A stretch of DNA of 64,000 bases. It comes from Spiroplasma clarkii (GTDB lineage Bacteria > Bacillota_I > Bacilli_A > Mycoplasmatales > Mycoplasmataceae). Both the position numbers and the translations under genes were made by a program. How positions within the stretch are numbered: the stretch's first letter is position 1; every line of letters begins with the position of its first letter. Shown in pieces: positions 1-64,000 of this stretch. The stretch lies in contig NZ_CP024870.1 in assembly GCF_002795265.1 (NCBI RefSeq), positions 1,302,001-1,366,000 of the forward strand, given 5' to 3'. The notes under the pieces are model-generated. The model saw nothing but the letters and a program-made list of their open reading frames with translations, was not told where the DNA came from and searched no databases.

Positions 1-2108
1 GACATCTTGTCTCCATCTTTGTTTAGTTCACCCTCTTGGTGCTGTCAAATTGTTTGATAAGGGTTAAAGTTATCTGGCACGTCTACTTTTTTGGTTTGAG
101 TACTTGCAGTTGAAGAATGATCTCCAAAACCAGTATAGTTTAAAGTGAAACTCATTTTTCCATTTAGATCTAAATTTGAAGTTGTATTTATTTCAAAGTT
201 AGATTTTTTTCAATATTTATCATCAAAAATATATTGATAAACATTTTCATGTGCTTTTTTCATTCCTGTATCAACAATTTTTTTCAAAGACATAACCATT
301 GTAGTAAACTCTTTGTTACCTTTAATGTTTGTATCTGTAAAAGCACTGTAAAAACCATTTAAGAAGCTTTTTTCTTCAAAACCAGCACCATTATAACCCA
401 GGATTTTAATAAAGTCTTGTTTTTCACCACTAGTTAAGTTTCTAAATGAATTCTTGCTTTGGTATTTGTTTTTTGCTTTTGTGACTTGTTCATTAATTGT
501 TGGGTCACAAGCAAATTCAAAGGCTAATTTTGCAAACTTGATTAAGTTAATAGCACCATTATTGTTATCATCATGCATAATGGTTTTTCAAGTTTCAGGT
601 CTTAAGAAAGTAATTGGCAATTTGTAAGCTTTTTCAAAAACTGATTTAGTTGAAGTTTCTGAATCAAATAAAGTAGTAATTACTTTAGCCTGAGCAGCAC
701 TATCTTTATTTTCAAAGTCTTTGATAATTAAATCTAAAATTTCAATTAAGTTTTTTGCATTTTGAAAATTTTCATTTAAAACCACTTGACCATTGCTAGC
801 ACTTGAAAATTTCCCAAGTATTTCAAACCCGACTTGCTCTGTGTTTACATCAGTAGTTGATGGAATTAAAGCATCTTTTAGTGGTTCAGGAGCTGTGGTT
901 AAGTCATTGGCAAATCTTAAAATTTCACTATCTGCACCATAAAGCGCTTTTGCACTACTATCTGTTTTTAGCAAGTTAATTGCTTTTCAAACATTTGTAA
1001 TCAAAGTCATAATGACTCCTTGCATAAATAGTTCTGTTGAGGTATTACTTATAATTACTGGCATAAAGTAGTTTGCTAATTCTGCTAAAATTAGTGAGCC
1101 ACTTGCGGAATTACTAACTGAGCCAAGTAATGAACCAAATAGAGCAAAAGCACCATTTAGATTATTGTCTTGTGCATTTTGAGCAATTTCACCACCAGCT
1201 TGGTTAAATTCAACCTGTTTACCACCAATTTCTACACTTGGTTTTGCTGTTGTTGAACCTGGGGTATAATTGACATCCAAGTTATTTTTAGCAATTTTTT
1301 CTTTCAGAGAAAAAAGAGTTTTATCACCAGCTGCTACATTTGGATTAGTAGGGCCAGCTTTTCCAATTTGCATTATAGAATTATAAAAACTATAACCTGA
1401 TGAATTTGTTCCTCAATTATCTATTAATGGAGTTCATGGGGGTAGTAAACCTCCTGCTTGAGCTCTATTCCCCCCAGGAGTATCTCCATCTAAGTTATGG
1501 TAAAGCAAGTAATTGGTTAATGGTCCAGTATCTTGAATTCCCCAAGCAAGAGCTTTACGTGAATCTTCTTTTGCTAAATTTAAATTTTTATTTAGTCCTG
1601 CTAAATAACCCATAGCATTATTAACATTTGGTTGGTTAAACTTGTATTCCCCATCAAGACCAACTGTGTCATAGAAGGTTTTTTCACCACTTATCATAGG
1701 TTTGTAAAATTCATCATCATACATCCCCATCACATAACTTGCCATAGTAGTAGCAGCTCTATCTTGGTCTAATGATTCTAAGCTTGGTGCTAAGAATTTT
1801 TTATAGTTTGTAACTTCTTCTACAATACTTATTTGTTGATTATTGTAGTTATATGATTGTGGTAAACGCATTTGGTTACCTTCTGGTGTAATTAAACTTG
1901 ATAATAATTCATTAACGTTAAAATTCAAATTCTCATGTCTTGCAGCAATAATTAATCTTGACATAAATTCTGCCCCAATTGACATTTCATTTTGTAAATT
2001 TGTGGGAGTGGTATCTTTATCGCCTTCAATTTTGCGACAAGCAACCACTGGCATAATTATGGAACTAGCTAAAGAAACTGTCCCTAAAATACTTATAAGC
2101 TTTTTCAT
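1..2108 (-). CDS. large surface lipoprotein, 3' part missing
   Basis: At least 702 codons are visible and the frame is still open at base 1, so the C-terminus lies outside the window. Four in-frame TGA codons (1434, 987, 588, 210) are read as Trp. The N-terminus is a mollicute lipoprotein signal: MKKLISILG, a hydrophobic stretch, then a lipobox ending VVAC at residue 24, so mature protein should be a diacylated lipoprotein anchored on the outer face of the membrane. The start at 2108 is chosen over an upstream in-frame ATG at 2216 because GGAGAC sits 8 nt before it and the signal peptide begins there. A promoter-like TTGAAA/GATAAT pair lies about 2140-2175. The rest is Asn/Gly/Leu-rich with no domain I recognise; such proteins are usually lineage-specific. 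Family and membrane anchoring are well supported, function is unknown. Confidence 0.85.
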
Positions 2109-2399
2109 TTTTTTTGTCTCCTTTTTACATTTGATTAAATTATCAACTTGAGATAATTTAACTTTCAAAAATTCCCTTAGGTACATCAAAAAAAGTCGGT
2201 ATTTTTTTGACGACAATTAAAATTTTCAATTGATAATTATCTTTAAAAAACCAGATGTGATCCAAAAAATGGTCACATTAGTCATAAAAATAATTTTTGT
2301 GTAGTGTTATCTACATGATTACTAATTTGGTTGAAAAGTGTTATTCAGTTGCTTTCATATTTTTTAATAACTAACAATTCCAGGAAATAACCTGTGTTT

Positions 2400-3119
2400 T
2401 TAAGCACGCAATTGAGTAGTGATATGCTCATTAATGTTTAAAGTCACATAAACCCCTCAGTCTTTAAAGAAAGAAATTTGCTCATACATTTTTTCTGTAT
2501 TTAAATTTGCTTCTTGATCTTCAATTTGTTTTAAAAAACGATAGTGATTAATTTTTTGAGTTATTTTGATTCTCTCATAACTAACAAATTCAAAAATAAA
2601 CAATGTAAATAATGTAAAACCAAAATATGAAACCGAAACAATTAAACCTACAGCTACTAGGTATCATAAAATATCTATATAAACTCACTTGTACAATTTT
2701 ACAAAACCAAAAAAATCTTCTAAGATACTAAAGTTTTGGTCATGAAATAAAAAACTGTAAATTACTGAATTCTTTCAGTTCAGTAATTGAACAAATAGCA
2801 AATATGGATAAACCAATGCTACTAGAGCTACTACATATGCTTTTAAATTGTTCTTGCATAATCTCTGTTTACGCAAAATGTTCTTATGGAATTTGTTAAA
2901 AATATTAGGAAAACAATACTTATAGAATCAAAAGTAAAAAATCAGCAAACTTATTACTAAATAATAATAAAAAACTGCTTTTCTTGTTAAAACCTTTCCA
3001 AGTACATTACGTAAACTAAAATATAAATTCATTACATCATAAATTGATAGTGCCGATAGAAAAATAAATAAAATTAAACTAAATAAACCTAAATACAAGG
3101 CTTTTTTTTGCAATTTCAT
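2400..3119 (-). CDS. four-TM integral membrane protein, unknown
   Basis: A 239-aa protein; the frame runs through TGA at 2928 and 2775 (Trp). Start MKLQKKALYLG is preceded by a strong GGAGGAATAACT. Hydrophobic segments lie at about residues 9-30, 48-66, 98-115 and 145-170, followed by a charged cytoplasmic-looking tail of about 60 residues ending QLRA. No enzyme motif is visible. It resembles in layout (small polytopic protein with a long soluble tail, standing alone) the membrane proteins at 47307 and 52788 in this window, but I see no clear sequence identity. Separate transcription is likely because a terminator lies upstream after lepA (3264-3293). Function unknown. Confidence 0.75.
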
Positions 3120-3263
3120 AGTTATTCCTCCATTTACAAATTAATTTTAACTCGTAATTCCATAAAATAATTTTTAGATTTTAAAAATCATTTTATATTT
3201 TGGATTTTTTTGTAAAAAAAGGTCAACATTAAGTGGTAATTTCTTATATTTCTCAATTAATTA

Positions 3264-3293
3264 ACAAAAAAACCAGACTAATGTCTGGTTTTT
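3264..3293 (-). terminator. rho-independent terminator after lepA
   Basis: Inverted repeat AACCAGAC-TAAT-GTCTGGTT followed, on the minus strand, by a T-run; it lies 37 nt past the lepA stop. Confidence 0.85.
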
Positions 3294-3329
3294 AACCATA
3301 GTTTTAGAAAAATTTGTACCAAATAAGTT

Positions 3330-5132
3330 TTAATCATCTAATTTTAGTACAGCAATGAAGGCTTCTTGGGGAACTTCAACTGACCCAATTGCTTTCATTC
3401 GCTTTTTACCTTCTTTTTGTTTCTCTAAAAGTTTTTTCTTACGTGAGATGTCTCCCCCATAACATTTTGCTAGCACATTTTTACGCATTGCCTTAATGGT
3501 TTCACGAGCAATAATTTTGCTCCCAATGGCTGCTTGTACTGGTACTTCAAAATTTTGACGAGGGATAATTTCTTTAAGTTTTTCAACCAAAACTTTTCCT
3601 CTTTGGTAGGCAAAATCTTTATGAACTATTGTTGACAATGCATCAACAATATCACTATTTAAAAGGATGTCCATTTTTACTAATTTGGCAGCTTTGTAAC
3701 CCACAAATTCATAATCAAATGAAGCATAACCTTTTGAAATTGATTTTAACTTATTAAAAAAATCAAAAACAATTTCATTTAAAGGCATTTCATAGATTAA
3801 GTTTCTTCGAGTATCATCTAAATACTCAATATTTATGTAGTTCCCTCTTTTATCTTGACATAAACCCATTAAATCACCCAAATAAGTATCTGGAGTCATA
3901 ATTGAAACTTTAACATAAGGTTCTTCTACACTACTAATTTTTTGTGGTTCAGGTAAAAAGGCTGGATTGTCAATTTGAATTGTATTACCATCTGTTAAGT
4001 TAACTTTATAAATTACTGATGGTGCTGTTGCAATCAATGTTAGATCATATTCTCTTTCCAGACGTTCTTGAATTACATCCATATGTAGTAAACCTAAAAA
4101 ACCACAACGAAAACCAAATCCCAATGATTGAGAACTTTCTGGTTCATAAACCAAACTTGCATCACTTAAACTAATTTTTTCTAAAGCTTCTTTTAAGTCC
4201 TTATACTTAGCATTATCAACTGGATAAATCCCACAATACACCATTGGGTTTAATTTTTTATAACCTGGCAGTGGCTCAGTAGCACCATTTTCTTTTGTGG
4301 TGATTGTATCTCCAACCTGAACATCACGCACAGTTTTAATTGAAGCTGCCAGTCAACCAACTTCTCCAGCTTCTAAGCTAGTTTTTTTAAGCTCAAAAGG
4401 AGTTTTTACTCCGACCTCAGTAACTTCATAAATTGCTTTTGATTGCATCATTTTAATTTGTTGACCTACTTTAACTGTTCCTTGCATTACCCTAATTGAA
4501 ACCATAACTCCTCGATACTTATCATAATAAGAGTCAAAGATTAATGCTTGCAATGGTAAATTATCATCAGCTACCTGAGGTGGTGGTATTTTATTTACAA
4601 TAGCTTCTAAAACATCAATTACATTCAAACCAGTTTTGGCACTAATCATTGGTGCATCACTGCAATCAATCCCAATCACCTTTTCAATTTCTGCTTTAAC
4701 TCGTTCAGGTTCAGCAGCTGGTAAATCTACTTTGTTAATGATTGGGATAATTTCTAAATTGTTGTCTAAGGCCAAGTAAACGTTTGCTAAAGTTTGGGCT
4801 TCAATTCCTTGACTGGCATCAACTACCAGTAAAGCACCTTCACAAGCTGCCAAACTTCTTGAAACTTCATAAGTGAAATCGACATGTCCAGGAGTGTCAA
4901 TCAAATGAAAAATATATTCAGACTTATCTTTGGCAGTATATCTTAATTGTACTGAGTTTAACTTAATAGTAATGCCTCGTTCTCTTTCAATGTCCATTGA
5001 ATCTAACAGTTGCGCTTGCATTTGGTGTTTGCCAACACTTCCAGTTAACTCTAAAATTCTATCTGCTAATGTTGATTTTCCATGATCAATATGAGCAATA
5101 ATACTAAAGTTTCTAATTTTTGCTTTGTCCAT
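3330..5132 (-). CDS. lepA: elongation factor 4 (LepA) GTPase
   Basis: 600 aa, the normal length of LepA/EF4, a translational GTPase that acts on stalled ribosomes. One TGA at 4353 is read as Trp. Residues 13-20 AHIDHGKS form the G1 P-loop; DTPGHVDF (G3) and NKVDLP (G4) follow, then the EF-Tu-like domain II, the EF-G-like domains ([14 protein letters not shown]) and the LepA-specific C-terminal domain ([22 protein letters not shown]). Start ATG has AAAGGAGC upstream. It appears to be a single-gene unit: own terminator downstream, and about 110 bp of AT-rich non-coding sequence upstream. Confidence 0.98.
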
Positions 5133-5242
5133 TATTTGCTCCTTTATACTTACTTATTGCTTGAATTATTTTACTTGAAAGCCTTTCTATTGTATATAAC
5201 TAATCTTAAAAATTTACATAATGTCAAAAAAAATATTAATTA

Positions 5243-5788
5243 TTAATACTTTTTCTTGCTCTTAACTTTTAAAATGTAATCTTGTCATTTTTCCTTTGCA
5301 TAATTATGATTAAAGAAATTGTGTCTAGCTTTAATCATTTGTTTTAGTACATCAACATTTTCTCAAATGGTTTCAACCATTTCACGACTATACTTATATA
5401 AAAAACGATTACGGTTAAATTCTTTCAGATCAAGAATTTTGAAACTATTATCATTAAAGACCTTAATATCTAAGTCATAATCAACATAAGTGATTTCATT
5501 ATTAACAATCTCAAAGGGAGATGCTAAATTACAATAATAGTTAATCTCTTGTTCTTTGAACATACATATGATATTGTATCAAGCCTGTTTGACAAAGAAC
5601 CATAATGCTGGCTCATTAGTTCTTCATTTACGACCTCCAAGTTCAGTAATTAAGACATCTTCATTTACTAACAGGATATATTCATCAGTTTCTTCTAAAA
5701 ACGTTACATTACTTCATGAACGGTAAAGTTTATCTTTGTGTTTATATGCATGAACAATAACCTTATCTCCTGGTTTGATGTCCGACAT
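5243..5788 (-). CDS. DUF402 nucleoside tri-/diphosphate phosphatase (Ntdp-like)
   Basis: 181 aa. Pattern matches the firmicute DUF402 family whose Staphylococcus member hydrolyses nucleoside tri- and diphosphates: an N-terminal HAYKHKDKLYRSW, TELGGRKWRTNEPALWF, the NIICM...YYCNLASPFE block and the acidic DYDLDIKVF signature with a conserved metal-binding Asp cluster. Length agrees with the family (about 175-180 aa). The TGA codons give Trp at the family Trp positions. ATG at 5788 has GGAG 9 nt upstream. The last codons are Lys-rich. Function in vivo is inferred from the family; it may limit non-canonical NTPs. Confidence 0.88.
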
Positions 5789-5923
5789 TAAACCACTCCA
5801 ATCTTCTGTTCAATAGCTACATCTAAAAGTTGTTATTTAAACTAACTACACTATAATTATAATTTAAAAATGGCATTTTAACTAGGCAAATGCTCAAAAA
5901 AATATTGATATTTTAAGAAAATA

Positions 5924-6448
5924 TTATTTTTCTAATTGTGTGTTAGTTGAACTAGTTTTACTTGCAACTGATCCCAATTGACTTGATTGTTTTGCATCAA
6001 TAAAACTATTTAACTTAATAAATGCTTCTTCTTTGATGCGGTTTTTAAAACTTTGCTTGCTGCCAAGCATTCAACCAATGATACCTAGTGCTTGTTTGGC
6101 TCATTTTTTAAAGTCAAAATGATCATTATGTTTAATAATCTTTCCTTTACTTACTTCTAAAGTAGACAAAATGTTCAAAATAACTTTGCGGTGTTTTTGA
6201 CCAAATTTTGAAACCATAACTCATTGAACTTTAACAACTTCTCCATCTTCAACAATTTTAAAGTTAGCACTCAGGTCTGGGTTTTCAGTTAGAAGCATTT
6301 CTCATAAATTTGTAATTTGAGAATAGTTTAATTCTCCAAATACTGTGTCACTAAATGCGACATCTTTTGAATAAAGGTTGTTCATTAATTTTCAATCACC
6401 TTTTGATAATGCAGTAAAAAATTTTACTACTACTTCTTTATTTTTCAT
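5924..6448 (-). CDS. NTF2/SnoaL-like small domain protein
   Basis: 174 aa. Begins MKNKEVVVKFFTALSKGDW, the typical first helices of the NTF2-like (SnoaL) cone fold, followed by SKDVAFSDTVFGEL and beta-rich segments (VVKVQWVMVSKFG, GKIIKHNDHFDF). The last 55 residues are an unrelated basic, low-complexity tail. Perfect GGAGGATAATA ribosome site. NTF2-like proteins in this position are often small enzymes or binding proteins, but no catalytic residues can be assigned; function unknown. Confidence 0.65.
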
Positions 6449-6469
6449 TATTATCCTCCTGTAATCACA

Positions 6470-6499
6470 CAAAAAATCACAGAGCCTTAGTAAGCTCTG
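6470..6499 (-). terminator. terminator overlapping proS stop codon
   Basis: CAGAGC-TTACTAAG-GCTCTG stem followed by TGATTTTTT on the minus strand. The proS TAA lies in the loop, so stop codon and terminator share sequence. Confidence 0.7.
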
Positions 6500-7911
6500 G
6501 CAAAATAAACTTTTAATTTTGATTCTTGTTGACAATTAAAGCATTTAGCTTTCTCTTGAACCACATCATCAGGTATACACCTTGAATTTGTTTGGGTTTT
6601 CTCTTTAACCTCTTGTTCACAAGTAATTCTACCACAAAATGGTACTAAAACCAACCCTTGTTTTTTATCTAAAAGAGCCATATATTCAGCAACTGTGTTG
6701 GCACTAAAGGTTCTTTGTTGACGATTGGTCAAAGCTTGTTGATAAATATTTTGATCATAGGCTTGGATTTGCTCATGAACATATTTTTCTACTTCACTTA
6801 TATTTACTTGGGTTTTACTACGAATATCTCTTCGCGAAACTGTCACTTGCTGTTTTTCTAAATCTCTTGGTCCAATTTCAATACGAATTGGTATTCCCTT
6901 AATTTCTGCATCTGCAATTTTAAAACCAAATGATTTATCGCTTTTATCAATTGCTACTCGGAAGTCATCTGCAAGTTTTGCTTGCAACTGCTGGCTTGCC
7001 TCAAGCACTTCAGTGCTCTCATTAATATTAATAATTTGAACTTGAATTGGTGCAATTTTGGCAGGTAAAACCAAGCCCTGATCATCTGAGTGAGTCATAA
7101 TAATGGCTCCAATTAGACGTGTTGAAACACCTCAACTAGTCGTGTAACCATATTCTTCTTGTTGATTCATATTTTGAAATTTAATATTAAATGCTTTAGA
7201 AAAGTTATCACCAAAATAGTGACTAGTTCCAGCTTGAAGAGATTGCCCATCATACATTAATGATTCAATTGTGTATGTTTCTTTAGCTCCAGCAAATTTT
7301 TCTCTCTCAGTCTTTCGACCACTAATTACTGGAAGCATTAACACTTCACTAGCAAATTTTTTATAAACTTCTAAGATGTTTAGTGTCATAGCTCTAGCTT
7401 CTTGCTCACTTTCATGAATTGTGTGACCTTCTTGTCATAAAAATTCACTACTTCTCAAAAATGGACGAGTTGTTTTTTCTCAACGCATAACACTTGTTCA
7501 TTGATTATAAATTAACGGTAAATCTCGATAAGATTTTACTTCTTTTGCAAAGTGATCTACAATTAAAACCTCACTTGTTGGTCTAATGTATAGTTCTTCA
7601 CCTAAAATTTTGTCACCAACCTTAGTTACAGTTGCTAATTCTGGTGCAAAACCTTCAACATGTTCTTTTTCACGATTAAATAAACTTGCAGGGATTAGTA
7701 ATGGAAAATAAACATTAGAGACATTTAATTTTTTAAATTCAGCATCTAAAATTTTTTGGATATTCTCTCAAATTGCATAACCATAAGGTTTAAATATCAT
7801 TGTTCCTTTAACTGGACCATAATCAATTAAACCTGAGTTCTTTACAACATCAGTATATCACTGTGAGAAATCTGTGTCTCTTGAGGTAATCTTTTCCATT
7901 TTTTTTGCCAT
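6487..7911 (-). CDS. proS: prolyl-tRNA synthetase, archaeal/eukaryote-like type
   Basis: 474 aa class II synthetase charging tRNA-Pro. The N-terminus ([35 protein letters not shown]), motif 2 ([22 protein letters not shown]) and motif 3-type [15 protein letters not shown] identify the short ProRS form without an editing insertion, which is the one mollicutes use. The anticodon-binding domain and the C-terminal zinc-ribbon-like part ([10 protein letters not shown] ... CIPDDVV ... CFNCQQ) are present. TGA codons are read as Trp. ATG follows the upstream gene's TAA by 2 nt (TAACTATG), and its AGGAG ribosome site is inside that gene, so the two are co-translated. Confidence 0.97.
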
Positions 7912-7913
7912 AG

Positions 7914-8501
7914 TTATTTTTCTCCTTTGGTTACATTTTTAATATTGCCTGTTTCTCCAAAATACACATCAATTGCAATATCTTGTGCTTCAACATAGGT
8001 TTGAATTCTTTTTAGGTTAGTCTTGTCTTTAACCATAATAAAACTAATTGCTTCAACAGGAATTGTTTCATAGATGTAAACTAAATTATCTTTTGCATCA
8101 TAGGCTCAATCTTGTTTTGTCAATTTATCTAACTTTTCTGGATTAATTCCAATTACTGAAATCATTTCAACATTAATTTTTGCTTCACTAACTCATTTTC
8201 AAAAATGTGCGCGAACAGAGTTATCCATTTCTAAACCAATTGAATTTTTATTTTCTAAATAAGTTCACACTGTATATTCTTCTGCTTTTGTTAAACGTTG
8301 ATCTTTAACTAGCCTAATGCCATTTTCTAAAATCAACATCACATTATTTATATCAGTGTAAAAGTATAAGTCCTTTATATTTTTTTGCTTTAAAACTTTT
8401 AAAACCTCATTACGACCTGCTTTTGAATTAAAAAGTTTTTGAAATAAACCTTTTTTAGGTTTATTTTCTTTATAATCTGTTTCTTTACTTGGTTTTGCCA
8501 T
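7914..8501 (-). CDS. unknown 195-aa protein, possibly DarT-like ADP-ribosyltransferase fold
   Basis: Basic N-terminal 40 residues (Lys-rich), then a compact domain: DLYFYTDINNVMLILENGI near residue 45-65, SIGLEMDNSVRAHFWKWVSEA about 100-120, a beta-rich end (DNLVYIYETIPVEAISFIMV). The first block recalls the opening helix-strand of DarT/DUF4433 ADP-ribosyltransferases (a TH-x-x-N-x-x-x-ILE-x-G-type motif, here with TD instead of TH). This is pattern recall, not an alignment, and the second His is missing, so I do not assign the function. ATG has GGAGGTATGT. It forms an operon with proS (2-nt gap), downstream of tRNA-Ser. Alternative: a mollicute-specific protein of unrelated fold. Confidence 0.6.
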
Positions 8502-8553
8502 ACATACCTCCATTTGCAACATATTTATTTTATACTTTTTTAGTATGTTTTTG

Positions 8554-8590
8554 TAAAAAAAAAGAAAAAATCAGAACATTGCCTGATTTA
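8554..8590 (-). terminator. terminator of tRNA-Ser
   Basis: AAATCAG-(8 nt)-CTGATTT stem followed by a long T-run on the minus strand, immediately past the tRNA 3' end. Confidence 0.8.
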
Positions 8591-8601
8591 TAATTCTATA
8601 A

Positions 8602-8692
8602 TGGCGGATTGAGAGAGACTCGAACTCTCGCGCCGGTTGCCCGACCTAACACCTTAGCAGGGTGCCCTCTTCACCAACTTGAGTATCAATCC
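8602..8692 (-). tRNA. tRNA-Ser (anticodon GCU)
   Basis: 91 nt with encoded CCA. Acceptor stem GGATTGA pairs with TCAATCC; D-loop AGTTGGTGAAGAGG; anticodon loop CTGCTAAG with anticodon GCT; a long class II variable arm (GTCGGGCAACCGGC); T-arm GAGAGTTCGAGTCTCTC. The long variable arm is a serine identity feature. Confidence 0.97.
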
Positions 8693-8764
8693 ATACCTAA
8701 AAATTATATCAAAGATTTTAGGTAATTTTATTAAAAATAAAAAAAATGCACTATCATCTGTTTA

Positions 8765-8905
8765 TACTTATGTCTTTTCAAATTGCTAGCCTATAATTTG
8801 TTTATTAATTTTATAGACATCTAGTTCAATTTGATTCTGCAGTTAAACATAAACTAGAGATAGAAGATGCATAGTTTTTTAAAATTTTCATCGAGATCTT
8901 AATTT
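8765..8905 (-). pseudogene. orphan leader copy of the coiled-coil gene array
   Basis: This block resembles the leader region of the coiled-coil gene at 9485-9600: both carry ATGTCyTTTCAAATTG and the same order of motifs (TTTATA, TAGTTCAATT, tTCTaCAaTTAA) as seen on the plus strand. No gene body follows it; tRNA-Ser begins 70 bp further on. It looks like the upstream part of a third tandem copy whose coding part has been deleted. Confidence 0.5.
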
Positions 8906-8923
8906 AACCTAATTTCAAACCAA

Positions 8924-8957
8924 TTAAAAAATACCCAATTAATAATTGAGTATTTAA
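8924..8957 (-). terminator. terminator of coiled-coil gene
   Basis: AATACTCAATT-ATT-AATTGGGTATT stem then T-run on the minus strand, just past the stop at 8965. A related hairpin stands at 9672-9708. Confidence 0.75.
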
Positions 8958-8964
8958 ACAGAAG

Positions 8965-9477
8965 TTAGTTCATTAATCTTTTAAGTTCCATAACTTCTTG
9001 TTTTAATTGATTTATTTCAGCCTTCATTATTATTTCTTTTTGTCTAAATTCCTCTTCACGTCTTTTGAACTCTGCCTCACGAGCTTCGAATTCTGCTTCA
9101 CGTCTTTTGAATTCTGCTTCACGCTTTTTGAATTCTGCTTCACGAGCTTCGAATTCAGCTTCACGTTTTTGAAAATATTGAAGTTGTTTAAACATCAATT
9201 CTTCCATTTCTTTTTTGGTTCTTTCTATTGCTTCATCAACAAATGGCTTGCAGCTTGCTGGTATGTCATCAAAATTGAAGACATTTAGCTCCCTTTTGGT
9301 AGCATCAATAGTTTTTTTAAACATTTTTCTTTCCTTTCTGGTCAAAACTTTCTCAAGTCTTTCGTACTCTTTTACTAGTATATCATCTAACCTATCAATT
9401 AATTTTTCAAATTGCATTTTGATATCTGCATCAGCAATAATAAGGAATATCTCTCCTATTTTTAATTTTAAACTCAT
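8965..9477 (-). CDS. coiled-coil protein with REAEF heptad repeats
   Basis: 170 aa. The first 100 residues are a mixed-charge helical domain (MSLKLKIGEIFLIIADADIKMQ ...). Residues about 104-150 contain six heptads of the form (K/A/R)REAEF(E/K), encoded by 21-bp DNA units at 9050-9175; the C-terminus is another heptad coiled coil ending KRLMN. No membrane segment. ATG 9477 is preferred, but a TTG at 9483 has better spacing to AGGA. The length of the heptad block can vary by slippage or recombination. A decayed paralogue lies directly upstream (9715-9915). I do not recognise the family; it may oligomerise. Confidence 0.8.
   Translation of the reverse strand: MSLKLKIGEIFLIIADADIKMQFEKLIDRLDDILVKEYERLEKVLTRKERKMFKKTIDATKRELNVFNFDDIPASCKPFVDEAIERTKKEMEELMFKQLQYFQKREAEFEAREAEFKKREAEFKRREAEFEAREAEFKRREEEFRQKEIIMKAEINQLKQEVMELKRLMN
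9050..9176. repeat. 21-bp tandem repeat inside the coiled-coil gene
   Basis: Six consecutive 21-bp units, each encoding a seven-residue REAEF-type heptad; units differ by a few bases, and two of them share the variant ACGAGCTTCGAA. Confidence 0.85.
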
Positions 9478-9671
9478 AATCAATTATGTCCTTTCAAATT
9501 GTTTGTTTATAGTTTGATTTGTAAATCTTATAAACAAGTAGTTCAATTCTGTTCTACAATTAATCGTCGGCAAACAACAAAATTTGTACAATTTTTTAAA
9601 AAAAATCTTTTATTATATTTAAAAAAATACATAACTTATTTTGCTTTTACTTGGTTTCATTTAAAGTCAAA

Positions 9672-9708
9672 CAAAAAGTACTCAACTAATGATTGAGTAT
9701 TTTTTTGA
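9672..9708. terminator. hairpin between array copies, both directions
   Basis: TACTCAA-(7)-TTGAGTA with A-run on one side and T-run on the other; similar in sequence to the hairpin after the intact copy (8924-8957), as expected if the whole unit was duplicated. Confidence 0.7.
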
Positions 9709-9714
9709 TTAACT

Positions 9715-9915
9715 TATTAAATCTAGGATAACTTCATAATTTCTTGTTCTAATAAGTTTGTTTAAGTTTGAATCAATGATTTTTATTATTGAAAATATTG
9801 AAGTTGTTTAAAGAATAATTTTCATCACTTTTTTAGTTGTTCATAATGCTTAACAAACTAGTATCTAAAATAATTAGTTAATTTTTCAATATGCATATCT
9901 TCATATTACAAATAA
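9715..9915 (-). pseudogene. decayed paralogue of the coiled-coil gene
   Basis: Three blocks match the intact gene in the right order: the C-terminal part (ATAACTTC...TTTCTTGTTCTAATAAG), an identical 22-nt stretch at 9791-9812 (matching 9171-9192) that encodes the LQYFQ region, and the N-terminal part (CTAGTAT...AATTAGTTAATTTTTCAA). The region encoding the REAEF heptads is deleted and no frame is open. It has lost its start region, which would run into the next gene. Confidence 0.7.
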
Positions 9916-9931
9916 TAAAATCTAGTAATTT

Positions 9932-10525
9932 CTATTCTTCCTCATTCTCTCATTCTTCCAACTCTTCTAGTTCCTCTTCTGACAACTCTCCAAAATATTC
10001 ATTTTTTATCATTTCTATTTTTTTATCATATGCATCATCATATACCTTTACCAACTCTGTAGCAAATTCGTCAAAGTCGACTCCTCTTAACTCACAAGTT
10101 GAACGATCCCAACACCTACTATCTCATTCATCATCACCAGGCATAAGGGCTTTTACATAATAAACATCTATACCCTCTTCATAATCAAAAACTGATGTTC
10201 CCTCCTCAGCAAACTTTTCTTGGGCATTTTCATCAGCAAATTCTGCTCAGTTTTTTATGTATTCTTTTTTAATTAATTCAAGAACTTCTCACTGTTCTCA
10301 AATCTCCACAATTGCCTTTTGTTTTATTGCAAACATTTCAGCCTTGATAATTTCTCCTTTTTTATATGCTAGATTAGCACTGTTCACAGGTTTTATAAAC
10401 TTCACTCGAATTGGATCATTTTTCTCCACTTCAGAATTTTTTAATGCTTGTTTAATTCTATAAACTTCTCGGTGAATTGCTCTTTCAAGTTGAGATTCAC
10501 TCATTTGTTCTAAATGTTTTTTCAT
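9932..10525 (-). CDS. acidic helical protein, unknown
   Basis: 197 aa. Starts MKKHLEQMSESQLERAIHREVYRI; an alternative ATG 15 nt upstream has no ribosome site whereas AGGA lies 8 nt before the chosen ATG. The middle contains a basic strand-rich part (IRVKFIKPVNSANLAYKKG), then Trp-containing helices and a very acidic tail (EELSEEELEELEEWENEEE-like). One TGA at 10298 is Trp. No known domain seen. It precedes the coiled-coil array on the same strand and could have been co-transcribed with it before decay. Confidence 0.7.
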
Positions 10526-10619
10526 ATTTTCATTCCTCATTTTATTTTTCTTTACTATTTTATTTTATCAATTAAATCCTGGTTTTTAAATTTGCAAATT
10601 TAATTAATTTCAAAATAAT

Positions 10620-10655
10620 ACAAAAACAAAAACAGGAGTTTTAGATCCTGTTTTA
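10620..10655 (-). terminator. terminator of 847-aa lipoprotein
   Basis: AACAGGA-TCTAAAAC-TCCTGTT stem followed by TTTGTTTTTG on the minus strand. Confidence 0.8.
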
Positions 10656-10675
10656 AGTTAGACTTTTAAATAATC

Positions 10676-13219
10676 TTATGCTAGTTTAACACTAAAGATT
10701 CCATTAGTTGTATATGGATAAATAGATTCAAAAGCACATTTGCTGTGATTGTAAATTTTAGTTCCATCTCCATTTTCAGTATCAAGACTAAAATCTTTAT
10801 TTAAAAATTCTATTTTTAAATAGTTTCCTGAATTAAAACTTCAAGCAAAACTACTATTCAAAGTCATGGTTTCTTTACTAATTAATTTAGAGTTGATTTC
10901 TTTAGTTTGACTTTCATCAAATAAAGAAATTTTTGCAAAATCTGTCTCACTTGCATCAATTCAATTATCAAAACTTTTAAATTTAATTTTTTTTGTTCTC
11001 TTGTCAACTCAAAGGTGAAAACTATAGTTACATAAATGACTACCATTAATTGTATTACCCCTAATTTTTAAGTAACTCGGAACAAATTGACTACTATTTG
11101 AATTTGATTGCAATTCATAACTTGAAAGATAATGAATTGCAGCTTGTTTACTATTAACAAAGGCATTTTTTAAAACTATTTGGGTTGATTTATTTCTTGG
11201 TGAGACATCATTATCAATAATGTGATTCATTAATAGATTACTTCCAGACAAAACTCCCCATTCAGAAAATGGTTTTAAAAGTGTTTCAGAATTTTTTAAA
11301 GCAAAACCAGCTTGCATATTTTTAACTCATAATTTACTGTCATAAATTCCTGATAAATCTTTATCTAAAATAATGCCAAATAATTTTTGACCTTGATCTG
11401 TCCCAAATGATTTTGCTAAATTTTTAACACTTGCTGGGACTTCTAAACCTCATTTTTCAAAAAATGAAGTCAAGTTAATTTGAGCAACCACAGTGATTGC
11501 TTCTAATAAAATATCTCAGCAAGCTTGATAAGCAGGAACAAAGTTTTGATAAGAACTTTCACTATTAGCTGCATAATAACTTGTTAACTCTGCAATTTTC
11601 ACTGTAATATCATCTTTATGATAACGATAATAATTGTTTAGTGAAGGAATAAAACCATCACTCAAGCCTAAAATTAATTGGGCTCAAAAAATTGTTTCAA
11701 CATCACCAATAAGTTCAACTGAACCTCTGTTAGTTACAGAGTAATTGTTTTTACCTTGAGCATTGTCTTCATATAAAGCATTTTTTCTAATCCCTCCTGT
11801 TATAAAACTAGGGTTGGCATTTCTAAAACCACTATGACTTTTTATCATATCTATAAAACTACTGTCAGGAGAACTCATGTAACCATTTTTGTATAGCAGT
11901 TTTGTAACTCCAATTGGATTAATTTTTGCAGTAACAGGCAATCTCTTTTTAAGTGTATAAGTGTTGTTTTGATAAGTTTCACCAAGAACTTCAAACATGT
12001 CTCAAAGGTCTTGTGAATAATAAATTTTCATATCTTCACTAACATCTATATTTGAATTTGCATATCCTAGTGCTCTTTTGTTAGCAAATGTTGTTGTGAA
12101 CTGTTTTTCTAAGAAGAAAAATGGTCTGGTTGCTAAGAAATTTTTAAAATAGAATTGTTCACCATCAAGGTTTGAAGTAATCATCAAACAATCTTCACCA
12201 CAATGAAATTGACTTGGTCCTTTGTCACTCATAAAGATGTTTTCTTTTTGAAAAGCATATTCAAAGTTTAAGTCACCAACTCCTTCTGAACTCACCCCAT
12301 TGACTTGATTGGTAAGTGCATAATTTTGATCCATTATTTCTAAGAAATTATTTAGGTTACTGTTGCGGAAATCATGACCTGAAATTCTAGCAGTTTCTAA
12401 GAAGAGGAACATTTTAACAGTATCAATAATAATATTGAATTTTTTTGACTTAAATATTATTACTGGGATTGACTGTCTTAACTGATAGTTTACATCACTA
12501 TTAGAACCAATGAAATTATCCAACATAAAGTAAAGTTTTTTTCAAAAGAATTTATAACTTTCATCTTTTATATTTCCATCAGTGGGCATTTGGTAAACCA
12601 AAGCTCCTCTTGAGGGACTATATCTTAACCCATTAACTACTACTCTTGAAATATTTATTTCAGAAGCAATGTGGTGAAATAAAAGCCCATAATTTGTTGC
12701 AGTAAAAGCAAGCACATAATCATCAGGTGTTTCTCTAAAAGATGTAATAACATCATCATTCATGTAAGATTGATAGGGATTTTCTTGTTCTCCTCTTGGA
12801 TCTGGATTTAAGTACCTACCCAGAGTTGAACTTCAATCACCAGACATTCCTAGTCGAAAAACTCCAGGAGTTTCTTCAATAAATTTAATATCTGCAGCAA
12901 AAGTTTTTTCTTTGCTAAGATATACTTCAACTAAGTCACATTCATGTAAAAAGGCATCTGTTGGCACATATTGACTAGCATTAAATCTTCGATCTAAGTA
13001 CATAGTGTTGTCATAATTTTTAAATGCCAAATTATTGGCTCCTTTATTAAAACCATTTAAGTATTTGTTGTATTCTTTAAAGTGTTGTAAACTAAGATCT
13101 GGATTTTCATTAGTTGGTACAGCAACTTTTTTTGGAACGTATTTTACCGAACAACTAGTTACAGCAGTTGGGGCAACCACTAAAGTGGTTGACGCAAAAA
13201 ATTTTAAAGTTTTTTTCAT
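10676..13219 (-). CDS. large lipoprotein (847 aa)
   Basis: Open through at least four TGA (Trp) codons, all in one frame. Signal peptide MKKTLKFFASTTLVVAPTAVTSC gives a lipobox with Cys23. The start is placed at 13219 because GGTGAT (complementary to the 16S tail) stands 7 nt before it; an ATG at 13228 is possible. The mature part is rich in Asn, Ser, Phe and Tyr with many beta-like stretches, e.g. YVLAFTATNYGLLFHHIASE and SMIHCGEDC-like cysteines around residue 340. No recognisable catalytic domain; a solute-binding or adhesin role is possible but not shown. Unrelated in obvious sequence to the lipoprotein at 1-2108. Confidence 0.88.
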
Positions 13220-13475
13220 ATGTTTCATCACCGTTTTCTTTCTTTAACTAAAAATATAATTTTTTTTGGATGCTAAAAATAAACTAGATTGATTAATAAA
13301 AATCATTGTCTAATTCAGATGATGCATACTCACATAGTTTAACTTGGTTATATTTTTACTACTCTTACTCATTCATATAATTTATAACTAAAATCTAATT
13401 TCATTAATACCCATCATTCTTAATTATAACATTAATAATAGTGCAATGATACACATTAATATGACATTTGTAGAT
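13220..13475. other. 256-bp intergenic region
   Basis: AT-rich, no open frame worth calling. It should hold the promoter of the lipoprotein at 13219; candidate -10 hexamers of TATAAT type occur but none is outstanding. Confidence 0.5.
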
Positions 13476-13504
13476 AAAAAAAATCAGACTTGGGTCTGGT
13501 TTTT
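13476..13504 (-). terminator. terminator of tsaE-tsaB
   Basis: CCAGACCCAAGTCTG stem followed by ATTTTTTTT on the minus strand, overlapping the tsaB stop. Confidence 0.8.
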
Positions 13505-14069
13505 AGACATATGACTTAATATAAATTGGTTCAATGTCATTAATATTTGTTTGTAATTGAAATTCAGATTTTAAATCTAAATAGTTATTAACAAAATCAA
13601 GTTCTTGATAATCTTTTAGTATTTCAAAAGTTGAAAATTGTTCAGTGAAATCCTCAATGTACTCTTCTAAAATAACTTGATCACAAATTATATTTTTACC
13701 ATTTTCATAAATTCCCAAATAATACTTTTGACCCTTAGCATCCAACAAGCTAATTGCATTTTTTAATCCAGCCTGATAGTGTAAAGAACTTATTGTATAA
13801 ACTTCAAAGCAATCATCAATTGCTTTTAAAGTCTTAACAATACTCACCCCTACTCGAACTCCAGTGTAACTTCCAGGTCCCAAAGTTACATAAAGTTTGT
13901 GGATATCTTTAATTGTTAAGTGATTTTTTGTTAAAAGTGTCTTAACTTCTTCAACACTTACATCACTAATTTTAATTAAATCTTTGATAATTTTTGTATC
14001 AATTACTTGATTATTATTTTCTAAAACTAGTACTAAACAACCATTTGTGGTATCAATAAATAAATTCAT
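13503..14069 (-). CDS. tsaB: TsaB, partner in t6A tRNA modification
   Basis: 188 aa ASKHA-fold protein. N-terminal LFIDTTNGCLVLVL, then LGPGSYTGVRVGVSIVKTL, the hallmark of TsaB/YeaZ, at about residues 62-80. TsaB dimerises with TsaD and, with TsaE, makes N6-threonylcarbamoyladenosine at position 37 of ANN-decoding tRNAs. It is shorter than the E. coli protein (231 aa), as in other mollicutes. The ATG follows the tsaE stop by one base; its AAGGAG lies within the end of tsaE, so translation is coupled. TsaD is not in this window. Confidence 0.93.
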   Translation of the reverse strand: MNLFIDTTNGCLVLVLENNNQVIDTKIIKDLIKISDVSVEEVKTLLTKNHLTIKDIHKLYVTLGPGSYTGVRVGVSIVKTLKAIDDCFEVYTISSLHYQAGLKNAISLLDAKGQKYYLGIYENGKNIICDQVILEEYIEDFTEQFSTFEILKDYQELDFVNNYLDLKSEFQLQTNINDIEPIYIKSYV

Positions 14070-14070
14070 T

Positions 14071-14481
14071 TTAATTCAACTCCTTAATCAGAAACTCTCG
14101 AATATCTTCTCCAAGTATTTTAATACTTATTTCAATCACTTTAAAATACTTTTGTAAATCAATCTCTAAGTTTTGTGCTCATTCAATTACACTAAATGCA
14201 TCAAAAAACTGTTCTAAGTACATTTGACTTTCTTCACCACCAGCTAAACGATAAGCATCAACATGATTTATTTTTAAATTAGGGATTTGGTATTGATTCA
14301 TAATAATAAAGGTTGGGGAATTAACCATTTCTTGAACACCAAGTGCTGCTAGTAGGTTTTTAGTAAAAGTAGTTTTACCTGCTCCCATTTCCCCATTTAA
14401 TATTAAACATGTATTTTTTTGAGCTCAGGGTTTAATCGAATCTACCAAAACATCTAGTTGCTCAAAATTTTTTATAATCAT
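14071..14481 (-). CDS. tsaE: TsaE, ATPase of t6A tRNA modification
   Basis: 136 aa. P-loop GEMGAGKTTF around residues 31-40, then NSPTFIIMNQY and HVDAYRL, and an acidic AEEWAQ-like region (VIEWAQ, Trp from TGA at 14179): the TsaE/YjeE family. It binds the TsaB-TsaD complex and resets it by ATP hydrolysis. ATG has AAGGAGAGAAGCCC upstream. Divergent from the flavoprotein gene, with a 65-bp shared promoter region. Confidence 0.93.
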
Positions 14482-14512
14482 GGGCTTCTCTCCTTATTTA
14501 AAACTATATATA

Positions 14513-14521
14513 TGATATAAT
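14513..14521 (+). promoter_or_regulatory. extended -10 promoter (TGATATAAT)
   Basis: TG-A-TATAAT located 26 nt before the flavoprotein ATG; no good -35, as is usual for extended -10 promoters. Confidence 0.6.
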
Positions 14522-14546
14522 TTTTTGCAAGGGAGTGAAACAAGAA

Positions 14547-15524
14547 ATGACAAAAGATTTATTAATAATTGGTTGTGGTCCTGCTGGACTTTATGCTTGA
14601 AAAATGGCTGCAGATCTTGGTTTAACTGGGATTATTGTTGAAGGACAACCCAGTTATGGAGGTCAAGTTAGCAATAACTATCCAGAAAAAATCATTAAAA
14701 ATCTACCAGCAATTCCAGAAATTAAAGCAAGTGATGCTATGGATAATATGTATGCTGCTATTAATCAAAATGCTGATATTGCTGTAAAATACAACACTAC
14801 TATAAAAAGTATTGATATCATTACTCCAAAAGAGGATGCTGATTGACAAAAAAATTGATTTAAAGTTAAATTTTCAGATAAGTCAGTTGAAGAATTTAAA
14901 AGAATTTTATTTGCTGATGGAATTGGAGTTTATTCACCAGTTCGTTTAACTGATGAAGATTATGACAATGTCATTTACACTGTAACTGATTTAAAAGAAT
15001 TTGACAAAAAAAATGTTTTGATTTTTGGAGGTGGAGACTCAGCAGTTGATTGGGCAAATCAAATTGTTACCAATGCCAAGTCAGTGACTGTAATTCATCG
15101 TCGCGATGAATTTAGAGCAAAACCTGCAAATCTACAATTGGCTGCAGAACAAGGTGTTAAATTATTAGCTCCATATATTTTTCAAGAAATAACAAAAACT
15201 AGCAATGATTGTATTGAGAAATTGCAAGTTGCCAATGATGATCAAGTTTTAACACTTGAAGCTGATATAATTTTAGTTCAATATGGACAACAGATGAACA
15301 AAACAAAGTATAAAAATTTGGATTTAGCAATGAATGAACAAAGTCGCATTCTTGTAGATCAAACTTTTGAATCAAATATTACAGGCATTTATGCTGCTGG
15401 AGATTGCTGTGCTCATCCTACTAAAACTCGCAATATTCTTTCAAGCATTTTTGAAGCTATGAATGCTATTATTAATATTGAAAAAGTGGTTCACCACCGT
15501 AAAGTACTTAATAATGGGTGATAA
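14547..15524 (+). CDS. ferredoxin/flavodoxin-NADP+ reductase-like flavoprotein (TrxB fold)
   Basis: 325 aa, read through three TGA (Trp); real stop TAA at 15522. FAD-binding GCGPAGLYA at residues 9-17, NADPH-binding GGGDSAVDWANQ at about 158-170 followed by VTVIHRRDEFRA, and C-terminal GIYAAGDCC. The redox CxxC of thioredoxin reductases (expected around residue 135) is absent, which places it with the YumC-type ferredoxin-NADP+ reductases (FNR2) rather than TrxB. It ends in GIYAAGDCCAHPTKTRN. Probably supplies or drains electrons of a flavodoxin/ferredoxin; physiological partner unknown. Confidence 0.85.
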
Positions 15525-15550
15525 AAAAAGAGGTCAGACCTCTTTTTTTT
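15525..15550 (+). terminator. strong terminator of flavoprotein gene
   Basis: AGAGGTC-A-GACCTCT directly after the stop, then eight T. Confidence 0.92.
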
Positions 15551-15915
15551 GTTACTTTCATATCATTCATAAATAGTTTCAAGAAATATACACTTGGGGA
15601 GATTTTATTAACACAATTTTTAACTATAGGTGTAAAAACTTGCTGACATATGAACGGGGGAAGTCAGCGTGAATTAGTTACTACTAAGAAGATTTATTAT
15701 TTAATTGATAGACGTACAAATATGAAAGTAGCATTTGAAACATTGTAAATGATTTCTTACTTTAAAAGTTTAAACCTATTTACATTTTTATTATATCAAA
15801 AAATTTCCAATTTACTATATTTTTAATAGAAAAATGAATTTTTTTATCATTGATGAGTTTTTAATTTCATAAATATTAAATTGAGCAACATATAAGATGA
15901 TTTTTATCTTTAATT
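15551..15915. other. intergenic region with coding-like debris
   Basis: No intact gene. On the plus strand two short adjacent frames look protein-like: NLLTYERGKSAW (about 15640-15670) and, shifted, ELVTTKKIYYLIDRR... ending in TAA at 15746. A stem GCTGAC/GTCAGC encloses ATATGAACGGGGGAA at 15641-15667, GC-rich compared with its surroundings. It could be a transposase remnant or a small RNA; I cannot decide. Confidence 0.4.
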
Positions 15916-15919
15916 TGGT

Positions 15920-16402
15920 TTATCAATCATCCCCAGGTCATCATGGACCATCTATTGAATCAGAACTAAGAACACTAATAACTGATTTCTTACGTATAAA
16001 CCTATATTTTTCTTTTACTAATTGCTCTTTTACTGTTAAGTAGAAGAACAAAACTACAAAGACATTTAGCAGTGGGATGTAGGCAAAAATTTTTACAATT
16101 TTTCTGCCTTTTTCAAGTTTCACTTTATTTGACAAGTTTTTAATTAGGATTTTCATATTGTTAACAAACATAACAGATACTACTGTTATAAATATGAAAC
16201 ATAAAAGTGATAAAACAGGCAGCACAATAATGGCATTATAATCTTTTTCATAAATAAAGAGTAATATACCTGAAATTAATGCAGCTAACCCAAAAAATGC
16301 ATCAAAAATAACAAAGTAAAACTTGTTAATTGGAACACAAGTAACTAGTTTTCTATCAATCTCTTTTTCTGTTCAATATTTTCATGAAAAGCAATCAAGC
16401 AT
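15920..16402 (-). CDS. small membrane protein, unknown
   Basis: 160 aa: MLDCFSWKYWTEKEIDRKL, then hydrophobic segments at about residues 25-45, 52-80 and 105-125, a basic loop (KNLSNKVKLEKGRKIV) and a Trp-rich acidic end SIDGPWWPGDDW. The Trp codons near the end are all TGA. Start at 16402 has GGTGATTACT. The region upstream on the same strand holds two further small frames (16425-16743, 16751-16873), probably the remains of one locus. Function unknown. Confidence 0.7.
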
Positions 16403-16424
16403 AGTAATCACCACTTTCTATAAA

Positions 16425-16743
16425 CTAAACTTTCATTTTTCATAAATCTGAATCTAGTGTATTTTTTCAGATAATTAATGCAGAGTAAACTCCACCAAAA
16501 AAAGCTAACTGAGCAATTATAATATTCTCAATTAGATCTAGTAAAATCCTTCAAAAACTGCTGAAATTGCAGTTATCATCAATACTAAATTTGCTTATTT
16601 TAAAATCATTTAAGAGCTTTTGATAATCCACCATTAGGTTTATTACCTCATCATTTAATGTTTCAAAGTCTGCAACAGTTTTAGATTTTGAAAATACATA
16701 TAGTTTTTTCAAAAAGTTTTTCTGCACCTTTAATCATTTTCAT
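16425..16743 (-). pseudogene. frameshifted small membrane protein
   Basis: From ATG 16743 the frame reads MKMIKGAEKLFEKT and stops after 20 codons; the +1 frame continues without stop for about 100 codons as KKLYVFSKSKTVADFETLND ... ending LWKMKV at 16425 and includes a TM segment (IIIAQLAFFGGVYSALIIW) with Trp-coded TGA. A one-base slip in the A6 run near 16702 would join both. If not a pseudogene, translation could start at an internal ATG (MVDYQKLL) with GAGGT upstream. Confidence 0.5.
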
Positions 16744-16750
16744 TATTTTC

Positions 16751-16873
16751 TTATATTGCTGATGCAAATATTAGCATACTTAAGAACACTAAAATTACAG
16801 TTTCTAAAAAACTAAATTCTTTATTTTTAGTTTTATTTGTTAAAATTATTTCATTCTTTTTATTACTATTCAA
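16751..16873 (-). CDS. possible 40-aa single-TM peptide
   Basis: Short frame: hydrophilic Asn/Lys-rich half (NSNKKNEIILTNKTKNKEF) followed by one TM helix (LETVILVFLSMLIFASAI). The only start is TTG at 16873 with AGGGA 11 nt upstream, so translation is uncertain. It precedes two other membrane-protein frames on the same strand. Confidence 0.35.
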   Translation of the reverse strand: MNSNKKNEIILTNKTKNKEFSFLETVILVFLSMLIFASAI

Positions 16874-16944
16874 ATCAAACTATTCCCTATAAATATAATA
16901 ACACATAAATTCTACATTGGTTTCCCCAACACTAATCTTCAAAA

Positions 16945-16972
16945 TAAAAAACTTGAATAAAATTCAAGTTTT
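16945..16972 (-). terminator. terminator of the gpmI transcript
   Basis: AAACTTGAA-TTTTA-TTCAAGTTT then TTATTTTG on the minus strand. Confidence 0.8.
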
Positions 16973-16983
16973 AAAATCAAACA

Positions 16984-18570
16984 TTATTTTTCAATCAAGC
17001 TTGGTTGGGTCATTTCTTCAGGGACACTTTCCCCAATTATTTCTAAAATAGTTGGAGCTACATCAGCAATAGCAGCGTCAACACTTCTTAGCTTGATAGT
17101 TTTATCAGTAACAATAATTGGTACTGGTTGGCTTGTATGTTTTTTATTTGGTCCCCCTTCAGCATCAATCATAACTTCTGCATTTCCATGATCAGCTGTA
17201 ATAATCATAACTGCACCAGTTTCTTGAGTGGCTTCATACACTCTTTTTAATTGAGCATCTAAAGTTTTGACTGCAGTAATAGTTGCTGGTAAAATTCCTG
17301 TGTGCCCGACCATGTCACAGTTTGCATAGTTTAAAACTATGACATCATATTCATTGCTTTTGATTTGTTTAACTAGTTGATCTGTAATTTCAACTGCTGA
17401 CATTTCTGGTTTTAAATCATAAGTGGCTACTTTTGGTGAAGCAATTAAGTTAATTGCTGCATTTGGTAAAGTAATTTCATCAGGTTTTGCTAAACCATTT
17501 TTGAAGTAATCTTTTCCTCCATCAAAAAAGAAAGTAACATGAGCAATTTTTTCAGTTTCTGCAATTCTTAATTGTTTATAACCTTTTTTACTTAATCATT
17601 CTCCTAAACCATTAACAACTTCAATAGCTTTAAAAGCAACTAGTGGTGAAGCCACTGTTGCTGCATATTCCATCATTGAAACAAAAACAATTTTTTGTCC
17701 TAAGAAAGTTAGGCCTTTAAAGGCAGGATCGCTTCAAGCTTGATAATCTTTATTGGTTAAGGTTGATGCTAGTTGAATGGCACGATCTGGTCTGAAGTTT
17801 GCAAACACAACTGAATCATTGGGTTTGATATAACCATTAGCAGCACTTTGATTGAAAGCTGGTAAAATTCCCTCATCATCTTTCCCTTGATCATATTGGC
17901 TTTGGATATAAGCTTTTGGATCTGTAAAACTATTTTCACAAGTACGATCCACAAGTGATTTATAAGCTTCTGTGGTTCTTTCCATTCTTTTATCACGATC
18001 CATTGAGTAAAATCTTCCTGAAATTGAACCAACTTGACCTACTTTATATTCTTTAAATAAGTCTTCTAATTCACTTAAATAATTTAAGGCTACAGTTGGT
18101 TTGGTGTCCCTACCATCAGTAAATAAATGTACATAAATTTCTTTTACTCCTGCTTTTGCAGCACTTTTAAATGTTGCAAACATATGGTTCATGTGGGAAT
18201 GGACTCCTCCATCTGAAAACAACCCCATAATATGAAAAGCACTTTGGTTTTTTAAAGCATTGTCAATTGCTTGTTTAATGATTGGGTTAGTTTCAAAAGA
18301 TTTATCCTTGATAGCTTTATTAATTAGTGATAATGACTCATACTTAATTCTTCCAGCTCCTAAATGGATATGTCCAACTTCTGAGTTTCCCATTTGACCA
18401 TCAGGTAAACCAACTCATTCACCACTGGCATGTGCTGCTACTCATGGGTATTGTTTTTTTAAACTTTCCACAAATTCCATTTGTGCACTGTCTACTGCAT
18501 TACCTTGACTAGGTTCAGCAAGACCTCATCCATCTAAAATTGCTAATACTACTGGTTTTTTTGCTTTCAT
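16984..18570 (-). CDS. gpmI: 2,3-bisphosphoglycerate-independent phosphoglycerate mutase
   Basis: 528 aa. The alkaline-phosphatase-superfamily enzyme that interconverts 3- and 2-phosphoglycerate with two Mn2+. N-terminal VVLAILDGWGL (metal Asp), MGNSEVGHIHLGAGRI with the phosphoserine nucleophile Ser in NSEVGH, HMNH and FTDGRDTKP, FANFRPDRAIQL, and the C-terminal metal site YANCDMVGHTG ... ITADHGNAE. Four or more TGA are Trp. GGAGGAGAAATAGAAA ribosome site. First glycolytic gene downstream of the HAD and tpiA genes in one operon (3-nt gap). Confidence 0.97.
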
Positions 18571-18573
18571 TTT

Positions 18574-19392
18574 CTATTTCTCCTCCAATACATGTTTGTA
18601 AATTGCTTTGGCAACAGCACCTTCAACATTTGTATGAGGTGATACCTCATCAACTAGTTTTTTAACTTTTTCAATGGCATTAGCAGGTGCAATTGATAGA
18701 CCTGCATACTTTAGCATAGGAATATCATTGGCAGCATCTCCAATTGCCATCATTTCACTTGCATCAATTTGATAATAATTTGCTAAAAAATCCAAAGCGT
18801 GTGCTTTATTGATACCTTTTAAGTTAATTTCAGCACTAAAAGTCTCTGGATTTCAAGCCACTTCAAGGCCTAAATCTCTTAAAGTTTGTACTAAAGTTGT
18901 GTTACCACTGAACATAATTAGTTTAAAGCAATCATCTAACTCATCACCAGGCTTGACAACAAGTACCTCTCCATCAAAAAAAGTAGATTCATGAACTAAT
19001 TCTTTTGAGGCTGAGATTGGTTTGTTGATAAATGAACGTTTAAAATCTTGACCATATCCTCATAACTCAGCTTCTGGGTATTGAAAAATTGCTTGAAAAG
19101 CAGCCTCAACAATGGCTTTTGGAATTGTGACTGCATCTAAAATCTTTTCATTCATGATGTCATAAATTAAAGCACCATTAAACCCTGCAACAATTGCTTC
19201 ATTTTCATCAAAATTATAAATTTCAAAACGGTTTCACTTAGCATGAACAGGTCTTCCTGTCACAAAAATTACTTTGATATCATTTTCTATTGCTTCATTA
19301 ATTGGGGCAATGTTTTCTTCGACATAGTTTCCAAGAGATGCATAAGCAGTTCCATCCATGTCTAAAGCAATTAACTTAATTTTCGTTGCCAC
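18574..19392 (-). CDS. Cof-type HAD hydrolase
   Basis: 272 aa. HAD motif I LIALDMDGTA at residues 7-16, motif II VIFVTGRP at about 40, motif III Lys near NLKGINKAHALDFL, motif IV MAIGDAANDIPML. The large C2 cap between motifs II and III marks the Cof/YidA class of sugar-phosphate or flavin phosphatases; substrate not deducible. Start is GTG at 19392, overlapping the tpiA stop by one base (TAGTG), so coupled translation is expected. Placed between tpiA and gpmI. Confidence 0.92.
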
Positions 19393-20132
19393 TATTGAAC
19401 TAAGCCTAAGTATGAATCTTCAATTAGTGAAGCTCCCCCAACTAAAGCTCCATCAATATCTGGCTGAGATAAAATATCTTTAATGTTTTCTGGTTTAACA
19501 CTTCCCCCATACTGGATTAACACTTCATTTGCAACTGCTTGGTTGTATAATTTAGCAATGTGTTGACGAATTCCTTGACAAATTTCTTGGGCAATTTCTG
19601 GAGTTGCTACTTTTCCAGTTCCAATTGCTCAAATTGGTTCATAAGCAATTACTACTTGACTCATTTGTTCAGCAGTTACCCCTGCAAGATCTTGGGTTAA
19701 TTGTTCTGCTACATGAGCCATTGTTTTTTTAGCTTCATAAATTTCTAAACTTTCTCCACAACATAAAATTGGAGTAAAATTAGCAGCAACTAAAGCCTTT
19801 ACTTTAGAGTTAATCATTTGGTCACATTCACCAAAAATATCTCTTCTTTCAGAATGACCAATAACTACATAGTTAACATTGATAGCTTGTAACATTGGAA
19901 TTGAAGTTTCCCCTGTAAATGCCCCTTCTTTTTCAAAATAGCAATTTTGAGCTGCAATTTTAATATTTTTGGCAACTTTTGTTAAATCACTTAACATTAC
20001 AGTTGGAGCTGCAACTCCAACAATCATATTTGGGTTGGCCTTTAATTTTGCCTCAACATTTTTAATAAACTGAACCCCTTGTTCATTTGTTTTAAACATT
20101 TTTCAGTTTCCCACAATAATTTGTTTTCTCAT
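19392..20132 (-). CDS. tpiA: triosephosphate isomerase
   Basis: 246 aa TIM barrel. [16 protein letters not shown] (catalytic Asn11-Lys13), GHSERRD with His at about residue 95, catalytic AYEPIWAIGTGK (Glu165 region; Trp from TGA 19629) and C-terminal YGGSVKPEN-type phosphate loop. Interconverts DHAP and G3P. AGGAGAAATAAAA before ATG. First gene of tpiA-HAD-gpmI. Confidence 0.97.
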
Positions 20133-20185
20133 TTTTATTTCTCCTATTTATTTCATTTTAATTTTAACACTATATTACAATTAAC

Positions 20186-20217
20186 ATAAAAAAATAAGCA
20201 AAAATGATTTGCTTAAT
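20186..20217 (-). terminator. terminator of hypothetical gene, overlaps its stop
   Basis: AAGCAAATCATTTTTGCTT stem, then ATTTTTTTATG; the TAA at 20213 lies in the first arm. Confidence 0.75.
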
Positions 20218-20938
20218 AAATTTTATTAATAATTTTGTTTCAATAATCAAAATACTGGTACAAATCATCAAGTTTGGCAATATCTAAGTGTAAACTTGGT
20301 ACCATTCTTTGTAATAAAAGGTAAGTCAATAAGCGATTTCTTCCTCGATACAAGAAGTTTTCATATTTGGTGCTAATAATTAGTCCATATCTTTCTTGTT
20401 TAACTTCAATAATATCTTCATAAGCTAAAACACTAAATATTTCCTGATTTTCATTGGTTAAATACATTTTTTTATTAGAAAAATAAATATCAAAGTCGCC
20501 AATCATTTTTGGTTTAAGGTTTTTTTCACCCATTACCAAACGGTGAACTATGACATTGGTCTGAATCAAGTTAATTTGCTCTTTTTTTGCTATTTCAAAT
20601 TTAACTGGTAACTCTTTTAATGGTCTTCAAGAATTGAAAACCAATTCTTCTAACTGTAACAGAAATGCTTCTTCTTTTGCATTAGCACTTATTTTTAATT
20701 TCTTAAGATTGTGCTTTAACTGAGCACTAAATTTTTCAGTTAATTCAAAATTTTTGTTAATTCATCGCCATAATAGTCAATGTTTAAAGACAATTAATGC
20801 TTTTTTATCCTGAATTAATCTTGAAATTTTTTTAATATACCAACGTGACTTGTGATTTAAGTTATTTTCATCAAGATATTTTAAATATTCAGTTCTTTTA
20901 AAGTAAGAACCAAGATCTTCAAGGTTTCTCAAAAACAT
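20213..20938 (-). CDS. soluble protein of unknown function
   Basis: 241 aa. MFLRNLEDLGSYFKRTEYLKYLDENNLNHKSRWYIKKISRLIQ at the start, a helical middle, and a beta-rich C-terminal half (IVHRLVMGEKNLKPKMIGDFDIYFSNKKMYLTNENQEIFSVLAYEDIIEVKQERYGLIISTKYENFLYRGRN, in pieces) that resembles the PH-like/GRAM-type strand pattern. No TM. ATG at 20938 has GGGAG 9 nt upstream and is preferred to the in-frame ATG at 20989. Function unknown; transcribed towards tpiA, divergent from nox. Confidence 0.7.
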
Positions 20939-21069
20939 CCAATCATCTCCCTTAACTATTATTTTACTATTAAAAAAATTTTTTTTCATAATTTATTTTT
21001 TTTCTAGATTTTGTTAAATCCTCCAAGAAAAGTATTAAAATAATGTTGTATCAAAGGAGAAATAAAAAA

Positions 21070-22428
21070 ATGAAAACAATTGTTATTGGAACCAACCATG
21101 CAGGAACTACTGCAGTGCGTACCTTAAAAAGATTAGATCCAAAAATGCAGATTACTACATATGATATGAATGATGTAATCTCATTCTTGGGTTGTGGAAT
21201 TGCTTTATGAGTTAGAGGAGAAGTAAAAGATCCAAATGGTCTATTTTATGCTTCGCCTGAAATTTTAAAAAATGAAGGCATTGATGTTAAAATGCAACAC
21301 CAATGACTTGCAATTGATGAAAAGAAAAAAACTATTAAAGTTAAAGATTTAAAAACAGGAAAAGAATTTGATGATAATTATGACAAATTAATCATTGCTA
21401 CAGGGACATGACCAATCTTCCCTCCAATTGAAGGAATTGATTTAGAAGGTGTTCAAATTTGTAAAAATTATGCTCATGCAAAAGCTATTAAAGCTGCCAA
21501 TGAAGACAAAAATTTTAAAAAAGTGGCTGTTGTTGGAGCTGGATACATTGGGGTTGAATTAGTTGACGCCTTTGTTGAAGCTGGCAAAGAAGTAACTTTA
21601 ATTGATGTAGCAGATCGCATTATGCCAGTTTACTATGATGAAGAATTTACAAGTCATATTGAAACAGAAATGAAAGCTAATAAAGTTAACTTAGCTTTAA
21701 ATCAAAAAGTAATCAAGTTTACTGGAAAAAATGGTAAAGTTGAAAAAATTGTTACAGATAAAGGTGAAATTGATGTAGATTTTGTTGTCTTTTCTGTTGG
21801 AGTACAACCTCAAACAAGCCAATTATTAGGTGTGGTTGAATTAGATGAACGTGGAGCTGTTAAAACAAACCAATATATGCAATCAAGTAATGCAGATATT
21901 TATGCAATTGGAGACTGTGCTGAAGTTTACAACATAAGTATGAAACAAAATATGCCAATTGGTTTAGCAACAACTGCTGTTAGAACTGGAATTATGGCTG
22001 CAGTTAACATTGTTAAAGGTAATGCCTTGACAACACCAGGATTTACTGGGGCTAATGGAATTGAAGTTTTTGGTTGAAAAATGGCTTCTGTTGGAATTAC
22101 TGTTGCTAATGCCAAAAGATTTAACATAGATGTTGAAGAAATAACTTTAACTGATGCAGATCGCCCAGAATTTATGTCAACTCAAGAACCAGTTACAATT
22201 AAAATTGTTTGAAACAAAAAAGACCGTAAAATCATTGGTGCACAAGTTGCTTCAAGAAATAACCATACAGAAACAATTTATATGTTTGCACTTGCAATCC
22301 AAAAAGAATTAACTATTGATGAATTACCTTTAGTTGATATTTTCTTCTTACCGCACTTTAACAAACCATATAACTTCATTACCCTTGCTGGATTAGAGGT
22401 TTTAGGTTTAAATTACTTTAAAAAATAG
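21070..22428 (+). CDS. nox: NADH oxidase, water-forming
   Basis: 452 aa pyridine-nucleotide disulfide oxidoreductase. N-terminal FAD site IVIGTNHAGTTAV, redox Cys in SFLGCGIALW (Cys about 42, the single catalytic cysteine-sulfenic acid of Nox), NADH-binding VAVVGAGYIGVELVDAF at residues 152-168, IYAIGDCAEV for FAD, and the C-terminal dimerisation domain ending LPHFNKPYNFIT. Reduces O2 to water and reoxidises NADH from glycolysis. AAGGAG at 21055. Own terminator. Confidence 0.95.
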
Positions 22429-22432
22429 TCGG

Positions 22433-22463
22433 GAAAAAAGTTGAATTTAAATTCAACTTTTTA
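22433..22463. terminator. bidirectional terminator nox / fhs
   Basis: AAAAAGTTGAATTTAAATTC.. perfect palindrome with A- and T-runs, between convergent nox and fhs. Confidence 0.88.
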
Positions 22464-24026
22464 TTTTAGTCCAGTAATTTTGCCATTTTTAACATTTATG
22501 GTTTTATAATTTGCTTCTTTATTCAGCCCTGGCATACTAAAAACTTTATTGGTATAAACTAAGATGAATTTACCACCAGTATTAACACTAATATCCTTAA
22601 TTTTAATTTGATAGTTTTCAACCTGAGCATCATTACCATCAATTGTGTTTTGAGATTTAACCAAACAAACTGGAAAGTTTTTATATGGTGAGTTTTTAAT
22701 TTGTACTAGTTTTTCTAAAACGGCTGGTTCATAATTTACTTCTGACAAATAATAAAAATTTTCAACAATTTTTTTGATTTTTATCTCCACTAAATCATCT
22801 TCAAACAATAATGGTTTGTATGAAAAACTTTGTTCAGCTGCTTTGCTAACTAATTTTGCTAGTTTTTCTGCACCTTTTGGCCCTTTGTTGTAAGCTTCAT
22901 TAATTTCTCATTGGTAATCATTTTTAGTTAAAAAATTTTGAAGTTGCTCTAACTCTTTTTTGTTATCCCCATCAATAAAGTTGATTGCAACAACTAAATT
23001 TAAATTATATAGTTTGACATGCTTTAAGTGCTGCTCTAAATGTTTAAAATCATTTTTAAAATCATTGTGTAACTTTAAAGCTCTTAAAGTTACCACCATT
23101 ACAACACAATCAGGTATCAAATCTGCTTGCAGATTTACTAAATTCATAAATTTTTCAAATCCTAAATCGCTACCAAATCCTGATTCAATTACTGTGTAGT
23201 CTGCTAATTTTAAGCCTAGACTTGTTGAAATTAATGAATTTGTACCAATTGAAATATTTGCAAAAGGTCCACAGTGGATTAAAGTTGGAGAATTATACTT
23301 TGTTAATACAAAATTGGGTTTAGCAGCTTCATTTAAAACAGCTAAAACAGCTCCAGTTACTTGCAAATCTTTGACAAAAACAGGCTTACCTTTTTTATCA
23401 TAAGCAACCATAGCATTATCAATTCTGACTTTTAGATCTTGGGCATTTTTAGCCAAGGTTAGAATAGTCATCATATTACTTGCAGCTGTGATACTAAATT
23501 CATCAATTCTTGAAATTGATTTTGAAATCTTTTGTTCAATAGTTCTTAAACTACGATCATTTAAATCAATAGTTCTTTTTCAAATAACTTGATTTTCATC
23601 AATTTCTAAATCACTTTTTCAATAAATTTCATTATCAATTGCAGCACTAATTAAATTATTAGCAGTTGAAATAGCATGTAAATCCCCAGTAAAATGCAAA
23701 TTAATTTTAGCTTCAGGCACAACTACACTTTCTCCTCCACCTGTTGCAGTCCCTTTTCTTCCTAAAACAGGTCCTAAACTTGGTTCACGCAAAGCTAAAA
23801 CTGTTTGGTGTCCCAATAAGTTTAAACCATCAGTTAGACCAATTGCTGTTGTAGTCTTTCCTTCTCCAGCTGCTGTTGGGTTAATTGAAGTCATTAAGAT
23901 TAATTTACCTTTTTTTGGTAAAGTTTCATATGGTTTGGGATCAATCTTAACTATATCTCTTCCATAAAATTCAAAATCACTTTCAGAAATCTTTAATTTT
24001 TTCAATTCATTTATTATTACTTGCAT
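22461..24026 (-). CDS. fhs: formate-tetrahydrofolate ligase
   Basis: 521 aa (usual 550-560). Makes 10-formyl-THF from formate, THF and ATP. P-loop TAAGEGKTTTAIGL at residues 52-65, LREPSLGPVLGRKGTATGGG, VVPEAKINLHFTGDLHAI, and a downstream HCGPFANIS-type block with SGFGSDLGFEKF. A few loops are shorter than in clostridial enzymes. The three visible TGA codons are Trp. AAGGAAG ribosome site. Shares a 76-bp divergent promoter region with folD, the next enzyme of the pathway. Confidence 0.96.
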
Positions 24027-24102
24027 TTACTTTTTCTTCCTTTTTTGAGATACTATAAATATCTTTTATATTTTAACAAAATGCGAGGAGAAAGTGCAAA
24101 AA

Positions 24103-24960
24103 ATGTCATTACAGAATTTAATTTCAGGAAAAGAACTCAGCAAAATAATTTTAACAAAAATTAAAGACCAAGTTACTAAAATGGTTGGGGAGAAACCCCA
24201 ACTTGTCATTGTCCAAGTCGGAAATAACCCTGCAAGTAACAAATATATTCAACATAAACTAAGAGCATGTGAATATACTGGTATCATTGGCACTCACTTG
24301 GTTTTTCCCGAAACCATAAGTCAAGTCGATTTAGAAAAACAAATCATTACTTTAAATCAAGAAGAACAAGTACATGGCATTATTGTGCAACTGCCCCTAC
24401 CCAAACAAATTGATGAACAAAGAATCAATGAAATTATTAGTGTTACAAAAGATGCTGATGGTTTTAATCCAGCAACTTTAGGTAAAGTTGTTTTAAATAC
24501 TTCAACAATTTTCCCAGCAACTCCAGCTGGAATTGTTAAATTGCTTGAATGAAAAAACATTGAATTAGCAGGTACTAATGTGGTAATTATTGGACGCAGT
24601 AACATTGTTGGAAAACCTTTAGCAAATATGTTAATTAATAAGTCTGCCACAGTCACAGTTTGCAATACAAAAACTAAAAATTTACAAGAGATTGCTGCAA
24701 AAGCCAACATTTTGGTCTCTGCAGCTGGTAGTGCCAAATTAATTACACCAAAATTTGTAAATGAAAATATGACTATAATTGATGTTGGAGCAAACTTTGT
24801 TGATGGTAAATATTGTGGAGATGTTGATTTTGAAAGTGTTCAACCACTTGTAAAGTATATTACCCCAGTTCCTGGCGGAGTTGGTCCCATGACAATTGCT
24901 TGCTTACTAGAAAACACCTTAACTTCATTTAAAAATCAACAAATAGCAACAAAAAATTAG
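24103..24960 (+). CDS. folD: FolD, methylene-THF dehydrogenase/cyclohydrolase
   Basis: 285 aa. [15 protein letters not shown] (catalytic Lys), [26 protein letters not shown] and [18 protein letters not shown] plus [18 protein letters not shown] are all FolD hallmarks. Links 5,10-methylene-THF and 10-formyl-THF, thus working with fhs on the other strand. Start: ATG 24103 with GAGGAG 12 nt upstream; a GTG at 24094 is only 3 nt from the same site, so the start is slightly uncertain. Confidence 0.96.
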
Positions 24961-24985
24961 AACCTTGGTTCTAATTTTAATTTTA
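24957..24985. terminator. terminator overlapping folD stop
   Basis: AGAACC-TT-GGTTCT stem followed by AATTTTAATTTT; also usable from the opposite strand where the next gene ends. Confidence 0.75.
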
Positions 24986-26845
24986 TTTACTTTTAATTAA
25001 TGCTGTAGCATTGATTGAGACTGCAACACAAGTGATTCCCAGTGCACAACTCCAAAATGCCAACATTGAATTATATGAATTGGGAATTGCTAAAATTACT
25101 GTTAAGAATATTAAATTAATTAGCAAATTAAACAATGAGTTTCCAGCGACATGATCTAACAACATTGCTTCTCCAAAGTATTTTTGATCAACAATTTTTT
25201 TATACATACTTGGTTTTGTTTTATCCATAATTGTTGCACCAGCTGAAATCAAAGCACTTGCTATCAATAAAGTTCCAAAGTAGCTTCAATTTGTTAGGTC
25301 CATATCAACAAATAACTGGCTGATAAATTTTGTAGATATCCAAAAGCCAAGTAACATACCAACTCCAAGAACAATTAACAATGAACTGATAACATTTAGT
25401 TTTGCTCCATTTGTTTCAGAACAATTAATTGTTCTGAAAATTGCTTGAAGAATATATTTTGTTAAATAAATTGCACAAATCATAGCCCCATAAGTTCATG
25501 AATTTGCATCCACAACTAAACCATCTTTAAATAAAGGCATAAATAACAATAACATAGCTCCAAATTCAAAGAACTTTGAAATTCCATAAAGATAACTTTG
25601 CATAAACATTATTGTTAAATAGTGTTTATTTTGTTTGATAAATTTAAAATTGCCTTTGTCAACATCAAGAACATTAGGTTTGTCCAAAATATTTTTATTA
25701 GACATTAACAAAACTATCACCACAAATGTTGCTACTGCTAAAACAACAATACTTAAATAATTTAGATTTAAAATGTGGAAAATAATTGGAAATGGCACAA
25801 GTAAAAAACAAGTGAACCCCATTGTGGTTTTGATTTTTTCAACATTATTATTTCGCAAATTATAACTTTTAATAATTTCAATGTTCATTGGAATTGCCCC
25901 GGCAATAAAAACTGAAAAAACAATTAAACCTAAAACAAATAAAACTATAAAATGGATTTGCAAAACTTTTGAATATTGACTTAGTTGAAAACAAGTTGGA
26001 ATCAAGGTTAAAATGATTCCTAGTAAAATTCCAATTCAATTGGTTTCAAGTTGTTTTTTATTTCCAATCTTATTTTTTCGTTTCAGTCATAGTGGTGTGA
26101 TAAATTTCATCACTAGTGGTGTGATAAAGATTAATGCTGCAAATTTATAGTTTAAAAACCAAACTGCAGCAACATATGGTACATAACAGACAAAACTTAT
26201 CATGACCATCATTGAGATTAGTAAGCTAGCCTTTTGTATTTGGTAGTGCTTTTTTTCATTCGAAAATGTATTCATAATTAATTCTCCTCTTAGTTCTTGT
26301 AAAATCTTATTATTAAAATAACTCTCATTCATATTTTTTATACCCTTAAACATTTTAAAAATTCTTTTGGTAATAAAGATCGGTAAGAGCATGTAACCAA
26401 TTAATGTAAAGTGCATTTCTAAGGTATAAAAAATATACATTGAAAGTGCAGTTTGTTTGTCAGAAGTTACATACCATAAACCGTAAATTATGCCATATTT
26501 TAAAACACTAAAGATCATTAAGATTAGATAGGCAAAGATAAAGTAGCGATACAAAACAATTTTAAATTTTGTACAAAATAACCAAAAAATTAGTGTTGAC
26601 AGTAATACTGCAATGGTATAAAACACATCTGAGTTTACAAAAATTGACATAAATGATGAGGCTATTGCAATTCCAAAAGAAATCCCTGGTTTAAAAAAGA
26701 TGGTGCAGATTAAGATTAAATAAACTCCCACATCAAAACCAATGATAGTTTTTAGAATTAAATTAACAGCAATTATCAAAGCTGTAAACAAACCAGAAAC
26801 TGAAATGTCTGCAATACTTTGATAATTATTATATTTAATTTTCAT
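24983..26845 (-). CDS. two-part membrane protein: ECF S-component-like + MFS-like
   Basis: One frame of 620 codons, at least five TGA as Trp. Residues 1-165 contain five or six TM helices and look like an ECF-transporter S component (ISVSGLFTALIIAVNLILKTI, GVYLILICTIFF, ISFGIAIASSFMSIF). Residues about 190-620 form a second set of roughly 11 helices resembling a major-facilitator permease (AAVWFLNYKFAALIFITPLVM, charged loop LWLKRKNKIGNKKQL). Between them an internal AGGAG stands 9 nt before ATG at 26274 (MNTFSNEKKHYQ), so the second domain may also be made separately. Located next to folD/fhs and divergent from a GntR regulator, so a vitamin or metabolite transporter is plausible; substrate not shown. 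Confidence 0.75.
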
Positions 26846-26854
26846 TAATTTCCT

Positions 26855-26880
26855 CCTTAATTTTTTTTAAAAAATTAAGG
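26855..26880 (-). promoter_or_regulatory. perfect hairpin sequestering the transporter ribosome site
   Basis: 12-bp arms CCTTAATTTTTT / AAAAAATTAAGG with a 2-nt loop; the 3' arm runs into the AAGGAGG that serves the transporter ATG at 26845. No GC-rich foot plus T-run in either direction, so not a simple terminator. Its loop contains the stop codon of the leader ORF. Confidence 0.7.
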
Positions 26881-26938
26881 GTTGAGAGAAGAAATTAGTT
26901 TTATTTTTAATTAAATATGTTAAAGTCTTATATTTCAT
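26867..26938 (-). CDS. 23-aa leader peptide before the transporter
   Basis: ATG with a perfect AAGGAGGAAATT; peptide MKYKTLTYLIKNK followed by TNFFSQPLIF and TAA. Basic and aromatic, no TM. The stop lies within the hairpin 26855-26880, 22 nt before the transporter start, so a terminating ribosome would open the hairpin and free the ribosome site. I infer translational control of the transporter. Confidence 0.6.
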   Translation of the reverse strand: MKYKTLTYLIKNKTNFFSQPLIF

Positions 26939-27008
26939 AATTTCCTCCTTAAAAGATAATTTAATTATAGTGAATTTTGCCAATAGAAGCAAGATGTCAG
27001 CCCTACTT

Positions 27009-27031
27009 GATAACACTACTATTTATCAAAA
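27009..27031. promoter_or_regulatory. candidate operator in gntR/transporter intergenic region
   Basis: TTGATAA-(9)-TTATCAA inverted repeat in the divergent promoter region; a plausible binding site for the adjacent GntR regulator. No experimental or comparative support. Confidence 0.4.
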
Positions 27032-27154
27032 TTACCTTGATTTTTATATTAAAATCTAGTTTGATTACTCTAAGACAATGTATTATACTATTTTCGCATA
27101 ATACTTAACAAATTTAGAGAAATGCTTATATAATTTAACTAGGTGGAAAATAAG

Positions 27155-27832
27155 ATGAGAAAAATAATTGAAGAATATCTACTAGATCTAATTTCAAAAG
27201 ATAAAAAGTATGTTACTGAACCACTTCCTAGTGAAAACTTTCTGGCAACAAAATTTAAATGTTCTCGCCAAACAGCTAGAGTTGAGCTGACAAAACTCTT
27301 AAATAAGGGATTTATCCGTGCTGTTAAAGGCAGTGGGTACTATGTCAACCCCCATGTTAATAGTTTAAAATTGATTGCCATTGGTAATAAGTTTAAATAT
27401 CAACGTCGTGAAATCTTTGAAATTGATCAACAAATGTTATTAAAAATCTTGGATGAGAATAAATTTATTAATGTAAAAGATGTAGCAAAGTACTTTGGCT
27501 TTCGCAAAATTTACTACAATGACCAAGATCAACCTGTTTTATACCAAAATTCTTACATTTATAAACCATTGTTTAAAGAAATAAACATGGATATTATTAA
27601 AAAAAGTTTAATGGATTTTTTTGAGTATAATAACATTGATTTAAATATGCAAATCAATAATGTTGAAATCAAAAGAACTACTGAACGTGATCGTGAATTT
27701 TTAAAAACTGACCAGGAATTCACCCCAACCATTAGTGGTATTATGATTTCAAAAAATGACTTAGTGGTTGAAATTTTTGAAAGAAAGTACCTTCTAGAGG
27801 GCTTTAATGTAAATTATGCCAAGGTGCTCTAA
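27155..27832 (+). CDS. GntR-family regulator with UTRA effector domain
   Basis: 225 aa. N-terminal winged helix: IIEEYLLDLI, YVTEPLPSENFLATKFKCSRQTARVELTKLLNKGFIRAVKGSGYYV, the HutC-type GntR pattern at residues 4-65. The rest is a UTRA-like small-molecule domain with the typical YYNDQDQPVLYQNSYI, TTERDREFL and MISKNDLVVEIFERKYL segments. ATG 27155 has AGGTGG 8 nt upstream; an upstream GTG at 27143 lies inside that site. Divergent from the ECF/MFS gene, its most likely target. It could alternatively control the trehalose operon 1.7 kb downstream, since trehalose regulators of this class exist, but an IS element separates them. Confidence 0.88.
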   Translation: MRKIIEEYLLDLISKDKKYVTEPLPSENFLATKFKCSRQTARVELTKLLNKGFIRAVKGSGYYVNPHVNSLKLIAIGNKFKYQRREIFEIDQQMLLKILDENKFINVKDVAKYFGFRKIYYNDQDQPVLYQNSYIYKPLFKEINMDIIKKSLMDFFEYNNIDLNMQINNVEIKRTTERDREFLKTDQEFTPTISGIMISKNDLVVEIFERKYLLEGFNVNYAKVL

Positions 27833-27879
27833 TTCTGTATAGACAACAAAGATTAAAACTTAAAATATGAATATTTTAT

Positions 27880-27908
27880 TCAAAACCCTTTATTTAAAGG
27901 GTTTTTCC
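27880..27908 (+). terminator. terminator of gntR
   Basis: AAAACCCTTT-ATTT-AAAGGGTTTTT. Confidence 0.9.
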
Positions 27909-27919
27909 TCATTTTTTCT

Positions 27920-27950
27920 TAAAAACTCCTATTTTTGCTGGGGTTGACCT
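27920..27950. repeat. left 31-bp direct repeat flanking the IS
   Basis: Identical to 29501-29531 except for one base (T for C at position 11). Contains GCTGGGGTTGACC. Same orientation as the right copy, so a target-site duplication or a repeated end is implied. Confidence 0.85.
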
Positions 27951-27955
27951 GTAGC

Positions 27956-27976
27956 TATCAAAACAAATTTGGACTT
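27956..27976. repeat. IS left terminal inverted repeat
   Basis: 21 bp, perfect reverse complement of 29448-29468; begins 5 bp inside the left direct repeat. Confidence 0.85.
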
Positions 27977-28013
27977 TTAGTAATTTTAATACAACTTTTA
28001 ATAAATTGCTAGT

Positions 28014-29414
28014 TTAATAGGAGTGCTTTTTATATCAACTTGAGTATTTTTTCTTAAAAAAGATAAAGTTTGATTGAGCTCAGACAGAGTTGTTTTTAAT
28101 TTTTTGTGGCATATCTTCAGGTTTCACTCCTTCATTTTCAAGAACAACTTTTGATTTGTAGAGCATTTCATTATCAAATTCAATCATACTATAATAGTTA
28201 TCACCAAGTGATGCGATAAGGTTACCATCACAACATTGAATTATCATAATCTCTCGTCTAGGTATATTTAATGGTGTTGTGAAATTGCATATAAAGTACT
28301 TTTTCTTTTCATAGGTAACAGTTAGATCTCTTGCAACCACTCTAATTGATTTGTGTCCCAAAATAATATTTAGATCTCCCTCAAATTTTTTGAATGAATT
28401 TGTAGTAAAATCTTTTTGAAGGGTTACAACATGATTATTTAAATACTCAACAAATTTTGGTAAGACTAGATTGGCCTCATTAATATTTGTGACTTTATTT
28501 TGTTCCATAAAGCTAGTGATTGTACCTTTAATGGTTTTTCAGAGCCTTTCAATCCTTGGTTTGAATTGTGGTGAAATTGATGATTGGATGTCAATACCTA
28601 AGTTTTTAGCTACAAATGCAAACTGAATTCGAGAATCTTCGGGCGAAGATTCTTTTTTTTCACTCCAAAAAGTTCTGCGTTTGTCAGTTCTTAGCACTTC
28701 AAAAGTCCCATAATTTTTTAAGACCGGTTTCAAAGCATTGAAATAACCTTCAGTAGTTTCTTGATGATCAAAATATAATCCTAAAACCTCTCCACTTGCC
28801 TCATCAATATAACCATGCAATGCCCAAATCTCCTCATCACTGAATCTTCAAAATGTAGCATCAGCTTCAACAACATGACCACGCCTTTGGGTTCTTGGCC
28901 TTGCAATATGGATATTTTCTTTTGCTCTTTCTGTAGCTGAGGAGGGAACCAGTAGACTTTGAGGTCTATTTTTCAACTCTTCTTCTTTTGCTAACAATTT
29001 GATAGTTTTTTTATGTGCCAGTTTTGAGCAATGATTTTTAGATCTTAAAATATTGTAAATATATGAATAACTCACCCACTGATAGTCATATCTTTTATCT
29101 GCTTTTAAATAGCGCATAAAATCCCTAAAATTACAGTTTAAGTACTCATCCCTAAAAATCCTGCTAATCTCTAGTGCTTGCATATGGGTTCGCTTTTGAG
29201 CATGCTTATTGTTTTTATTTTTGTGGATAAAGAAGGCCTCACCAATTTCTTTGTATTTTTTAATGGCATCATAAAACCATGATCTACTACCACCACTTTT
29301 TATCAAAAGTTCTCTTTTGGCTGCTTTATCCCTGGATAAAGCAGCCTCCCTAATAATATCTTGTATATGTTTGTTGGTTTTCATTTGTCTTTTACCTCTA
29401 TAATTTCTTTTCAT
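28014..29414 (-). CDS. IS1202-family (ISNCY) DDE transposase
   Basis: 466 aa, with TGA (Trp) at 28848, 28539 and 28080 and a true TAA at 28014. N-terminal helix-turn-helix region, then an integrase-fold core: HVVEADATFWRF (D185), a GYIDEASGEVLGLYFDHQET block, LRTDKRRTFW (D244) and FKPRIERLWKTIKG (E289), the DDE triad of the IS1202 group. The C-terminal part has the family's beta-rich tail. Two starts are possible: ATG 29414 (AGGGA, 6 nt) and ATG 29384 (AGAGG, 9 nt). Intact, so the element may still move. Confidence 0.88.
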
Positions 29415-29447
29415 TTTTATTCCCTGATTTCCTTTATTATTATAATC

Positions 29448-29494
29448 AAGTCCAAATTTGTTTTGATAACATTTAGTCCTTTTTTGTTTTGATA
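29448..29494. repeat. IS right end with two inverted-repeat copies
   Basis: Inner copy 29448-29468 matches the left end perfectly; outer copy 29475-29494 differs at three positions and lies 6 bp from the right direct repeat, matching the 5-bp offset at the left end. Confidence 0.75.
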
Positions 29495-29500
29495 ACAATG

Positions 29501-29531
29501 TAAAAACTCCCATTTTTGCTGGGGTTGACCT
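29501..29531. repeat. right 31-bp direct repeat with candidate -35
   Basis: Pair of 27920-27950. Its last bases TTGACC (29525-29530) stand 17 bp upstream of TTAAAT and 54 bp before the lipoprotein ATG, so they can serve as the -35 of the trehalose operon. Confidence 0.75.
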
Positions 29532-29584
29532 ATTCACCTAATTATTTTTAAATAAGATTAGGTAAAAATACCGTGAAAGGAAAA

Positions 29585-30100
29585 ATGGCTTTGAAAAAAA
29601 TACTAGGACTATTAGCAAGTTTTGGTTTAGTTACATCAAGCGTCTCGACAGCAGTAGCTTGCAATGGAACTGAAACAGCACTAAAATATGGTGACTTAGG
29701 TGTTTTAGCAGATAAATTAGCAATAGATGAAACTCAATTAAAAGATTTCAAAACAGCTAAAGCACTCTATGATGCAATTTTAGTAAAAATTGAAAATTTA
29801 AATAGTATTACTCTAGTTAATACTACTGAAGAATCTTCAGTAATTAAACAAACTCTTTTAAATGCTAAACAAATATTTGAGCAAACAAGTTACTCAATCA
29901 CACTTAGCAATGGAGCCAATGAAAAAGTTGATAACGACTTTGGTAAGAAAGGCGATCGACGCTTTATAAAAGTTACTTATATCAAACAATTTGTCCAAGG
30001 AATTCTTAATTCCACAGGAGATGATTTTACAGGAGATAAAGAAGTAATTAGTACCATAGAAAGTGATTTTGCAAGTTTTGCAATTGTTAACCAAGAATAA
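29585..30100 (+). CDS. small lipoprotein co-translated with trehalose PTS
   Basis: 171 aa. Signal MALKKILGLLASFGLVTSSVSTAVAC with lipobox AVAC, then a soluble alpha-helical domain (Lys/Asp-rich). ATG preceded by AAAGGA; a GTG at 29573 is less likely. Its TAA overlaps the ATG of the PTS gene (TAATG), so both proteins should be made together; a surface lipoprotein coupled to a PTS permease could help capture or process the sugar, but this is inference. No known sugar-binding fold seen. Confidence 0.85.
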   Translation: MALKKILGLLASFGLVTSSVSTAVACNGTETALKYGDLGVLADKLAIDETQLKDFKTAKALYDAILVKIENLNSITLVNTTEESSVIKQTLLNAKQIFEQTSYSITLSNGANEKVDNDFGKKGDRRFIKVTYIKQFVQGILNSTGDDFTGDKEVISTIESDFASFAIVNQE

Positions 30101-31767
30101 TGGCTAAAGAAAAATTATTAGATAAGATTGATGCAACTTACTTATCTACACTATGTAATGCCTTGGGTGGTGAGGACAATATTGAATTACTTACCCACTG
30201 TTTAACAAGATTACGTATTGTAGTAAAAGATGCAACAAAAATCGATGAAGCTAGCATCAAAAAAATGGATGGTGTAAAGGGTACTTTTACAGCATCTGGT
30301 CAATTCCAAATTGTGTTTGGAACTGATGTTGCCAAAATTTATGATAAATTTGTGGCTCAGTTTAAAATTAAACGATCATCAAAAGAAGAAATTAAATCAG
30401 TAATCAATAGTAGAGAGAGCTGATTTAAAAAAGTTTTAAATTACATGTCAGATATTTTTATTCCAATTGTACCAGTTTTGGTTTCAGGAGGGATTATTCT
30501 GGGGATTAGAAATATATTTGAAGCAAACTTTAATGAATCTTATTTTATAGGTTTTGCTGCAGATGGGACCCCAATTTTAGGATGGAGTATGGTTGGTCTT
30601 TCAACCTTCATTAATGGGTTAAATGCCTTCTTGTGGATACCAGCCCAAGTCTGTTTCTGGTGGCTACCAGTGCATATTTGTTGAAGTATTTTCAGAAAAA
30701 TGGGAGCAGATGAGATATTAGGAATTATTGTCGGACTATCTCTACTAGTTTCTCCACTACTAAATGTTTATGAAGTCTTTAACACTTCCGGCCTTCAAAG
30801 TATCTGGATTTGAGACATAGTCAAATCACTTGAAGAGGCAGGAAAAGATGTTGCCTTTGATTGAGGCTTCATGAGATATCCATGAAAAATCGCATATACA
30901 GCCCAAGTTATTCCAGCAATTGGAGTTGGGGTTGTGGGTGCTTATCTTAACTTATGAATTAAAAAAGTTTCACCAAATGTAATTAACCAAATTTCAGTAC
31001 CAACAGTTACCTTATTAGGTAGTTATGTTGCTGGGATGTTTATTATTGGACCAGTTGGTTACGTTATGGGTAGTGCAGTTGGTTTAGGGTTCCAATGAGC
31101 TTTAAATAACTATATTGCCAAGTACTTCTTTGCTGCCATAATTGGGGGCTTACATGCAGGTCTAGTTATAACTGGAATGCATCACTTACTGAATGCTATT
31201 ATGATTCAAAATGTAGCCCAGTATGGAGGAGACTTCATCTTTATGTGAATTTGTGCCCAAGCAATTGGACAAGGAAGTGCAGTCTTAGGATGAATGATTT
31301 TAAATAGAAAAGATCCAAAAGCGAAAGAAGTTGGATCATCAGCAGTTGTGGCAGCCTACTTAGGTGTAACTGAACCAGCACTTTATGGGGTTAATGTTAA
31401 ATACTTATTCCCATTCATTGCAGGAAGTATCTCAGCTGCTTGTTCATTAACAATTTGTGTAATTTCAGGAGTTACAGCACAAGCAATTGGAAATGGTAGT
31501 TGATTAGGAATTTTAAGTATTCAAGTTAACTCAAAAATGGAAGGTGTAAAAACATTCCCAGGAACTGGTTACTTATGATTTATGATTGCCAATGTTTCTA
31601 ATGCAGCCCTTGCAATTGGATTAACAATGGTCTTTGGAAAAATGCCAGTCTTTAAAAAATTTGATCCAGATTACATTCCAACAGCTGAGGAAGCTAAAAA
31701 AATTGAAGCTAAAAACGCTGCTAAACTAGCTGCTAAAAGTGCAAAACATGCCAAAGTAAGTGCATAA
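30100..31767 (+). CDS. PTS EIIBC, trehalose-type
   Basis: 555 aa with at least ten TGA Trp codons. IIB domain first (about residues 1-90): LLTHCLTRLRIVVKD with phosphorylated Cys34. IIC domain follows with about 10 TM helices: FIPIVPVLVSGGIILG, TAQVIPAIGVGVVGAYL, LHAGLVITGMHH (sugar site), GVTEPALYGVN. The THCxTRLR pattern and the GITEPAIYGV-type motif belong to the glucose/sucrose/trehalose family; trehalose is preferred because a GH65 phosphorylase and a beta-phosphoglucomutase lie opposite. No IIA domain is fused, so a shared IIA (Crr) is needed. C-terminal Ala/Lys-rich tail. Confidence 0.9.
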
Positions 31768-31796
31768 TTTGTTAAAATATAGTCAAGGTGATAGTA

Positions 31797-32138
31797 ATGT
31801 TAACAAGTAATCAATATAAAAAGGACTTTATCACAGGTGGTAGTTATGTACTTGGAGCAATTTGAGTAACTACTATTGTGGTGAGTATTATAGTTATTGG
31901 GATCTCTTTCCCGTTTCCATATTGGTGAGCACTGTTATTTGTTGCACCAATTAATGTAGGATTATATGTTTGACATGTAGTCCTGGTAAAAAGAATTATT
32001 AATGCTATTAATTTTGAAAAAGATATCAAAATGTTAACTATTCTATCATTTTTGCAATTGTTGGTCTTAAATATACCACTATTTGCATATGGTTTAATTG
32101 GTGGAGTGTTTTATCGCAAAACCCATTATACATTATAA
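31797..32138 (+). CDS. small membrane protein downstream of PTS
   Basis: 113 aa: MLTSNQYKKDFITGG, then TM segments at about residues 18-38, 42-62 and 80-100; ends KTHYTL. Trp codons are TGA. AAGGTGAT upstream; 29 nt after the PTS stop, so in the same operon. Unknown; possibly an accessory of the transporter. Confidence 0.75.
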
Positions 32139-32170
32139 AAAAAGGTTTCTCACTTGAGAAACCTTTTTAT
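32138..32170. terminator. bidirectional terminator in trehalose block
   Basis: AAAGGTTTCTC-ACTT-GAGAAACCTTTTTATTT between the convergent plus and minus operons. Confidence 0.9.
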
Positions 32171-32835
32171 TTGTTATATGCTGGTAAAATCTTGTCTAAC
32201 GTTAATAAACTGGTATCTGCTAAAACTAAATTAGCTTCTCCAACCAGTTGGGGATCTCCCACCCCAATTGCAAAAGCACCAGATTCAATAATTGAAGTCA
32301 CTCCAACTTTTGCATCTTCAACCCCTCAACAATCTTTGGGTTGCAAACCAAAATGGTTTATGGCTGCTAAGAAGATGTCTGGAGCTGGTTTTTGATGAGC
32401 CACTGATCCAGGGTCAACTATAAAATCAAATAAATTTAAAATATCATGTAATTGCATTAATTTTTTTGAATTACGGCTTGTTGAAGCCATAGCAATTTTA
32501 ATTCCTAAAGCTCTTAACTCTAAAATAAAATCAACCACCCCTGGCAATAACAATACATTTTCTTTGTGAGTTATTAGTTCAACATAATAATTATTCTTTT
32601 TTTTAATTATTTCTTCTTGAACTTCAATTGCTGGGATTGTTTTGCTAGGCATTAAGTTTAAAATAATTTTTAAACTATCAACTCTTGATAAACCTCTAAA
32701 AGCATCTAAATATGTTTCATCAAGAGTGACTCCCAATTCTGATTTGGCAATTGCTTTTCAGGCTTGATAATGGAGATGAGCTGTTTCTGTAATTATTCCA
32801 TCACAATCAAAAATGACTAATTTTGGATATCTCAT
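32167..32835 (-). CDS. pgmB: beta-phosphoglucomutase
   Basis: 222 aa HAD enzyme. [20 protein letters not shown]: nucleophile Asp and the DxDG-x-I-x(D/E)TA-x-xHY-x-AW signature specific for beta-PGM; MASTSRNS (motif II), QKPAPDIFLAA (Lys, motif III), CWGVEDAKVGV (motif IV; Trp from TGA 32326). Converts beta-glucose 1-phosphate to glucose 6-phosphate. ATG overlaps the stop of the GH65 gene (TAATG), so the phosphorylase and mutase are coupled. Confidence 0.95.
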
Positions 32836-35099
32836 TATATTTTCAACTCCAACTCTACACTGACTTCATACAGATGTTCATTATACTTGATAGTAACTGT
32901 TTGTTTTGTTAAGTTTTTGATTATTAACTTTTTATCTTTAAGTTCAAAATCCAATAAAGCACCTTGATACTCAACTTTAACATCGTAAGCATCAATTATT
33001 TCATTGTAACAAGGGTTTATTTCTAAATATTCTGCTTCAATGTTAATGCCAAGTAATCCATAAATCACAAACATTCTTGCCCCACCCATGTTTGCCATGT
33101 GTAATCCTCGATCAGTGTTTTTATGAGTATCATACAGATCTAAATTAATGGTTTCTTTAAAGTATTCAAAACCATAATCTTTGATTCTTAATCTGGCTGC
33201 CATAATTGCATAAATACATTTTGACAAACTTGAATCGGCAGTGTCTGTTTCGTCATAAAAGTTTCAATTATTAATCATGGTTTGTTGTGAATTTTTTTTG
33301 TAAAAGAACAAGTTTGCCAAAACTACATCAGCTTGTTTTGTTACTCGCAAAGTATTAATTGAAAGTGGGTGTAAAGTTCTTAAAAATGGTTTGTACTTAT
33401 CAATGTAATTTCGATCAACAGGTTTTCTTTTCATAAAATTGTCATGTTGGGGATTTAAATCTAACTTACTGTCATAACCATGATAAATTTTTGCTCCCAA
33501 CTGAGTGAAACATTCAAGTTCTGCTATACTTGATCCCAAAGCTTTAAGCTTTTTATTTGCTCTTTTTTCATCGATTGTTTTTAAAACTTGATGTGCTTGA
33601 TGTGCTCAATTTAAATTAAATTCAGCAACACAGTTGGTTCAGTAATCGTCATTAACTAGAATTTGGTATTCATCAGGTCCAGTAACCCCATTAATGTGTG
33701 CTTGACCTTCATAAACTACGATTTTATCTTCATATAAGCGAGCAGTTTCAATCAAGATTTCTAAACCACTTTCAAATAAAAATTCAATATCTTTGGTAGC
33801 TTTATAATAGTTTACAACTGTAAAAGCAATGTCACCATTAATATGGTATTGTGCTGTTCCAGCAGGATAATATGTACTTGTTTCTTCACCATTAATTGTT
33901 CTTCAAGGGTATAAAGCACCTTTAGGGTGCCCCATTATTTTAGCTCTTTCACGAGCTTGAGGTAAAGTGTTGTATCTGAACTGTAACATTGCTTTGGCGA
34001 GTTTGGCATCAAAAAGAGTTAGTGCTGTAATAATGTAAATTTCAGAATCTCAAAAATAATGACCTGCATACCCTTCCCCTGTTAAGCCTTTGGCTGCTAC
34101 ATTTGTTCATGGTAATTTACCTATGTTTGTGTACAATTGAAACATATTAAAATTATTTGGTTCTAACAAGGCAACATTTTTTGCTCCAAAATGTGAGTCA
34201 GCACGATTTCAAAAGTCTCTAAAATATTCTTTTGAGTTTTTAACATGTTGCTCATAACTTAATTGACTAAAAATTTCTAATTTTTTAAAACTATCAACTA
34301 AAGTCACTGGGGCGAAATTTTGTTCACTCACAACACTTACTTTATATAACTCAACTGTTTGTTTTGAAATTTTTTTAGTAAAAATTAATCCCTCTGCATC
34401 ACTTGTCGCTAAGAAACCTGTTAATCCCATTATTTTTGTAGCATAACAAAAACTTTTATGAGATCTCTGAGTTTCATAAACAATTCCTCCAACTGGGCCT
34501 TTAACCTGTTTTTCAATTAATTTAAATGCCTCAACATCAACCAATCCAGCCCTAGGGTCGTTGGGAACTCCTTTATCTAATGAAAGTTCTTTAAAAATTA
34601 ATGGGAATTTAAGAGTTACTTGTCTTTCTGTTTTGAAATTAAATTCAAAACTAATATTTTGTAAAAACAACTCAAAATTTGTTTGACTCAACATTTTTTT
34701 GAAAGAGAAACTTATAGATTCTTGATCATTAAGTTGATAGATATACTTCCGTTTTAATTCCCCAGATGACATATCTAAAACTAATTCATAGTCCTTAATG
34801 TCGTTGGGACTAAATAAATATCTATTTTGGTCTATAAAAATTTCAATATTTTGAACATTAACAATTGGCATCATTCTTTGATATAAATCGGGGTAACCAG
34901 TGTATTTTGCTGCATACTGTATGTCAAAATAGTCATAAAATGCATTAATGTAAGTTCCTTCAATTGATGGGATTTCTGTAACTATCCCTTCCTCAAAAGA
35001 ACCTCTCATTCCCAAGTAACCATTTGAAATTGACAAGTTTGATTCTTCAACTTTTCGATTTTGTGGTTTAAAATCTGTGTATTTTATTTGCATACTCAT
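32835..35099 (-). CDS. GH65 disaccharide (trehalose/trehalose-6-P) phosphorylase
   Basis: 754 aa. N-terminal beta-sandwich domain (KYTDFKPQNRKVEESNLSISNGYLGMRGSFEEG), then the (alpha/alpha)6 barrel: GYAGHYFWDSEIYIITAL, GALYPWRTINGEETSTYYPAGTAQYHINGDIAF, and the general acid Glu477 in VTGPDEYQ; C-terminal small beta domain. GH65 enzymes phosphorolyse alpha-glucobioses to glucose (or glucose 6-phosphate) and beta-glucose 1-phosphate. With a PTS delivering trehalose 6-phosphate and beta-PGM next door, trehalose-6-phosphate phosphorylase is the most likely role, although the GEE...AGTAQYHIN block looks like free-trehalose/kojibiose phosphorylases; specificity undecided. GGAGGAAATATC before ATG. 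Confidence 0.92.
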
Positions 35100-35185
35100 G
35101 ATATTTCCTCCTATAAAATAATTTTATTATGCCACCTTGTAAAATAAGAATGAAAGCAGGTCCAAAGTGTTTTAGTTGTATATAC

Positions 35186-35213
35186 AAAACGACCCTAAAA
35201 AGGGTCGTTTTTT
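35186..35213 (-). terminator. terminator after nitroreductase (and five-gene operon)
   Basis: AAAACGACCC-TTTTT-GGGTCGTTTT on the minus strand, then T-rich; strong stem, no other terminator is seen between here and 45525. Confidence 0.9.
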
Positions 35214-35859
35214 ACTTAATGACTTTATAGACATCTGTTTCTGGTCGACGAATTTTATCAAAGGCATGATAATGTCTCTGATTTTTATCCACTTTTCCAA
35301 CAAATGCAGCCACACAAACAAATTCATTGTTTAAATCAATTAACTGGTGTTTTTGTAAAACTGCTTCAATTTTTCTTGGTTCCATACCTTCAACTGGACA
35401 AAAATCAATTCCAATTTCTTCTGCAGTAACCAGTGCACAACCCAATGAAATGTAGGCCTGACGAGCTACAAACTCTTCATTGGTGATTGCATACCCCTCT
35501 ATTACATTGTTATAAGCATTTATTCGATATTGCTTTGCTTTTTCAAAATCAACTGGGACATTACGGTCATTTTGTTCTGGCATAACTTTGTTTTTAACAA
35601 AATCTGCTTTATAACCTAATCAGATGATCATTGCTGAAGCATCAACAGTTCCTGGTTGATTTCAACAAAACTCTTTTAATTCTTCACGAATTGCTTTATT
35701 TTCTAAGTAGATAACTCGATAGGGCTCTAAACCCACTGATGAAGGTGCTCATCTAATTGATTCTAAAATTTCTTCAACTTCAGTTGTTGTCAATTTGTAA
35801 TCAACAATATATTTTTTTGGTGAACGTCTTTTTTTAATATAATCTAATGTTTTTGACAT
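35212..35859 (-). CDS. nitroreductase-family FMN oxidoreductase
   Basis: 215 aa. N-terminal YIKKRRSPKKY (FMN phosphate binding), IRWAPSSVGLEPYRVIYLEN, and C-terminal VCVAAFVGKVDKNQ with the NfsB/NfnB-like fold; EEIGIDFCPVEGMEP is typical of NAD(P)H-dependent nitroreductases. GGAGG 11 nt before ATG. A TATAAT stands just upstream (35892 region), so it may have its own promoter, but read-through from the helicase operon is possible. Confidence 0.88.
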
Positions 35860-35907
35860 GTTTTTTTAGCCTCCAGTGCTAAATAAATTATACAAGAATT
35901 GTCAAAA

Positions 35908-36504
35908 TTAATCTAATTTAAATCAGAATTCACCAACTTCATTATCAAAAACAACCCCATCCCCATTAATGTAAACTCTATTTTTGTAAATTTGTACTTC
36001 AACTTCTGAATGGGGTTGTTCAAAATAATCATTATCCTGGTAGGTTGTAGTTAGTTTCAAAACCCTTTGATTTTTGCTACCAATTAAACGACGAGTTCTA
36101 TCTAATTGACGAATTAAAAAAGGTCCATCAATCAGAATATCTATTTTATTTAAAATTTCTTGATATTCTTCATAAATGTTTTCATACAAATAACCTGTGA
36201 AGCAAATGATTGTGAGATTAATTTTATGACAAAAATCAATAATTTCTTTTAAGGCAGTTGGTTGCAAAAATGGCTCCCCACCCAATAAGGTTATTCCCTC
36301 TAAATCATATTTTTCTTTTGATTCTAAAATTTTTTCAAGAATTAAACTAGTGGGAACAAAGAATTTTTTTTCAAGTGGTAACATCTCTTGATTAGAGCAA
36401 CCGCGGCAATTTAATTTGCAGCCTTGAAACCAAATCACAAATCTACTTCCAGGTCCTTCAATGCTGCTATTGGTTAAAAATTTGGCAATATTTATATTAG
36501 ACAT
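35908..36504 (-). CDS. NrdG-like 4Fe-4S radical-SAM protein
   Basis: 198 aa. WFQGCKLNCRGCSNQEM gives the CxxxCxxC iron-sulfur motif at residues 30-37; ITLLGGEPFLQP is the GGEP SAM-binding motif; PFLIRQLD and RRLIGSKNQRVL follow as in activases of the NrdG class. Those proteins generate a glycyl radical on a partner enzyme. No NrdD or other glycyl-radical enzyme is in this window; the gene overlaps the AAA+ gene by 8 nt (ATG inside its end), as the last gene of a five-gene operon. TTG at 36534 is a less likely start. Target unknown. Confidence 0.85.
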
Positions 36505-38308
36505 TAATTTTAAAAATGATTTGGTTTTGATCAATAGCTGTTAAAATTTTAGTTCCTGGTCTTAAGTTTTGCAAGTTTGTAAAAATAAATTCAGAAAGTG
36601 GGTCAACTAAGTTTGTTTCTAATGAGTTTAAAACATCCCTACCTCCTCTTCTCTCATCGGCATCTTTTAATAAAACATTCAATACTTGTGCATTAGTTAA
36701 ATCTATGTGCAATTCTGCTTTGTATTTCTCATAAATAGCAATTTGAATTGGTCTTACTTTTTGTTTTACAATTTGAGATTTTAATTTTAAATCGCTAATA
36801 AAATTGAATGGCACAATATTGTTACCAAATCTCCCTAACAGTTCTGGACGATTTAATTCAAAATTAAAATGATGTTGAACTTTGTTGATAAATTCTTTGT
36901 AAACCTGTTCTTTATTTGGGTTTGGTTGCACGTCTGCTGCACCAATATTTGAAGTAAAGATAATAAAACTTTCACTAAAGCTTACTGTTTGGCCTGTGTT
37001 ATCAGTTAAACGCCCATCCTCTAGAATTTGTAAAAACTTATCAAAGATTTTTGGGCTTGCTTTTTCTATTTCATCAAATAATATTACTGAAAAGGGTTTT
37101 TGTTTTATTGCATTAGTTAATTGTCCCCCACCTTCAAAACCAACATAGCCAGGGGGAGCCCCAATTAATTTTTGATCTGCATTTTCTTGACCATACTCAG
37201 ACATATCAAAACGAATTAAACTTGCTTCATCATTGAATAAAAATTGAGCAATCGCTTTTGCTAATTCAGTTTTACCAGTTCCTGTTGGACCAACAAAGAA
37301 CAAAGTTCCCTTTGGTTTACTACGTTTTGCTGAATATGTTATTCCAGTTAGACCTGTATAGGCTTTGTAAATTACTTTAGCAACTTTGTCTACTGCATCA
37401 TCTTGTCCGATTACACGTTTTTTTAATTCATTTTTAATTGATAACATTTTTTCATAACTTAAATCTTCTCAAGGTGAGGTTTTTTCTCCAAACTTATAAA
37501 TATTAAATAGTTTTAAAAAACCAATTGGTTGATTAAAATTACATGAAAATTTTACAAAGTGAGCTAATTCCTTGATGGTTCAACCCTCAGTTGCATCAAC
37601 AATATTTTCAAATTCAGTACTTAAATCTGTTACTTGAATTCTAGATTTTACTGTACTTAAAAATTCTTGACGCTCAGCGCGATTTGGTTTAGGTAGAGTA
37701 GCTATTATAATTTCTGGATTATCCAAGTATAAACTTGGAGGTAGTTGATTAATTTTTTTTGTAATTAAAACTACACAATTCATCAAGTCATCAATTTTTG
37801 AAATTACAAATTTTGCTTCTTTTAATGTCTTTGCAAATTCTGTTAGCACTCCTCTGTCTTCTGCATCTAATGACATGTCACTAAAAACAAAATCTGTGTA
37901 GTCAGCAATAAAAGCCATTTTTCTTTCATCACCTCTATTTAAATTTTTATTTAGCAATGAGAAAAATTCAATTGGTTTTTTTAAAGGAATAGTTTCATCT
38001 GAATTAGTTTCAGTCTCTTCAGTACCAAACAATTCAGCAAAATTATCACCTGCAGCTTCACCAGTTTTTACCTGATCGGTTTTTGTTAAAATTAGGTTTT
38101 TTAAATTATATCCTTTAACTCCTGAATTTTTGTCATAAATGAAATGATCACTATATTTTTTTTCACCAAAAATATAGTTTAAATATTCATGAATATTTAC
38201 ATACTTCCCATTTAATTCATAGATATCATCAACATTGCCTTCCAAAATAATTGCTTTTTTAATTCCAATTAAATTTCTTAATTGATTTAATTCTTTTTTT
38301 ACACTCAT
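36497..38308 (-). CDS. ClpB/ClpA-like AAA+ ATPase with unusual N-terminal domain
   Basis: 603 aa, Trp-TGA at 37580. Residues 1-240 form an unfamiliar domain that looks like a degenerate P-loop ATPase (IGIKKAIILEGNVDDIYEL, MAFIADYTDFVFSD, PEIIIATLPKPNRAERQEFL), followed by a complete second Clp-type AAA+ module: GQDDAV, VGPTGTGKTELAKAI (Walker A, 340-347), GAPPGYVGFEGGG pore loop, VILFDEIEKA (Walker B, about 409-413), IIFTSNIG sensor 1, RRGGRD sensor 2 and the ClpB D2-small domain. So it should be a hexameric unfoldase/remodeller without a Clp protease interaction loop that I can see. AGGAGAG overlaps the stop of the upstream gene. Confidence 0.88.
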
Positions 38309-38317
38309 AAAACTCTC

Positions 38318-39409
38318 CTATTTCTGTGAATCAGATTTTTTCTTCTTCAATATTTCACTACGCTTGGCAATATATTTTGGTTCACGATACTGTTTATTAA
38401 ATGCAGCTGTTGATTGAACACCTTGTTCATGTAATTTTTTTAAGAAACTATCTGCATCAATATCATGCTCATGACCCTCAAAGCCTTCATAATTATAAAC
38501 AAAACTTCCATCTAATCTTACAATAAAACTTGCAGTTTCTCCACTAACTTTTTCTCCATGAATTAAAATGACATTTTTCTCTTCAATTTTTCTAATATTT
38601 TCTTCTATCACAATATAACCAACCTCGCAGATTGCTTTAACTATTTTTATAACTGCATCTTTTCTAACTGCCTCTTGTTCTGCTTTTTTTGAAGCATTCA
38701 TTAAAAACTGTTTTGTAGCACTACTAAAATTTTCTGAATTGGTATTTTGTAAAAATTCCTTGGCATCTGTTTGAATTGCTTTCACCAAATCTTCATCAGC
38801 CTCATATAATTTTATTGCTTGTCTTACAACTTCTTTTGCTTGATATGCTATTGATTCCTTGGTTTCAACAAGGTAATCATTAACTTTACTAATGATTTGA
38901 GATGTGGTTAGATTTATAAACTTAACCTCATTACTGTCTAAATATTTTTGAACTAATGCTTTGTCATCAATACTATTTTGTAAGTTTAAGATTTCACTTT
39001 TTAAATCATTATAGTTCAAACTAAGATGTTCTTGCAATTTTTTTGTAATTGCCATTTGCTCTTTTTTAACTACATCTCTTTTTAAATTATAAATTTGAGT
39101 TTTAAACTCAGCAATTGCTTCTCTTTTCTTTTCTGCCATTCTTTGCAATTCATGATATTTTTCAACTGCAACATGGGTTTCCCTTTTTATCTCATTTGCA
39201 GATTTTTCTAAAGATTTTAGATCATTAATTTCATTTAAAACCCTTTCTTTAATTTTTAAAAGCTGTTCCTCATAAAATTTTGAATTGTCAATCTCTTGAC
39301 AATGACTAATTAATTCTTTGATATATTCTAACAATGTTTCGATATCAGTTTTTATAAAATTAAACTGCTTTTGACAGTTAAATAAAATTTCTTCTGCAGA
39401 CATACTCAT
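38318..39409 (-). CDS. coiled-coil protein of the helicase/AAA+ operon
   Basis: 363 aa with no TGA needed. Residues 1-230 are almost entirely helical, Lys/Glu-rich with heptads (e.g. ETHVAVEKYHELQRMAEKKREAI); residues about 250-345 form a small alpha/beta domain (IVKAICEVGYIVIEENIRKI, GETASFIVRLDGSFVYNYEGFEGHEHDIDADSFL), then a basic tail KKKKSDSQK. No TM or signal. GGAGGTAATTGAT before ATG. Likely a structural or adaptor partner of the AAA+ ATPase encoded 9 nt downstream. Confidence 0.85.
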   Translation of the reverse strand: MSMSAEEILFNCQKQFNFIKTDIETLLEYIKELISHCQEIDNSKFYEEQLLKIKERVLNEINDLKSLEKSANEIKRETHVAVEKYHELQRMAEKKREAIAEFKTQIYNLKRDVVKKEQMAITKKLQEHLSLNYNDLKSEILNLQNSIDDKALVQKYLDSNEVKFINLTTSQIISKVNDYLVETKESIAYQAKEVVRQAIKLYEADEDLVKAIQTDAKEFLQNTNSENFSSATKQFLMNASKKAEQEAVRKDAVIKIVKAICEVGYIVIEENIRKIEEKNVILIHGEKVSGETASFIVRLDGSFVYNYEGFEGHEHDIDADSFLKKLHEQGVQSTAAFNKQYREPKYIAKRSEILKKKKSDSQK

Positions 39410-39426
39410 ATCAATTACCTCCTTAT

Positions 39427-41664
39427 TTATTTCACAACCATATTAGATGATAAGTTTGAACCATAAATTAATTTTAATTTTTCATATATTTTTGTAATAA
39501 TAGTTGCATCAATTTTTTTTGATTTGCTTAAAACAAATTTGATTCAAGCAATTTTAATTTCAATTGGCAGCGTTTGTAGCTCAGGTTCTAATAACTCATT
39601 CATCACTGCATTAGCTTTACTAATGTCTGAAATTGCTTCTTTAATTTTTTGTTTTTTCTGACTTGTTTGATCTAAATTTATCTCATGCTCGGTGTAATCA
39701 TTCAAATCAGGATAGAATTGATTTAGACATTCAGCAACATTTAATAAATATTTATCATAGTTTTTAATCTCAGTTAAATCATTTGTAACAACAAATAATT
39801 GTTCTAACATTTGATTATAATTATCCCTAGCAATTTTAAAATCTGCTTGCAAACATGCTTTGGTTATTTTCCCAATTAGATTAATTACAGTAACTTGTTT
39901 TTTTCAAACTGGGGAATGAAATTTTTCAATTTCAAGTAAATCAGCTCTTAAATTATTCTTGGTATACTCTCACAATCACAAATTACTTTCACAAATATTT
40001 TTTTCTCAACCGTCAATCGAATTGCGAGCTAAAATTTGATTGATTCTCAGAACAAAATTAAAATCAGTGGCAAATATTTTTTTATCAATTGCTTCTAACA
40101 AGTCTACAAGAATTTTCTCATCTTTAAATTTATAATTATTCAATATTGTGATAATCTCATCATTATTGTAATTTTTAAATTCTTTCAATAAGACCTCTTT
40201 TAAACAATCTTGGATAAAAGTCATAGCCTTTGAATTTACTTGCTTGTTTAGACTGGTAATTATTTGTTCATAAAAATTTGCATCTTCAAGATTTGCTAAA
40301 AGCTGTTTTTGAATTATTGGTTTGATTTCATTTAGTAAACCAATTCTCCTAAATAGGCTAAAAATTCATGAACAACTTGTGAATTTTTTTTCAACAAGTT
40401 TACTTTCTAAAACTAATTTTATTCTACCAACATTATTGCTAAAGAGTTGTTGTAAATTAATTTTGTCTCTAAATTTATAAGCATAAACTAGTGGCACTTG
40501 AATATTTGCAGATTCAATTTCTCGGTTCACTAATGCATAAGCACTAATTTTATTATCTGAATCAATATAGATTAATGAATTTGTATCCATAAATTGCTCA
40601 GAAATAAAATCTGTGTGGGCAATAATTCTTTCATCACGATATTCAATAGTCTTATCATTTGATTTTGAATTGTAAATTATTAAATATTTAATGTTGTTGA
40701 TAAGATCTTTGCTTTTTAAAAAGTCATCAACTGAAGAAATATCTTGACCATTTACAAGTAATAAATTACAAGTTGACCTAACATTAATATCTGAAATTAA
40801 TTCTGGGTTTCTTATAAACTCATTTTCATTTGCAAGTTTTACTTTTGGAACAAACTTGTTTTTTGTTTTTTTTGAATACTTCTCAACAACTTCTGTAAAT
40901 ACTTTAATTGGATTATTTTTATTTACTGCAAAATATATTTCTAAATTTTTCTCATCAGTTTTGATTTTAAATTCCCCAGTTGATTCTAATTCAATTCAAG
41001 CTTCAATTGCACAATTAACTTTTACTGTTTGCTTTTGAGCAATTGACAAATCTTTGACACTAACTCCACTGGTAATTTCAATTGCAGTGACAGTTGCTTT
41101 TTCTCCAAAAATCTCTTGATTATTGTCTATAAACTTTTTAGTATTTTCATCAATAAATGTTTCAGTATAATAATTAGAACCTAAATGACTTAATGATAAT
41201 TTGCTTGAAGTTTTTGAATTATTTATTTTTTTATCTCAATCAGTATCCTTAACAATTTCATATTGATTTGTTAATGGATCATAAATTCATTTAGCATCAA
41301 AATTTTTATTTGATTGTGAAATTCAATATTCTTTCTTTTCAAATCTTGCCTTAAGTTCATCATCTACTAAAATTTTATTAAGACTAGTTTCTATTTTTAA
41401 TGTGTCTCAACCAGCATAATTTTGGATTAGTTTAATTAATTTAAAATTAACTAAATCATTAAAAGCTTTTTGAAAAAGTTCTTGTTTTAAGATTTTAAAG
41501 TCCCTGTCTAAAACATCTGCAATTGATTTTTCTTTATTTGGGTATTCTAAAATAATTGACAAAATTAAAAATTCCATAAATGTTGGTTTTCTAGTTTCAG
41601 AATATTTAATTTTTATTGGTAAACAATACTTTTCATAAATAATTTCAATTTTATCAAATACCAT
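39427..41664 (-). CDS. 745-aa protein of the helicase/AAA+ operon, unknown
   Basis: Single frame with several Trp-TGA codons (41407, 40366, 40006, 39544 and others). The first 90 residues read like a winged-helix pair (MEFLILSIILEYPNKEKSIADVLDRDFKILKQELFQKAFNDLVNFKLIKLI). A middle beta-rich part (ATVTAIEITSGVSVK, VNCAIEAWIELESTG) is followed by a Rossmann-like segment with a hint of a degenerate phospholipase-D-like domain (IKYLIIYNSKS..., ERIIAHTDF), lacking HxK. The C-terminal 350 residues are helical. ATG has AGGAGGT; 12 nt after the helicase stop. Function unknown; its place in the operon suggests it connects helicase and AAA+ ATPase. Confidence 0.8.
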
Positions 41665-41676
41665 TTTTCTTACCTC

Positions 41677-44600
41677 CTATAAAATTTCTTGAACCTGTAG
41701 TAGACCTCCATCATGTTCAATCTTAGCAATAATGTCTGCATAAACTTCAAAAGTATTAGAAACATTTATATCTGCAACTGTTGGAATTTTTACACTAATG
41801 TCTTTGACAGCTCGCTGTGCTCCAATGACTATCAACAATTCTCTAGCTCTACTGAAAGCCACATTAATTCTTTCATATTTCCTTAAAAAATCTCTGCCGC
41901 TTTTTGATGAAATGTTTTTTGGATTACGCACCATATTAACTATTACATAATCTGCTTCTTTGCCTTGAAAGTCATCAACAGTACTTACTACAAAATCAAA
42001 ATTTTTAAACTTTGCTTTTTTAAGTTCTCTATTTAATTTGCTGACATGTAATCCATAAAAACTAATTACTGCTAGGGATGGTTTAGTTTTTAATTCTTTT
42101 GTGGCTAGGGTTTCATCAATTCTTTTCATAACTTCAACAGTTAAATCAATTTCTAAATCATTATATAAACTTGTTGATGTTTCTAAAGATTTTTCATAGT
42201 GAACTTCTCCACCAACATCATTTGTTGAATCAATTCAATACACTGAACTTTTTGAATTAATTATCTCATTGTTATATTTATTAAATACATTTAAGTCATG
42301 ACGTTTTTGCTCACTAACCTCTTGGTCAACCCTCAATTCTTGATCATAAAACTTGTTAACAACATCCATAATTTGTTGGTGACTACGATATTGAGTTTTT
42401 AACATAGTAGTTAAACTACTATTATTGGCAGCAATCAAATTTTTAAAAATTGATTTATCAAGTAACTCAAACATTTGATTGTAACTATAATCTTTACCTG
42501 TGACTTCATTAACTTGATCTACATCTGCTTGTTGTAATTTTAAAATTGGCGGTAATTGACGATAATCACCAACCAAAATTAATGACTTTCCATAAATCAA
42601 GGGCATTAAAATTTCAATTAAAGTTGCTTTTGAAGCCTCATCAATAATTACAGTATCTACATCCATTGTTTTTAAACTAATTTCTTCTAGACCCATTTTT
42701 TTTGCAAAGTTATCATTGTTATACTTGAATAAATTTGATGAAGTTAATGTCATTCCATAAATGTTGACAAGTTTGTTTATGATACCACTAGTGTATTTTT
42801 TTGATTCTTGAATCATTTGGTTAGTAAATTTGTTGGTTGGGATTTCTTGTTCCCAGTTATTTGTAATTCCATAACTTGTTTGTGCATAATCTGAAATTGA
42901 CTCAAATAAATTTTTAAATTCTTTTTTCCTTCTGATACTATTTTGTAATTTATCATTATATTTTTTTAATTGATTTTTAATATCATTCTCAAGGTCAACA
43001 TCAGTTATTTGCATTTGTAAGTCAAATTTATGATTAACAAATCTAATTAATTCTCGGAGTTCTTGGCCAGTGGCACCAGTTTGTTCTGAAATTTTTGCTC
43101 TACTTACTTGTAAATCATTTTTTCTAACTTCAAGAGCAGCCATATTTTCTTTGGTTGATTTTCTTTCAGCAACTTTTTGTAATTGATATGTCAAATCTGT
43201 TTTTAAAATTTTTAAAGCACCTTTGAATTTATTTAAAATCTCTAAGTAATCTTGTAATTGAGTTTCTTTTAGTAAGAGATTTTCTAAACCATTTAATCTT
43301 TGTTCTTCTTGAGTTGCCAATTCAAATTCAGCATTTCTCTTAAATTTTTGAATATTTTTTTTAGCTTCAACAATCCCAGCAAAAATATGATTTTCAAATA
43401 AAACTTTGTTGCTCAGTTTTTTTATTTCTGAAAATAGATCTTGCTTATTAATTTTATAATCAAAATTATTTAAAGTAAATTCATCCATTAAAAATTGTAC
43501 TTCTGTTTCATATGTCTTTAAAATATTTTCAGAAATATGCACAGCGCTTTTAAATTCAAGGTCATTGAACTCTGTTATTAAATTTTCAACATTAAATATT
43601 TCATCATCAAGTTCATTTTTTTGTCTAATTTGTGCAATCTCTTGTTCTTTGATTGAACTAATTTCATTATCAATATCTGAAATTTGTTTGTTTAATGTTC
43701 GCAATTGAGTACTACTTTGGTGATAACCTCTATTTGCATTTAAAAGTGCTTCAAGTTTATTTTCAATTTCATTAAACTCAATAATTGTTGTTTCTTCAAC
43801 CTGGGTGTCATCATAAATACTTTTTGCAATTGACTTATAATAATTGTAAACAACTCTTTCTGGTGAAAAATTATTCTTCTCACTACTTTTTAAATTAAGT
43901 TGATTAACTAATCTGACTCGATTAATATTTGGTTCAAAAGGTAAACGAGTAATAACATTATTAATTGCTTGGTGGTTTTGACTTGATACTAAAATCTTGC
44001 GATCCATTTTTGATAACTGATAAATAATTTCACAAATCACTTGAGTTTTACCAGTACCTGGCGGTCCTTGTAACATGAAAATATCTTTTGAATTCAATGC
44101 CTTAATTACTGCATCTTTTTGTTCACGATTTAAACTAAAGTAAAATTCCTCATCAGCAATTTCAATTTCATTTGATTGATCTGATAGTTGAATTAATTTT
44201 GTATTAAATAAATAATTTACTAGGTATGGGTTTTTAATATTTCCCTCACTAATTCTTTTTAAAACTTGACGACATCTGTCAATTAAAACGTCTTCACCAA
44301 TACCGACATAAGCTAAGTAACCACAATTTAATTTATTGATATTATTTGGTGCATTAAAAAGACTTGGTTCTAGTTCCCCATTGACCTCATACAATAACCC
44401 ATAAACTTTTCACTCTTGCAGTTCCTTACTAAACTCAGTTTCACAATACCTTAATTCTTTGGTACTACCAAAAATAATCTCTCCTTTTTCTTTTCAATAT
44501 TCTTGTAAAGTTTTACTTTGAGCTGTGGCTGCAATGTAAGTATTGATACCAACAATTTCAGTAGTTTCCCTAGTACGCTCAAAGTTAAACTCAAAAATTT

Positions 44601-45525
44601 CATGAATGTTTTTTTGTAAATTATAAATTGGTGGAAATGCTTTATTCATTGCAAAAGGTACCAGAGCAAGCTCTTGCATTTTCTTTAATCTATTTAACTT
44701 TTCAACTTGATCACACAAGATTTCAATCATGATGGCTGAAACAACCTCATATTTTATCCTTGAATTTTTAATTATTCCTTCAAATTTTAATTCAAAATAT
44801 GCTGAAGAACTTTTCTCAGAAAAACTCATTTGTTTATCTGCAATAGTTTCTGTTAAATCTCTTTTATCTATTTTAATAAATTCAAGAGCTTTTGAATTTA
44901 AATATGGCAATGAGTTTTTTCTTTGTAAGTTTAAAAAATCCATTGAAAAATCTAAATAATTTAATCAGCGAGTTTTTTCTGCTTCAAAGTTTGATTGTAG
45001 TTTATTAATTTCCCCAATTGTTTCAGAGTTAATAATTCCTCTACGCAATAACTCCTCTGGTGCAATTTGACCTTTATAATTAATAATTTGAATTGGACAA
45101 TCTTCAATAATAGTTTCAAAATCTTGTGCTACTGGTTTTAGACGAGTTTGAAAAATTGAAACCACTGTTAGATATGGTTCTTCTGGATTAATATTTACAA
45201 AGAAACCAATGAAGGTATTTTTTGGCAATTTTCTTTGGGTATCTGTATTAAATTCAATTCTAATGATGGCGTCAAATACTTGTTTTTCTGTATTTTTACT
45301 TGAAAAGGTACGAGCTTTGTCATCAATTAAACAAATAAACGCACTCTTGCAAAGAGCATTGCGCAAGATATTTTGGAACTCTTGAAAAGAATTCACTCCT
45401 TCAATACCTAATTTTTCAACAATTAGATAAAGTTGTGCTAAATTATCTTTAAATAAGACATTTTGCAAATATGAAAAATCTATAAAAAGTGTTTTACTGC
45501 CATTATTTACAATAATATTTCCCAT
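41677..45525 (-). CDS. UPF1/DNA2-type SF1 helicase with long coiled-coil insertion
   Basis: 1282 aa in one frame (Trp-TGA at 44965, 44494, 42235). Residues 1-440 are an N-terminal region of unknown fold. Motif I MLQGPPGTGKTQVI at 485-498; motif Ib SSQNHQAINNVITRL; a 350-residue insertion rich in Glu/Lys/Leu coiled coil (about 570-900); then motif II IIDEASKAT (DEAS 962-965), motif III GDYRQLPP (986-993), motif IV QYRSH (1045-1049), motif V TVDDFQGKEADYVIV (1182-1192) and motif VI NVAFSRAR (1221-1228). This is the SF1B AAA_11/AAA_12 architecture of RNA/DNA helicases seen in many defence islands. It is the first gene of a five-gene operon; GGGGG stands before ATG. Confidence 0.93.
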
Positions 45526-45551
45526 AATTTAGCCCCCAATTCCCAATTTCT

Positions 45552-45563
45552 CTTATTATATCA
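45552..45563 (-). promoter_or_regulatory. promoter of the five-gene operon
   Basis: TGATATAAT extended -10, 30 nt before the helicase ATG; TTGGGT 15 bp upstream is a weak -35. Confidence 0.6.
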
Positions 45564-45624
45564 CAACTGCTAAAAACCCAATAAAATCACCAACTATTAA
45601 AGGTTAATGTTATTTTTGTATTTT

Positions 45625-45656
45625 TATCAAAAAAACTTGGGTTTTAAAACCAAGTT
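45625..45656 (-). terminator. orphan terminator
   Basis: AACTTGG-TTTTAAAAC-CCAAGTT followed by TTTTTTTG on the minus strand. It follows only the short remnant ORF at 45668-45772. Confidence 0.8.
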
Positions 45657-45667
45657 ATATCTTGTAA

Positions 45668-45772
45668 TTAATTTTTAGGGAATTTCACACCAATTACAAC
45701 TAAATGCAAAATAGCATTGTGGTTTGTTATTGTCAAGAATTTTTTAGTCAATAACCTAGTGTCTTTTGTCAT
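45668..45772 (-). pseudogene. 34-codon ORF, probably 3' end of a lost gene
   Basis: Reads MTKDTRLLTKKFLTITNHN, then AILHLVVIGVKFPKN and TAA, 11 nt before a good terminator. The frame is open a further 8 codons upstream to a TAG. No ribosome site. Codon use looks like real coding sequence, so I take it as the surviving tail of a deleted gene with its terminator. Confidence 0.4.
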
Positions 45773-45872
45773 TAAAACAATTATTGCAGTTAAAAACTAA
45801 ATAGGAATTATGGTGATTTTCAGACTAAAAAATATATAATAATTTCATACAGTTAAAAGCTGTAGGTTTACC

Positions 45873-45901
45873 TAGTAACTCACTTTAAAAGTGAGTTACT
45901 A
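45873..45901. promoter_or_regulatory. perfect 13-bp palindrome upstream of cupin gene
   Basis: TAGTAACTCACTT-TAA-AAGTGAGTTACTA, no mismatch, no T-run on either side; 83 bp before the cupin ATG. Operator or RNA structure. Confidence 0.6.
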
Positions 45902-45984
45902 AATTACCAAATTAATATTTATTTTTTATAAAAAATAGTTAAAATGAATATAACAAGTGAGTATCAGAAAGGAATTAAACAAAA

Positions 45985-46313
45985 ATGTTAAAAAATTTAA
46001 ATTTACAAGAAGTCATTGAGTTAAAAAATCTAGTTGAGAATGCAACTGGTCAAATTGTTAGTAAAACAATTTTAGAATCAAAATTAACAAATATCTCTTT
46101 ATTTGCTATTGCTAAAAATGAAGGTTTAAGTGAACACACCTCAGTTGGAGATGCTTTGGTGACTGTTTTAGAAGGAACTGCAAAAATTACTATTGCAGAT
46201 CAAGAATATCACCTTCATAAAGAACAAAGTATTGTAAACCAGCTCAAATGGTTCATGCTGTCCATGCCACTGAAGATCTTAAAATGTTATTAATTGTGAG
46301 TTTTGACCAATAA
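45985..46313 (+). pseudogene. cupin-domain protein, frameshifted
   Basis: First frame: residues 1-83 with NISLFAIAKNEGLSEHTSVGDALVTVLEGTAKITIADQEYHLHKEQSIV, a classic cupin metal-site motif region. It then derails into a random tail (stop 46291). The -1 frame restores the family's end at once: KPAQMVHAVHATEDLKMLLIVSFDQ and TAA at 46311. Loss of one A in the A3 run at 46236-46238 explains it. Either a decayed gene or a sequencing slip. AAAGGAA ribosome site. It lies two bases before the methyltransferase start. Confidence 0.75.
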
Positions 46314-46314
46314 A

Positions 46315-47085
46315 ATGGCAAAAATTATTGGACATACCTTTTTAGCAAAACTTGGTAAAAAAAGGTTACGTCCAGGTGGAATAAAAGCAACTAATTGATT
46401 ATTAAAACAAGCAGATTTTATTAATAAAGAAATTCTTGAAGTAGCTTGCAATATTGGGACAACCTCTTTTATGTTAGCAAAAAAATATAAGTGCCACATT
46501 ACTGCAATTGATAGAGATAAAAATGCCATTTTAAAAGCACAAGAAAAACTAAGAAAAACCAATTTAGCATCTAAATTAACTTTTTCTCTAGGTAATGCTT
46601 TGATGCTAGATTTTAAGGATAATCAATTTGATATAATTCTTAATGAAGCAATGTTAACAATGTTAAATGATGAAAGTAAACACTTGGCTTTGCAACAGTA
46701 CCAAAGAGTTTTAAAAAATAATGGTATCTTATTAACCCATGATATTTGCTTTTTAACTGATGATCTAGAATTACAAAAACTAATTTCAGCAGAATTGTCA
46801 AAAGCAATTAACCTACAAGTTGTTCCAAGAACTATTGCTGAATGAAAACAAATCTTTAAAAAAGCAGGATTTCATAACCTAGCAATCAAAAGTGGTAGAG
46901 CCACATTATTGAATCCAATAGGAATGATTAAAGATGAAGGATTGCTAAATACTTTAAAAATTATTATTCGGGCACACAAAAAAGAAAACAAGCAGCAGTT
47001 TAAAGCAATGTATCGAGTTTTTAAAAATTATAAAGCAGCAATTGGTTTTATTGCTGTTGTTAGTCAAATTAACAAACCTGACTAA
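46315..47085 (+). CDS. class I SAM-dependent methyltransferase
   Basis: 256 aa. Rossmann core: NKEILEVACNIGTTSFMLAKKYKCHITAIDRDKNAI (motif I VACNIGTT in place of E/DxGxGxG, motif II acidic Asp in ITAIDRD), LTFSLGNALMLDFKDNQFDIILNEAMLTML and VLKNNGILLTHDI. Related to UbiE/Tam-like small-molecule methyltransferases; substrate unknown. No own ribosome site; translation would depend on the upstream cupin reading frame ending at 46313 (TAAAATG). Confidence 0.82.
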
Positions 47086-47123
47086 ATTGACTTTCACATT
47101 TCCAAGTAAATTGTCAGATAACT

Positions 47124-47154
47124 AACCCTAGCAAAAAAATGCTAGGATTTTTAT
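47124..47154 (+). terminator. terminator of methyltransferase
   Basis: CCTAGCA-AAAAAA-TGCTAGG followed by ATTTTTATT. Confidence 0.88.
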
Positions 47155-47215
47155 TCTTAGTTTCTATAATAATGTAAAATCCATTTAAAACTCAAAGAAT
47201 TTATTAACAAAGCAA

Positions 47216-47246
47216 ATTAAAAAGCATTCAAAAATGCTTTTTAATC
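47216..47246. terminator. terminator of the 47307 gene
   Basis: AAAAAGCATT-CAA-AAATGCTTTTT, symmetrical, works both ways. Confidence 0.8.
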
Positions 47247-47306
47247 TATTCAATTTCAAGTTAATATTTTCAAATTAGAAAATAACTGCTTTTATCAGGA
47301 CAATAT

Positions 47307-48008
47307 TTATGCTAGTGATCAAAAGTTATCAATAATTACCTTTTCTAAACTTGATAATGCAGTTTCCTTTTCATCAATTAACAACAATGTTGAATCCATA
47401 ACTTGAAGTTTATTTAAATAATGACTGTTGATTCTTAAATAATCTAAAAAGATTTTGAATTTTTCATATTCATTTGAACTATTTCTAAGTGCATCTAATT
47501 TTTTTATTAATTTTTTTTGATGAAACTGTAATACTCTGTTGTATGGACTATCATGATTTTCAATAAGTACTTTAAATGACTTGTATTTTAGTGCTATGTC
47601 CCCAGAATTTTTTGAATTTTTAAAAAATTCTACAACTTCTGCTTTACTAAAAAATTTAATGTTTTTTAATCTTTTATTAAAGAATACAGCTGAGCAAATA
47701 ATTACTATAATTGTTATTAAATAGATTCAAGACAATATTGTTATATACAAGACAAAGTCAGTAGAAGTTGGCATTGGCATAAAACAAAGACCAATATACA
47801 ACATGGTTACTAGAGTACCTATCACATAAAAATTTGTGAACAGGTATTTTTTTTCATCAGCTAAAATTATAGGAAAATCCACAGTTAATTCATTTTTAAA
47901 TGCAATTTTAACATATTTAATTTTTAAATTAAGCATAAGGTTTACGATTAAAATTTCAATCAATGATAACAATAGTACTGGTATGAATGTAAAAGCTATA
48001 CTATACAT
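47307..48008 (-). CDS. membrane protein paired with a small peptide gene
   Basis: 233 aa. Hydrophobic segments at about 5-25, 60-80 and 90-112, then 115 residues of charged helices (KNIKFFSKAEVVEFFKNSKNS, YNRVLQFHQKKLIKKLDAL). Trp from TGA at 47727 and 47319. GGAGGTATATTTT before ATG 48008, 20 nt after the stop of the small gene, so both are one operon. Layout resembles a secreted-peptide gene plus membrane partner (immunity or export), but there is no sequence motif to prove it. Confidence 0.7.
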
Positions 48009-48028
48009 AAAATATACCTCCTACAAAA

Positions 48029-48214
48029 CTATTTATAATAGTCCAGTCCTGAAATCATTGATGCTTGAAATGATGCATTGGTAGCTCTTGGAGTTTTTAA
48101 TTGTAAAACCTCTGTTTTTGAAATATTTATGCTTAATAATACACTTAAAATTGATAAATTTAGTTCTGTTGAAGTAATCACTGTAGTGCCGGGTAGACTT
48201 AAATTTTTCTTCAT
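48029..48214 (-). CDS. small 61-aa protein
   Basis: MKKNLSLPGTTVITSTELNL, a Ser/Leu/Ile-rich middle and SKTEVLQLKTPRATNASFQA before the end SGLDYYK. The middle could be a poor signal-like segment. ATG 48214 is chosen (GTG 48226 upstream); ribosome site is weak (AAAGTGAG). Its segment SKTEV recalls LKTEV in the decayed gene at 53550-53997, which stands in the same relation to a membrane-protein gene. Confidence 0.5.
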   Translation of the reverse strand: MKKNLSLPGTTVITSTELNLSILSVLLSINISKTEVLQLKTPRATNASFQASMISGLDYYK

Positions 48215-48429
48215 TGCAAAACTCACTTTCTAATATTTTAAATTATTAATATTTGCATATGATGTCATCACTGAACCATCATATATATTAATATTAATTT
48301 TTTTTAAAAAAAATCAATATTTAGCATAAAAAAATTCTTTTTGTATAATTTGTGACTAAATTTCTATCACAGCATCTACTTAAAGAATCATTTTAGTAAT
48401 TAGTTGATGGTTAATACTTGGTTATGCAT

Positions 48430-50847
48430 TTATTTAATAACAAAGTTAACAATTTTGTCAGGTACTACAATTTCTTTTAATAAAGTCTTCCCTTCAACTT
48501 GTTCAGCAACATTTTTAAGTTTTTTAGCTTCATTTAAAATTGCCACTTTATCAAGACCCTTAACAGCTTCAAATGTTGCTCGAAGTTTACCATTAATTTG
48601 TACAGCAATAGTTACCTTATCTAACACAAGTTTAGCTTCATCATGGATTGGCCAAGCTTGTAAACAAACACTTGGTTGTTCTCCAATTTTTTCCCACAAC
48701 TCCTCTGCTAAGTGTGGAGCATAAACTGAAAGCATTTTTAAAAAGTTTTTGATGTAAACATCATAAACTGGTTCAGTCTCTTTGTAAACTGCATTGACAA
48801 ATACCATTAATTGGGAAACTGCAGTGTTGAATTTACAATCTTCAATCATTTGGGTTACTTTTTTGACAGCATCATTATAAACAAAGTCTAAATTGTGATT
48901 GTTTTTTGTAGTTAACTTCACTACTTCAAACATTCTAAACACTCGATCAAGTCATTTTCTTGCTCCATCTAAACCTTTATAACTTCAAGGTAATGATGCT
49001 TCTAATGGTCCCATAAAGACTTCATACAGTCTTAAAGTGTCTGCACCATGTGAGTCAATAATTTCATCTGGATTAATAACATTACCTTTTGATTTTGACA
49101 TTTTCTCACCATTATCTGCTAAAATCATTCCTTGATTTATTAGCTTTTGAAATGGTTCAGGAGTTGGAACTACTTTTAAATCAAATAAAACCTGATGTCA
49201 AAAACGAGCATACAATAAATGCAAAACAGCATGTTCTTGACCACCAATATATAGGTCAACTGGTAATCATTTTTTAAATAATTCCATAGCCTCAGTTGAA
49301 GTAATATCAATTAGTTCATTAGGGCTTGTGGTTAAAATATAGGCTAGATAATACCAACATGATCCAGCCCACTGAGGCATTGTATTAGTCTCTCTAACAG
49401 CTTTTTGACCCTTATACTCAACATTAACTCACTCTTTTATGTTTGCCAAGGGTGACTCCCCTGTACCACTTGGTTTGATGTAATCAGTTTTTGGTAAAGT
49501 TAGTGGTAAATCCTTTTCATCCACCAAAGCTATTTCACCATTTTCTAGGAACAAAATTGGGAATGGTTCACCATAAAACCTTTGACGAGAAAATAACCAG
49601 TCACGAAGTTTATAGTTAACTTTAACTTCTGCTTGTTTTTCTGCCACTAGTTTTTTTGAAACTGTTTGAATTGCTTCAACTCTTTGTAAACCATTCAAGA
49701 AATCAGAATTTATGTGTTGACCCTCGCCAACAAAGGCTTTACTTTCATCTTTTGTAGCAATTACAAACCTAATTGGTAAGTTGTACTTGTTTGCAAATTT
49801 TCAGTCTCTATCATCATGTGCTGGCACTGCCATGACTGCTCCTGTGGCATAATCATTTAAAACATAATCTGCAGTTCAAACCTGAACTAGTTCCCCATTT
49901 ATTGGGTTTGCAGCCATTGCCCCTGTAAAAACCCCAGTTTTTTCTTTTGAATTATCTTGTCTTTCAACATCTGTTTTTGTTTTTGTGTTGTCAATGTATT
50001 CTTGAACAACTTTAAGTTTATCTGGAGTTGTAATTTTTAATAAATTTTCATTTTCTGGTGCTAAAACCACATATGAAACTCCAAAAATAGTGTCAGCTCT
50101 TGTAGTAAAAACTGGAACAATAGTTTCACTATCTTTAATTTTAAAGTTAATTGTCAAACCCTCAGATCTTCCAATTCAATTTTTTTGTAGTTCTTTAACT
50201 GAACTTGGTCAATCTAAACCATCAAGTCCAGCCAACAAACGATCTGCATAATTTGTTATCTTTAAAACTCATTGGCGCATTGGTTTTTTTACAACCTCAA
50301 AATTACCAATATCAGAAACCATTTTCCCATTCACTTGGATAACTTCTTCATTGGCTAAAACTGTTCCTAGTTCCTCACATCAATTAACATTGGCATTTCT
50401 AATTTCTGCTAAGCCTTGTTTATACAATTGTTCAAAAATTCATTGGGTAATTTTATAATAATTTGGATCACTTGTGTTAACTTCTTTATTATAGTCATAA
50501 CTAAATCCTAAGGTTTTTAGTTGCTTTCTAAATGTTTCAATATTTTTTGCAGTAAATTCTCTTGGGTCATTTCCAGTTTTTAAAGCAAACTGTTCTGCTG
50601 GTAAACCAAAAGCATCTCACCCAATTGGGTGTAAAACATCATAACCTTGCATTCTACGCATTCTTGCAAAAACATCAGTAGCTGTATAACCTTTAGGGTG
50701 TCCTACATGCAAACCTGCAGCACTTGGATAGGGAAACATATCCAAAACATAGGCTTTCTTATCATGGTTTTGGGTAGTTTTAAAAGTCTGTTTTGCCTCC
50801 CAATATTTTTGTCATTTTTTTTCTATTTTCTTATGTGAAAATTCCAT
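48430..50847 (-). CDS. leuS: leucyl-tRNA synthetase
   Basis: 805 aa class Ia synthetase. HIGH-type [21 protein letters not shown] at residues 38-58, editing CP1 domain with the conserved [18 protein letters not shown] and [12 protein letters not shown], zinc-less insertion, then KMSKSKGN (KMSKS) and the anticodon-binding helical domain. More than ten Trp codons are TGA. GAGAGGTGTAAAAT before ATG. Normal length for bacteria, editing site intact. Confidence 0.98.
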
Positions 50848-50929
50848 ATTTTACACCTCTCATACTTAGATATTTTACAATAAATTTACTTTTTAATCTC
50901 AGAAATAAGACACTTTAATAAAAATAAGC

Positions 50930-50957
50930 AAAAAAACTAGTTTCTTAACTAGTTTTC
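50930..50957 (-). terminator. terminator of dxs
   Basis: AAACTAGTT-AAGA-AACTAGTTT followed by TTTTGC on the minus strand. Confidence 0.85.
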
Positions 50958-50979
50958 TTTGAAAAAGCAAATTGCAACA

Positions 50980-52608
50980 TTACTTATCTGCTAAAATAGT
51001 TTGACTAACATAATCCAAATCTAGATGATTTTCTTTTAAGATTTCATTTAGATCTGCTCTACCAATAGTGATTTGACTAAAAGCAAAGTCCTTAATAATA
51101 CTTGTTTTAAAACATTCACGAATGTTTGCAGCCAAGTTATTTTTGTACATAACTAACTCATAAGTATATAACTGTTTATTTTCAGCGATTAATTTTTGCA
51201 GTAGTTTTTCATCAATAGGATTCAAGGTTGTAGCTTTAACTAATCCTAAAGGTAAGTTATTGGCAATAATAAATTTTTTTCAATCGTAATAACTTCGTCC
51301 ATAAGTTATTAAAACTTTTACAGCATCCAGATTAACTTCATAGTCTCACTGATTAATATTTGGTTGTTTTGAATCAATCAAAATATCATCTTCACATCTA
51401 ATTAATTTAATTCCCTGATGTTTTGAAAGATCTGCAATGGCTGCATATAATTCTCCAGTTGATGAGGGTTGATAGCTTCTTACATTTTTAAAAATGTTAT
51501 ACATATTTAAATCATAAATTCCATGATGGCTATCCCCAATACTTTGGTGACCTGCACCTGTAATAATAATATTGATATTTGAATTATTTCGCACCACATC
51601 ATGAACAAACTGATCATAAGTTCTTTGGGCAAAACTTGAATAAACCATAAAGTAAACTGTTTTATTTTGATTGGCTGCAGCTGCAGCTTCAATTAAAGCA
51701 ATTTCTTCACTAATTCCTGTATCAAAAACCTGATTGGGAAATTTTTTTTGTAGTTCAACTAAGTTGTAAGTATACATCATTCCTGCACTAAACAAAACTG
51801 CATTTTTATCCTGTAAAAGTTTATCCATTTCTTCAACAATTACTTTTACTGGTGAAATAATTCCTGGTGTGGTTTTTGAAAGTGAATAATAATGTAGTGC
51901 TTGATCTGGATTTGGTGCTTTTAAACCATAGGCTTTAATTGTGTTTACTTTAACAAAAACACTTTTTTTTGCTTTGGCAAAGAATTCCCAAGCAGCTTGT
52001 AGTTGATCAAAATCATGACCATCAACAACTTCAAAATATTCAAAATTCATTCCTTTAGCAATTTTTTCTCAATCTAAATAGTTAAATTTGTTAATACCTA
52101 TTCCTTGTTTGTTATCATTTAAAATGAACAAACCTTTATGTGTATCATCTCCAGCAAAATTAAGCATTCCTCCAAGTCCAACACTAGTAGCTAGTGAGCC
52201 ATCCCCAATTATTTCAATTACTAACTTATCTGAGATTTTTTTATAACCACTAGCTCAAGCTGCAGAAATAGATGTATGCCCCCCTGAATAGGGATCACCC
52301 TCTTTAATTTCTTGAAAAACACTATAACCAATGCGCTTATGCATATTTTGTAGAACATCTTGGCGGTCTGTTAATAACTTAAATGCATATGCTTGATAAC
52401 CTGTATCAAATAGATAATGAGCATCTGTTTGAAAATGCTTTAATAAGGAGATTGTTAAATCTACTATTGCTAAATTACTTCCTAAGTGTCCCCCATTTGC
52501 TAACACCTCTTGGTGTATGGCTTCACGTACATCAGTAGATAATTCTTTTAGCTCTGTTTTTGAAAGATTTACTAAACTTTGTACATTTTTATAATCTTTT
52601 AATTTCAT
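50980..52608 (-). CDS. dxs: 1-deoxy-D-xylulose-5-phosphate synthase, short form
   Basis: 542 aa (typical 600-640). TPP enzyme condensing pyruvate and glyceraldehyde 3-phosphate, first step of the MEP isoprenoid pathway. GGHLGSNLAIVDLTISL, thiamine-binding IGDGSLATSVGLGGMLNFAGDD...LFILNDN, the transketolase-type central domain with FDTGISEEIALIEAAAAA and the C-terminal domain. The deletion is mainly in the linker and C-terminal loops. AAGAAG weak ribosome site. Only some mollicutes keep the MEP pathway, so its presence is informative; no other MEP gene is in the window. Confidence 0.92.
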
Positions 52609-52730
52609 ATATTTTGCTTCTTTCTATTATGTAAAACCATTTTAATTATATTGCATTAAAGTTACTTTAATGCAAGTAAAAATAGTAAGTTTTTAAAACT
52701 TTTTACATTAATAAATAGTGTTACTATACT

Positions 52731-52758
52731 AAAAATACAATCACATGATTGTATTTTA
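52731..52758 (-). terminator. terminator of the 52788 gene
   Basis: AAAATACAATCA-TG-TGATTGTATTTT, 30 bp past the stop. Confidence 0.82.
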
Positions 52759-52787
52759 AAATTCAAATTCTAAAACCTACTGTTGAG

Positions 52788-53537
52788 TTAAACTGGTGTC
52801 TCTTGTTGAGCTTTAAATTTTAATCAATTAGCAGTTTGTTTAACCTTTACAATTAAATAAACTCCACCAAAAATTGGTATCAGAAAAATTAACACAGTAA
52901 AAAGTACATTAAATTTAACTTCTGTCATTAAAGTTAACTCTTTAAATTTTTGCAAAAAAACTACCAATCCCACAGTGAATGGAATATAAAAGATTAAAAA
53001 TAAAATAACATAGCCAACAATATTTACAACTACTAAACTTGATTGAATAACTATTGCCAAAATTGTTAAACCTAAAAGAATCAATCATAATTGATTAAGA
53101 ATTACAAAATCTAAAGCTTTGGTATGATAATGTGATAAAAAATATCAAGGTTTTTGTTTTGCATTATTTTTATCAAGGTTTTTTACAATTTTGCGATTCA
53201 ACATATATGAAGGTATAAAAATAATTGATGAATTTATAAGTACTGATGCTTCAATTCATTTCATGATGTCTTCATAATACATCTTCTCATATCTTTTACG
53301 ACTAATATTTATTGTTAAAATAGTAGTTACAACAATTGAATAAATAAATATCACACTAATTAATGGTAAAACCCTAAGTATTAAATTCATTATTTCTTCA
53401 ATTGGTACTTGACGATCAATCATTAGTTGGACAATCATTGGTGGACCATATGCAATAATAATATAAGCAATTACAATTATGATAATATTATAAGTAATTG
53501 CAATTTTTTCGATTTTTGTTTTTGGTATTTTTTTCAT
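52788..53537 (-). CDS. polytopic membrane protein next to decayed secreted-protein gene
   Basis: 249 aa, MKKIPKTKIEKIAITYNIIIIVIAYIII..., about six hydrophobic segments (residues 12-30, 45-65, 95-110, 150-172, 175-200, 215-235) with a central basic loop (NRKIVKNLDKNNAKQKPWYF). Trp from TGA 53256 and 52824. AAGGAG before ATG 53537, overlapping the stop of the upstream decayed gene region; so both belonged to one transcript. Unknown family. Confidence 0.75.
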
Positions 53538-53549
53538 TGTTTTCACTCC

Positions 53550-53997
53550 TTACACAAACTTACCTGACTCTTTCTTTAAATAATTTAATTTTATCAATAC
53601 TCAATATGTTTTGGTTCAAAAATCTTTTGTTGATTTAGTTTGTTTGCTCCTACTGAAATTTACTAAATTTGTAGATTTATTTGTATTCATAAATGAATCA
53701 TTTGGTATTAGCTTTGTTACATCTAACAAAATAAAACCTTGATTAACAGCTTCTATTATTGAGTTGGAAAATTCATTTGTTGCAAAAATATCAACCAGCT
53801 CATTGGATACATTGTTTTTGCTTACATTTCACTAAAGGCATCATCAAGTTTTTTTGAAATATCTGAAATATCACTTGTCTCTATAACTGTTGGTTGATAA
53901 CTATCTACTTCAGTTTTTAGATTCGATGTAAATAACATTACAGAAAATGTCACTAGTGAAGTAGACGATAAAAATTTAACATTTTTTTAAATAACAT
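53550..53997 (-). pseudogene. secreted/surface protein gene with two frameshifts
   Basis: Starts at ATG 53997 after AGAGGAAAGAC: MLFKKML, then a slip in the A/T run at about 53975; in the next frame a signal-like KFLSSTSLVTFSVMLFTSN and LKTEVDSYQPTVIETSDIS... to EM-stop at about 53835; in the third frame SKNNVSNELVDIFATNEF ... ending LKKESGKFV and TAA at 53550. Three well-formed adjacent frames with continuous low-complexity composition make a twice-broken gene more likely than three genes. Confidence 0.65.
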
Positions 53998-54000
53998 GTC

Positions 54001-54177
54001 TTTCCTCTTTTCTTATTTCATACTATTCATTTCTTACTACACATTAATTATACAAAACTTTTTCTATGGATTCAATAAAACTTATGAATAAATTAATATT
54101 AGTTTGAAACTTTTTGAGTATTTGGTCAAAAATTGATAGGAAGTGGATTAAATATTATAAAAACTTAATCTATATAA
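54001..54177. other. non-coding AT-rich spacer
   Basis: No frame or structure found except promoter-like AT tracts for the decayed gene at 53997. Confidence 0.4.
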
Positions 54178-54211
54178 ATAAAAGTAGAAATCTAATGATT
54201 TCTACTAATAA
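54178..54211 (-). terminator. terminator after PAP2 gene
   Basis: AGTAGAAAT-CATTAG-ATTTCTACT then TTTATTT on the minus strand. Confidence 0.8.
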
Positions 54212-54331
54212 AAACAGATTCTAAAACTTAAAATTAACTATTTTACTAAAGTTTCTAATGGCTATAAAAGTTTTAGACTATAAACTTGATTATTAAAGAT
54301 TAATTTTCACCAAGATTCAAATAATACTAAT

Positions 54332-55750
54332 TTAGCCATTTTTGTCTTTTTTAGTTTGAGTTACTAATTTAGTTTTACTAGCGGTTGTTATCTTTCTTTG
54401 CATTTTATCAACACAATAAATTTTTTTTAACTTACTTATTTTTAAAACATTAGATTCAAAGTTCTTAATTTTTGCTAATTTAACATAATTTGCATTAAAG
54501 TAAACCGCAAATCAAGCATCTTTGCCATTTTTGCAAGTAATCAAAAATCCTTGATTAAATTTATGATTAACTTGGTAATTGATTTTGTAATTAATTTTTA
54601 AGACAAGTTTTTCAACCGAATAAACTGTTAGTTTTCAAACCACAATTGCATATAAACTAGAAAATAATACATCACTTGCTCAATGGAAGCGTGAGTAAAC
54701 CATAGTAAACATCATATTAATTCAAAAAACCATTAAAACAAAAAATATTGTTAAAAAAGTTGCTTTTCTCATAGTCTTTTCATTGTTTCCTCAAAGTAAT
54801 GAAAACATTGAAACTAAGATTGCCGTTTCAATTGTGTGTCCAGATGGAAAATCCATATTTCAATACTGATCTTGATTAGGGTCATGATATGGTGTTGCTG
54901 CAAACCAATACTTTAAATTTGCACCAAGGTTATTGGGAATATACCAAGGGGTATATTTAGGAATGTTATCTAATTTTGGTCATTGTCATGCACTAGGATT
55001 TGTTGATTCATGTCAACCCATTTCAAGCATTTGTGCATGCATTCGGTCATACTCAACAGAAAAGTAAAATGGCCTACCAAAAAAATGTTTGGCAAATCAA
55101 ATCATTACATAACAATAGAAAAAAAACATAAATACCTTTAAGGCTTGAAATCAATGGTTTGAAGTTAACAGTAATTTTTTATTTCTGAAAGACTTTCTAA
55201 ACCAATAAATAGTTAAACTAACTAGAGCAATTTCAATTAAAAGTGCTAGACAATGAAAACTAAACCTTCAGCACATTGACATCATACTTTTTGCATCATA
55301 ACCCTTTCCCCAACCCATATCTAAGTTTCAAATTGTAGTTAATCATCAAACGTATAAAATACCTCGAATAATTATATAAAGTGCATAAACTCCACCAAGA
55401 TAATATTGAGCATTGTGCTTCATGTATTTGTTAAATTTATTATTTCCAAATACACCATGCTTTAGACGAATGTAATAACTTTCCACTCAAATTGCCAAGC
55501 AAATAAATAAGATTCAAATTGCAAAGTGAGTTCCTAGTACCTCCATCAATGCTTGTCAAGCTCTAAAAAACTCAATATACATCAATGGATCCAATCAATC
55601 ACTGATTAATAAATCGATATCATTAAATGAAGTTAAAATAAAACCTATTGCACAAATCACAAACATTATTGTCATTCAAATATTGACAAATTTTTTAATA
55701 CTTTCTTTTTTAAAGTAGATATTTTGCTTTTTACTTTGTTTTAAAGTCAT
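54332..55750 (-). CDS. PAP2-family membrane phosphatase, Trp-rich
   Basis: 472 aa; the frame was checked line by line and holds about twenty TGA, so it is invisible with the standard code. TM helices at about residues 22-42, 70-95, 125-150, 190-215, 230-250 and several between 340 and 400. Catalytic motifs of the phosphatidic-acid-phosphatase fold: KHFFGRPFYF (K-x6-RP), DFPSGHTIE (PSGH) and YSRFHWASDV (SR-x5-H-x3-D). Likely a lipid phosphatase or undecaprenyl-independent lipid enzyme of the plasma membrane; substrate unknown. The last 100 residues are a soluble basic tail. Ribosome site weak (GGA). Confidence 0.85.
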
Positions 55751-55853
55751 TTTTAAAAATCCGTTTTAACTGCTTGCTCATTGTTTGTTGATTTGTAAAT
55801 TTAATAAATATAATTTTTGAAATCATAATATTTTTCCCTTCTAAGTTAATTAA

Positions 55854-56177
55854 TTATTGATGAACTTTTGGAGGGTTTGACATTATTCTGGTGATTTGCA
55901 AAGTTTTGATTTCTCTTATTTTTGCAATTCCTTTGATATCTGCATTCATTTTATAGTAATTTTTAAATGGCTTACTAGTACAAATTATTGTCATAATAAC
56001 ATTAGGTTTTTTTAAAATTCTTTTCAAAAAGTATCTTGAAAACATTTGTCTAAGTCTTTTTTTAGTAATGACAAAATTAAATTTAAAACTAGTAGAATAG
56101 TGTTTGACTTGTAGATGATGGGGTAGTCAAATTAAAACTAACATCATCTGACATAATTTTGAAATAAATTTACTCAT
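55854..56177 (-). CDS. small basic protein, unknown
   Basis: 107 aa: MSKFISKLCQMMLVLIWLPHHLQVKHY, perhaps one TM or re-entrant helix, then Lys/Arg/Ile-rich sequence (KKRLRQMFSRYFLKRILKKPNVIMTIICTS...). GAGGAAAAAA before ATG. No stop-terminator pair found; the next gene starts 100 bp downstream. Unknown. Confidence 0.6.
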
Positions 56178-56285
56178 TTTTTTCCTCAGTACTATTAATT
56201 ATCATTATTCGCACTTATTATACTCTCAAAATACGTAAGTGCTTTAAAATTATTAAAAATTATGACCTAAGTCATAATTTAATTT

Positions 56286-57992
56286 TTAATTTTGCAATTT
56301 ATAATTAAATTTCTTATAACTAACCATTATTGTTCATGTGATTATGACAACTTGCAATAAATATACCATTACTAAAACTCAAATCAGATTACTTTTAGGT
56401 TTGAGAGCATCATTAGTAAAAAATGAATTTTGCAAATCAAAATTTAAAAATTCATTTTGGTAATCACCATTTTGAAAGGCATCAATCTCTTTTTGGATAC
56501 TACTCAAATCAAAACTTTCTAACACTGGTGAATTATATAAAAACTGAGTACTAATTGCCTCACTAACAAAATTATTTTCTAAAAGTGGTTGTGCTCTTAG
56601 TTTTGATCAACCAAAAGGATTTAAAAAACCAAGTAATAATCCAATATTGTTATGATGTTGATAATCTTTATAGTTGATTGGATACAAACCATATGGGTAG
56701 ATTGGCAGACTTGGTTCCTTGTAAACTTCAATCTCAGCATTGGTTAGGGGATTTTGCATTGCATAAACTCAAATATTTGTTAATAAATTACTATAAATTC
56801 TAAACTGACTATAGTTTTCATAAAAATCATCTGCAACTTGTTGACTTGAACATTCTGGTCTAAAAAAATAATCTAAGTAATAAAAACTCTCTTTTAAACT
56901 GTCTAAATATAAAAAGAGTGAACCAAATTTATTGTAAAAGGCTTGGTCTTTTACAATCAAAGTTTTTAATCAGTTGGCTGATGGTAAAACCAATTCTTTG
57001 GTTTCTTCTGCATTAAATCAGTGGTTATAATCTGGTGTTTTTTCACTGGCAGTCAGCACTAGTTCTTTAAAAGCATCCAATACATCAAATAATGGTCTGT
57101 GGAGTTCTTGTAGGATGTATTCTTGTGCAGCATTTTGCTTAAAAACATCACCACACATAAATACTTCATAAATTTGAGGTGCTGTTTTATATGAATCATA
57201 AAAACTTGCCTTATCAGCAATAGTATAAGGTTTAACTTTGGTTGCAAAATCAGTTGGTGTAAATAATTGTGTGTCAGCTAAACTTGTTGCAAACTTATGG
57301 TAAAAGTCATAACCAAAATTTAGTTTTAAATTTGTGGTTGCAATAATTTTGTTATTTTCATTTCTATTTTTAATATTGATACTTGGTTCAATAAATACCA
57401 TTAAATTAAAAATTATTGTAAGAATTGTTCCAAACAAGGCTGTCATTTTAGTTCCAAAAAATACTACTAAAAATAAGATAGGGCAAGTCAAAGTTGGTCA
57501 AGTTATTAACCAAATTAACAAATGTTTTGTAACTCAATTAAAATAAACTAGTTGCATTCACCCTGCTGAGGCAAGTCAAATTAAACTAAGTAAAGAACTT
57601 ACTAGTAAGAAGATTCATCCAATAATTCAAATTAGCAATAGTCTCACCCAAAATATTGCTTTCACACTAAACCCATATCTTAACTCAAGTTGCATTAAAT
57701 TTTCAGCGTTGGTTTTGCTAAATAATTTTGAACATATTCAAAAACTTCAAGCAAATAACAAAATTGAATTGACAACATAATAAAGTATGTAGATTTGTGA
57801 TTCTGTAACTCGAGGGATTTTACTTAAACTATTTGAAATAGCTCAATAAAAGTAAAAATTAGCTGCCAAACAAATTAACTGAATTACTCAAAACCTTCAA
57901 TCACGACTAAGTTTTTTAAAGTTTAGTAGCATTAACTTTAAAAAGTTAAAACATTGGCTTTTAGAAACTAATAAGCTTTTCTGAATTTTCAT
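56286..57992 (-). CDS. ABC transporter permease (second of pair)
   Basis: 568 aa. TM helices near residues 35-55, 70-95, 110-130, 160-195 at the N-terminus, a 320-residue extracytoplasmic domain with LFTPTDFATKVKPY, and a final TM (IWVLVMVYLLQVVIITWTIMV) ending KLQN. The architecture (helices - large outer domain - helix) is like ABC-2/gliding-type permeases. ATG 57992 has AGGGGG 6 nt upstream and overlaps the upstream permease by 25 nt. Paralogue of that permease in layout (both start with LLNF/LNFK basic helices). Substrate unknown. Confidence 0.75.
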
Positions 57993-59707
57993 CAACATCC
58001 CCCTAGCATTATAAGACCATAAGCAATTATTTGTACATAAACTATTATTAAAGCAGTATTTCTTCAGTTCACCTCTTTTAATTTAGCATCTTTAAGATAT
58101 GATTCTTGATAAATTTTATCTGGATAATTATCTTTGTCATAAATCTTTTCAAATCCTGTATAATCTCAGGCTTTTGAAGTAAATGTATATGGGTCTGCAA
58201 ATACTGGCAAGTAAATATTTGTTCAACTACTTGTTGAATTAAGTAATGATCAAAAAGTAGAAACATTAAAAACTGTTGCTAATTTCATTGAATTAAGTTT
58301 TTTAGTTAATTCAACTTCATCAATGAAAGTTATCTCGTCAAAACTTGTTGCCTCAATATTATTTAAAATAATTCCATTTTCCATACAATTTTTTCAATTA
58401 GACATGAAAGTTTGGGCCAGAACCATAAATTCAGGTACTTGCTTGTAAAAGTCATCAATTTTAGTTTGTAAAAATGTTGGGTTTACTTCAAATAAATTCA
58501 TAAGTCTTGTACTAATACCTCCATCCTCTAAGACATAAGTATTATTGGCATTAACTCAGTTTGCATCAAAGATAAAGTTTAATTTAATATTTTGAGTTAA
58601 GACTTCAAACAGCTTTTGGTATTTACTTCAAAAACTAGTTTTGGTTTGCAAGTGATTTAAAATTGGTTGTAAATCCATGATTTCAACTTTTTTTAATTGT
58701 GTTGATGAAAATGGTGTATTTTCAAAAGTAAATTTACTCTGATAATCTGTTAAATTTAAATGCAATTCTTCAAAAAAAGCAAACAACTCTGGATTTAAGG
58801 TTTCTAAAATTGGTTTTTCTAATGTAGTTTCTTCATAGATCATAGTTAAGTTTAACACTTGACCAGCTTTGTAAAAATGCAAAAACTGTTCTTTTGATTT
58901 TAACAAAAAGGAATTATAAGCTTCATTTATTGATTGAAACTGATAACTTGACTCTTCTCCAAGTAAATATTTTTGACTTGTTTTAATAAAGTTTTCAGCA
59001 TTAAAAATTTCATCAAGACCACTTGCATTAGCTGCTTGGTAAAATTCATTACCTTTTTCTATTTGATGTAAACTATAACTTATGTTTCCATCTTTGAATT
59101 CACTTCTAACAGCTGTAACATTAACAATAATTAGTAATGCCACACAAAATAATGCTGTGGTTCAAGTTGCAAGAGTAAATTTAAAGAAACTATAGATCAA
59201 TAATCCAAAACTAATTAACACTAAACTAGTTAAGATTATGACAAGGTATGGTAAAGTTGTTTTGGTAAAAACTAACTGGGTTAGTTCGCCTGAATTTATT
59301 AAGGTCAAACCCCCAATGCTGGCTAAAACTAGATTTGTAACAACAATGACACTGACAATATTTAAAAATCTTGGTCAAAACATAACATTTAATGAGTAAC
59401 CCAAGCGACGTTCAATTGCCATTAAGTGTCTAGTGTAACTTGAAAAAAATAGATTTTTAGACATAAAAATGCCAACAAACAACAAGTAAAAGTTATTTGC
59501 AAAAATAATATAAATGAATCAAGCTCTAGTCATTTGGCTTCAAAAGTTGTGGACATTTGCTACTGTTAATGTATTTGTAGTTTGTCAAATTAAATTTAAT
59601 CCCAAAAATACTAATAAAATTATTCATAATTTACTTTTTAAAACTGTAGCTTTAAAGTTTAAACTAAAAATAGTTTTAAAATTAGTTCACGAATTAGTTT
59701 TTTGCAT
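57968..59707 (-). CDS. ABC transporter permease (first of pair)
   Basis: 579 aa; frame verified through numerous TGA. N-terminal basic helix (MQKTNSWTNFKTIFSLNFKATVLKSKLW), TM helices to about residue 195, an outer domain of about 320 residues (FKDGNISYSLHQIEKGNEFYQ...), and a C-terminal TM (ALIIVYVQIIAYGLIMLGGCWW). Start overlaps the ATPase stop by 14 nt with AAGGA before ATG. Same architecture as its neighbour, so probably a heterodimeric exporter with the ATPase at 59694. Confidence 0.75.
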
Positions 59708-60434
59708 AAATATCCTTAATATATTCGGGATTTATTGCATCTTGGTTTTTGTAAAAGCTTTTATAAATGTCTACAAGTTTTTCTTTACCTTTATCAAAAG
59801 CTTGATCATATAAAATTTTCCCATCCTTAATCAAAACTAGATGGTTGATTAAATCTTGCATTTCTTCAGCATCATGACTTGTGATAAAAATACCAACCCC
59901 AATGCTACTTAATTGCTTAATGATTTCTAACATTTCTGCAGTAGCATTAATGTCTAGGTTTGCTGTTGGTTCATCAAAGAAAATTAACTCTGGTTCAGTT
60001 AGTAGGACTGAACCCATAATTGCTCTCTTCTTTTCACCACTTGACAATTGTTTGATAGTCTTTTTATATAATTTTTCAAGCTTTGTTAACTTTATTGATT
60101 TTTCTTCTTTAATCTTGAATTCCTTAGTTGATAAATTAACTAAGGTTGCAATATATTGTCAGTATTCTTGGACTGTTAAATCTAATGGAACTGTGTTTTG
60201 ATCTGGGAAAAAAGCAATTCTTTTTAAGTTTTGTTGCTTAAAAAGATTATCTCCATCAATCAAAATTTGACCCTTATTAAATCTGATTAAATTAAAAATT
60301 GATTTCATTAATATGGTTTTACCACTACCATTCATTCCAACAAGTCCTATAATACAATCTTTTTTAATTTCTAAGTTTTCAATTTCTAATGCAAAATCTT
60401 TATATTTTTTTTGTAAGTCTATAATTTTTAACAT
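59694..60434 (-). CDS. ABC transporter ATP-binding protein
   Basis: 246 aa. Walker A GMNGSGKT at residues 34-41, Q-loop FFPDQN, signature LSSGEKKRAIMG, Walker B LIFFDEPTANLD and switch His TSHDAEE. ABC-2/exporter type (CcmA-like). ATG 60434 has AGGT at a long spacing; ATG 60455 has nothing. Drives the two permeases encoded downstream. Confidence 0.93.
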
Positions 60435-60445
60435 CTTAATAATAC

Positions 60446-60715
60446 CTAACTTCATATGAAATTATGAGTGAATACTAAACCATTACAAAATGTATTAATA
60501 TTCTTGTGAGACAATGTTCATTTAAGAACTTCAAATCACAGTAACCACCCCACAAATTTAGCACTGTAATATTTATAATCATTTAATCACTTTCAATATA
60601 TAGTGTCTTTTCTTAAACTCTCACTATTTGTAATTTACTTCATTGTCCCTGTACATTAACATTTACTAAACTTTTTTCAATTCAAAAGTCTAAATGCTAA
60701 TACTTTCATATTCAT
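60446..60715 (-). pseudogene. nonsense-mutated ORF upstream of ABC genes
   Basis: Strong AAAGGGG before ATG 60715. One frame throughout: MNMKVLAFRLLNWKKFSKC, TAA (60656), six codons, TAA (about 60638), then 60 codons without stop (SESLRKDTIYWKWLND, FVGWLLWFEVLKWT, NGLVFTHNFIWS) to TAG at 60446. Trp-rich, TGA-coded, like the permeases beside it. It looks like a damaged first gene of the ABC operon. Confidence 0.5.
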
Positions 60716-60778
60716 TAATTACCCCTTTCTTTTATATTATATCATTGTTTTTTTTAATTATTTTTGAAAATTTTTGAA

Positions 60779-60815
60779 AAAAAATACCCAAATGTCATAA
60801 TTTAGGTATTTTAAA
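60779..60815 (-). terminator. terminator of mgtA
   Basis: AAAATACCT-AAAT ... ATTT-GGGTATTTT stem followed by TTTTT on the minus strand. Confidence 0.75.
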
Positions 60816-60834
60816 GTAATATTTAATTTTCTCA

Positions 60835-63591
60835 CTATAATCATTCTTTGAATTTTTTGATATATCCCATTTTCACAGTCTGTGCCAATACCATATAGCA
60901 TAAGACAAAACCAACTGCAATTGGAATGAATACATATGGTGGAGTTTCCATACCCACAAATTCACTAATTGGAGTAAATGGAATCAAGATTGCAAATAAA
61001 CAAATCATAATGGTTGAAGCAATAACTTGCCATGATCCATTTGATTGAATAAATGGTATTTTCTCAGTACGATACATTTGCATAACTGCAGTTTGAGTGG
61101 CTAACCCAACACAGAATCATGAAGCATTAAACATTGGTTGGTTGGTTGCTTTCTGGTATCCTGCTGCGTTAAATACCGGTTCTGCAATTTTAAAGCCATA
61201 AACTAATACTAAGAATGTGGAGATATCAAAGATTGAGCTGACTGGACCATTTATGACTGTAAACCAAATAATATTTTTAGTTCTTAAAGGTCTAGGTGAG
61301 TCAGTGAATTTTTTATCAACTTTATCAAAGATAAAGGCAAACATTACTATATCATATAATAAGTTTTGTAGTAGTAAGTGTAGTGGTTTCATTGGTTCAA
61401 CCATTGTAATAAATAAAGCTACAATTACTGAAATTACATTCCCAAAGTTTGAAACTATAGTAACTTTAATGTATTTTAAGATATTTGCTAAACAGTGTCT
61501 TCCCTCATGAACTGCAGTTTCAACAGGCAGCAATGAGTCATCAACTAAAATAATATCTGCTGCATCTTGAGCAATGCTTGATGCTTCAGCAAATGAAATA
61601 GCAACATCTGATTCTCTTAAAACTGGTGCATCATTGATTCCATCCCCCATGAAACCAACAACATGACCTTGTTCTTTTAAAGATTTAATAATCATTGATT
61701 TGTGAATTGGACTTAGTTTTACAAAGACATTAGCTTTTCTAACAACTTTTGCAAGTTGTTCTTCACTCATTTCATCAATATCTTTTCCGGTGTATAAACC
61801 TGAAATTGTGAAATCAACTTTTTTACAAATTGCACGAGTAATAACTTCACTATCTCCTGTTAAAACTTTAGTTTCAATTCCTTTTGCTTTTAAATTTTTA
61901 ATAATTTCTTTTGAAGTAGATTTTGGTTCATCAAAGAAAGCTCCATATCCATAAAATATTAGATCTTCTTCAATATCTTCATGTTCTAACTCGTTGTGGG
62001 CAATCCCCACAACTCTGTAACCATCAATATTTAGTTCTTTTACTTTTTGAATAATTTTTTCTTTGTGTTTATCTGTAATCGGTTCAATGTTTCCATTAAT
62101 TGAAATACGATTACAAATTTCTAAAACTTCTTCAACAGCACCTTTTGTGAAGATTTCTTTTTGTTCATTTTTTGAAAGAATTACTGAAAGGATTTTTCTT
62201 TCAAAATCAAAAGGTACTTCTCATTCTTTTTCATAATCATCAATATCTGCAGGTTCACTAATTTTTGTAGATAACATTACTGCACTGTCAATTGGATTGT
62301 GGAAACCTGATTGGTAGTAACTATTTAAGTATAAGAATTTTTCAACCAGTGGATTTTTTGAATTAGTAAAGTCCAGAACTTTGTCTAATCGAATTTCTCC
62401 ACTTGTAATTGTTCCAGTTTTATCTGTACACAAAATATCAATTGCTCCCATATTCTGAACAGCATTTAGATTTTTTACAATTACATTTTCTTTTTTAATT
62501 TTTGCATAACCTTTTGAAAGGTTTGAAGTAATAATAATCGGTAGCATTTCTGGTGTTAAACCAACAGCAATTGATGCTGTAAACATTAATGCATTAATTC
62601 ATTCTTCATTATTGTTTCATGCTCCAGTTCTTCCAACAAAAATTAAAAGCACAATTGGTGTTACTGCTAACATAAATGAAATTAGTAACAAAGTAATTTT
62701 TTTAACTCCTTTTTCAAAAGAACTTTTTGGTCTTTTTTGAGTTACTCTTTCATTAATTGATGAAAGATAAGTTCTTGAACCAGTAGCTACAATAACTGCT
62801 AAGGCTGAACCTGAAATTACATTAGTTCCCATATAACAAATATCTTGGTATTCTAAGTAATCTGTGTGTTCATTTGTATCACCTTTTTGAACTGGGAATG
62901 ATTCCCCTGTAAGTGAAGTTTGGTTGATATACAAGTTGTTTGATCACACTATTTTTAAATCAGCAGGAACTAAATCACCATTTGATAAGTAAATTAAATC
63001 CCCTGGTACTAGTTCATCTGAATCAATGCTTTCAGCATGTTTTATCAACTTAATTGAGTTAGCATTGTCAATGTCATCAACCTTAAAGTCAACATCTCTG
63101 ATAACTTTTGAAGTTTTCTTGTTATCAAAAGAAATTCTTTTCATAACAAAATGAGAACGAACCTCTTGCACAAACATAATTGTAGTACTAATTACAATCA
63201 TTGTTAAAATAATAATACATCCAACTAAAGTTGGGATTCACTCTTTTGGAGTTGAACTGGCAACTTCTGTACTTCATTGGTAGAAGTTAAAAGCTACAAT
63301 CACCATTAAAATTAAATTAAATGGTGTGAATAATGATTTTAAGAACACTAAAAAGTAGTTAAACTTTTTTTGTGCTAAAGTATTGTCACCATATTTTTCT
63401 CTTTGGATTTCCACTGTTTCTTCATTCAACCCAAAGTTTTTAATATTGAATTTTTCTAAAACTTGCTCTTGCGAAGCATTGGTAAAGTTTTTAAGGTTGT
63501 CTCGAACAGAATTCTTCTTTGGAGTTTTTAGTGTTCTAACCTTATTAGTTTTATTATTGTTGTCATCAATTTTATTTTCTAATTTGTTCAT
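60835..63591 (-). CDS. mgtA: magnesium-transporting P-type ATPase MgtA
   Basis: 918 aa, Trp-TGA at 63274, 62944, 62617, 62221, 61117 and 60841. P3B ATPase: cytosolic N-terminus, TGES (228-231), phosphorylation site CTDKTGT with Asp390, GDGINDAP (649-656), and ten TM helices including the C-terminal six with the Mg2+-type ITMVEPMKPLHLLLQNLLYDI. Imports Mg2+. GGGAGATAAAA before ATG. A leader ORF and alternative hairpins precede it. In the same strand the ABC genes follow after a terminator. Confidence 0.95.
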
Positions 63592-63600
63592 TTTTATCTC

Positions 63601-63667
63601 CCTCTATAAAAGGGTACAGATAAACTAGACATTTAAAAATAAAGAGGCTAATTTACTTGCACCCTTT
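63601..63667 (-). promoter_or_regulatory. alternative hairpins over the mgtA ribosome site
   Basis: In RNA order: A = AAAGGGT (63667-63661), B = CCTCT (63647-63643), A' = ACCCTTT (63615-63609), B' = AGAGG (63605-63601), directly in front of GGAGATAAAAATG. A pairs A' and B pairs B'; B-B' would hide the ribosome site. The order makes the two exclusive (or a pseudoknot). Confidence 0.55.
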
Positions 63668-63720
63668 CTTTCTTTGATTATATTCTGAAATATATGGCAA
63701 CTGACGGAAGGAATACTCAT
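63625..63720 (-). CDS. 31-aa leader peptide of mgtA
   Basis: ATG 63720 with GAGGTGG 6 nt upstream. Peptide starts MSIPSVSCHIFQNIIKERKG and ends SLFLNV, TAG at 63625, 34 nt before mgtA. It overlaps elements A and B of the hairpins, so a ribosome on it would decide their folding. It shares no sequence with MgtL of enterobacteria. Confidence 0.6.
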   Translation of the reverse strand: MSIPSVSCHIFQNIIKERKGASKLASLFLNV

Positions 63721-63838
63721 AAACTACCACCTCTTTTCTAATACCATTTTATTATACATTTTTAATGAAAAATACCAAGGAAAATCAATTTTTTTTGTTT
63801 TTTTTATTATATTTTTTCTAAAATTTTACTTGAAGATT

Positions 63839-63866
63839 AAAAAAAGTATAAAACTTATACTTTTTC
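63839..63866 (-). terminator. terminator of the gene at the right edge
   Basis: AAAAAGTATAA-GTT-TTATACTTTTT; overlaps the TAA at 63855. Confidence 0.75.
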
Positions 63867-64000
63867 TCGTTTAAAGTTTTTAAATGCTGGTTTTGCTTTG
63901 ATTGTTTGTTCAGTATCTTGATCATTGTCACCAATTACATTATTTACTCATTTACCCTTATGATAGAAAATTTGAGCTGGAATTGTTTTCATCACTTCAA
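63855..64000 (-). CDS. 3' end of an unknown gene
   Basis: 48 codons in frame to the edge: EVMKTIPAQIFYHKGKWVNN ... ending FKNFKREKV; one TGA as Trp. The IPAQIFYHKGKWV segment recalls the cis-Pro strand of thioredoxin-like proteins, but there is too little to assign. Confidence 0.5.

What the first reader, a model, noticed from the sequence alone, without database searches (positions are those of the whole stretch)
35908..45525. Candidate undescribed five-gene system: SF1 helicase, unknown 745-aa protein, coiled-coil protein, ClpB-like AAA+ and NrdG-like activase
The five frames share one promoter and are spaced 12, 17, 9 and -8 nt, with no terminator until 35213: that is a dedicated operon. 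A UPF1/DNA2-type helicase with a 350-residue coiled-coil insertion, an AAA+ remodeller of the ClpB D2 class with a strange N-terminal domain, and an orphan radical-SAM activase do not belong to any housekeeping pathway I know. Helicase plus AAA+ plus Fe-S enzyme recalls defence or nucleic-acid quality control islands. An activase without its glycyl-radical enzyme suggests either a new radical target (perhaps the 745-aa protein) or a moonlighting SAM chemistry on nucleic acid.
Basis: partly seen in the sequence, partly recalled or inferred. Interest (0 to 1): 0.9.

Follow-up and report, generated by a model that had tools for sequence, protein, structure and literature searches.

The report
Undescribed five-gene RNA-targeting conflict operon
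Five genes in a Spiroplasma-type bacterium form a fixed operon that recurs, in the same order, in bacteria and archaea of at least ten phyla; in other genomes one of the five carries an RNA-cutting domain, so it looks like an undescribed defence system that adds a radical enzyme and a protein-remodelling motor to a helicase and a nuclease.

Summary
In detail: five co-directional, tightly packed genes (UPF1-like SF1 helicase, 745-aa protein, coiled-coil protein, ClpB-D2-like AAA+, NrdG-like radical SAM) lie at 35908-45525. It is a system, not chance. In the window's family the 745-aa, coiled-coil, AAA+ and radical-SAM genes occur together in 38 of 60 genomes and are all absent from 21. In named genomes, 61 of 74 loci found through the AAA+ N-terminus carry all five genes in the same order, across at least ten phyla including archaea, and the operon also sits on plasmids. 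Helicase plus winged-helix-nuclease is the core of CoCoNuT and Mokosh systems. Here the McrBC (CoCoNuT) or kinase/PLD (Mokosh) parts are replaced by a coiled-coil/AAA+/radical-SAM module. I read it as an undescribed RNA-targeting conflict system and a new variant of a known kind. The Spiroplasma effector lacks the HEPN and PIN motifs, and defence is inferred, not tested. The activase does not serve a known glycyl-radical enzyme: 13 of the 38 operon-bearing genomes have none.

The parts
41677..45525 (-). UPF1-like SF1 helicase, 1282 aa; Walker A at 44044-44067, coiled-coil-like insert about 42811-43845, motif II DEAS, motif VI VAFSRA
   Evidence: SMUBP2/Upf1/DNA2/Sen1; MkoA-like
39427..41664 (-). 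745-aa wHTH-platform protein ('P7' family). In other genomes this gene ends in HEPN, PIN or NYN RNase; in the window's lineage neither HEPN nor PIN motif is present
41335..41664 (-). N-terminal winged-helix part of the 745-aa protein, shared with type-1 and type-2 P7 proteins and weakly with MkoB
   Evidence: (pLDDT about 75-89 over most of residues 11-80)
38318..39409 (-). 363-aa coiled-coil protein (CC)
   Evidence: (hhalign E 1.8e-36 against an alignment of 52 CC proteins that includes the window's own)
38420..38677 (-). C-terminal alpha-4beta-alpha domain of CC with motif DGxxxYxxxGYxGxxCxxD in relatives; Cys replaced (GHEHD) in Spiroplasma
36497..38308 (-). 603-aa AAA+ protein: N-terminal region without P-loop plus ClpB-D2-like motor domain with intact motifs (Walker A 37268-37291, pore loop GYVG)
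35908..36504 (-). 198-aa NrdG/PFL-activase-like radical SAM protein; CX3CX2C at 36397-36420 and GGEP motif
45708..45736 (-). best promoter-like site upstream of the helicase gene (not above chance)
35186..35211 (-). inverted repeat followed by Ts, terminator-like by eye, downstream of the nitroreductase gene
   Evidence: read by eye; not found by the automatic scan
35212..35859 (-). nitroreductase-family gene, possibly co-transcribed but not a conserved member of the system

Best explanation
The operon is an undescribed RNA-targeting conflict (probably antiviral or anti-plasmid) system. Shown by sequence: (1) five genes that keep order and spacing across bacteria and archaea; (2) a UPF1-like SF1 helicase paired with a winged-helix platform protein whose C-terminus is, elsewhere, a HEPN, PIN or NYN ribonuclease with conserved active-site residues; (3) a third module of coiled-coil protein, AAA+ motor with intact ClpB-D2-type motifs and pore loop, and NrdG-like radical SAM protein with intact cluster and SAM motifs. 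Inferred mechanism: the helicase senses or loads on foreign transcripts or single strands and carries the winged-helix nuclease. The coiled-coil protein links this pair to the AAA+ ring. The ring, by threading or remodelling, holds the nuclease silent or re-arms it, in the place that the McrB GTPase takes in CoCoNuT systems. The radical SAM enzyme installs or senses a radical-dependent state on a system protein, most likely the coiled-coil or effector subunit. Accessory RNases (RNase III-like, DEDDh, NYN) next to some copies would finish degradation. In Spiroplasma the operon is a vertically kept core locus whose effector end has diverged or lost the HEPN/PIN site, so there it may act through its middle domain or be domesticated.
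For: Order and linkage: 61 of 74 loci complete; median gaps -4, -4, 9, -17 nt; same 38 of 60 genomes. Effector domains: Pfam DUF4145, PIN_4 to 1e-23, Zc3h12a NYN 2e-10; invariant RxxRNx3H; conserved D/E/D/D; shared N-terminal platform; DUF4145 is HEPN. Helicase. Known helicase plus wHTH-effector pairing: (PMC11090510). Mobility: plasmids; phyla intermixed in the AAA+ tree. Accessory RNases. Motifs. Fast evolution of the effector gene (34% median identity in the genus against 75% for the AAA+ protein).
Against: No phage or plasmid interference data. In the window's own genus the locus is fixed (20 of 20) and chromosomal rather than patchy, which suits a housekeeping or domesticated role, and the RNase motif is missing. 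Radical SAM is absent from a four-gene sister subtype in Mollicutes, so it is not essential to the core. Defence-island context was not tested systematically. The roles given to the AAA+ and radical SAM proteins are inference.
Confidence: 0.6

Rival explanations
1. A housekeeping RNA or translation quality-control machine (an NMD-like or ribosome-rescue complex): UPF1-like helicase plus RNase plus unfoldase that clears stalled complexes.
For: Fixed in all 20 sampled genomes of the window's genus and vertically inherited. UPF1/Sen1-like helicase. ClpB-like motor. PIN and Zc3h12a-type RNases work with UPF1 in eukaryotes (PMC5031192).
Against: All-or-none loss in related genera (21 of 60 genomes), patchy spread across phyla, plasmid carriage, swapped nuclease ends and a fast-evolving effector are typical of conflict systems.
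Confidence: 0.2
2. The radical SAM protein is an activase for a classical glycyl-radical enzyme (NrdD or PFL) and only hitchhikes in the operon.
For: NrdG family hit E 3e-28 and PFL-AE relatives.
Against: NrdD and its own NrdG are adjacent elsewhere in the genome; 13 of 38 operon-bearing genomes have neither NRDD nor Gly_radical genes; the NrdG score is below the equivalog cut-off; the gene is the last of the five in 61 complete loci of ten phyla.
Confidence: 0.04
3. A toxin-antitoxin-like or plasmid-stabilising addiction cassette: the AAA+/CC/radical SAM module restrains the RNase.
For: One RNase effector per cassette and plasmid copies.
Against: Five conserved genes with a helicase is unlike known addiction modules (general knowledge); whole-operon loss is common in relatives.
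Confidence: 0.1

Closest known systems
CoCoNuT type II/III restriction systems (CnuH helicase with CnuE wHTH-effector, CnuB/CnuC; PMC11090510)
   Same: UPF1-like SF1 helicase with a large coiled-coil insertion after Walker A; downstream winged-helix protein with an exchangeable nuclease (HEPN, PLD); AAA+ motor and coiled coils; predicted RNA targeting.
   Different: No McrB GTPase or McrC. The motor is a P-loop-less N-terminal region plus ClpB-D2 AAA+. PIN and NYN effectors. A dedicated radical SAM protein and a separate C-terminal alpha/beta domain on the coiled-coil protein.
Mokosh type I (MkoA/MkoB)
   Same: Helicase scores 293-360 bits to MkoA; N-terminal winged-helix part of type-2 P7 proteins matches MkoB (8 of 13, best 2e-4); Mokosh helicases fall near the PIN-type five-gene helicases in the tree, unresolved.
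   Different: No kinase; no HKD (PLD) motif in most P7 proteins; three extra genes; a true type I MkoA scores 719 bits.
PDC-S37/Hhe-type DUF4011 helicase loci with FHA/PP2C/kinase genes
   Same: Share the AAA+ plus 4Fe-4S radical SAM gene pair.
   Different: Different helicase, kinase signalling genes in several, no CC protein and no P7 protein recognised.
Class III ribonucleotide reductase activase NrdG and PFL activase
   Same: CX3CX2C and GGEP radical SAM core.
   Different: No glycyl-radical partner in the operon and none in 13 operon-bearing genomes; scores below the NrdG cut-off.
ClpB
   Same: D2 ATPase domain with Walker A/B, GYVG pore loop and sensor 2.
   Different: The ClpB match starts at residue 285 (ClpB 553-852); the N-terminal 280 residues lack a P-loop.

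Membership tests
CoCoNuT (type II/III) | McrB-family GTPase (CnuB) with McrC partner (CnuC) | tested here: not met
   No McrB or McrC family among the five genes; the motor is AAA_2/ClpB-D2; none annotated in plasmid copies
CoCoNuT (type II/III) | UPF1-like SF1 helicase with coiled-coil-rich insertion after Walker A | tested here: met
   insert judged from composition and position, not from a structure
CoCoNuT (type II/III) | Elongated wHTH protein with C-terminal nuclease effector | tested here: inconclusive
   Met in relatives (HEPN, PIN); in the window protein the wHTH is predicted but no HEPN or PIN motif is present and the end is unresolved
Mokosh type I | Serine/threonine kinase domain | tested here: not met
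   No kinase domain in the five window proteins and no kinase HxDxKxxN motif in 63 helicases
Mokosh | PLD-family nuclease with HKD motif | tested here: not met
   HKD-like pattern absent from the window protein and found in 8 of 62 P7 proteins. A PLD-like fold match of the middle domain (Z about 6) is weak
Mokosh | MkoA-family helicase | tested here: inconclusive
   308 bits to MkoA against 719 for a true type I MkoA; tree placement unresolved
HEPN RNase (relatives' P7 C-terminus) | Rx4-6H catalytic motif | tested here: met
   R674, R677, N678, H682 invariant in 27 aligned type-1 proteins; DUF4145 hit 4e-5. Not met in the window protein
PIN RNase (relatives' P7 C-terminus) | Conserved acidic residues of the PIN fold | tested here: met
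   PIN_4 E to 1e-23; D672, E702, D776 invariant and D755 nearly invariant. Not met in the window protein
NrdG equivalog | NCBIfam TIGR02491 cut-off (126.1 bits) and linkage to NrdD | tested here: not met
   98.7 bits; NrdD lies elsewhere with its own activase
Radical SAM superfamily | CX3CX2C cluster motif and GGEP | tested here: met
   70 of 70 systems and the window
Anti-phage defence system | Protects against phage or other mobile elements | not testable with these tools
   Only indirect support: plasmid carriage, horizontal spread, RNase effectors

The most novel reading that the evidence does not exclude
A radical SAM enzyme controls an immune helicase-ribonuclease complex: it puts a radical-derived mark (a glycyl radical or a cross-link) on the coiled-coil or effector subunit, and the AAA+ ring reads or erases that mark. 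This would be the first radical-chemistry switch in an RNA-targeting immune machine, and Spiroplasma would hold a domesticated copy.
Probability: 0.25. Interest if true: 0.92.

Novelty: new variant of a known kind. Interest (0 to 1): 0.8.

Why it matters
A five-gene system conserved in order from Spiroplasma to archaea, not found as a unit in PADLOC 2023, Pfam or the papers I could search, would add a widespread conflict machine. It joins a UPF1-like helicase to exchangeable HEPN, PIN and regnase-type (NYN) ribonucleases; PIN and regnase-type nucleases are partners of UPF1 in eukaryotic nonsense-mediated and regnase-dependent decay (PMC5031192), so it bears on the proposed immune origin of those pathways. 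It also brings radical SAM chemistry and a ClpB-type motor into a nuclease system and makes their roles testable in an ordinary gammaproteobacterial host.

Tried and rejected
Pfam, PADLOC and NCBIfam scans of the 745-aa and 363-aa proteins: no confident family. DUF2997 likeness of the CC C-terminus: only E 0.17 in one relative, so left as a lead; structural look-alikes (spermine synthase N-domain Z 9.9, KA1 Z 8.3) are weak. Glycyl-radical motif RVxG[FYW] in the five proteins: absent apart from 1 helicase of 63. Classical glycyl-radical partner: rejected. Structure of the 745-aa protein: mean pLDDT 57, C-terminal 200 residues unresolved; nothing was taken from it beyond the N-terminal wHTH and a weak PLD-like hint. 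Viral contigs: one locus by the AAA+ profile, none by the 745-aa profile. Phage records: only partial ClpA/ClpB-like matches. Literature searches found no description of the unit; subscription papers and most preprints are not held.

Full report
Observation. The five reading frames are real in translation table 4 (TGA=Trp), all on the minus strand, spaced 12, 17, 9 and -8 nt. The radical SAM gene starts at the ATG at 36504, whose first bases overlap the AAA+ stop codon. A shared promoter is likely but not shown: the best site is TTGACA-17-TATTTT at 45736-45708, and promoter-like sites in the region are not above chance. By eye a terminator-like repeat lies after the nitroreductase gene at about 35211-35186.

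It is a unit. In 24 relatives of the window's family (23 intact, one degraded) the five genes keep order and strand, with median gaps of 9, 2, 8 and -8 nt in the 23 intact copies. A 25th copy has about 3.5 kb inserted between the coiled-coil and AAA+ genes. Profile searches over 60 family genomes find the 745-aa, coiled-coil, AAA+ and operonic radical SAM genes in the same 38 genomes and none of them in 21; one incomplete assembly shows two of the four. The genus of the window has all of them in 20 of 20 genomes, often near leuS. The helicase was not searched genome-wide, but one search found it beside the other genes in all of these loci except one short contig.

It is not confined to Mollicutes. 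A search of Bacilli with the AAA+ N-terminal profile gave the same operon in non-Mollicute genomes. A scan of named genomes with patterns from that N-terminus gave 74 loci; 61 hold all five genes in the same order, with median gaps of -4, -4, 9 and -17 nt. Several of the other 13 are cut by contig ends. Taxa with complete loci include Bacillota, Mycoplasmatota, Spirochaetota, Bacteroidota, Campylobacterota, Pseudomonadota, Planctomycetota, Actinomycetota, Fibrobacterota, Synergistota and archaea. Because the loci were found through the AAA+ gene, the linkage of the other four genes was not imposed by the search. In the AAA+ tree several phyla are intermixed, with near-identical copies in bins labelled Bacteroidota and Bacillota. 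Bin contamination can mimic this, but complete plasmids of Polaromonas and Acinetobacter carry the same five genes, annotated only as AAA domain / PIN domain / hypothetical / AAA ATPase / 4Fe-4S single cluster; Moellerella, Photobacterium and Leisingera plasmids have matching helicase and AAA+ genes a few kb apart.

What the 745-aa protein is. Profile comparison joins the Spiroplasma family to two larger groups of the same operon position: profile columns 1-555 to type 1 (E 1.5e-12) and 7-605 to type 2 (E 1e-11); the two groups share their N-terminal 430 columns (E 1.4e-15). Type 1 ends in a HEPN domain: RxxRNxxxH is invariant in 27 sequences, one hits Pfam DUF4145 at 4e-5, and DUF4145 is a HEPN family (PMC3710099). 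Type 2 ends in a PIN domain (PIN_4, to 1e-23; conserved acidic residues). One archaeal copy ends in a Zc3h12a-type NYN RNase (2e-10). So the gene is a platform with an exchangeable RNase. A few groups, such as the Treponema copies, have an end that matches no family. The window's own protein has a predicted N-terminal winged helix but neither motif. Its last 200 residues remain unresolved, and a PLD-like middle domain is only hinted at (Z about 6). It evolves fastest of the five (median identity to the window in the genus 34%, against 51, 51, 75 and 67% for helicase, CC, AAA+ and radical SAM).

The other proteins. The helicase is nearest to SMUBP2, Upf1, DNA2 and Sen1 among solved structures and to MkoA in PADLOC. 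The AAA+ protein has one P-loop only, in a ClpB-D2-type domain with pore loop G[YF][VI]G in 74 of 74 relatives; its N-terminal 280 residues lack a P-loop. The NCBIfam CdvC hit at residues 161-253 (2e-4) suggests a degenerate classic AAA domain. The coiled-coil protein ends in an alpha-4beta-alpha domain (pLDDT about 90 or more). In most relatives it carries a motif like GYEGQAC; Spiroplasma has GFEGHEH. The radical SAM protein keeps CX3CX2C and GGEP in 70 of 70.

Is the activase an orphan? The genome has NrdD with an adjacent NrdG elsewhere, and 13 of 38 operon-bearing family genomes have neither an NRDD nor a Gly_radical gene. No glycyl-radical motif is conserved in the five proteins. So the protein most likely serves the system itself. 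A four-gene sister subtype without it exists in other Mollicutes, so it is a regulatory or maturing part rather than the catalytic core. The AAA+/radical SAM pair also recurs, without the coiled-coil and P7 genes, beside DUF4011-type helicases and kinase/FHA/phosphatase genes, again in helicase-centred loci.

How it most likely works. Helicase plus downstream winged-helix-nuclease is the arrangement described for CoCoNuTs and their relatives, where the helicase insertion is modelled to bind the winged-helix protein (PMC11090510). By analogy, the helicase finds foreign RNA or single strands and positions the RNase. The coiled-coil and AAA+ proteins take the place of CnuC/CnuB as a regulating motor, and the radical SAM protein sets a chemical state. 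The pairing and the domains are shown here; recognition, regulation and radical chemistry are inference. Some copies add an RNase III-like, DEDDh or NYN gene directly downstream, or an HTH regulator upstream, which fits RNA destruction.

Relation to known systems. It is not a CoCoNuT (no McrBC) and not a Mokosh (no kinase, no HKD motif), though it shares the helicase and, weakly, the platform N-terminus with Mokosh. I file it as a new variant of helicase-nuclease conflict systems. No paper found in the searchable library describes it.

Limits. Defence is untested. The defence-island context, the Spiroplasma effector end and the radical substrate are open.

Noticed in passing
L204 2051-10562, L205 8685-17213, L207 8380-17289, L209 8444-17712, L211 2187-11101, L089 8847-17702: A four-gene sister operon (helicase, about 600-700 aa, about 330-340 aa starting MSH, AAA+) without radical SAM in other Mollicutes, and as a second copy in two genomes of the window's genus; a third (L206) is degraded.
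   Followed up: partly
L055 2650-5877: A 3.5 kb insertion (a lipoprotein-like gene, a NagA-like gene, a DeoR-like regulator; judged by eye) splits the operon between the coiled-coil and AAA+ genes.
   Followed up: no
L043 (G042): The operon is degrading in one genome: helicase, 745-aa and radical SAM genes are broken by stops while the coiled-coil and AAA+ genes are open.
   Followed up: no
L144 12347-12847; also next to the operon in L133, L134, L150, L152: A 166-170 aa RNase III-like gene directly follows the radical SAM gene (gap 2 to -1 nt) in five genomes.
   Followed up: partly
L198 1-14150, L197 9989-20085, L087, L088, L090: The AAA+ plus 4Fe-4S radical SAM pair recurs with DUF4011-type helicases and, in several loci, FHA, kinase and PP2C genes: a second kind of locus that I found no description of.
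   Followed up: partly
L196 14715-16697: On an Acinetobacter plasmid the five-gene operon is followed by another small AAA / radical SAM / hypothetical trio; a DarT gene lies about 4.7 kb upstream of the operon.
   Followed up: no
window 39427-41664: The Spiroplasma 745-aa family has a nearly invariant YNSKxN motif (residues 331-336) in the middle domain, in the stretch that weakly resembles PLD nucleases.
   Followed up: no
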